Shown: positions 1 through 36,649 of the stretch, piece by piece
Layout: every line of letters begins with the position of its first letter
Numbering within the stretch: position 1 is the first letter of the stretch
Assembly (NCBI GenBank): GCA_007136095.1
Contig: SLHP01000099.1
Location: forward strand, 1 to 36,649
Reading direction: 5' to 3'
Length of the DNA: 36,649 bases
Origin: Nitriliruptoraceae bacterium
GTDB taxonomy: Bacteria > Actinomycetota > Nitriliruptoria > Nitriliruptorales > Nitriliruptoraceae
The notes under the pieces: model-generated
The model's input: the letters and a program-made list of their open reading frames with translations, nothing else
What the model was told of the DNA's origin: nothing
Database searches by the model: none
Made by a program: the position numbers and the translations under genes

Positions 1-2
1 CG

Positions 3-875
3 CGGACCTACGACGAGAAGTTCTCCATCTCCTACGACGAGCGCTGCATCATCTACGCGCGCGACCGGTTCCGGAAGGTCGTGCCGGAGGGGGCGGGCTT
101 CGACCGGGTGCTGGAGGTCGGGGCGGGGACCGGCTTCTTCCTGATCAACCTCGCGCTCGGCGGCTGCCTCGGCGAGGCGGCGTTGGAGGCGACCGACATC
201 TCGCAGGGGATGCTGGACGTCTGCGCGCGCAACGGCGAGGAGCACGGGCTGACCATCGCCACCCGCCAGGGTGACGCGGAGGCGCTGCCCTACGACGACG
301 AGCGCTTCGACCTGGTCGTCGGGCACGCCTTCATCCACCACCTGCCGATCCCCGGCGCGGCCATCCGCGAGATGCACCGCGTGCTCAGGCCGGGCGGGAC
401 CCTGGTCATCGCCGGCGAGCCGACCGAGATCGGTGACCGCGTCTCCTGGGCGGTCAAGAACACCACCTACCGCACCTTCCGGGCCGTGACCGCGGTCCCC
501 GGCCTGCGGGGGATCCGCAAGCCCACGCTCCACGAGTCCGGCGCCTCGACCGCCGACCAGACGTTGGCCGGGCTGGAGTACGAGGTCGACCTGCACACCT
601 TCCGGCCCAGGGACGTCGAGCACCTCGCGCGGCTGGTCGGCTTCGGCGAGGTGCAGGTCGTCACCGAGGAGTTGACCGCCAACTGGTTCGGGTGGGCCGT
701 GCGCACGATCGAGGGCTCGACCCGTCCCGGGGTGCTCGGCACGCGCTGGGCCTTCGGTGCGTACAACGGCTACCTCAGGCTCGCCGAACTCGATGACCGC
801 GTGCTGTCGCGGTTCGTGCCCCGCAGCCTGTTCTACAACCTGATCCTCCACGCGCGGAAGCCCTACCGGACGTGA
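3..875 (+). CDS. Class I SAM-dependent methyltransferase (5' partial)
   Basis: The reading frame is open to the left edge, so the true start lies outside the window; a GTG at 81 is internal, because conserved-looking sequence precedes it. The SAM-binding glycine motif LEVGAGTGFF is visible, followed by an acidic residue (EATDIS), a motif II-like region (FDLVVGHAFIHHL) and the post-motif MHRVLRPGGTLVIAGEP, the usual order for the UbiE/Methyltransf_11 fold. The C-terminal part (roughly the last 140 residues) is not diagnostic and the substrate cannot be told. The stop codon overlaps the start of the acyltransferase gene (GTGA), so the two are translationally coupled. A methyltransferase-acyltransferase pair suggests modification of a glycan or lipid, but that is inference. 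Confidence 0.85.
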   Translation, partial: RTYDEKFSISYDERCIIYARDRFRKVVPEGAGFDRVLEVGAGTGFFLINLALGGCLGEAALEATDISQGMLDVCARNGEEHGLTIATRQGDAEALPYDDERFDLVVGHAFIHHLPIPGAAIREMHRVLRPGGTLVIAGEPTEIGDRVSWAVKNTTYRTFRAVTAVPGLRGIRKPTLHESGASTADQTLAGLEYEVDLHTFRPRDVEHLARLVGFGEVQVVTEELTANWFGWAVRTIEGSTRPGVLGTRWAFGAYNGYLRLAELDDRVLSRFVPRSLFYNLILHARKPYRT

Positions 876-1810
876 CCGGCGCGACCGACCCGACGGACGG
901 TTCGGTGCCCGCCCCCACGCCCGATCTCACCTCCGAGCCGATGGACGACCCCAACCTCGACAGCGACATCGAGGTAGCGGCCACGGACGCCCTTCGGGAA
1001 CACACCGACGCGCTCGTTCGGGCGGAGATCGGACGGGAAGCGGCGGCCCGCGCGTCCCGACTGGGCGACGACCTGCTGGCCGATGCCGGGGTCCCGGTAC
1101 ACCTGCGCCGCCCGCCGCTGCGTCTGCGCTACCCGCGGTGGGGGTGGCGCGAGTCGATCCGCACCGCGGTCGAACGGCGCATGTACACGCCGCAGTACTG
1201 GCGGCTGTACCGCCGTGCGGCCTGGCACCGAGCCCGGGCGGCGGCGACCGGGCAGCGCATCGAGTTCCAGGGGATGCTGTTCACCGGCAAGCGCGTCGAG
1301 TTCCGGGCCCGACCCGGTCACGGGCGGCTGGTCGTCGGGCCGTGGTGCTGGATCGGCAACGACAACAAGCTGCGCGCCCACGAGGGCCAGCTGACCCTGG
1401 GCGCCAAGGTGGTGATGGGCCGCGACAACGTCGTCAACTGCTACCTCGACGTCGAGGTGGGGGACGCGTCGATCCTGGCCGACTGGATCTACGTCTGCGA
1501 CTTCGACCACCGCTTCGATCGGCTGGACGTCCCGATCAAGGACCAGGGGATCGTCACGACCCCGACCCGCATCGGGCGCGACGTCTGGGTGGGGGAGAAG
1601 GCCAGCATCCTGCGGGGCGTGGACGTCGGGGATGGCTCGGTGATCGCCAGCCACTGCCTGGTCAACGCCGACCTGCCGCCGTTCTCGATCGCGGTGGGTG
1701 TCCCGGTGCGCGTCGTTCGGTCCCGGCTGCCCGAGGGCATGGATCCCGAGGAGGCCGCCGACCGGCTCCGCCGTGGCCTGCCGCTGCCCGGCGACCCCCT
1801 GGAGTCCTGA
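872..1810 (+). CDS. Hexapeptide-repeat (left-handed beta-helix) acyltransferase
   Basis: 312 residues from a GTG that overlaps the upstream stop by 4 nt. The first ~60 residues are acidic/proline-rich and look disordered; a basic, aromatic stretch follows (around 85-125, with RMYTPQYWRLYRRAAW). From about residue 150 the protein shows spaced V/I-G hexapeptide repeats (VVGPWCWIGNDN, LTLGAKVVMGRDNVVN, VEVGDASILAD, IGRDVWVGEKASIL, VDVGDGSVIASHCLV) and the closing FSIAVGVPVRVVR, typical of WbbJ/maltose-O-acetyltransferase-like enzymes that use acetyl- or acyl-CoA. The catalytic His could be in CDFDHRFD. The acceptor is unknown; a sugar in a surface polysaccharide or glycolipid is likely given the coupled methyltransferase. 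An in-frame ATG at residue 24 is an alternative start. Confidence 0.85.
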   Translation: MTGATDPTDGSVPAPTPDLTSEPMDDPNLDSDIEVAATDALREHTDALVRAEIGREAAARASRLGDDLLADAGVPVHLRRPPLRLRYPRWGWRESIRTAVERRMYTPQYWRLYRRAAWHRARAAATGQRIEFQGMLFTGKRVEFRARPGHGRLVVGPWCWIGNDNKLRAHEGQLTLGAKVVMGRDNVVNCYLDVEVGDASILADWIYVCDFDHRFDRLDVPIKDQGIVTTPTRIGRDVWVGEKASILRGVDVGDGSVIASHCLVNADLPPFSIAVGVPVRVVRSRLPEGMDPEEAADRLRRGLPLPGDPLES

Positions 1811-1841
1811 CCCGCCGTGGAGCCCTGACCCGACCCGGGGT

Positions 1842-1940
1842 GCGGATCTGCGTCGCTCACCCACGCAAACTCGCGCGGATGGCGGCGGAGCGGCGGCAGC
1901 CGCGCGGATCTGCGTCGCTCAGCCACGCAAACTCGCGCGG
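1842..1940. repeat. Two 37-bp direct repeats, 25-bp spacer
   Basis: The convergent gap between the acyltransferase and ctaG-like genes holds two 37-bp copies (1842-1878 and 1904-1940) that differ at one base (C versus G at unit position 19). Each unit contains the small inverted pair TGCGT...ACGCA and ends in CTCGCGCGG. There is no ORF and no T-tract. It could be a dispersed intergenic repeat family of this genome or a structured 3' end shared by the converging transcripts. No other copy was spotted in this window. Confidence 0.8.
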
Positions 1941-1954
1941 GCGGGGGTCAGCGT

Positions 1955-2866
1955 TCAGGGCTGCGTCGGACCCGTCGCGGATGGGGCGTCGGACGGGGAG
2001 GCGTCGGTGTCCAGCGCGGCGATGCGTTCGAGGGTTCGGGCGTCGCGTTCGCGGCGCGTGACGGTGTCCGCCGCCTCGCGTTCCTTCGCCCAGCGCATGA
2101 ACATCACGGCGATGATGCCCCACAGCACGAACCCGCCGATGACGTTCATGACGATGCCGGCGGCCTGCTGGTCCTGGACCGGATCGAAGCTCAGCCACAG
2201 CGGCGGGGCGAGCTCGTACAACCCGTACAGCGGCAGGGGCGAGAACGTCAGGAACGCCGCCGGGACGAACATCAGCACGCTGGAGGCGAACAGGTAGAAC
2301 GCACGGATCGGTTCCTGGATCGAGTTGCGTTCGTGGGCGGGGCGAAGCGCCGGCCACCACCACACCAGTGCCGCTCCCAGGTGCAGGAAGTCGACGGTGA
2401 ACGAGCCCAACTGTGTGGCCTTCAGCGTGTCGATGGAGACCGGCAGGTGCGTGCCGAACAGCACCGCGTTGAAGATGAGCAGGGCGATCGGCCAGTAGGT
2501 CAGGGTCGCCAGAGCCCGTTGCCGGCGCGACCCTTGCGGGAACCACTGCTCCACCAGCCACGTGGGGATCCCGGAGATCAACAGGGGAGCGGCGACCATC
2601 GTGTAGACGACGTACCGGCCGATCCCGATGGTGGCGAGGTAGCCGACCCCCAACTGGCCGATGGGCCACTCGGAGACGATGAACAGGGCCAGGACCCCGA
2701 GGACCCACTGGCGGGTGCGCTTCGGATCCAGCGCCCGTCCCGCACGGCGGTGGCTGTACACGTAGCCCCCGATCATCGTGCCGGCCACGAGCCACACGCC
2801 GATGAACGGGGTGTAGCGCCAGGTCCAGACCTGCCCCGTGCTGGAGCACCACCACGCGACGTTCAC
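1955..2866 (-). CDS. Cytochrome c oxidase assembly protein, CtaG/Caa3_CtaG family
   Basis: 303 residues from GTG with GGGGTGA just upstream. It is a polytopic membrane protein with about seven hydrophobic segments, starting with WRYTPFIGVWLVAGTMIGGYVY and including VLGVLALFIVSEWPIGQLG, TYWPIALLIFNAVLFGTHLPVSI and FTVDFLHLGAALVWWWPAL. The W-P-I and H-x-P patterns are typical of the caa3_CtaG family, which helps insert copper into cytochrome oxidase. The C-terminus (last ~40 residues) is charged and cytoplasmic. It lies downstream of sco1-like and PCuAC-like genes on the same strand, which fits a CuA/CuB assembly cassette. No oxidase subunit gene is in the window. Confidence 0.85.
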   Translation of the reverse strand: MNVAWWCSSTGQVWTWRYTPFIGVWLVAGTMIGGYVYSHRRAGRALDPKRTRQWVLGVLALFIVSEWPIGQLGVGYLATIGIGRYVVYTMVAAPLLISGIPTWLVEQWFPQGSRRQRALATLTYWPIALLIFNAVLFGTHLPVSIDTLKATQLGSFTVDFLHLGAALVWWWPALRPAHERNSIQEPIRAFYLFASSVLMFVPAAFLTFSPLPLYGLYELAPPLWLSFDPVQDQQAAGIVMNVIGGFVLWGIIAVMFMRWAKEREAADTVTRRERDARTLERIAALDTDASPSDAPSATGPTQP

Positions 2867-2926
2867 CTCGTCACCCCGCGGCTCGCCACCGTGCGGCCGG
2901 CATGGTCGGTCGTCAGCATCGGCCGC

Positions 2927-3577
2927 TCACCATTCATCGATGATCCGGGGCAGGTCGACGGTCCAGTCGGAGCGTCGTGCCCCGAAGGGCCACACCCGCT
3001 GGGCCTGCCCGTCGCTGTCGAACCCGATGACCTGCGCCGGGTGGCCGATCAGGTCGCCCTCACCGCGGGGGTCGGGTCCCTCGACGATCGGTCCGGGCAG
3101 GTCCAGCGCCGCGAGTGCCTCGCCCACCACCTCGATGTCGCTGTGCAGGCCCGTGATGCGGGTGTTGAAGTTCGCGAGGTAGTCGTCGATGCGCTCCGGG
3201 GTGTCGCGATCGGGGTCGACGGAAACGAAGACGACGTCCATGTCGTCGAAGTTCACCCCGACCTCACGCATCGCCGAGGAGATGGCGGCCAGGTGGATGG
3301 GACAGATGTCGGGGCAGCTGGTGTAGCCGAAGAACAGCAGGGTCGGGTCGCCGAGGAACTCGGTGCCGAGCTCGACGGGTTCGTTGGCGGTGTCCAACAG
3401 GGTCACGTCGGGCAGTTCGCGATCCAGGTCGATCGGGATGCCGCGCCAGCCGTCGGGTTGGGCCTCCAGACCGGTGGCGCTCAGCGCGGTCGAGGTCGTC
3501 GGGCTGCACCCGGCGGCGATGACCCCGAACACGGCCAGGGCGACCACCAGGTGTGTGGTGAGGGAGCGTCCAGTCAT
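2927..3577 (-). CDS. SCO1/SenC-family copper chaperone lipoprotein
   Basis: 216 residues from the ATG at 3577, chosen because it gives a compact lipoprotein signal (MTGRSLTTHL, hydrophobic core, lipobox IAAGC, lipidated Cys24). An ATG at 3610 would add 11 residues and overlap the upstream gene by 20 nt. The thioredoxin-like domain carries the copper motif CPDIC (Cys88, Cys92) after FFGYTS, and the distal copper ligand His179 in IGHPAQVIGFD; VFVSVDPDRDTPE is the usual SCO strand. It delivers copper to, or reduces, the CuA site of cytochrome oxidase subunit II on the outer face of the membrane. It follows the PCuAC gene directly, its partner in CuA loading. Confidence 0.93.
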   Translation of the reverse strand: MTGRSLTTHLVVALAVFGVIAAGCSPTTSTALSATGLEAQPDGWRGIPIDLDRELPDVTLLDTANEPVELGTEFLGDPTLLFFGYTSCPDICPIHLAAISSAMREVGVNFDDMDVVFVSVDPDRDTPERIDDYLANFNTRITGLHSDIEVVGEALAALDLPGPIVEGPDPRGEGDLIGHPAQVIGFDSDGQAQRVWPFGARRSDWTVDLPRIIDEW

Positions 3578-3590
3578 CCAGGCGATCCAG

Positions 3591-4100
3591 TCAGTCCTCG
3601 TCGAGCGCATCTTCGTCGGACGAATCCTGGTCGAATGAATTCTCGGCGAGGTCGAGCAGTGGGACGACCTCGACCGGCACGGTCACGTCGTCGGACCGGT
3701 CGAAGCGCAGCGTGAGGTCGAAGGTACCGCCCTCCACGACGGTCTCGTCCGGCACGACCATCATCAGGTGGAGGCCCCCGGGCCGGAGTCGGGTGGTCTC
3801 ACCGGCGGGCAGGGGGATGGTGTCGAGCTCCCGCATGGTCGCGCGGTCGTCCTCGATCTCGGTGACGTGCAGTTCGACGCCGAGGGCCGCCGGCGTCGTG
3901 GCCTCGACGAGTTCGTCATCGCCGTCACCGTCGTTGGTGATCGCCACCACGATCTGGGAACTGCCCGATGTGGGGACGGCCGCCTGTGCCGGGGAGACGG
4001 ACAGCTCCGGGGTCCCTGACGGCCCACACGCGCTCAACGCGGCCAGGAGCAGGAGCACGGCGGAGGTCGTGATGGCGGCGCGGGGGCAGGAGGGCGTCAT
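3591..4100 (-). CDS. PCuAC-family copper chaperone lipoprotein
   Basis: 169 residues with a lipoprotein signal peptide (LLLLAALSACG, Cys25). The canonical copper-binding pattern H-x10-M-x21-H-x-M is exact: His78, Met89, His111, Met113, in ELHVTEIEDDRATM and GGLHLMM. The family binds Cu(I) in the periplasm or cell-wall space and passes it to CuA with SCO1, whose gene is next downstream. The C-terminal ~20 residues are an unusual acidic tail rich in Asp/Glu/Ser (NSFDQDSSDEDALDED), absent from most homologues I know. The start has GGAGCTCCC just upstream. It is 27 bp downstream of the AspT-like transporter gene, so probably in one operon with it. Confidence 0.9.
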   Translation of the reverse strand: MTPSCPRAAITTSAVLLLLAALSACGPSGTPELSVSPAQAAVPTSGSSQIVVAITNDGDGDDELVEATTPAALGVELHVTEIEDDRATMRELDTIPLPAGETTRLRPGGLHLMMVVPDETVVEGGTFDLTLRFDRSDDVTVPVEVVPLLDLAENSFDQDSSDEDALDED

Positions 4101-4127
4101 GGGAGCTCCGGGGACTGACCTCGGCGC

Positions 4128-5702
4128 TCAGAGGCTCGCGAGCACCTGGGCGCAGATGATCTTGGTGATGAACGTCGGGGGGAACAGCAGGGCGTAGGCC
4201 AGGTTGACGCGGTCGTCACCGTCGGCCCGCTCAACGGCGAACGCGAGGATGGCCGGCTGGTTCTGTGCTCCCGCGATGGTGCCCGCCAGGCGCGAGGAAC
4301 CCAACTCGAGCGCGCGCCCGAGCAGCAGGAGCGCCGCGGCGGCGACCATGGTCAGCGCGGCTCCGAACCCGAGCAGCACCAGCCCGGCGGTGGTCTGCAG
4401 GGCCTCGGCGAGCTCCGGGCCGGCGCCGAGCCCGACCGTCCCCAGGAACAGCAGGACCCCCAGCTGTCGCAGCGCCTGGTTCACGGCGTAGGGCAGCTGC
4501 CAGGACACCGGACCGGTGTGCCCGACCCGCCCGAGGACCAGGCCGACCAACAGCGGTGCCGCGGCCGTTCCGAGCTGCAGGGTCGTGCCGGGTAGCGGGA
4601 TCGGGATCAGGCCGACGGCCAGGCCGAGCAACAGGCCGAACGAGAACCCGATCGGGTCCGCAACGACCACGGCGCGCTCAGAGTCGCCCAGTTCCTGCAC
4701 GACCTCCTGCAGGCGCTCCCGGGGAGCGACCACCCGGATCCGGTCGCCGAGTTCCACGACGAGGTCCGGCGCCGCCACCAGGTCGACGTCACCCCGGCGC
4801 ACGAACCCGGCCACCGCGTCGAACCGCTCCAGGCCCAGTCCCGCCACGGTCTCGCCCGCGTACCGGGCGTTGGACAGCACCACGCGACGGAAGTCGAGTT
4901 GGTGACGGTCGAGGGCCAGGTCGTCGTCAGCGGGGTGGCCGAGGTACTCGATGAACGCCGTGACGGCCGGCTCCGGTCCGATCACGGTGACGACATCGCC
5001 GGGCTCCAGCCGCAGGTCCCCGTCGGGCGTGCGCTCCCGGCCCCCCCGACGCACGCGGGAGAACACCAGCGTCTGGCCCTCGAACCCGGTGAGCTCATCC
5101 AGCGTCGGCAGGCCCTCGCGGGTCACCTCGACGTTGCCGTACGTGGCGGGTTGCGGCGGTTCGCGGTCCTCGGCGGTCGGTCGTGCCTGCGACCAGCGGG
5201 TTCCCACGACGATGGCCAGGATCATGCCGATGATCCCGAACGGGTAGGCCAGCGAGTAGCCGACCACCGGTTGGTTGGTCCCCGCGACCTCGACCGCGGC
5301 GGCCAGCCCGGGCGTGTTGGTGACCGCGCCGGCGTAGACCCCGGCGATGTCGGCCGAGCCCAGCCCGAGGAGGCGGCCCGTCACCGCTGCCACCGCGGCC
5401 AGCCCCACGAACACCGCGACCGCACCGAGCATGGTCCGTGCGTTGCGGCGCAGCCCGGCGAAGAAGGACGGGCCGCCGGCCAGCCCGATCGTGTAGGCGA
5501 ACAGCGCCAGACCGAGCGTGCCGACCAACGGCGGGACGACGTCGGACACGGCCGGGACCGCCGCGGACAGCGCAAGGCCGGCGAACAACGCTCCACCCGG
5601 GCCGGCCGCGATGCCACCGACGCGCACCGCGCCGATCAGGGTTCCCGCCGCCAGCACGATGAACAGCACGACGAGCGGCTGCTCGGTCAGCACCCGGATC
5701 AT
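4128..5702 (-). CDS. AspT/YidE/YbjL-type transporter with two TrkA-C domains
   Basis: 524 residues. The architecture is that of the aspartate-alanine exchanger/YidE family: an N-terminal membrane block of about five segments (LFIVLAAGTLIGAVRVGGI, LGLALFAYTIGLAGGPSFF, AGAVTNTPGLAAAVEVAG), a cytoplasmic stretch with two RCK_C/TrkA-C domains (about 195-250 with LEPGDVVTVIGPEPAV, and about 265-335 with VELGDRIRVVAPRERL), and a second membrane block repeating the first (VGLVLGRVGHTGPVSW, LGVLLFLGTVGLGAGPEL, AGAQNQPAILAFA). The internal duplication and GlyAspR-type TrkA-C edges support the call. The substrate is unknown. It precedes the copper-chaperone genes on the same strand, an association that may or may not be functional. 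Confidence 0.88.
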   Translation of the reverse strand: MIRVLTEQPLVVLFIVLAAGTLIGAVRVGGIAAGPGGALFAGLALSAAVPAVSDVVPPLVGTLGLALFAYTIGLAGGPSFFAGLRRNARTMLGAVAVFVGLAAVAAVTGRLLGLGSADIAGVYAGAVTNTPGLAAAVEVAGTNQPVVGYSLAYPFGIIGMILAIVVGTRWSQARPTAEDREPPQPATYGNVEVTREGLPTLDELTGFEGQTLVFSRVRRGGRERTPDGDLRLEPGDVVTVIGPEPAVTAFIEYLGHPADDDLALDRHQLDFRRVVLSNARYAGETVAGLGLERFDAVAGFVRRGDVDLVAAPDLVVELGDRIRVVAPRERLQEVVQELGDSERAVVVADPIGFSFGLLLGLAVGLIPIPLPGTTLQLGTAAAPLLVGLVLGRVGHTGPVSWQLPYAVNQALRQLGVLLFLGTVGLGAGPELAEALQTTAGLVLLGFGAALTMVAAAALLLLGRALELGSSRLAGTIAGAQNQPAILAFAVERADGDDRVNLAYALLFPPTFITKIICAQVLASL

Positions 5703-5756
5703 CGACGGCTCGCCTCGGTCGGGACGGCGCCGCGGGAGCGACCGTCGCAGCTGCCA

Positions 5757-5806
5757 AGGCTAGGCCAGGCCGGGAGGGCCCGGCCCTCGGGTGGACCTCG
5801 TAGGCT
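5757..5806. promoter_or_regulatory. Divergent -10-like elements for transporter and small membrane protein
   Basis: Two TAnnnT hexamers face away from each other: TAGCCT on the minus strand (5757-5762), giving a ~48-nt leader to the transporter ATG at 5702, and TAGGCT on the plus strand (5801-5806), giving a ~43-nt leader to the GTG at 5856. No good -35 box is visible for either. The match is short, so this is a weak prediction. Confidence 0.3.
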
Positions 5807-5855
5807 CGAGCGTGGGTTGCGGATGCGGTCCGGACAGGGACGTCGAGGAGGTCGC

Positions 5856-6131
5856 GTGGATCCGGTGTGGATGCTCGTCGGTGGTGCGTTGCTCATCCTC
5901 GGCGCGGTCGGCGCGACCGTCACGCAGCGTCGCCTGGAAGCCGAGGGTCGCGCGGCGGTCGCCCCACTGTGGCTGGTCCCGTTCGGGATCCTGGTGGGCG
6001 CTGGCGCGGCGATGGTGCGGGGGTGGGATCTGTGGGCCTCGATCATCGTCGGGGCGGTGCTCGTTCCTGTCGTCGGCGTGGCCGGCCGGCTCTGGGAGGT
6101 ACGGCGAGCGCGGCGACGACGAGGTCGGTGA
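5856..6131 (+). CDS. Small membrane protein of unknown function
   Basis: 91 residues from GTG 5856, with a strong ribosome-binding site GAGGAG at 5845-5850. Three hydrophobic segments are visible: WMLVGGALLILGAVGATV, LWLVPFGILVGAGAAMV and LWASIIVGAVLVPVVGVAG. It ends in a strongly basic tail (EVRRARRRRGR), which suggests a cytoplasmic C-terminus. I do not recognise the family. It lies 73 bp upstream of the damaged ABC ATPase gene in the same direction. Confidence 0.6.
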   Translation: MDPVWMLVGGALLILGAVGATVTQRRLEAEGRAAVAPLWLVPFGILVGAGAAMVRGWDLWASIIVGAVLVPVVGVAGRLWEVRRARRRRGR

Positions 6132-6204
6132 CCACTGGGGTGGGGCGATCCGCGGTCGCGCCGATGGGACGACGAGGGTCCGGGCCGATGCATCGGGGGA
6201 TGGC

Positions 6205-6765
6205 ATGACGGACGCGGCAGTGGTGGTCGACGGCCTGACCAAACGGTTCGGGGCGGACCTCGCGGTCGACGACGTCAGCTTCGAGGTGCCGGCGGGGCGG
6301 GTCGTCGGCTTCCTCGGCCCGAACGGTGCGGGCAAGTCCACCACGCTCCGTGCGATCGTGGGGCTGACCGCACCGACCGCGGGCGGCGCGACCATCCTCG
6401 GTCGGGACGTCCGTGACCTCGACGACCCGATCCGGACCGTCGGCTCGATCGTCGACGGCGTCGGGTTCCACCCCGGCCGACGCGCGATCGACGAGCTGCG
6501 GATCTGCGGGGCGGCCGGAGGACTGCCGTCGGCACGCTGCGATGAGGTCCTGGAGTTGGTGGGGCTGGCGCAGGTCGGTCGCAAGCGCGTCGGGACCTAC
6601 AGCTTCGGGATGAAGCAGCGGCTGGGGCTGGCCGCGGCCATGCTGGGCGATCCGCAGGTCCTGCTGCTGGACGAGCCGGCCAACGGCCTGGACCCGGAGG
6701 GCATCCAGTGGGTGCGGGGGTTCCTGCGGCACCTGGCTGACGAGGGTCGCCCGGTTGGTGGATGA
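6205..6765 (+). pseudogene. ABC exporter ATPase, truncated by frameshift before the H-loop
   Basis: ATG 6205 has GGGGGA 4 nt upstream. The N-terminal part is a good BcrA/CcmA-type ATPase: Walker A GPNGAGKST (residues 39-47), signature YSFGMKQRLG, Walker B VLLLDEPANGLDPEG. After HLADEGR (about residue 182) the family normally continues with a VLVSSH-type strand carrying the H-loop histidine and then VDDVVVIRQGRIV. Here only 7 nt (6751-6757) separate the two, so about 38-40 nt are missing; the frame shifts and reads PVGG-stop. The rest of the ATPase continues in the next frame from about 6758. Without the switch histidine the product should not hydrolyse ATP normally. A sequencing or assembly error is the main alternative. 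Confidence 0.75.
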
Positions 6766-7561
6766 CGTGGTCGTGATCCGTCAGGGGCGCATCGTCGCCC
6801 GGGGCACGGTCGCGGAGCTCACAGCCTCGATCGACGGGGTCACGGTCCGTGTCGCCAGCCAGGACGACGCCGTGCTCGCCGAGGCCCTCCAGCGGCGAGG
6901 TGGCCAGGTCACCGAGGTCGATGGGATGCTGCAGGTCGTCGGCCTGCAGCCGATGGAGGTCGGGACCGCGGCGCTGGAAGCCGGTGTCGCGCTCACGGAG
7001 CTGCGGACGTTGACGCTCGTCACCGCGGCGGTCTTCACCTTCGCCACCGCCGTGACCGGTGCCCAGTTCACCGGCAGCGACGCCGACGTCGCGGTGGCGA
7101 TCGATCAGATCGGATCGAACTCGGTCATCGTGCTCGTCGTCGCGCTGCTCGCGATGACCACCGAGTTCCGGCACGGCACCGCCGGGCGGACCTTCCAGGT
7201 GGCACCGTCGCGGACCCGCGTGCTGGTCGCCAAGATGCTGGTCGGTGCTGGCTACGCGACCGTCTTCCTCCTCGCCGTGGCGATCGGCGCGTTGATCCGC
7301 AGCCAGGTCGTCGCCCTGACGGCGATGCTCGTCTGGGTGTTCATCGTCGAGCAGCTGGTCAGCTTCGCCGCACCGCGCGTCGGTCAGTGGCTGCCCTTCA
7401 ACGCTCTGAACGCGGTGTTCGTCTCCGCAGAGGCGCGCCAGGGCGTGCCCGACGGGATGATGGTGCTGCTGGAGCCGGCCGTTGGCCTGGCCACCTTCCT
7501 GGGCTACGTGGTGGTCACGGCGGCGGCCGCGATCCTGCTGCTCCGGACCCGTGACGTCTGA
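6755..7561 (+). pseudogene. ATPase C-terminus fused in frame to an N-truncated ABC-2-type permease
   Basis: This frame opens with the ATPase tail (VDDVVVIRQGRIVARGTVAELT, then a ~65-residue C-terminal domain ending VALTELR). It runs directly into membrane-protein sequence (TLTLVTAAVFTFATAV, SVIVLVVALLAMTTEFRHG, AGYATVFLLAVAIGALI, VVVTAAAAILLLRTRDV) typical of the permease normally encoded next. The ATPase's last residues, its stop, and the permease start and first cytoplasmic/membrane residues are absent. The C-terminal RDV ending and EFRHGTAGRTFQVAPSR region look normal for ABC-2 permeases. A TTG or GTG at 6755/6758 could start translation, giving about 268 residues, but a functional exporter is unlikely. 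It reads as a second internal deletion next to the H-loop one. Confidence 0.7.
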
Positions 7562-7587
7562 CCGGTCCCGGCATCGCGGGCCTGCCG

Positions 7588-7600
7588 TACCGTGTCGGGA
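7588..7600 (+). promoter_or_regulatory. Leaderless promoter of the DUF2905 gene
   Basis: TACCGT (7588-7593) is followed by exactly 7 nt and then ATG 7601, so transcription should begin at or next to the A of the start codon. No usable Shine-Dalgarno is present. The same TAnnnT-N7-start arrangement occurs at three other genes in this window. Confidence 0.5.
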
Positions 7601-7822
7601 ATGGAACGCGGTATCGGACCCCTGCTGGTCATCCTCGGGCTGGGCATCGTCGGACTCGGGCTCCTGGTCTGGTCCGGCGCGCTGTCCTGGTTCGGCCGTC
7701 TGCCGGGGGATCTGCGCATCGAGAGCGGTTCGTCACGGCTGTTCATCCCCGTGACCTCGATGGTCCTCCTGTCGCTGGCGTTGACGGTCATCGTGAACCT
7801 GGTGGCACGTTGGTTGCGGTGA
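7601..7822 (+). CDS. DUF2905 family small membrane protein
   Basis: 73 residues from ATG 7601 (an in-frame GTG lies at 7592). The order is characteristic of DUF2905: a first membrane helix (PLLVILGLGIVGLGLLVWSG), the short signature FGRLPGDLRIESGSSRLFIP, and a second helix (VTSMVLLSLALTVIVNLVARWL). The function of the family is unknown. The last 35 bp overlap the 3' end of the convergent GH57 gene. I prefer the ATG because the homologous helix begins right after it and because of the leaderless promoter upstream. Confidence 0.85.
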   Translation: MERGIGPLLVILGLGIVGLGLLVWSGALSWFGRLPGDLRIESGSSRLFIPVTSMVLLSLALTVIVNLVARWLR

Positions 7823-9530
7823 GCCCGGTGGTGCGTCCGGCGGTGCCGTCGGTGGGGTCCAGCGCGGCCACGATCGCGGCCGGATCGTCGGGGGCGTCGT
7901 CCAGGTCCGCGAACCCCGCTGCGAGGTCGTCCGCCGTGGCGGCGTCACCGCGCTCCACCGCCTCCCAGAGCCGGTTCAGGCGCTGTACATGGGAGCTGAC
8001 CCGCTCCTTCGCATAGCCCGGACTGTTGCCCCGGGTCGCCATGAACGGCCAGTCGGAAGCGGCCAGCAGCGCGACCTCGCGGCCGATCTGGGTCCGTGTC
8101 GCGGGGCTGCCCCGGCCACCGGCCAGTGCCGCGGCGGCACGTCGCTCGCCGTCGACCAGGGCCTGCCACATCGGGCGGGTGTCGTCGGTGACCCAGCTGG
8201 CGTGGCCCTTGGCCCAGCCCCACGACGACTCGGGGAGATCGAGGCGTCGGGACGGCGGGTGGCGGTGGCGTCGTGACGCCAGGGTGGTGGTCGTCAGGTG
8301 GGGGTCGGCGTCGATCCGGCGCAGCAGCGCCTCCAGCCAGTCGACCCCCTCGAACCACCAGTGCCCGAACAACTCGGTGTCGTAGGCCGCGACCACCAGG
8401 CCACCGGGTCGGGGGTCGAGGACGTCGCGCAGCACTCCCTGCAGATGATCGGCGTCGATGAGGACCTGTTCGCCGGCGGCCGCCGGCTCGTAGGTGGCCT
8501 TGCGCTCGGATGGCAGGTCATGGTCGGTCACGCGCCAGGACGGGTGCACGCCGAACGTGCCGTGCGCGAAGTAGTCGCGGTACCACGCGTTGCCGGGATA
8601 GCCGGCGGTGGGGGACCACACGTGGTAGGCGACCGACAGGTCGCGGGCGTAGGCCACGACGTCGCTGTCCCCGATGAGGACCCCGTCGTGGACCACCTCG
8701 TCGGCGGACCCGTCGGCCGGGTCCGGGACCGCCGGGCGCACCGTCCAGTCCCGGTCCCGCCCGCCGGCGGCACGCACCAGCGTCGCTGCGTCGACGAGGA
8801 CGTGGCCGATGCCGTGGTCCGCGTAGTGCTCCTCGAGTCCCGGGAGCTCCGGTCCGATGCGGGGCAGCGTCGGGGTTCCCTGGGCGTCGGTCGAGGTCGG
8901 GATCGCGGTGGCGTCGGCGACCCGCCCGCGCGGCCGGTAGCCCATCTCCGGTGCCCACAGGCCGTCGGGGCGGCGTCCGGCCCACTGTGCGTGGTGGTCG
9001 AGGCCGGTCGCGAGCTGGGCGTCGATCAGGGCCGGGTCGCGTTGCAGGGGGAGGTAGGGGTGGGTCGCCGGACCTCCCAGGATCTCGATCACCCCACGGT
9101 GGGCCAGGTCGGCCCAGACGGTCGTGAGCCCACCCCGCGACTGGACGTCCTCGTGGTAGGCCAGCAGATCGGCGAACCGTCGCCAGTAGAACGGTCCCAG
9201 CGCCGCCACCTCGGCGCCCATCCAGTCGTGCCAGCGCTGCTCCTCCGACCGCCACATCTGCCCGCCGAGCCAGGTCCCGAGGTCGGCGGCGAGCCGGGTG
9301 TCCGCGACCTGGTGGGCCACCATCGGTGTGACCCCGAGGGTCAGGATGTCACGTTGCCCGTCCTCGGCCAGCCGCTCGAGCAGCCGGGTCACAGGGAGCC
9401 AGGAGGTACCCCACGCCTGGAACAGCCACTCCTCGCCGACCGGCCACACGCCGTGGTTGCGCAGGTAGGGCAGGTGGGTGTGCAGGACCAGTGCGACCTC
9501 GCCAGGCCGCTTCCGAGAGGGGGTGGGCAT
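7788..9530 (-). CDS. GH57 family 1,4-alpha-glucan branching-type enzyme (Rv3031-like)
   Basis: 580 residues from ATG 9530. The N-terminal strand LVLHTHLPYLRNHGVWPVGEEW is diagnostic for GH57; Glu195 in GLWAPEMGY is the expected nucleophile and Asp384 in AYDTELFGHWWFEG the acid/base. The C-terminal helical part carries ESSWGWAKGHASWV and DWPFMATRGNSPGYAKERV, typical of branching enzymes with the DUF1957 domain. In mycobacteria the homologue (Rv3031) makes alpha-1,6 branches in methylglucose lipopolysaccharide or glycogen-like glucan in the cytoplasm, beside a methyltransferase (Rv3030), as here. The gene starts 5 nt after the methyltransferase stop, so they share an mRNA. An upstream in-frame start at 9662 would intrude into that gene and is rejected. 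The Rv3032-like glycosyltransferase that follows in mycobacteria is missing. Confidence 0.92.
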   Translation of the reverse strand: MPTPSRKRPGEVALVLHTHLPYLRNHGVWPVGEEWLFQAWGTSWLPVTRLLERLAEDGQRDILTLGVTPMVAHQVADTRLAADLGTWLGGQMWRSEEQRWHDWMGAEVAALGPFYWRRFADLLAYHEDVQSRGGLTTVWADLAHRGVIEILGGPATHPYLPLQRDPALIDAQLATGLDHHAQWAGRRPDGLWAPEMGYRPRGRVADATAIPTSTDAQGTPTLPRIGPELPGLEEHYADHGIGHVLVDAATLVRAAGGRDRDWTVRPAVPDPADGSADEVVHDGVLIGDSDVVAYARDLSVAYHVWSPTAGYPGNAWYRDYFAHGTFGVHPSWRVTDHDLPSERKATYEPAAAGEQVLIDADHLQGVLRDVLDPRPGGLVVAAYDTELFGHWWFEGVDWLEALLRRIDADPHLTTTTLASRRHRHPPSRRLDLPESSWGWAKGHASWVTDDTRPMWQALVDGERRAAAALAGGRGSPATRTQIGREVALLAASDWPFMATRGNSPGYAKERVSSHVQRLNRLWEAVERGDAATADDLAAGFADLDDAPDDPAAIVAALDPTDGTAGRTTGLTATNVPPGSR

Positions 9531-9535
9531 CGAGG

Positions 9536-10348
9536 TCAGCGCCCGTCCCCGGGAACCCGGGCGATCGCGAGCAGGTCGAGACTCGCATCCAGCCCATCGG
9601 CCCGCAGATCGAAGTCGGACGGCTCGGTCGCGTGGACCGCGTGACGCAGGCCGTCGTCCCACTGGTCGGGTGGCGTCGCGGTCAGCAGATCGGTGATCGG
9701 CCGGCCCCGCTCGTGGGCCAACTCCCGCAGGCGCAAACAGTGGTGGACCCCGAGCAGGTCATCGACCACCAGCCCTGCGCCGTCGAGTTCGGCCCGCAGT
9801 TCCGCGGCCGTGAACTCGCGGATGTGGAACGGGTTGACCGGCACATCGCTGTCCGGGGTGAAGGTCAGGCGGTTGGGGGTCGCGATCAGGACCTGCCCGC
9901 CTGGGCGGGTGACGCGCACGAGTTCCGCGAGGTAGCCCGGGATGTCGTGGAGGTGTTCGATGACCTGGAAGGACACGGCAGCATCGACGCTGTCGGTCGG
10001 TAGCGGCAGCGACGTCAGGTCGGCCCGGACGGCCTCGATGCGTCGGTCGCGGGCCGCGTAGGTGACCCCGACATGGTCGACGACCGGTGCCTCGAGGTCG
10101 ACACCGACGACCCGGGACGCACCTGCGTCAGCGAGCATCGCCAGCCCGTAGCCCTCGCCGCACCCGGCATCGAGCACCGTGATGGGCCTGCGATCGGTCG
10201 CGAGGGTCCGGACGTGCCGGGCGGCGTGTTCGTAGGCGACCACATGGCGCTGGAACCAGTACCGCTCGTCGGGGATGTCCGGCAGGGTCCGCTCCCCGGT
10301 CAGCAGCAGACCGGGCGTGGTGTCGGTGGGGTCGTCGGTGGGGCGCAT
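9536..10348 (-). CDS. SAM-dependent methyltransferase (Rv3030-like)
   Basis: 270 residues. Motif I VLDAGCGEGYG (about residues 58-68), acidic motif VVGVDLE, motif II-like VDAAVSFQVIEHLHD, and the post-motif RVTRPGGQVLIATPN mark a class I methyltransferase. The N-terminal GERTLPDIPDERYWFQRHVVAYEHAA is typical of the group encoded beside the GH57 enzyme in actinobacteria. In mycobacteria this pair belongs to the methylglucose lipopolysaccharide locus, so O-methylation of a glucan or of a glucose precursor is plausible; the exact substrate is inference. It is transcribed divergently from etfB, the same arrangement as Rv3030/Rv3029c. A -10 element 7 nt before the ATG suggests a leaderless message. 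Confidence 0.88.
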   Translation of the reverse strand: MRPTDDPTDTTPGLLLTGERTLPDIPDERYWFQRHVVAYEHAARHVRTLATDRRPITVLDAGCGEGYGLAMLADAGASRVVGVDLEAPVVDHVGVTYAARDRRIEAVRADLTSLPLPTDSVDAAVSFQVIEHLHDIPGYLAELVRVTRPGGQVLIATPNRLTFTPDSDVPVNPFHIREFTAAELRAELDGAGLVVDDLLGVHHCLRLRELAHERGRPITDLLTATPPDQWDDGLRHAVHATEPSDFDLRADGLDASLDLLAIARVPGDGR

Positions 10349-10361
10349 GCCGGGCAGACTA
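10349..10361 (-). promoter_or_regulatory. Leaderless promoter of the methyltransferase-GH57 operon
   Basis: On the minus strand TAGTCT (10361 down to 10356) is followed by 7 nt (10355-10349) and then ATG at 10348. There is no Shine-Dalgarno. The spacing is identical to that at the DUF2905, cysteine desulfurase and DUF983 genes. Confidence 0.5.
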
Positions 10362-10368
10362 GGGGAGC

Positions 10369-10388
10369 CGATGCGTCACGTTGCATCG
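10369..10388. promoter_or_regulatory. Inverted repeat CGATGC-N8-GCATCG, candidate operator
   Basis: A perfect 6+6 bp inverted repeat with an 8-bp spacer (10369-10374 and 10383-10388) lies between the divergent start codons. It covers the predicted -35 of etfB (10381-10386) and falls at about the -35 position of the minus-strand promoter. A dimeric regulator bound here could act on both units. No regulator gene is adjacent, so the binding protein is unknown. Confidence 0.4.
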
Positions 10389-10409
10389 ACTTTGAGCGGT
10401 CACTACAAT
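10381..10409 (+). promoter_or_regulatory. etfBA promoter
   Basis: TTGCAT (10381-10386), a 17-bp spacer and TACAAT (10404-10409) give a good vegetative-type promoter in an unusually A/T-rich patch. Transcription would start near 10416, leaving a ~57-nt leader with a ribosome-binding site (GAGAAGG, 10462-10468). A second -10-like TAGTCT at 10433 is possible but has a poor spacer. Confidence 0.55.
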
Positions 10410-10472
10410 TTTTGCTGAACGCGCGAGTTGCCTAGTCTGAAATGAACATCGATTCTCACGAGAGAAGGCCGC

Positions 10473-11255
10473 ATGAAGATCATCGTTCCGGTCAAGCGCA
10501 CTCCGGATACTGCCGCTGAGAAGGTGATCGGCGACGATCGCACCGTTGATCGTGACGCCGGTGAGTCGGTGCTGTGTCCCGTCAACGAGTTCTCGATCGA
10601 GGAGGCGGTCCGGCTCAAGGAGTCCCAGGACGCCGAGGTGACGGTTCTGTTGGTCGGGCCGGAGTCCGCGCAGTCGACGGTCCGCAAGGCGCTGTCGTAC
10701 GGGCTCGACGGCGGCCTGCAGGTCACCGATGATGCGATCGCTGGCTCCGACGCGCTCGGCACCGCCCGGGTGATCGCCAAGGCCCTCGAGAGCCGTGAGT
10801 GGGATCTGGTCATCTTCGGGAACCAGTCCACCGACGCCCGCACCTGCCTGGTGCCGGCAGCGGTCGCCGAGCTGCTGGGTGTTCCGTCGTTGACCTACGC
10901 CCGTCACCTCGAGGTCGAGGGTGACACGGTCACGGTCCACCGCGAACACGAGGAGGGCTGGGACGTCGTCGAGGCGCAGTTGCCGGCCATCGTCAGCGTG
11001 GTTGAAGCGATCAATGAGCCGCGCTACCCGTCGTTCAAGGGGATCATGGCTGCCAAGTCCAAGCCGTTGGACGTCGTGTCATTGGCTGATCTTGGTGTGT
11101 CGGCGGACGAGGTCGGTGCCGGCAACGCCGCGGCAACGATGTACGAGTTCGAGCCGCGTCCGCCGAAGGAGGCCGGGACCGTCGTCGAGGACGACGGGTC
11201 CGGTGCCGCCGCCGCGCAGTTGGCCGACTGGATGGTCGACAAGAAGTTCGCCTAA
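10473..11255 (+). CDS. etfB: Electron transfer flavoprotein beta subunit
   Basis: 260 residues from ATG with GAGAAGG upstream. The N-terminus MKIIVPVKRTPDTA is the standard EtfB/FixA start, followed by NEFSIEEAVRLKE and the nucleotide-binding region with GNQSTDARTCLVPAAVAELLG and LPAIVSVVEAINEPRYPSFKGIMAAKSKPL, the family's signature segment. With EtfA it forms the FAD- and AMP-containing heterodimer that carries electrons from acyl-CoA and other dehydrogenases to the respiratory chain via ETF:quinone oxidoreductase. etfA follows 70 bp downstream. Codon usage includes more GTT/GGT codons than neighbours near the 5' end, which may reflect high expression. Confidence 0.97.
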   Translation: MKIIVPVKRTPDTAAEKVIGDDRTVDRDAGESVLCPVNEFSIEEAVRLKESQDAEVTVLLVGPESAQSTVRKALSYGLDGGLQVTDDAIAGSDALGTARVIAKALESREWDLVIFGNQSTDARTCLVPAAVAELLGVPSLTYARHLEVEGDTVTVHREHEEGWDVVEAQLPAIVSVVEAINEPRYPSFKGIMAAKSKPLDVVSLADLGVSADEVGAGNAAATMYEFEPRPPKEAGTVVEDDGSGAAAAQLADWMVDKKFA

Positions 11256-11325
11256 CACCTGCGGCGACTGCGCCCGCGACGACCACGACGATGCCCGTCT
11301 GCCGGGCTGATGAAGGGACAAGACG

Positions 11326-12309
11326 ATGAGCGAGCTCCTGGTTCTGATCGATCACAGTGACGGTGCGCCCAAGAAGCTGTCGCTGCAGATGCTGTCTGCT
11401 GCGGCAGGTCTGGCCGATGACGCGGACGTGTCCGTGTCTGCGGTGTGGCTGGGTGCCGGTGCGTCTGACGCTGCCGCGACCATCGGTGCGCACGGTGCGA
11501 CCAAGCTCTACCACTGGGATTCCGAGGACGCCCACGGCTATGTGACCCTGCCGCAGGTCGAGGGCCTGCAGGCTGCGATCGATGCCTCCGGTGCGGACGT
11601 GGTGTTCTTCGCGTCCACCAACCACGTCAAGGACGTCGCCTCACGGCTGGCGATCCGGGTCGGTGGCGGTGTGATCACCGACGTCACCGGGCTGCGTGTC
11701 GAGGACGGCCGGTTCGTCGCCACCAAGGAGGTCTTCGGTGGCGATATGATCACCACCTCCAGGGTCGCCGACGGGCACGTTCAGATCCTCGGGATCGCCA
11801 ACAACGCCTTCCCGGCGGAGGGCGCCGGCGGCGACGCCCCGGAGCTCGTGGCGCTGGACGTCGACCTGTCCGAGGCGGCGACCGCAGCCAAGGTCGTCTC
11901 CGTCGAGAAGCAGGTGTCGGCCGACCGGCCCGACATCGCCGAGGCCGCGGTCGTGGTCGCCGGTGGTCGTGGGCTCGGCAACGAGGACGGGTTCCAACTC
12001 ATGGAGCAGCTCGCGGACGTGCTCGGCGCCGGTGTCGGCGCTTCGCGTGCCGCGACCGACGCCGGCTGGTACCCGCACCGCTACCAGATCGGGCAGACGG
12101 GCCGGACGATCTCGCCGACGCTGTACCTCGGTTCCGGGATCTCCGGCGCGATCCAGCACCGGGCCGGGATGCAGACCTCGCAGAACATCGTGGCGATCAA
12201 CAAGGACCCGGAGGCACCGATCTTCCAGATCGCCGACTTCGGGATCGTCGGGGACCTCTACGAGATCGTGCCCAAGCTGGTCGAGGAACTCGAGACCCGC
12301 AAGGGCTGA
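11326..12309 (+). CDS. etfA: Electron transfer flavoprotein alpha subunit
   Basis: 327 residues; AAGGGA (11313-11318) sits 7 nt before the ATG. The N-terminal domain (to about 190) pairs with EtfB. The C-terminal FAD domain has [22 protein letters not shown] (about 210-231), [22 protein letters not shown] (238-259), the FAD-binding [17 protein letters not shown] (267-282) and [22 protein letters not shown] (289-310). All signature positions look intact. It is the second gene of the etfBA operon, equivalent to fixB (Rv3028c) in the mycobacterial map. Confidence 0.97.
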
Positions 12310-12358
12310 TCGCACCCCGCTCGTGTCTCGGCCCGTTGCCGCTGCGGAGTCCGCCTCG

Positions 12359-12364
12359 TACCGT
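12359..12364 (+). promoter_or_regulatory. -10-like element for the LCP gene
   Basis: TACCGT places transcription initiation near 12371-12372. This is downstream of the ATG at 12366, so that codon would not be in the mRNA; the GTG at 12399, with GGGGAGG at 12383-12389, is then the natural start. No clear -35 is seen. Confidence 0.35.
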
Positions 12365-12398
12365 GATGAGCGGTGATCGAGCGGGGAGGGGCGGGACG

Positions 12399-13931
12399 GT
12401 GGCGGTGTGGTTGATGCACCCTGCAGATCGCCGCCGCAGGACCGGGCGGGGTCTCCGTGCCGCGCTGGCGTCGCTGCTGCTCCCCGGCGCTGGGCAACTG
12501 CTCCTCGGCGACCGTCGCCGGGCCGCGGCGCTGCTCGTGGCCACGATCCTCGTGCTCGCCGGTGGCGTCTGGCTCCTGCGCCGACCGCCCGGCGACCTCC
12601 TGGCCTGGTTCGTCGACCCGCGGGTGCTGCTCGCTGCGCTCGCTCTGAACGTTGTCCTGCTCGCGGGTCGCCTCTACGCCGTCTTCCAGGCCTACGGCAG
12701 GGGTGTCCGCCCGCCCGCTGAACCCGTCCAGCCACGAGGCCGGTTGGCCGCTGCCGGTGTCGGCCTGGTGCTGGGCCTCGTCGCAGTCGTCGTTGCCGCC
12801 CCGCACGTCGCTGCCGGCTACTACGTCGCTGCCGCCCACGGTGTCGTCACCACCACCTTCATCGAGGATGCCCGGGTGAGCGAGGTGCTGGCGGGGGATC
12901 ACGCAGACCGCGGGCCGGACGATGGTCCGGCTGTGACGATCGAGGTGCCAGGGTCGGACGTCCCTGCCGCGGACCCAGCGGACCCAGCGGACCCAGCGGA
13001 GGCCGTCGAGACGCGGGACAACCCCTGGTTGCACGGCGGTCGGATCACGGTGGCGTTGTTGGGCTCGGACGCGGGTCCCGGCCGAACCGGCGAGCGCATC
13101 GACGCGATCCTGGTCGTGAGCCTGGACCCCCAGACCGGCGACGTGGCGGTCTTCTCCGTCGACCGCTACCTCGCGGATCTCCCGCTGCCCAGTCGACTCG
13201 AGGAGGTCTATCGGACGCACTGCCCACAGGGCGACGGGTGGGAGTTCATCCTGGCGCTGTACCGCTGCGCAGACGAACGGGCGCCCGAGGAGTTCGCGGC
13301 GGTCTATCCGGCAGCTGAGGATCCGGCGGCAGCGGCGATGACCGACGTCCTGTCCGAACTGCTCGGTCTCGAGGTCCCGTACTACGCGATGGTGGACATG
13401 GCCGGGTTCGTCGACGTCGTGGATGCGCTCGGTGGGGTCGAGGTCGATCTGGGGCAGCCCGTGCGGGTTCGGATATCGCCGCCGACGGCGGGGGACGACT
13501 GGTACACCGTCGATCTGGCCGCCGGCGTGCAGGAACTCGACGGACGGGAGGCGTTGGCCTTCGCGCGCGTCCGGGCCGGGTCGGGCGGGGACGCGGACCG
13601 CATGCGCCGGCAACGGTGCCTGGTCACCAGTGTCGCGGATCGCTCGGACGTCGGTGCGCTCCTGCGCGGGTTCCCCACCCTCGCGTCCGCCATCGAGGAC
13701 AGCGTGCGGACCAACATCCCGCTCGGGATGCTGCCCGACCTGTTGCAACTCGGGCCGCAGATCGACCATGAACGTGCCGTGACGGTCGGGTTCGGTCCGC
13801 CGGAGTACCGCGGTCCGGACCACCGTCCCGACGTCGAGCGCATCCGCGACCGCGTGACCGAGGTGCTGGCGGATCCGGGGACAGCGGCCACGGCCGAGTC
13901 GGCCGAGACCGGTGCCGAGGTCTGTCGCTGA
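12399..13931 (+). CDS. LytR-CpsA-Psr (LCP) family protein
   Basis: 510 residues from GTG 12399 (strong GGGGAGG upstream; in-frame alternatives at 12336, 12366 and 12414). The N-terminal ~150 residues hold hydrophobic stretches (LLLPGAGQLLLGDRRRAAALLVATILVLAGGVWLL, split here as two segments; LLAALALNVVLLAGRLYAV; AAGVGLVLGLVAVVVAA), more membrane segments than the single one usual for LCP proteins. A Pro/Asp/Ala linker precedes the LCP domain (about 215-430): VALLGSD (Asp224), ERIDAILVVSLDP, FSVDRYL (Asp255, Arg256), MVDMAGFVDVVDALGGVEVDL, ALAFARVRAG..DADRMRRQR. These enzymes transfer undecaprenyl-linked glycans to peptidoglycan outside the membrane, e.g. arabinogalactan or teichoic-type polymers. 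Confidence 0.9.
   Translation: MAVWLMHPADRRRRTGRGLRAALASLLLPGAGQLLLGDRRRAAALLVATILVLAGGVWLLRRPPGDLLAWFVDPRVLLAALALNVVLLAGRLYAVFQAYGRGVRPPAEPVQPRGRLAAAGVGLVLGLVAVVVAAPHVAAGYYVAAAHGVVTTTFIEDARVSEVLAGDHADRGPDDGPAVTIEVPGSDVPAADPADPADPAEAVETRDNPWLHGGRITVALLGSDAGPGRTGERIDAILVVSLDPQTGDVAVFSVDRYLADLPLPSRLEEVYRTHCPQGDGWEFILALYRCADERAPEEFAAVYPAAEDPAAAAMTDVLSELLGLEVPYYAMVDMAGFVDVVDALGGVEVDLGQPVRVRISPPTAGDDWYTVDLAAGVQELDGREALAFARVRAGSGGDADRMRRQRCLVTSVADRSDVGALLRGFPTLASAIEDSVRTNIPLGMLPDLLQLGPQIDHERAVTVGFGPPEYRGPDHRPDVERIRDRVTEVLADPGTAATAESAETGAEVCR
12971..12997 (+). repeat. Three perfect 9-bp tandem repeats inside the LCP gene
   Basis: GGACCCAGC is repeated three times without change, encoding an A-D-P tripeptide run in the extracytoplasmic linker just before the LCP domain. 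Unit length is a multiple of three, so copy-number change would only alter linker length. Confidence 0.85.
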
Positions 13932-13985
13932 GCCGACGGCGGCCGGTCGATGGCCAGGGGGTTCACGGTCGACCCAGCGGTCTCC

Positions 13986-13991
13986 TACCGT
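13986..13991 (+). promoter_or_regulatory. -10-like element for the S9 peptidase gene
   Basis: TACCGT lies 31 nt before the ATG at 14023, giving a leader of about 24 nt that includes AAGGG (14011-14015) 7 nt before the ATG. No -35 box is obvious. Confidence 0.35.
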
Positions 13992-14022
13992 GGCGATCCC
14001 GCCTCAACCCAAGGGCCACCAC

Positions 14023-15861
14023 ATGTCCCCGGCCATCCTGCTCGTCCCACGCGATGTCCTGTTCGGCAACCCTGAGCGGACCGGCCCGAGCCTCTCACCG
14101 GATGGTCGTCAGATGGCCTGGCTCGCGCCCGTCGACGGTGTGCTGAACGTCTTCGTCGGGGCCGCCGACCTGACCGGTGCACGGCCGGTCACCGACGATC
14201 GGGACCGCGGGATCCGCACGGTCGCCTGGGCGCACGACGGGCGTCACCTGCTGTACGTCCAGGACGATGGCGGGGACGAGAACTGGCGGCTGCACGCCAT
14301 CGACCTCGACACCGGCGGCGACCGTGACCTCACGCCCTTCGACGAGGTCCAGGCCCAGGTCGTGGCGATGGACAAGCGCCACCCCGACGACGTGCTGATC
14401 GGGCTCAACAAGGAACGTCCGGAACTGCACGACGTCTACCGCCTACACCTGCCGACCGGTGACCTGACGATGGTCCTGGACAACCCGGGGTTCGTGGGCT
14501 TCGTCGCGGACCGCGAGCTGCGTGTACGTGCCGGGGTGGCGCCACGCCCGGACGGCGGTGTGACGATCATGGTCCGCGACAGCACGGACGACGACTGGCG
14601 CACGCTGGTCGACGTCGGGCAGGAGGACGCACTCGGGACCATGCCCCTGGCGTTCAGCGAGGATGGGCGGCACCTGCTCGCCCTGAGCTCCGTCGACGCC
14701 AACGCCAGTCGCCTGGTGCGCCACGACCTCGACGGCGACACCGTCGAGGTGGTGGCACAGGACGACCGGTACGACGTGGCCGACGTCCGGCTCGACCCGG
14801 ACACGGGACAGGTGCAGTGGGTGAGCTTCCTGCGCGAACGCGTCCATCACGAACCCCTCGATGAGGGTGTCCGCGACGACCTGGCGGTCCTGACCGATAC
14901 TGAACGTGGCGAGATGGCGGTGCTGGGTGAGGATCACACCGACCGGCGCTGGGTGGTGGCCTACGTGCGGGATGACGGCCCGACCCGCTACCACCTCTAC
15001 GACCGCGACGCACGATCGTTGCCGTTGCTGTTCGAGGATCGTCCAGAGCTCGGTCGCTACGACCTCGCAACGATGGAGCCGTTCCGCATGACCGCTCGGG
15101 ACGGTCTGGAACTGCAGGGCTACCTCACAGCGCCGATCGGCACGGAGCGGCGGGACCTGGCGACGGTGCTGCTGGTCCACGGAGGCCCATGGGCCCGGGA
15201 CCTGTGGGGCTACGACCCCCAGGTCCAGTGGCTGGCCAACCGCGGCTACCTCGTCCTGCAGGTGAACTTCCGCGGCTCGACCGGGTACGGCAAGCGGTTC
15301 CTCAACGCCGGTGACCGCGCGTGGGGCGCGGCGATGCACGACGACCTCGTCGACACCGTGCGCTGGGCGGTCGAGCAGGGGTTCGCCGATCCTGACCGCG
15401 TCGCGATCCAGGGCGGGTCGTACGGGGGCTACGCCGCGCTGGTCGGGGCCACCTTCACCCCGGAGGTCTTCGCCTGCGCGGTGGACCTCGTCGGGCCGTC
15501 GAACCTGCAGACGTTGATCGCCTCCATCCCACCGTACTGGGAGCCGTTGATCGCCCAGTTCCACACGCGGATCGGCCACCCGGAACACGACGCCGATCTG
15601 CTGTGGCAACGCTCGCCGCTGTCACGGGCGGACCAGGTCTCGATCCCGCTCCTGATCGGCCAGGGTGCCAACGACCCGCGGGTGAAACAGGCCGAATCCG
15701 AGCAGTTCGTCACCGCGTTGCGCGAGCAGGGCATCGACCACGAGTACCTGCTGTTCGAGGACGAGGGGCACGGGTTCGCCAAGCCCGAGAACCGCCTGAC
15801 GTTCTACGCGGCGGTTGAGGCCTTCCTGGCGAAGCACCTCGGTGGTCGTCAGGAGCCCTGA
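14023..15861 (+). CDS. S9 family peptidase (prolyl oligopeptidase/acylaminoacyl-peptidase type)
   Basis: 612 residues from ATG 14023. The N-terminal ~370 residues are beta-propeller-like, with repeats such as GPSLSPDGRQMAWLAP and TVAWAHDGRHLLYVQDDGGDENWRLHAIDLDTG (the latter in two blades). The C-terminal alpha/beta-hydrolase domain has LLVHGGPWARD, LQVNFRGSTGYGKRF, the nucleophile Ser466 in GGSYGGYAAL, Asp551 in GANDPRV and His583 in DEGHGFAKPEN, a complete catalytic triad. No signal peptide is seen, so it is probably cytoplasmic and cleaves short peptides. It is likely transcribed separately from, or weakly with, the LCP gene 91 bp upstream. Confidence 0.93.
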   Translation: MSPAILLVPRDVLFGNPERTGPSLSPDGRQMAWLAPVDGVLNVFVGAADLTGARPVTDDRDRGIRTVAWAHDGRHLLYVQDDGGDENWRLHAIDLDTGGDRDLTPFDEVQAQVVAMDKRHPDDVLIGLNKERPELHDVYRLHLPTGDLTMVLDNPGFVGFVADRELRVRAGVAPRPDGGVTIMVRDSTDDDWRTLVDVGQEDALGTMPLAFSEDGRHLLALSSVDANASRLVRHDLDGDTVEVVAQDDRYDVADVRLDPDTGQVQWVSFLRERVHHEPLDEGVRDDLAVLTDTERGEMAVLGEDHTDRRWVVAYVRDDGPTRYHLYDRDARSLPLLFEDRPELGRYDLATMEPFRMTARDGLELQGYLTAPIGTERRDLATVLLVHGGPWARDLWGYDPQVQWLANRGYLVLQVNFRGSTGYGKRFLNAGDRAWGAAMHDDLVDTVRWAVEQGFADPDRVAIQGGSYGGYAALVGATFTPEVFACAVDLVGPSNLQTLIASIPPYWEPLIAQFHTRIGHPEHDADLLWQRSPLSRADQVSIPLLIGQGANDPRVKQAESEQFVTALREQGIDHEYLLFEDEGHGFAKPENRLTFYAAVEAFLAKHLGGRQEP

Positions 15862-15924
15862 GCGCGACGGACCGATGCAACGGGCAACGACCGACGTCGT
15901 CGTATCGGCTGACCGCCCACCTCG

Positions 15925-16498
15925 ATGTTGTCGCGTGACGGCTCGTTGGCTGTGTGGGCTCGGCACGATGTGGCGTCCGTCCGGATCCCGGTGATCCTCA
16001 AGGCGCGGACGGGAGCACACGAGGTCATCTCGACCATCATGCCCAACAACATCGCCATCCTGGTGAGCGGCTATCTGGTGCCGACGACCCTGTTCCGGCA
16101 ACCGGACCGCACCGATCCGGTGTCGACGACCGTCGAGGGCAGCGCGATCTTCCCGCGCTCCATCCCCGGGCTCCGTGTGAACACGTCCCTGATCATGGCG
16201 CTGACCCTGGCGGTCGTGATCTTCTGGCTCGTCGAGCGGTCAACGCGAGGGTTCGAACTCAACGCGAGGGTTCGAACTCAACGCGGTCGGGATGAACGCC
16301 AACGCCGCGACCAGCGCCGGGATGGACCCCAACCGCACGCTGATCGGGGCGATGACCGTCGGAGGCGCGTTGTCGGGTGCGGCCGGTGCAGCGCTGATCA
16401 TCGCGTTCATCGCGGCACCCGGACTCGTCCGGGCGCTCTTCCGGATCAAGGCTGACGATCTGGCGACCGGGCAGGTCGCGAAGGGGTGGGGCGGATGA
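15925..16498 (+). pseudogene. Remnant of an ABC transporter permease (simple-sugar/nucleoside type)
   Basis: From about 15976 the frame encodes VILKARTGAHEVISTIMPNNIAI, IPGLRVNTSLIMALTLAVVIFWLVERSTRGFELNA, which I recognise as the permease family of BmpA/YufO-YufP-YufQ-like transporters (normally LKARTGAHEVI.TIM). A 19-bp tandem duplication (16247-16284) then shifts the frame; deleting one copy joins it exactly to AVGMNANAATSAGMDPNRTLIGAM...SGAAGAAL in the downstream frame. The N-terminal half is missing, and the sequence jumps from GAAGAALI to the family's C-terminal FIAAPGLVRALFRIKADD and KGWGG, so a large internal part also seems lost. Its stop overlaps the next remnant (ATGA), as in an intact operon. 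The first ~50 bases after 15861 hold nothing recognisable. Confidence 0.8.
16247..16284 (+). repeat. 19-bp perfect tandem duplication causing a frameshift
   Basis: The unit GAGGGTTCGAACTCAACGC occurs twice (16247-16265, 16266-16284), and 7 bases of the same period precede it (TCAACGC at 16240-16246). 19 is not a multiple of 3. Removing one unit restores the permease frame through S-T-R-G-F-E-L-N-A-V-G-M. Confidence 0.95.
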
Positions 16499-17250
16499 GC
16501 GCCGTGACCGAACCACAGGCCACGACGACCTCGGGGTCGCTGGCCGAACGCACCCTGCAACGTCGCAACCGACGCTTCGGGGCGTTCTCGATCCTGCTGG
16601 CCGTCGTCATGGCGGCCGTGTTCTCGAGTTCCGCCCGCGGGCAGTTGTTCAACCTGCCCAACCTCAGCGTGTCGGTGACCCCGAACTCCCCGACCCGCTT
16701 CCCGACCCTGGCGATCCCACTGCTCAGCGAGATCCCCATCATCGGACCGGTGCTGTTCCGCCAGTCGATCCTGGTGTTCGGTATGTTCGCGGCCGTCATC
16801 GCGTTGCAGTACGGGCTGTTCAGGACCCGGTGGGGGCTGTGACTGCGGTCCGTCGGTGAGCACCCGAAGGCCGCTGATACGGTCGGGATCACGGTCCTTG
16901 CCACCCGCTACGAGGCCGTGCTGCTCGGCGGGGTGTTCGCGAGGATCGGCGGTGCCTACTTCACGCTCGACGCCGTCGGATCGTTCCCCCGCGAGATGTC
17001 CGGTGGCCGTGGCTTCATCGCGCTGGCGGCGATGCTCGTCGGTCGGTACAGGCCCGTCGGCGCGTTCGGCGCGGCGCTGATCTTCGGGTTCGTGGACTCC
17101 CTGGCGACCTCGTTGCAACTGCTGCGGGTCCCGGTCCCGTCCAACCTGCTGCTCACCGCGCCGTACGTGGTGACCATCCTGGTGGTCGCCCGTCTGATCG
17201 GCCGGTTGCGCCCGCCGGCGGCCGACGGCAAGCCCTACATCAAGGAATGA
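16495..17250 (+). pseudogene. Second ABC permease of the same transporter, with an in-frame stop and internal deletion
   Basis: ATG 16495 overlaps the upstream stop. The frame encodes a normal-looking N-terminus (SLAERTLQRRNRRFGAFSILLAVVMAAVF), jumps to FPTLAIPLLSEIPIIGPVLFRQSILVFG (normally ~200 residues later) and reaches LFRTRWGL, where TGA (16840-16842) interrupts it. The very same frame continues LRSVGEHPKAADTVGITV, GGVFARIGGAYFTLDAVGSF, EMSGGRGFIALAAMLVGRYRPVGAFGAALIFGFVDSL and the C-terminal ADGKPYIKE, ending at 17248-17250. The TGA is one C-to-T change away from CGA (Arg), the residue expected. So this gene has one nonsense mutation plus a large in-frame deletion. No substrate-binding protein or ATPase gene is nearby. 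Confidence 0.85.
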
Positions 17251-17253
17251 TCC

Positions 17254-17265
17254 GCCGGGGCCGGC
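17254..17265. terminator. Possible weak bidirectional hairpin
   Basis: GCCGGGGCCGGC lies between the convergent ends of the permease remnant and the YbaK gene. It is a short palindrome (5-bp arms) with no T-tract, so terminator function is only a suggestion. Confidence 0.2.
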
Positions 17266-17736
17266 TCACCCCGCGAGGTCGATGACGGGAGCGCCGGTGA
17301 CCCGCAGCAGCAGGTCCGGGGCGATCCCGAAGACCGTGGCCGGTGTGCCGGCGGCGGCCCAGACCTGCTCGAAGGTGGTCAGGTCCCGGTCGCAGACCAC
17401 CTGCAGGTCCGTGGTGTGGCCGAAGGGCGGCGTGCCGCCGATGGCGAAGCCCGTGGCCCGTCGGACCTCGTCGGCGTCGGCCTTGCGGACACTGCCCGCG
17501 GCCAGGGCCGACGCCAGCTTGGCCTCGTCGACCCGGTTGCCACCGGAGGTCAGCGCCAGGACGGGGAGGTCGTCCGCGATGAACACCAGCGACTTGACGA
17601 TCTGGCGCACGTCGCAGCCGATGGCCGTGGCGGCGTCCGCAGCGGTCCGGGTCCCGGCGGGGAACTCCTCGAGGTCCACGGGCACCCCGTGGGACTCGGC
17701 GCTGGCGAGGAAGCGGTCGAGCGATCCGGAGGCCAT
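17266..17736 (-). CDS. YbaK/EbsC-family aminoacyl-tRNA deacylase-like protein
   Basis: 156 residues from ATG 17736, preceded by AGGGGTGACC; a GTG two codons upstream is too close to that site. The YbaK/ProX fold is shown by SHGVPVDLEEFPAGTRTAADAATAIGCDVRQIVKSLVF (the family's ATAA.ALG....QI.KSL pattern, with the conserved Lys), SGGNRVDEAKLA and GFAIGGTPPFGHTT (normally GGVpPfG). Members hydrolyse mischarged tRNA, such as Cys- or Ala-tRNAPro. The gene starts 2 nt after the stop of the upstream gene, so both are probably on one mRNA. Confidence 0.9.
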   Translation of the reverse strand: MASGSLDRFLASAESHGVPVDLEEFPAGTRTAADAATAIGCDVRQIVKSLVFIADDLPVLALTSGGNRVDEAKLASALAAGSVRKADADEVRRATGFAIGGTPPFGHTTDLQVVCDRDLTTFEQVWAAAGTPATVFGIAPDLLLRVTGAPVIDLAG

Positions 17737-17738
17737 GG

Positions 17739-18164
17739 TCACCCCTGCTGTCGGTCGGTTCGGTCGGACGGTCCCGGCAGGGTGATGGTGCCACGCAACG
17801 GCTCGGTGCCGGGTACGACCTGGACCGCGATCGACAGCGTGCTGCCGGGTCGGGGAGCCGGCACGAGTCGTACCTCGCCGTTGCTGAACCGACGGTCACC
17901 CCGCCCGACCGCATCGAAGATCTCCAGGGGCGAGCCGTCGGCGGTGGCCCCCCAGGCGTCGACGGGAGGCACCCGTCGGGTCAGGCGCTGCGTCGCGCCG
18001 ATGTCGATACGGGCGAAGCGCAGGTCCGCCCAGCCATCCCAGACCTCCAGGCTCAACAGCACCACTCGTTGCCCGGCGCGATCGCCGAGGTCGACATCCA
18101 GTGGCAGGACCCCGCGGGGCACCGGTGGCAGAGGGGCGTCGTCGGGCAGGTGGGCAGCGGTCAT
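17739..18164 (-). CDS. Protein of unknown function
   Basis: 141 residues; GGAGA lies 6 nt before the ATG. The N-terminus is proline-rich (DDAPLPPVPRGVLPLDVDLG), the middle reads VVLLSLEVWDGWADLRFARIDIG, and the C-terminal half has alternating hydrophobic residues (STLSIAVQVVPGTEPLRGTITLPG), suggesting a small all-beta domain. No membrane segment, signal peptide or metal motif is visible. I do not recognise the family. It is coupled to the YbaK-like gene and diverges from the cysteine desulfurase gene. Confidence 0.7.
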   Translation of the reverse strand: MTAAHLPDDAPLPPVPRGVLPLDVDLGDRAGQRVVLLSLEVWDGWADLRFARIDIGATQRLTRRVPPVDAWGATADGSPLEIFDAVGRGDRRFSNGEVRLVPAPRPGSTLSIAVQVVPGTEPLRGTITLPGPSDRTDRQQG

Positions 18165-18207
18165 GAGCGTCTCCAGGACACCGGGGGAGGAGGGCAGGGG
18201 GAGTGTC

Positions 18208-18220
18208 TACCATCGTGGCC
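18208..18220 (+). promoter_or_regulatory. Leaderless promoter of the cysteine desulfurase operon
   Basis: TACCAT (18208-18213) plus 7 nt leads directly to ATG 18221. The alternative start, GTG 18203, lies upstream of the predicted transcription start, although purine-rich GGAGGAGGG precedes it. Confidence 0.5.
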
Positions 18221-19371
18221 ATGCAGACCTACCTCGATCATGCGGCGACGACGCCTCCCCGGCCGGAGGCGCGCGACGCCTTGCTCGCCTGGTTGGAGGC
18301 TGCCAACGCGTCGTCGACCCACTCCGCGGGCCAACGGGCCCGGACGGTGGTGGAGGAGGCGCGTGAGCAGGTGGCCGCGGGTCTCCGGTGCTCGCCACAC
18401 GAGGTGGTGTTCACCTCCGGCGGGACCGAGGCGGACAACCTCGCCGTCAAGGGCATCGTGTGGGCCGCTCGCGAGCGCCGTGCTGCGGTCCCGCATGTGA
18501 TCACGACCGCGGTGGAGCACCCCGCCGTCCTGGCCCCCGCGCGGTGGTTGGCGGATCGCGGTGACTGCACCCTGACGGTGATCGTCCCAGACACAGAGGG
18601 ATGCGTCGATCCGTCATCGGTCCTGGAAGCGGTGACCGACGACACGGTGCTGGTCAGCGTCATGGCGGCCAACAACGAACTCGGCGCGGTCAACGACGTC
18701 GCCGCACTCGGGGACCCGCTGCGCGCGCGTGGGGTCGCGCTGCACACCGACGCGGTCCAGGCGATGGCGACGCGGGACGTCGACGTGGGCGACTGGGGTG
18801 TCGACGCGATGGCGTTGTCGGCGCACAAGTTCGGTGGCCCCCAGGGCGTCGGTGTGGCCGTCCTCCGGCGGGGGCTGCCGATCGAGCCGCTCGCCCACGG
18901 TGGTGGACAGGACCGCGGGGTGCGATCCGGCACGTTCGCCGCCGGACTGGTCGCCGCCTGCGGCGTCGCGGTGACGGCGGCGGTCGCCGACCGGCCGGTG
19001 CTGGCCGTCCGTCTCCGTGAGCTCAGCGACCGGTTGGCGGACGGGGTCGCGGACCTCGACGGGGTCCGACGCGACGGTCCCCGCGACCCGGCGGCACGGC
19101 TGGCATCCCACGTGCACCTCAGCATCCAGGGTGTCTCGACCGAGGCGCTGACCCTGGCGCTGGACGGCGCCGGTGTGGCTGCGTCGCCCGGCGCCGCCTG
19201 CGGGTCGGGCGCGGCGTCGGCCTCGTCGGTGGCGGAAGCGGTGGGTCTCACGGGCACGCCGCTACGGCTGTCGCTCGGCTGGACCACCACCCGGGACGAC
19301 ATCGACCGAGCGGTCGATGTCCTGCGCGACACCATCCCCCGGCTGCAGGCACCTGAGCGGGGGGTGGCCTG

Positions 19372-19372
<1 letters not shown>
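18221..19372 (+). CDS. Cysteine desulfurase (IscS/NifS family)
   Basis: 383 residues from ATG 18221 (GTG 18203 would add six residues). The N-terminus YLDHAATTP is diagnostic. FTSGGTEADNLAVKG, His100 in AVEHPAVL, HTDAVQ, the PLP-binding Lys203 in SAHKFGGPQG, and the active-site Cys327 in SPGAACGSGAAS are all present. The enzyme takes sulfur from cysteine and passes it as persulfide, here most likely to MnmA, whose ATG overlaps this stop by one base (TGATG), for tRNA 2-thiouridine formation; it may also serve Fe-S assembly. The desulfurase-mnmA pair matches iscS-trmU (Rv3025c-Rv3024c). Confidence 0.95.
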
Positions 19373-23350
<3,978 letters not shown>

Positions 23351-23369
23351 CACCCCACAGCCCGGTCGC

Positions 23370-23942
23370 TCAGCGGGTCGCGTCCAGCACTCCACGCCCG
23401 CCCGCCCAGGCCGCCAGCCGCTCGGAACAGAGCGCCAGCGCGTCCGCCCAACTGCCGACCGTGCCAGTGTCGGCGCTGTCGCTGACGGCCTTCACGAGCC
23501 AGACCTCGCGCTCGAACGCGAGCGAGGTCGCCGCGACGGCGTAGCCCTCCATGTCGACGACGTCGGCCTGCACCGCCAGACGTGCGCGCTCGCCGGCATC
23601 CATGACGATCCGGTCGCCCGTCGCCAGTCGGCCGGTGGCGCCCGGGGGTCCGGGGAGCTCGATCGGTCCACCGGGCAGGGACCGTCCGACGAACGCCGAC
23701 ACACCACGGTGGTCGAAATCGTGCTGGTGGACCTGCGCCACCTCGACGACCTCGCCGACCGGCTGGCCCGTGAGCCCGCCAGCCGTCCCGACGTTGATGA
23801 CCAGATCGACCGGATCGCGGGACAGGCGGGCGGCCAGCGTCGTGGCCGCCTGCACCTTGCCGACCCCGAGCTCCAGGACGGGCACATGGTCGGCCAGCGC
23901 CACGACCTCCTCGGCCAGTGCGGCCACGAACAGCACCTTCAT
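23370..23942 (-). CDS. Nucleosidase, MTA/SAH nucleosidase-like (PNP_UDP family)
   Basis: 190 residues, shorter than the usual ~230. The N-terminus MKVLFVAALAEEV, the glycine turn VINVGTAGGLTGQPVGEVVEV, VDMEGYAVAATSLAFER (the ribose-binding Met-Glu) and KAVSDSAD with the catalytic Asp follow the 5'-methylthioadenosine/S-adenosylhomocysteine nucleosidase pattern. The N-terminal segment between AEEV and ELGVGKVQAA is short. It would split N-glycosidic bonds of purine nucleosides. It begins 13 nt after the nrtR stop and is probably the last gene of the NAD-salvage operon; a role in nicotinamide riboside or MTA turnover is possible. Confidence 0.82.
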   Translation of the reverse strand: MKVLFVAALAEEVVALADHVPVLELGVGKVQAATTLAARLSRDPVDLVINVGTAGGLTGQPVGEVVEVAQVHQHDFDHRGVSAFVGRSLPGGPIELPGPPGATGRLATGDRIVMDAGERARLAVQADVVDMEGYAVAATSLAFEREVWLVKAVSDSADTGTVGSWADALALCSERLAAWAGGRGVLDATR

Positions 23943-23955
23943 GGTCGCCGCTCCG

Positions 23956-24660
23956 TCATGGGCGCAGCATCGCGGGGTGCAGGCGTTGCGCGCTTCCGCG
24001 CCGGTAGCGCCTGGCGGGCCGTCCGCCCCCCGGACCAGGTCGGGCGAGCCCCCCGGCCTCGACGACGAAGTCGCGGGTGGAGACCACCTTGCGGCGGAAG
24101 TTGCCCGCGTCCAGGCGCACGCCCCAGACCGCCTCGTAGACCGCCCGCAGTTCGCCGAGCGTGAAGGGCTCCTCGACGAACGCGGTCGCCAGAGCGGTGT
24201 ACTCGAGCTTCGAGCGGGCCCGTTCGATCGCGTCCGGGACGATCCGGTCGTGGTCGTAGGCCAGCGACGGGCCCGCGGAGGTGCCGATGTCGTCGGTGTC
24301 CCAGAACCGGGCCCGGTCGTGGTCGGTGGGCGCGTCGGTCATCGGGGTCAGTGCGAGGTAGGCCACGGAGACCACGCGGTCCGTGGCGTCTCGGTCCGGA
24401 TCCCCGTAGGTCCGCAACTGCTCGAGGTGCGCATCGGGTGCCGTGATCCCGGCGAGTTCGTCGAGCGCCCGGTGGGCGGTGTCGTCCAGGCTCTCCTCGT
24501 CGCGGACCCGACGGCCCGGCAGCGCCCACCGCCCCGCGAGTGCCGGGGTGTCGGGCTCGACGAGCAGCAGGCGCAGTCGCCCGTCCTGGATCGTGAGCAG
24601 GGCGACGTCCACGGCGACCGCGCAGGCCGCGGCCCGCGGCGTGGTCGATATGCCCGTCAT
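23956..24660 (-). CDS. nrtR: NrtR-type regulator: degenerate Nudix domain plus winged helix
   Basis: 234 residues from ATG 24660 with GGAGG 7 nt upstream. The Nudix domain occupies ~10-140; its Nudix box (LPGRRVRDEESLDDTAHRAL, about 48-67, then DELAGI) has lost the usual catalytic REx2EE glutamates (R-A-L-D-E-L), as in ligand-sensing rather than hydrolytic members. The C-terminal part (about 150-222) carries FTLGELRAVYEAVWG and LDAGNFRRKVV, the winged-helix segment typical of NrtR. NrtR proteins repress NAD biosynthesis/salvage genes and are released by ADP-ribose. Location directly downstream of pncB and pncA supports the call strongly and suggests autoregulation from the pncB promoter. Confidence 0.85.
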   Translation of the reverse strand: MTGISTTPRAAACAVAVDVALLTIQDGRLRLLLVEPDTPALAGRWALPGRRVRDEESLDDTAHRALDELAGITAPDAHLEQLRTYGDPDRDATDRVVSVAYLALTPMTDAPTDHDRARFWDTDDIGTSAGPSLAYDHDRIVPDAIERARSKLEYTALATAFVEEPFTLGELRAVYEAVWGVRLDAGNFRRKVVSTRDFVVEAGGLARPGPGGGRPARRYRRGSAQRLHPAMLRP

Positions 24661-24674
24661 GCTCGTCCTCCGGT

Positions 24675-25286
24675 TCAGTCGTCGGTGACCTGGACGCCCG
24701 CAGCCCGGAGCTCCTCGATCGCGCGGTCGGCATCGCCGTCCTGGAGTTCCACGAACCGCGTGGTGGCCAGGGGGACGGTCACCTCGAGGTCGCGGTCGAC
24801 GGCGTCCAGCGCGGTGGCCTTGACGCACACGTCGCCGGCGAGGCCGACGACCACGGCACGCCGGACGCCGGTGTCATCCAACAGCCTGCCGAGTTCGGTC
24901 GCGGACTCGTCACCGCTGACCGGGTCGCGGACGGAGAAGCCCGAGTATCCGTCGCCACCGTCGACGCCCTTCTTGACGATGGGCCCGTCGACGTCCAGGT
25001 CCGGATGCAGCTGTGCGCCCCAGGTGTCCCGGACACAGTGCACGGGCCAGTCACCGCCGTCCTTGGCGAAGTGCGGCGTCTCCGGCGGGTGCCAGTCCTG
25101 GGTGTAGACGACCGTCGCGCCGGCCTCGCGGGCCGCCGCGATGTGCGCGTTGATCAGCGGGACCGTCTGCTCGCCGCCGTCGACGTACAGGCCACCCTCC
25201 GGGTCGGCGAAGTCGTTCTGCACGTCGATGACAAGGAGCGCGTCCTCAGGGCCGTAGGTCGGTGCGTGGTGGTCGGGTGTGCTCAT
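24675..25286 (-). CDS. pncA: Nicotinamidase (isochorismatase-like)
   Basis: 203 residues. The isochorismatase-like fold starts with ALLVIDVQNDF (Asp21); metal ligands fit Asp64, His66 and His72 in YTQDWHPPETPH; the catalytic Lys105 is in IVKKGVD, and the nucleophile Cys154 in GDVCVKAT. The FSVRDPVSG and WPVHCV segments are typical of PncA rather than other isochorismatase relatives. It converts nicotinamide to nicotinate and ammonia, feeding PncB. Its ATG overlaps the pncB stop by 4 nt. Confidence 0.95.
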   Translation of the reverse strand: MSTPDHHAPTYGPEDALLVIDVQNDFADPEGGLYVDGGEQTVPLINAHIAAAREAGATVVYTQDWHPPETPHFAKDGGDWPVHCVRDTWGAQLHPDLDVDGPIVKKGVDGGDGYSGFSVRDPVSGDESATELGRLLDDTGVRRAVVVGLAGDVCVKATALDAVDRDLEVTVPLATTRFVELQDGDADRAIEELRAAGVQVTDD

Positions 25287-26635
25287 CGGATGCCCTCCGG
25301 GGTCGCTGATGGTGCGGTTCTTGGTCGGGTCGGGTGTTCGAGCGGCGGATCGGCGAGCACAAGGGTCGGGAAGCCCGGCCGGGCCGCCTGCAACGAGCGT
25401 GCCTCCGGCGACAGTTCCCCGATGGCCATCCGGTGGTGGGCCGTCGCTGCCTCGAGGTCCGGCTGATCCACGACCTGTCCGTCGATCACCAGCGGGGTCT
25501 GCAGCGGCCGGGCGTCCGGATCCGGTGGTGACCCCCAGGGCTGGAGCACCTCGGCGGTCGCGACACCGTCCGCCAACCGGCGGGACGCTGCCTTCTGGCC
25601 GCCGACCGTCGCTTTGTCCCCACCGCTCTTGGCGACCACCTCGAGGTCGCCGGACCCGCCGCTCGCGCGGGCCACGAGCTTGTAGACCATGCCGGCGGCC
25701 GGAGCGCCGGACCCGGTCACGACCGATGTCCCGACCCCGTACCCGTCGATCGGTGCGTCAGCCAGGCTCGCGATCCGGTACTCGTCGAGGTCGCCCGACA
25801 CCACGATCCGGGTCCCCGTGAGCCCAGCTGCATCGAGTTGCCCGCGCGCAGCGACGGCATGGTCGGCCAGATCGCCGGAGTCGATCCGGATGCCGCCGAG
25901 TTCCGGCCCGCCGGCGCGGATCGCGCGCTCCACGCCCTCGGCCACGTCGTAGGTGTCCACGAGCAGGGTGGTCCCGCTGCCCTGGGTGGCCACCTGTGCG
26001 TCGAACGCGCTGGCTTCGTCGTCGTGGAGCAGGGTGAACGCGTGCGCGGAGGTTCCGAGGGTCGGGACATCGTGACGGCGTCCGGCTTCGAGGTTGCTCG
26101 TTCCGGCGAAGCCGACCAACACGGCGGCTCGGGCTGCGGCGACCGCGGCATCCTCGTGGGTCCGGCGGCTGCCGAACTCCATCAGTGGCCGTCCACCGGC
26201 GGCCTGCACCATCCGTGCGGCGGCCGACGCGACCGCGCTGTCGTGGTTGAGGATCGACAGGACCAGGGATTCGAGCAGGACCGTCTCGGCGAACGAGCCG
26301 ACGACCGTGAGGATCGGCGAGTCCGGGACGTACAGCTCGCCCTCGCGGTAGCCGTAGATGTCGCCGGTGAACCGGTAGGTCGCCAGCCAGTCGAGCGTCG
26401 TCGGCGAGACCACCCCGGCATCCTCGAGGTAGCGCAGCTGCTCATCACCGAACGAGAAGCGGCCGAGTGCATCCAGCAGGCGGCTGGTACCGGCCACCAC
26501 GCCGTACCCGCGGCCCTCGGGCAGGCTGCGGGCGAAGACCTCGAACACGCAGCGGCGGTCACCGCTGCCGTCCTGCAGGGCCGCGTCGAGCATCGTCAGC
26601 TCGTAGCGGTCGGTCAGCAGTCCGGTGGAGGGCAT
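25283..26635 (-). CDS. pncB: Nicotinate phosphoribosyltransferase
   Basis: 450 residues from ATG 26635, selected because homologues begin just before GLLTDRYELTM and AAGG lies upstream; an earlier in-frame ATG (26680) would sit inside the predicted promoter/operator. Key segments: FEVFARSLPEGRGYGVVAG, LVLSILNHDSAVASAAARM, MEFGSRRTHED (with the phosphorylated His of the family), GFAGTSNLEAGRR, GTSAHAFT, RIDSGDLADHAV and VVSGDLDEYRI. It makes nicotinate mononucleotide from nicotinate and PRPP. First gene of the pncB-pncA-nrtR-nucleosidase operon. Confidence 0.95.
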   Translation of the reverse strand: MPSTGLLTDRYELTMLDAALQDGSGDRRCVFEVFARSLPEGRGYGVVAGTSRLLDALGRFSFGDEQLRYLEDAGVVSPTTLDWLATYRFTGDIYGYREGELYVPDSPILTVVGSFAETVLLESLVLSILNHDSAVASAAARMVQAAGGRPLMEFGSRRTHEDAAVAAARAAVLVGFAGTSNLEAGRRHDVPTLGTSAHAFTLLHDDEASAFDAQVATQGSGTTLLVDTYDVAEGVERAIRAGGPELGGIRIDSGDLADHAVAARGQLDAAGLTGTRIVVSGDLDEYRIASLADAPIDGYGVGTSVVTGSGAPAAGMVYKLVARASGGSGDLEVVAKSGGDKATVGGQKAASRRLADGVATAEVLQPWGSPPDPDARPLQTPLVIDGQVVDQPDLEAATAHHRMAIGELSPEARSLQAARPGFPTLVLADPPLEHPTRPRTAPSATPEGIR

Positions 26636-26669
26636 GGCTCGCCTTCGTGTCGGGAACCCGGGGGCGCCT

Positions 26670-26690
26670 GTTTGAGTCACTCTGACCGTA
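26670..26690 (-). promoter_or_regulatory. pncB promoter -10 with overlapping palindrome, candidate NrtR operator
   Basis: On the minus strand TACGGT (26690 down to 26685) fits the local -10 pattern, with TTCGCA 18 bp upstream as a fair -35. Transcription would start near 26678. The 17-bp imperfect palindrome GTTTGAGTCACTCTGAC (26670-26686; symmetric positions GT..GAGT.ACTC..AC) covers the end of the -10 and the start point, where a repressor would block initiation. Assignment to NrtR is inference from the operon content. Confidence 0.4.
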
Positions 26691-26727
26691 ACTGGTGGTC
26701 GTCGCGGATGCGAACGCGATCAACCCG

Positions 26728-26740
26728 TATGCTGGTCGAC
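26728..26740 (+). promoter_or_regulatory. Leaderless promoter of the DUF983 gene
   Basis: TATGCT (26728-26733) and 7 nt lead directly to GTG 26741. No Shine-Dalgarno is seen. It diverges from the pncB promoter. Confidence 0.5.
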
Positions 26741-27262
26741 GTGACCGACCAGCCCACCCCCAGCCGCCCTGGCTTTCGCGCCCTGACCCGGGGTCTGCGC
26801 AAGCGATGTCCGAACTGTGGCACCGGGGGCCTGTTCGCCACCTACTTCGCGATCCGTGACCGGTGTCCCGCGTGCGGCCTCACCTTCGAACGTGAGGAGG
26901 GCTACTGGCTCGGCGCGATGATCGTGGCGATCGGGGTCACCGAGGTCCTGTTCGGGATCTGGTTCATCGGCGGGATGCTGATCACCTGGCCGGACGTGCC
27001 GTGGACCGCGTTGCTGATCGGCGGGCTCGTGCTCAACCTCACCGTGCCCATCGTCGGCTACCCGTGGTCGAAGACGGTGTGGATGGGCCTGCACATGGCG
27101 TTCGTGCCGCCCGAAGCCTCCGAGGAGGCGGCCGCGATCGCGGCGATCGATGCCGACCGTCGCGACGCCGCCATCGCCGCCCGCGACGCCAGGCTCGCGG
27201 CGTCCGAGGACACCGACGGGGACGAGGGCACCGACGGGGACGAGGGCGCCCCGGACCACTGA
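26741..27262 (+). CDS. DUF983 family membrane protein
   Basis: 173 residues from GTG 26741. The N-terminal zinc-ribbon-like RKRCPNCGTGGLF...RDRCPACGLTF (two CPxC pairs) followed by EREEGYWLGAMIVAIGVTEVLFGIWFIGG and TALLIGGLVLNLTVPIVGYPWSKTVWMGLHM is the DUF983 layout: a four-cysteine metal site and two or three membrane helices. Function unknown. The C-terminus is an Ala-rich charged helix and a tandem acidic tail. An upstream ATG (26729) lies in the predicted -10 element. gatC follows with a 58-bp gap. Confidence 0.87.
   Translation: MTDQPTPSRPGFRALTRGLRKRCPNCGTGGLFATYFAIRDRCPACGLTFEREEGYWLGAMIVAIGVTEVLFGIWFIGGMLITWPDVPWTALLIGGLVLNLTVPIVGYPWSKTVWMGLHMAFVPPEASEEAAAIAAIDADRRDAAIAARDARLAASEDTDGDEGTDGDEGAPDH
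27212..27247 (+). repeat. Two perfect 18-bp tandem repeats in the DUF983 3' end
   Basis: ACCGACGGGGACGAGGGC is present twice back to back, encoding a doubled T-D-G-D-E-G at the acidic C-terminus. Frame is preserved. Confidence 0.9.
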
Positions 27263-27320
27263 GCTAGCCTCGGCCCGTCCGCCCCATCCTGCCCCCGTCC
27301 CGCCCTGCCAGGAGGCCCGC

Positions 27321-27617
27321 GTGGCACTGTCCCCCGACGAGGTCCGTCACGTCGCCAGGCTCGCCCGCCTGGCGGTCACCGACGAGGAGGTCGCGGCATT
27401 GTCTCCGCAGTTGTCCGACATCCTCGGCTACGCCGAGCAGGTCGGCGAGGTCGCGGCCGACGACGTCCCGCCGACGACGCACCCGTTCGCCCTGACCAAC
27501 GTCACGCGGCCCGACGAACGCCGGCCATCGACCGCTCGCGAGGACATCCTGGCGGCCGCACCGTCCGTCGAGCAGGATCGGTTCAGCGTGCCCCGGATCG
27601 TCGCGGAGGAAGGGTGA
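27321..27617 (+). CDS. gatC: Asp-tRNA(Asn)/Glu-tRNA(Gln) amidotransferase subunit C
   Basis: 98 residues from GTG with AGGAGG upstream. [40 protein letters not shown] is the standard GatC N-terminus, and [32 protein letters not shown] the standard C-terminus. It stabilises GatA and wraps around GatA and GatB. TAGCCT at 27265-27270 is a possible -10. The stop overlaps the gatA start (TGATG). Confidence 0.96.
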
Positions 27618-29215
27618 TGGCCGCGGACCTGGTCACACGGAGCGCCACCCAGCTCGCCGCGGCGCTGGCCGCCGGCGAGGTGTCCGCGCGTGAGGTCGTC
27701 GACGCGCACCTCGATCGGATCGCGACGACCGACGGCGTGGTCGCCGACGGGGACGTCTGGGCCGCCAAGGACGCCGGCGCGTTGGGCCCCGACGAGGTCC
27801 ACGCCTTCCTGCAGGTGACCGCGACCGCGGCTCGCGGGCACGCCGATGACATCGACCGGCGACGCGCCGCGGGTGAGGTACTCGGCCCGTTGGCCGGGGT
27901 GCCGCTCGCGCTCAAGGACGTGCTCACGATGCGGGGGGCCCCGACCACCTGCGGCTCGAAGATGCTGGAGGGGTGGATCCCGCCGTACGACGCGACCGTG
28001 ACCGAGCTGCTCCGGGCCGCGGACGTGGTGGTGCTCGGCAAGACCAACATGGACGAGTTCGCGATGGGCTCATCGACGGAGAACTCCGCGTATGGCGACA
28101 CCCGCAACCCGTGGGACCTCGACCGGGTCCCCGGCGGCTCGTCCGGCGGGTCGGCCTCTGCGGTCGCCGCCCTGCAGGCGCCGTTGTCGATCGGCACCGA
28201 CACCGGCGGGTCGATCCGACAGCCGGCCGCGCTCACCGGCCTGGTGGGTGTCAAGCCCACCTACGGCACCGTGTCCCGCTACGGGCTGGTGGCCTTCGCG
28301 TCGTCCCTCGATCAGGCCGGCCCCTTCGCTCGCAGCGTCGAGGACGCCGCACAGCTGCAGTCGATCATCCAACACCATGATCCGCGGGATTCCACCTCGG
28401 TGCCGCAGGCGGCGCCCGACGTGCTCGCCGGTCTCAAGGACGGGCTCGAGGGCCTGCGGATCGGGGTCATCAGCGAACTGCGGGGCGAGGGCTACGAACC
28501 CGGCGTCGCGCGGGTCTACCAGGAGGCACTCGAGCGCTTCGAGCGCCTGGGCGCGGAGATCGTCGAGGTGTCCCTGCCCCACGCCGCCTACGGGCTGCCG
28601 GCCTACTACCTCATCGCGCCGTCCGAGTGTTCGTCGAACCTCGCGCGCTTCGACGGGGTCCGCTACGGGTTGCGGGTCGACGCGCCGACCGCCGAGGAGA
28701 TGAACGCGGCCACCCGCGCACAGGGGTTCGGCCCGGAGGTCAAGCGGCGCATCATGATCGGGACGCACGCCCTGTCGTCCGGGTACTTCGACGCCTACTA
28801 CCTGCAGGCGAGCAAGGTCCGGACCCTCATCGCACGGGACTTCCAGGCGGCGTTCGAGTCCGCGGACGTGCTCGTCAGCCCCACCTCGCCGTCCGTGGCG
28901 TTCGGCCTCGGGACCAAGACGGCCGACCCGATCGCGATGTACCTCAACGATGTCGCGACCGTGCCCGCGTCGCTCGCCGGGATCCCGGCGCTGTCCCTGC
29001 CGGCCGGCCTCGCCGAGGCGCCGGACCAGCCCGGGACGGCGCTGCCGGTCGGCCTGCAGATGATGGCACCCCTGCTGCGCGACGATGTGATGTACCGCGC
29101 CGCCTGGGCCTTCGAGCAGGATCTCAGCTTCGATCCGACACCCGCCGGTCCCCGGGCCCTAGCCGCAGGCTCCTGGAGACCGACGACAGCCGACAACGGC
29201 GAGGTAGCACGATGA
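27617..29215 (+). CDS. gatA: Asp-tRNA(Asn)/Glu-tRNA(Gln) amidotransferase subunit A
   Basis: 532 residues from ATG 27617 (GTG 27614 adds one residue). The amidase triad is intact: Lys100 in [12 protein letters not shown], cis-Ser175 in [15 protein letters not shown], and nucleophile Ser199 in [34 protein letters not shown] and [33 protein letters not shown] are GatA hallmarks. A ~20-residue insertion (about 40-58, [19 protein letters not shown]) separates HLDRIATT from EVHAFLQV. It releases ammonia from glutamine for GatB. It overlaps gatB by 4 nt. Confidence 0.97.
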
Positions 29216-30690
29216 CGGTCGTGGAGTTCCGTGACGGGTGGGAGCTGGTGGTGGGCCTGGAGGTCCACGTCGAGCTCGCGACGAACACCAAGATGTGGTG
29301 CGGCTGCTCGACGGTGTTCGGCGGTGATCCCAACACCAACGTCTGCCCGGTCTGCACCGGCCAGCCGGGCGCGCTCCCCGTGGTCAACGACCAGGCGGTG
29401 CGTGACGCCGCCCTGCTCGGCATGGCCCTCAACGGCGAGGTCGAGGAGCACTGCTGGTTCCACCGCAAGAACTACTTCTACCCCGACATGGCCAAGAACT
29501 ACCAGATCAGCCAGTACGACGTCCCGCTGATCCATGACGGCTACCTCGACGTCGAGGTGGAACTCGAGGACGGGACACTCGACACGCGACGGGTCGGGAT
29601 CGAACGGCTGCACATGGAGGAGGACACCGGCAAGTCGCTGCACGTCGGCGACACCGGCCGCCTGCACGGCGCCGACCGGTCACTGATCGATTACAACCGC
29701 TGCGGGATCCCGCTGCTGGAGGTCGTCTCCCACCCCGATATCCGCGACGCCGAGACCGCCCAGGGCTACCTGCGTGAGCTGCAGGCGATCGTCCGCGCGA
29801 CCGGCGTGTCGGACGCCCGGATGGATCAGGGCTCGATCCGGTGCGACGCCAACGTGTCGGTGCGTCGGATCGGTGATGACCTCGGCACCCGGACCGAGAT
29901 CAAGAACCTCAACTCGGTCCGGTCGCTCGGCCGGGCCATCGTCTACGAGGCCGATCGGCAGATCGCGGTGCTCGAGGACGGCGGCACGATCCGGATGGAG
30001 ACCCGCCACTGGGACGAATCCAAGGGCGTGACCGAGACGTTGCGGGTCAAGGAGTCGGTCACCGACTACCGCTACTTCCCGGACCCGGACCTGGTCGGGG
30101 TCGTCTCCCCGCCCGAGTGGGTCGAGGAGATCCGCGCGCTGATGCCGGAGCTGCCCGCAGCCATCCGTGCCCGCCTGTCCGAGGCCGGCGTGCCGATGGC
30201 GCAGGCCATCACCCTGGTCAGCGGAGAGCTCATGCCGTGGTTCGACGAGGCCGTCGCTGCCGGCGCGGACGCGCAGGCGGTCGCGAACTGGCTGACCGGC
30301 GACGTGGCGGGGCAGCTGTCCACGGAAGGGCTGACGCTGGAGGACAGCGGGCTGACCGGCACGCACCTCGCGGAGCTGATCGCGCTGGTGGACGACGGGA
30401 CGTTGTCGACCAAACTGGCCAAGGAGGTCCTGGCCGGCGTCATCGAGGAACGCGGTGCCAAGGGGCCGGCGGCGGTCGCCGAGGACCGCGGGCTGCAGCA
30501 GGTGTCCGACGAAGGTGAGCTGCGGGCGATCGTCGAGCAGGTCGTCGCCACCAACGCGGCCACCGTCGAGGACATCCGCGCGGGCAACAACAAGGCGATC
30601 GGCGCGCTCGTCGGGCAGGTCATGAAGGCCACCAAGGGACAGGCCGACCCGCGCAAGACCAACGAACTGCTGCGTGAGGTCATCGGCTGA
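29212..30690 (+). CDS. gatB: Asp-tRNA(Asn)/Glu-tRNA(Gln) amidotransferase subunit B
   Basis: 492 residues; the ATG overlaps the gatA stop (ATGA). [44 protein letters not shown] (zinc-site cysteines), [51 protein letters not shown] and ANVSVR are the GatB signature series; the tail has the YqeY-like domain with [33 protein letters not shown]. It phosphorylates and amidates Glu-tRNAGln or Asp-tRNAAsn. In mycobacteria pfkA lies between gatA and gatB; here the genes are contiguous. Confidence 0.97.
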
Positions 30691-30723
30691 TCACGGATCG
30701 GCTGCTCATCAGGGAGGACCGGG

Positions 30724-32307
30724 ATGGCGCACGACTACATCATCGTCGGAGCAGGGTCGGCGGGCTGTGCCCTGGCGGCGGGCCTGATCGCACGGACCGA
30801 TGCGACGGTGCTACTGCTCGAGGCCGGTCCGATGGACCGCGATCCCCGCGTGCGGATCCCGGCGGCGGTCTCCGACCTGTGGTTCGGCAAGCTCGACTGG
30901 GCCTACGAGACCACCGCACAGCAGGGGTTCGGCGGTCGCATCGACACCTGGCCGCGCGGCAAGGTCATCGGGGGCTCGTCGTCCATCAACAACATGATGT
31001 ACGTCCGGGGCATGGACGTCGACTACGACGGCTGGGCCGCCGGTGGAGCGACCGGCTGGGACGCCGCCACGATGAACGACCTGTTCCACCACCTCGAGGA
31101 TGACGAACGCGGCCCGGCACCCCACCGCGGCATCGGGGGCCCGCTCCGGGTCGAGCGCCAGCGGGGCCCGTCACCACTGTCGCAGGCGTTCCTCGATGCC
31201 TGTGAGGAACTCGGCGTGCCCCGCGTGGAGGACTACCACGCCGACACGGACGGCTGCGGGCTGACGATGGTCACCCAACGGGGCGGTCGCCGGTGGTCCG
31301 CGGCTGACGCGTTCCTCCGCCCGGCGATGGTCGCCGGCGACGGACGTCTGACGGTACGCACCGGCGTCGACGTGCAGCGTGTGATCGTCGAGGGGGGTCG
31401 GGCCGTCGGTGTCGACGTCATCGTCGACGGGACCCCGCGGTTCGCACGGGCTTCGCAGGAGGTGCTCCTGAGTGCCGGCGCCGTGGGGACCCCGCACCTG
31501 TTGCTGCGGTCGGGGATCGGTGCGGCCGAGCACCTGGCCTCGGTCGGCGTGCCGGTCGTGGCCGACCTGCCCGGGGTCGGCGACAACCTGCAGGACCACG
31601 TGCTCACCGGAGTTGCCGCCGGGACCGACGGTGACGACAGCCTGTACGGCGCGGACAAGGACCCGGCGGCGCTCCTGCAGTACCTGACGAAGAAGCGGGG
31701 GCCGCTGACCTCCAATCTCGGTGAGGCGATCGGGTTCGTGCGCACCCGCGACGATGATGCGCCGGACATCGAACTCATCTGCGTGCCCGTCGGCATGCAG
31801 GACCACGGGCGTGTGCGCTATCCGGAACACGGCGTCTCGGTCGGGGCGATCCTGCTGCGCCCGGACAGTCGCGGGTCGATCCGCCTGGCCAGCGCGGATC
31901 CGGCCGTGCCACCGATCGTCGACCCCGGGACGTTCACGGACGGCGACGACCTGCGGCGTCTCTGCGACGGCCTGCGGTGGTGTCAGCGGCTGGTCCTGGA
32001 CACCACGAGCCTGGGTGGCCGGGTCACGCACCTGATCGATCCGACGGCGCCGCTGATCACGGACCAGGACGTCACCGATCACGTCCGTCGGACCGCCCAG
32101 ACGCTCTACCACCCGGTCGGCACCTGCCGGATGGGCTCCGATCCCGATGCGGTGGTCGACCCCGACCTGCGGGTCAGGGGCATCGACGGCCTGCGGGTCG
32201 CGGACGCCTCGGTGATGCCGACCCTGATCCGCGGCCACACCAACGCGCCGGCGATCGCCATCGGTGAGCAGGCGGCGCGACTGGTCGCGGCCCCTGCGCA
32301 CGTGTAA
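30724..32307 (+). CDS. GMC family FAD-dependent oxidoreductase (choline dehydrogenase-like)
   Basis: 527 residues from ATG with GGAGG at 30713-30717. The FAD-binding Rossmann motif IIVGAGSAGCALAAGL is at the N-terminus, with LLLEAGP at the end of strand 2; RGKVIGGSSSINNMMYVRG is GMC signature 1 and LLSAGAVGTPHLLLRSGIG signature 2. The active-site His463 (TLYHPVGTCRMG) and His505 with Asn507 (RGHTNAPAIAIGE) are present. The family oxidises alcohols, including choline, sugars and long-chain alcohols; the substrate here is not evident. It sits 33 bp after gatB in the same direction and is likely co-transcribed without a functional tie. No betaine aldehyde dehydrogenase gene is adjacent. Confidence 0.93.
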   Translation: MAHDYIIVGAGSAGCALAAGLIARTDATVLLLEAGPMDRDPRVRIPAAVSDLWFGKLDWAYETTAQQGFGGRIDTWPRGKVIGGSSSINNMMYVRGMDVDYDGWAAGGATGWDAATMNDLFHHLEDDERGPAPHRGIGGPLRVERQRGPSPLSQAFLDACEELGVPRVEDYHADTDGCGLTMVTQRGGRRWSAADAFLRPAMVAGDGRLTVRTGVDVQRVIVEGGRAVGVDVIVDGTPRFARASQEVLLSAGAVGTPHLLLRSGIGAAEHLASVGVPVVADLPGVGDNLQDHVLTGVAAGTDGDDSLYGADKDPAALLQYLTKKRGPLTSNLGEAIGFVRTRDDDAPDIELICVPVGMQDHGRVRYPEHGVSVGAILLRPDSRGSIRLASADPAVPPIVDPGTFTDGDDLRRLCDGLRWCQRLVLDTTSLGGRVTHLIDPTAPLITDQDVTDHVRRTAQTLYHPVGTCRMGSDPDAVVDPDLRVRGIDGLRVADASVMPTLIRGHTNAPAIAIGEQAARLVAAPAHV

Positions 32308-32406
32308 CCATCGGACGAGCCAGAGGTGTCCCGGCGCCGAACGTTCGGTAACGGCCCGCGAGCGTGGCCCTGCATCCACCAACACCGTCCAACCCCGACG
32401 GTCGCC

Positions 32407-32412
32407 TACCCT
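32407..32412 (+). promoter_or_regulatory. -10-like element for dxs
   Basis: TACCCT would start transcription near 32419 and leave a ~35-nt leader with AGGAG (32443-32447) 6 nt before GTG 32454. The preceding 100 bases (from 32308) show only a short palindrome (CGAACGTTCG, 32338-32347) and no ORF. Confidence 0.35.
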
Positions 32413-32453
32413 TGAAGGGTTGTGAGCGGCCGGTCGACACGCCAGGAGCCTGT

Positions 32454-34337
32454 GTGATCCTCGACGGAATAGGGTCCCCGGACGATCTCAGGGAGTTGTC
32501 GGGCGCTGAGCTCGCCGAGTTGGCGGACGAGTTGCGCACCGCGATCGTCGATGCGGTGTCGCGTGTCGGCGGGCATCTGGGGTCGAACCTGGGGGCGGTC
32601 GAACTCACCATCGCGCTGCACCGTGTGTTCGACTCGCCGAACGACAGGCTCGTCTGGGACACCGGGCACCAGGCCTACGTCCACAAGATGCTCACGGGTC
32701 GACGCGACTTCTCCACCCTGCGCCAGGCCGGCGGGCTGTCGGGCTACCCCTCACGTGAGGAATCAGACCACGACATCGTCGAGAACAGCCACGCGTCGAC
32801 GGCGCTGTCCTGGGCCAGCGGTCTGGCCCGCGGGCAGATGGCCCGGCCGCCCGACGACCGGAACCGGGTCATCGCCGTCGTCGGGGACGGCGCCCTGACC
32901 GGTGGGATGGCCTACGAGGCGCTCAACAACCTGGGTCATCACCAACTGCCTGCGATCATCGTGCTGAACGACAACGGCCGCTCGTACGCGGAGACGGTCA
33001 GTCGCCTCTCCGGGCGTGTGGCCGACCTCCGCACCGATCCGCGCTACCGGGGGATGCGTGACCGCTGGGACGTCATCCTGGCCCGTGCCCCGCGCATCGA
33101 GCGTGTGCGCAACGCCGCGATCGAGGGCGTGAAGTCCGTCGTCTCCGAGGCACCGGCACTCCAGTCCTTCGTCGAGGCCCTCGGTGTCCGCTACCTCGGC
33201 CCCTACGACGGACACGACATCGAGGGCCTGGAGCGCGCACTGTGGCAGGCCGCGCGGCTGAACACACCCGTGCTGGTCCACGTCCTGACGCAGAAGGGCA
33301 AGGGCTACGAACCCGCGGAGACCGATCGGGTCATGAAGCTCCACGACACCTCGGCGTTCGACATCGTGACCGGTCGCAAACCGTCGAGCGGTCGGCGGTG
33401 GACCCAGGTGTTCACCGACCACCTGTTGGACCTGGCGGATGCGTACCCGGAGCTCGTGGGCATCACCGCCGCGATGCCGGGGTCCACGGGGCTGTTGCCC
33501 CTGGCCGCCCGGGACCCCGACCGGGTGCTGGACGTCGGCATCGCCGAGCAGCACGCCGTGACCAGCGCGGCCGGCCTCGCGAACGCCGGGCGCCTGCCGA
33601 TCGTCGCGGTCTACTCCACCTTCTTCGCGCGGGCGTTCGATCAGGCGAACCTCGACGTCGGCCTGCACAACGAACACGTGGTGTTCGTGCTGGACCGTGC
33701 CGGGATCACCGGGGATGACGGTCCGAGTCACCACGGGATCCTGGACATGGCGCTGGGTCTGCGGATCGCTGCGATGAGCGTCCTCGCGCCATCGCACGAA
33801 GAGGACCTGAAGGCACTGCTGTCCGCTGCGGTCGCGATGGATGGCCCTGTCCTGATCCGGTTCCCGAAGGGGACCGTCACCACCGCCGCCGACCTGGACC
33901 TCGACGGGTCGCCGCCGCCCGAAGGTCTCGACGCCCGCTGCCTGCGCCAGGGTGCCGATGCCTGCATCCTCGCGGTCGGCGACCGGGCCCGTGCCGCACT
34001 GGCGGCGGCCGACCTGCTGGCTGAGGACGACATCGAGGTCGCGGTGTGGGACGTGCGCAGTGTGCGGCCCGCCGATCCCGCGATGTTGGATGCCGCCTCG
34101 GCGTCGCCGTTGGTGGTGACCGTGGAGAACGGCGTGGTCGGTGGTGGCGCGGGCTCCGAACTGGCCGACCGGCTGACGGAACGTGCCGGGGTCCGCCATG
34201 CCCCTCCGATCCTGCGGTTGGGGGTTCCCGCGACCTACCTCCCGCACGGCAAGCCGGACCACATCCTCTCGGAGATCGGCCTGGACGCGCCGGGTATCGC
34301 GGCGGCGACGCGCAAGGTGCTCGCCGACGACCGGTGA
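32454..34337 (+). CDS. dxs: 1-deoxy-D-xylulose-5-phosphate synthase
   Basis: 627 residues plus stop, from GTG 32454 with AGGAG 6 nt upstream; homologues begin at ILDGIGSPDDLREL, so the longer in-frame extension is rejected. His41 (GGHLGSNLGAVELT) and His72 (DTGHQAYVHKML), the thiamine-diphosphate motif GDGALTGGMAYEALNN (144-159), LNDNGRSYAETVS, PYDGHDIEGL, HVLTQKGKGYEPAE, the catalytic Glu365 in GIAEQHAVT, and YSTFFARAFDQ are all present. It condenses pyruvate and glyceraldehyde-3-phosphate in the first step of the MEP isoprenoid pathway. In M. tuberculosis dxs lies elsewhere, so this position is specific to this lineage. Confidence 0.97.
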   Translation: MILDGIGSPDDLRELSGAELAELADELRTAIVDAVSRVGGHLGSNLGAVELTIALHRVFDSPNDRLVWDTGHQAYVHKMLTGRRDFSTLRQAGGLSGYPSREESDHDIVENSHASTALSWASGLARGQMARPPDDRNRVIAVVGDGALTGGMAYEALNNLGHHQLPAIIVLNDNGRSYAETVSRLSGRVADLRTDPRYRGMRDRWDVILARAPRIERVRNAAIEGVKSVVSEAPALQSFVEALGVRYLGPYDGHDIEGLERALWQAARLNTPVLVHVLTQKGKGYEPAETDRVMKLHDTSAFDIVTGRKPSSGRRWTQVFTDHLLDLADAYPELVGITAAMPGSTGLLPLAARDPDRVLDVGIAEQHAVTSAAGLANAGRLPIVAVYSTFFARAFDQANLDVGLHNEHVVFVLDRAGITGDDGPSHHGILDMALGLRIAAMSVLAPSHEEDLKALLSAAVAMDGPVLIRFPKGTVTTAADLDLDGSPPPEGLDARCLRQGADACILAVGDRARAALAAADLLAEDDIEVAVWDVRSVRPADPAMLDAASASPLVVTVENGVVGGGAGSELADRLTERAGVRHAPPILRLGVPATYLPHGKPDHILSEIGLDAPGIAAATRKVLADDR

Positions 34338-34356
34338 GCGCCGGAACAGGGCCGAC

Positions 34357-34385
34357 TTGACCAGCGGACGTCCACCGGTCACTAT
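34357..34385 (+). promoter_or_regulatory. ilvBN promoter
   Basis: TTGACC (34357-34362), a 17-bp spacer and CACTAT (34380-34385). The -35 is near-consensus, the -10 moderate. Transcription would start near 34392, 24 nt before the leader-peptide GTG. Confidence 0.5.
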
Positions 34386-34415
34386 CGCGTCGGATACGAC
34401 CCACCAGGAGCGCAC

Positions 34416-34481
34416 GTGCAGCGGGCCATGACGAGCATCGACGGACGTCACGACGGCCGTGTGCTCGTACTCGTTATGTAG
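34416..34481 (+). CDS. ilv attenuator leader peptide
   Basis: A 21-residue ORF starts at GTG 34416, with AGGAG at 34406-34410 (5-nt spacing); a second in-frame ATG is at 34428. It ends GTG-CTC-GTA-CTC-GTT-ATG-TAG, i.e. V-L-V-L-V-M-stop, so five consecutive codons for the end products of the pathway lie right before the stop. This is the classic design of a branched-chain amino-acid attenuator: when Val-tRNA or Leu-tRNA is scarce the ribosome stalls at 34461-34475, just upstream of two hairpins. The peptide itself needs no function. Confidence 0.8.
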   Translation: MQRAMTSIDGRHDGRVLVLVM

Positions 34482-34506
34482 CGCGTGCTCGACCCCGAGC
34501 GCGCGC
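34481..34506 (+). promoter_or_regulatory. Leader hairpin (pause/antiterminator candidate)
   Basis: Arms 34481-34491 and 34496-34506 form 11 base pairs (one G-U) around the loop ACCC. The 5' arm begins at the last base of the leader stop codon, so a ribosome stalled in the Val/Leu run would mask it. An alternative pairing of CGACCCC (34490-34496) with GGGGTCG (34541-34547) would open this hairpin. Confidence 0.6.
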
Positions 34507-34530
34507 GAACCTCCCGGACCCGGGAGGTTC
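34507..34530 (+). terminator. Attenuator terminator hairpin upstream of ilvB
   Basis: A perfect 11-bp inverted repeat, GAACCTCCCGG and CCGGGAGGTTC, with 2 central bases (10-bp stem and a 4-nt loop in practice), followed by TCTCGTC rather than a full T-tract, as is common for high-GC bacteria. It starts directly after the leader hairpin and ends 66 nt before the ilvB ATG, so it is well placed to stop transcription before ilvB. Confidence 0.7.
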
Positions 34531-34596
34531 TCTCGTCGGAGGGGTCGCCGGCAGGGCGATCGCCCCATGAGGGGAACGGCAGACCAGGAGAACGAC

Positions 34597-36348
34597 ATGG
34601 AGATCACCGGCGCAGAAGCGGTCATGCGAAGCCTGGAAGCCCTGGGTGTCGACACCGTCTTCGGCTACCCGGGTGGCGCGATCCTCCCGGCCTACGACCC
34701 CATGATCGAGGCGGACTTCACGCACGTGCTGGTCCGTCACGAGCAGGGCGCCATCCACATGGCCGAGGGCTACGCCCACGCCACCGGCAAGGTCGGGGTC
34801 TGCATCGTGACCTCCGGCCCGGCGGCGACCAACCTCGTCACCGGCCTCGCCGACGCGAACATGGATTCCATCCCGGTGCTGGCCATCACCGGCCAGGTCG
34901 CGACGACGGCGATCGGCTCCGACGCGTTCCAGGAAGCTGATGTGACCGGTATCACCGCGCCGATCACCAAGCACAACGAACTCGTCCACACCCCCGAGCG
35001 CATCGCGGGAGCTATCAAGGAGGCCTACCACGTCGCGCGGACGGGACGTCCCGGCCCGGTGCTGGTCGATCTGCCCAAGGACATCCTCAACGCACGCTTC
35101 GAGTGGGCGTGGGACGACGCCGTCGATCTTCCCGGTTACCGACCGACGGTCCGTGGTCACGGCCGCATGATCCGGGAAGCCCTGGAGCTCATCGCCGCCG
35201 CTGAACGGCCCGTCATCTACGCCGGTGGCGGCCTGGTGCGTGCCAAGGCCGCGGACGAACTCTACGAGTTCGCCACCCGCCTGCAGCTTCCCGTCGTGAC
35301 CACGCTGATGGGTCGGGGCATCTTCCCGGACACCCACGAACTCGCGATCGGGATGCCCGGCATGCACGGGCACTACGCCGCCGTGCGGGCCCTGCAGGAA
35401 GCCGATCTGCTCGTCACGCTCGGGGCACGCTTCGACGACCGTGTCACCGGCAAACTGGATGCCTTCGCGCCCCTGGCCAGGGTCGTGCAGGTGGATGTGG
35501 ACCCCGCCGAGATCGGCAAGAACCGTGAGGTCGATGTCCCCATCGTCGGCGACGTCCGGGTCGTGCTGGAGCAGCTGAACGGCGTGCTGAACGACAAAGC
35601 CGATCGTGACGGCCTCGATCGGTTCCTGCCCGACACCGCCGCGTGGCGGAAGCACCTCGCCGAGATGCAGGTCGAGCACCCGTTGCGTGTCGAGCAGCCC
35701 GAGACCGGGGTCCTGAAGCCCCAGACCGCGATCCGCGCGATCCATGAGACCTGGGGGGACGAGGCCGTCTACGTCTCCGGCGTCGGACAGCACCAGATGT
35801 GGGCCGCCCAGATCATCCCGTACACGCGTGGTGGTCAGTGGATCAACTCCGGGGGGCTCGGCACGATGGGCTTCGCGGTGCCGGCGGCGATCGGTGCCAA
35901 GGTCGGTGTCGGTCGGGACGTCCCGGTCGTGGCCATCGACGGGGACGGCTGTTTCCAGATGACCTTCCAGGAGATCGCGGCCGCGGTCCAGCACGACATC
36001 CCCGTCATCTTCTGCGTGATCAACAACGGCTACCTCGGCATGGTCCGCCAGTGGCAGCACCTGTTCTACGAGGACCGCCTCTCGCAGGTCGCGCTCCCGC
36101 AGGACTGCCCGGACCTCATGAAGCTGGCTGACGCCTATGGCATCCCCGGGTTCCGGGCCATGTCGATCGACGAGTTGGACACGGTCCTGGAGAAGGCGAA
36201 GGCGATCACCGACCAGCCGGTGCTGCTCGACCTGCGGGTCGACCCGGACGAGATGGTGTTCCCGATGGTGCCCTCGGGCGCCAGCAACGACGACCTGCTC
36301 GAATCGGTCGAGGAGTGGCACGCCCGCGTCGCTGCGCAGAACGCGTGA
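34597..36348 (+). CDS. ilvB: Acetolactate synthase large subunit
   Basis: 583 residues from ATG 34597, with AGGAG at 34586-34590; an in-frame ATG at 34567 lacks a ribosome-binding site. The TPP-activating Glu49 lies in [29 protein letters not shown], the central FAD-type domain ([13 protein letters not shown] to [12 protein letters not shown]), [17 protein letters not shown] and the TPP/Mg motif [30 protein letters not shown] are intact. It makes acetolactate or acetohydroxybutyrate for valine, leucine and isoleucine. It is controlled by the attenuator just upstream and paired with ilvN. Confidence 0.97.
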
Positions 36349-36434
36349 GCGGCTCGGACGGACGTGTGAAGATGCGTCCGGTGCCCGCCGGCCTCGCTCC
36401 ACCCCGACAGACCACGACCCAGAGGGGGTCCACC

Positions 36435-36649
36435 ATGCACCACGATCGCCACACCTTGTCCGTGCTGGTGGAGAACAAGCCGGGTGTCCTGGCTCGTATC
36501 GCCGGCATGTTCGCCCGGCGCGGGTACAACATCCGGTCGTTGGCGGTGGGGCCGACCGATGACGAGCGCATCTCGCGGTTGACCATCGTCGTCGGGACGG
36601 AGGCCGTCCAGCTCGAACAGATCACCAAGCAGCTCAACAAGCTCGTCCA
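36435..36649 (+). CDS. ilvN: Acetolactate synthase small (regulatory) subunit, 3' partial
   Basis: 71 codons are visible before the window ends. GAGGGGG precedes ATG 36435. [48 protein letters not shown] is the N-terminal ACT domain that binds valine for feedback inhibition. The 86-bp gap after ilvB shows no terminator, so ilvBN are one mRNA. The C-terminal part is outside the window. Confidence 0.97.

Follow-up and report, generated by a model that had tools for sequence, protein, structure and literature searches.

A probable displaced pseudogene pair derived from the permeases of a BMP/PnrA-type ABC importer in a Nitriliruptoraceae genome

BMP/PnrA-type importers and related permeases

YufP and YufQ, presumably of the same type as NupP and NupQ, are names used for the permeases of BMP/PnrA-type ABC importers. 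In the relatives of the genome described here, the operons for these importers encode a binding protein of the Bmp family (PF02608), an ATPase in which two stretches match ABC_tran, and a pair of permeases (permA and permB) whose genes have overlapping ends; at least one of these permeases has tested as PF02653 (BPD_transp_2). The importer probably transports nucleosides or a similar small nutrient, as judged from the family to which the binding proteins of the relatives belong. The stretch of DNA analyzed here (the window) is a 36,649-nucleotide contig (C62) from a 3.06 Mb draft assembly of Nitriliruptoraceae bacterium comprising 269 contigs, which is 92.08% complete. Fragments within the window align to the relatives' permeases at up to 87% amino acid identity. 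In contrast to the relatives' operons, the window contains only truncated, frameshifted, and stop-interrupted permeases, without an ATPase or binding protein.

The top NCBIfam matches of the permeases from two intact relatives are the putative B6 ABC transporter permease subunits 1 and 2 (NF047928 and NF047929), with scores of 182 and 123 bits. These scores are far below the curated cut-offs of 465 and 400 bits, and therefore the relatives' permeases, which were the proteins scanned, are not members of these families by that test. No solved structure of the family was found at E 0.001 in a phmmer search with one intact permB as the query. The window fragments also resemble ordinary bacterial pseudogenes shaped by short-repeat slippage, as they contain a tandem duplication, a nonsense codon, and a deletion located at a direct repeat that is short and imperfect; nothing notable distinguishes them from such pseudogenes except three frame-keeping deletions.

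The most probable reading of the locus (about 0.87) is that it is a displaced, partnerless, and non-functional pseudogene pair derived from the two permeases of a BMP/PnrA-type ABC importer. A working importer is not expected because the N-terminal part of permA, conserved core segments, the binding protein, and the ATPase are all missing. The event is ordinary gene decay in a known type of importer and does not represent a new system. Its importance hardly extends past this lineage, where it documents that an uncultured genus lost one nutrient importer. For annotators, the locus is a warning that no transporter should be called from these open frames; it also illustrates neatly, in a GC-rich genome, a deletion that falls at a short direct repeat.

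Comparison with intact orthologues

DNA matches to the window region were found in 47 of 61 genomes, and from these, 16 regions with intact orthologues, all of the same family (probably Nitriliruptoraceae), were aligned with window positions 15862–17262. Six of the 16 are short loci (L019–L022, L024, and L025), the upstream flanks of which lie outside the alignment. Disabling lesions relative to the intact orthologues are present in all 16 alignments. Alignment to intact permeases was one of the checks proposed in an earlier, sequence-only reading of this DNA, and the outcome agrees with its central claim of a broken permease pair: remnants of two overlapping PF02653 permease genes occupy positions 15975–17250. 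The curated cut-off for PF02653 is 26.8 bits. The permB remnant scores 63.7 bits when read through one TGA, and the permA remnant scores 84.7 bits when joined with its in-frame neighbors. Of the open pieces taken alone, the permA frame reaches 26.7 bits, which is below the cut-off and does not constitute a match, and the other reaches 27.4 bits. The window does not hold two full-length open permease genes, as the pair carries a 5' truncation, a 19-bp gain, losses of 204, 36, and 495 bp, and a stop codon. Beyond what the sequence-only reading described, the pair has lost its 5' end, is found away from the aspC site used by most relatives, and has neither a binding protein nor an operon-type ATPase in its assembly.

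The permA remnant

The remnant of the first permease gene, permA, lies on the forward strand at 15975–16498 and ends with the stop codon TGA at 16496–16498, as defined by the alignments and by PF02653. Homology to the 16 orthologues begins at approximately 15973–15986 in most alignments, which shortens the extent originally proposed, from 15925. Because homology begins only at approximately 15975–15985, permA lacks its N-terminal part, and the initial 20 codons of the listed open reading frame are without any match in a protein search. Searches of positions 15862–15984 against the relatives' stretches with tblastx and blastn revealed no orderly trace of the ATPase or of the permA N-terminus, only short scattered matches with best E values, among the matches listed, of 6e-4 (chained pieces of 10–13 residues) and 0.034.

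The frame of permA is shifted by a perfect 19-bp tandem duplication at 16240–16277 on the forward strand, made up of two identical units arranged head to tail (16240–16258 and 16259–16277). The claim that this duplication breaks the first frame is borne out by all 16 alignments, each of which shows a 19-base insertion in the window, placed at 16239 for 15 orthologues and at 16240 for one. Further downstream, the junction of a net 204-bp in-frame deletion is located at 16389–16394 (forward strand). The net loss is seen in 16/16 alignments, as a single gap in 12 and as split gaps summing to 204 in G008, G020, G024, and G025. An imperfect direct repeat is found at this junction, with 10–12 identical bases out of 15 in five relatives; in a rough same-frame comparison, an equally good match occurs in 0.5 to 5.8% of random pairs. 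At 16164–16167 the window also has 9 bases fewer than G031, G027, and G023. This shortfall, along with the extra bases near the permB N-terminus described below, is treated as probable ordinary variation.

The permB remnant

The remnant of the second permease gene, permB, extends from 16495 to 17250 on the forward strand, with one TGA inside. Its ATG overlaps the permA stop in the sequence ATGA at 16495–16498, and ATGA or GTGA is present at the permA stop in 9/9 relatives looked at, so the start–stop coupling said to survive between the two genes is indeed retained. Two in-frame deletions were measured against five relatives, as looser alignments of distant relatives split the gaps. The junction zone of a 36-bp deletion lies at 16619–16638 and that of a 495-bp deletion at 16661–16685 (both forward strand). 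Both losses, which are multiples of three, are seen in 5/5 relatives, with G014 lacking a further 3 bases. Together with the 204-bp loss in permA, these deletions confirm that large conserved parts are skipped in both genes. The piece lost in the 36-bp deletion has Arg-Gly at both flanks in 4/5 relatives, while no clear repeat was seen at the 495-bp junction in the five relatives. At the permB N-terminus, gaps in the alignments to 5/5 close relatives each give the window a surplus of 3 to 15 bases; with one exception, the small length steps in permA and permB are divisible by three, singly or in sum.

The permB frame is interrupted by a TGA at 16840–16842 (forward strand), where all 16 aligned relatives have Arg. 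The predicted replacement of an Arg codon therefore stands, as to the amino acid; the exact codon proposed, CGA, occurs in 0/16 relatives, which instead use CGC, CGG, or AGG. The same frame then continues to a normal C-terminus at 17250, as had been claimed, with 84–87% identity over 135 amino acids to the seven closest relatives. In searches with tblastx and blastn, the sequence beyond 17250 gave only short scattered matches, with best E values of 0.004 and 0.016 among the matches listed.

The remnant has collected the 19-bp duplication, the stop codon, and the three in-frame deletions in an order that is not implied by these comparisons. At least one and probably two of the deletions may have arisen between short repeats, as would be expected from replication slippage. 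A different source of the lesions would be the assembler, which may have collapsed, duplicated, or miscalled intact genes. The assembly is a draft of 269 contigs, a short imperfect repeat marks the 204-bp deletion, 1.3 kb is a small space for one duplication, one stop, and three deletions, and isolated in-frame stops are found in matches from other drafts of the family. Against this, several lesions of unlike kinds would all need to be wrong, and the remnants are flanked on both sides by open genes within a single 36.6-kb contig. The repeats also match imperfectly and do not exceed about 15 bases, and the words used in assembly are usually longer than that. An assembly error is quite unlikely because it must explain these several unlike lesions and, at the same time, the missing partner genes described below.

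Constraint on the surviving codons

The surviving permB codons of the window differ from those of G031 at 12%, 6%, and 37% of codon positions 1, 2, and 3, respectively. On a fixed tree, the ratio of branch length at positions 1+2 to that at position 3 is 0.0551/0.3740 = 0.15 for the window's branch. The same ratio summed over the tree is 1.198/8.226 = 0.15, and ratios for single branches range from 0 to 0.26 with one zero-length branch left out. The window's branch thus gives the same ratio as the tree, with no sign of relaxed constraint; this fits a recent loss and is also a point against the pseudogene reading. These values suggest that, over most of its separate history, the gene probably experienced ordinary constraint. 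As the surviving codons are constrained like those of intact copies, the inactivation looks recent on this scale. The sequence-only reading had proposed recent inactivation followed by deletion; inactivation is supported by the alignments and its recency agrees with the substitution pattern, while the order of events is not supported.

The constraint on the codons, together with the fact that the internal deletions (204, 36, and 495 bp) all keep the frame, which has a chance of about 1 in 27, would also be compatible with shortened permeases that still work by means of stop-codon readthrough and frameshifting. The frame-keeping deletions could hint at selection after the first deletion, a point against the pseudogene reading. 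The idea of working short permeases is scarcely credible, given that it has to accommodate a frameshift, a stop, and the loss of conserved core segments in combination, and that the assembly yielded neither an ATPase nor a binding protein of this type to serve as partner.

The permB tree was also considered as a guide to the source of the fragment. Acquisition from a particular relative was set aside, as the tree groups the fragment with G010 at a support of only 70, and no transfer is claimed. The fragment is not firmly placed at this support and the tree does not fix its origin, which also weighs against the pseudogene reading as a displaced pair. The aspC tree groups G000 with G001–G003 at a support of 93, and many of its deeper supports are low.

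Partner genes and permeases elsewhere in the genome

No BMP gene was found in the window's own assembly (92% complete), with 0 matches both by protein search and by PF02608. Matches to PF02608 are present in 24/28 genomes, with none in G000, G001, G011, and G016. Nor did the own assembly return a close counterpart of the operon's two-domain ATPase; its best match among those listed has an E value of 5.9e-28 and falls in a 291-aa frame. In the other four genomes searched, matches spanned almost the entire query with E values no worse than 3.0e-74, including one at E 7.5e-131 over nearly full length in G003. The absence of the BMP gene and of the operon-type ATPase from the rest of the assembly also argues against an assembly error at the permeases. 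The draft nature of the assembly can be held against the pseudogene reading as well: with 269 contigs and 92% completeness, an intact copy or the partner genes could lie in a gap.

The sequence-only reading suggested looking for an intact operon elsewhere in the genome, and none was found: family, DNA, and protein searches of the own assembly identified no intact orthologous permease pair. Besides the window, the PF02653 search of the own genome returned three open permease pairs, of which contig C124 carries two and C244 one, along with a piece at the end of contig C235. These paralogues were rejected as the intact copy, as the DNA search of the own genome matched the window alone (a first pass scored 6 of 182 candidates) and the paralogues (L001–L007 and L038–L041) have no protein match to the window pieces at E 1e-4. 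Shorter ABC ATPase matches adjoin one of the C124 pairs and the C235 piece, which suggests that these permeases belong to systems of the branched-chain amino acid type.

The usual site of the operon beside aspC

The aminotransferase gene aspC, used as a marker, is present in 24/27 genomes searched, and the permeases adjoin it in 16 of these 24. In 15 of the 16, permB converges on aspC. In the remaining genome, G018, the importer operon is on the opposite side, between AspC and SerC (L031, contig C80, 3453–11959). In G010 and G014 the gene order is SerC, AspC, permB, permA, ATPase, BMP, g307, and SAHH, with PfkB before SerC in G010. The genomes that have aspC without adjoining permeases are G000 to G003, G007, G009, G011, and G016. 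Within the window's genus, all four genomes (G000 to G003) have PfkB, SerC, AspC, g307, and SAHH in that order, with no operon between. As the operon is absent at aspC in 4/4 genomes of the genus, the window pieces are not at the usual site. The same absence counts against an assembly error. A second whole-looking operon (BMP, ATPase, permA, and permB) is found in G019 (L032, contig C144, 5389–10478), where the permeases that adjoin aspC are on contig C5.

The present site between etfA and ybaK

The window fragment is located between an S9-type peptidase gene and ybaK, within a variable stretch bounded by etfA and ybaK. The upstream neighbor is the open S9-type peptidase gene at 13912–15861 on the forward strand (PF00326, E 2.2e-49). 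The downstream, convergent neighbor is an open ybaK-like aminoacyl-tRNA editing gene at 17266–17742 on the reverse strand (PF04073, E 3.6e-26). Thirteen ybaK stretches were examined, eight of which also hold etfA (G015, G025, G007, G019, G031, G026, G018, and G014), and in none of these eight was an LCP, S9, or permease match found between etfA and ybaK at E 1e-10. The spacing between the etfA and ybaK matches ranges from about 40 bases to 3.6 kb in the eight relatives, compared with 4.96 kb in the window. The ybaK stretches examined in G002, G003, G005, G009, and G013 contain no etfA. In G002 and G003, which belong to the window's genus, the gene after ybaK, on its strand, is a different BMP gene; in G003 an ATPase and permeases lie behind it. 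The G003 operon occupies 3–4732 of contig C96 (L090) and runs to the contig end, and the G002 copy, at 3593–4663 of contig C528 (L091), consists of the BMP gene only and is cut by the contig end.

The displaced pseudogene pair is a piece that starts inside permA and ends at the permB stop; it lies in the etfA–ybaK stretch, which it may have reached by rearrangement or transfer. It may have arrived in this shortened form, or the entire operon may have come and its front been lost afterwards. The second course, a tentative variant of the main reading, is decay in place, in which the whole importer worked between etfA and ybaK in an ancestor and its front genes were deleted there. The BMP gene directly beside ybaK in G002 and G003 indicates that the site can hold such operons, and the remnants were under ordinary constraint for most of their branch. 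The G003 operon runs in the opposite direction to the window pieces, however, and is only distantly related, with no protein match between its permeases and the window pieces at E 1e-4 and only a 74-base DNA match. The scattered matches in 15862–15984 (best E 6e-4 among those listed) and the absence of permeases between etfA and ybaK in 8/8 relatives also speak against decay in place. Since an orderly upstream trace is lacking, landing as a piece is slightly favored over decay in place. A further proposal, that the etfA–ybaK stretch is a recurrent landing site for BMP-type importer genes and that the three frame-keeping deletions occurred while a shortened permease was still translated, is considered very unlikely.

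Homologues of the S9 peptidase (67–75% identical) occur in 5/24 genomes searched, and the stretches that carry them in these five genomes have no match to other genes of the window (17 tested). Single in-frame stops were observed in S9-peptidase or aspC matches at L046 (G019, contig C155), L051 (G003, contig C113), and L215 (G019, contig C5). Within the window, the LytR/CpsA/Psr-family gene at 12336–13931 contains a short tandem repeat at 12974–13001 with a 9-base unit, which encodes a repeated Asp-Pro-Ala.
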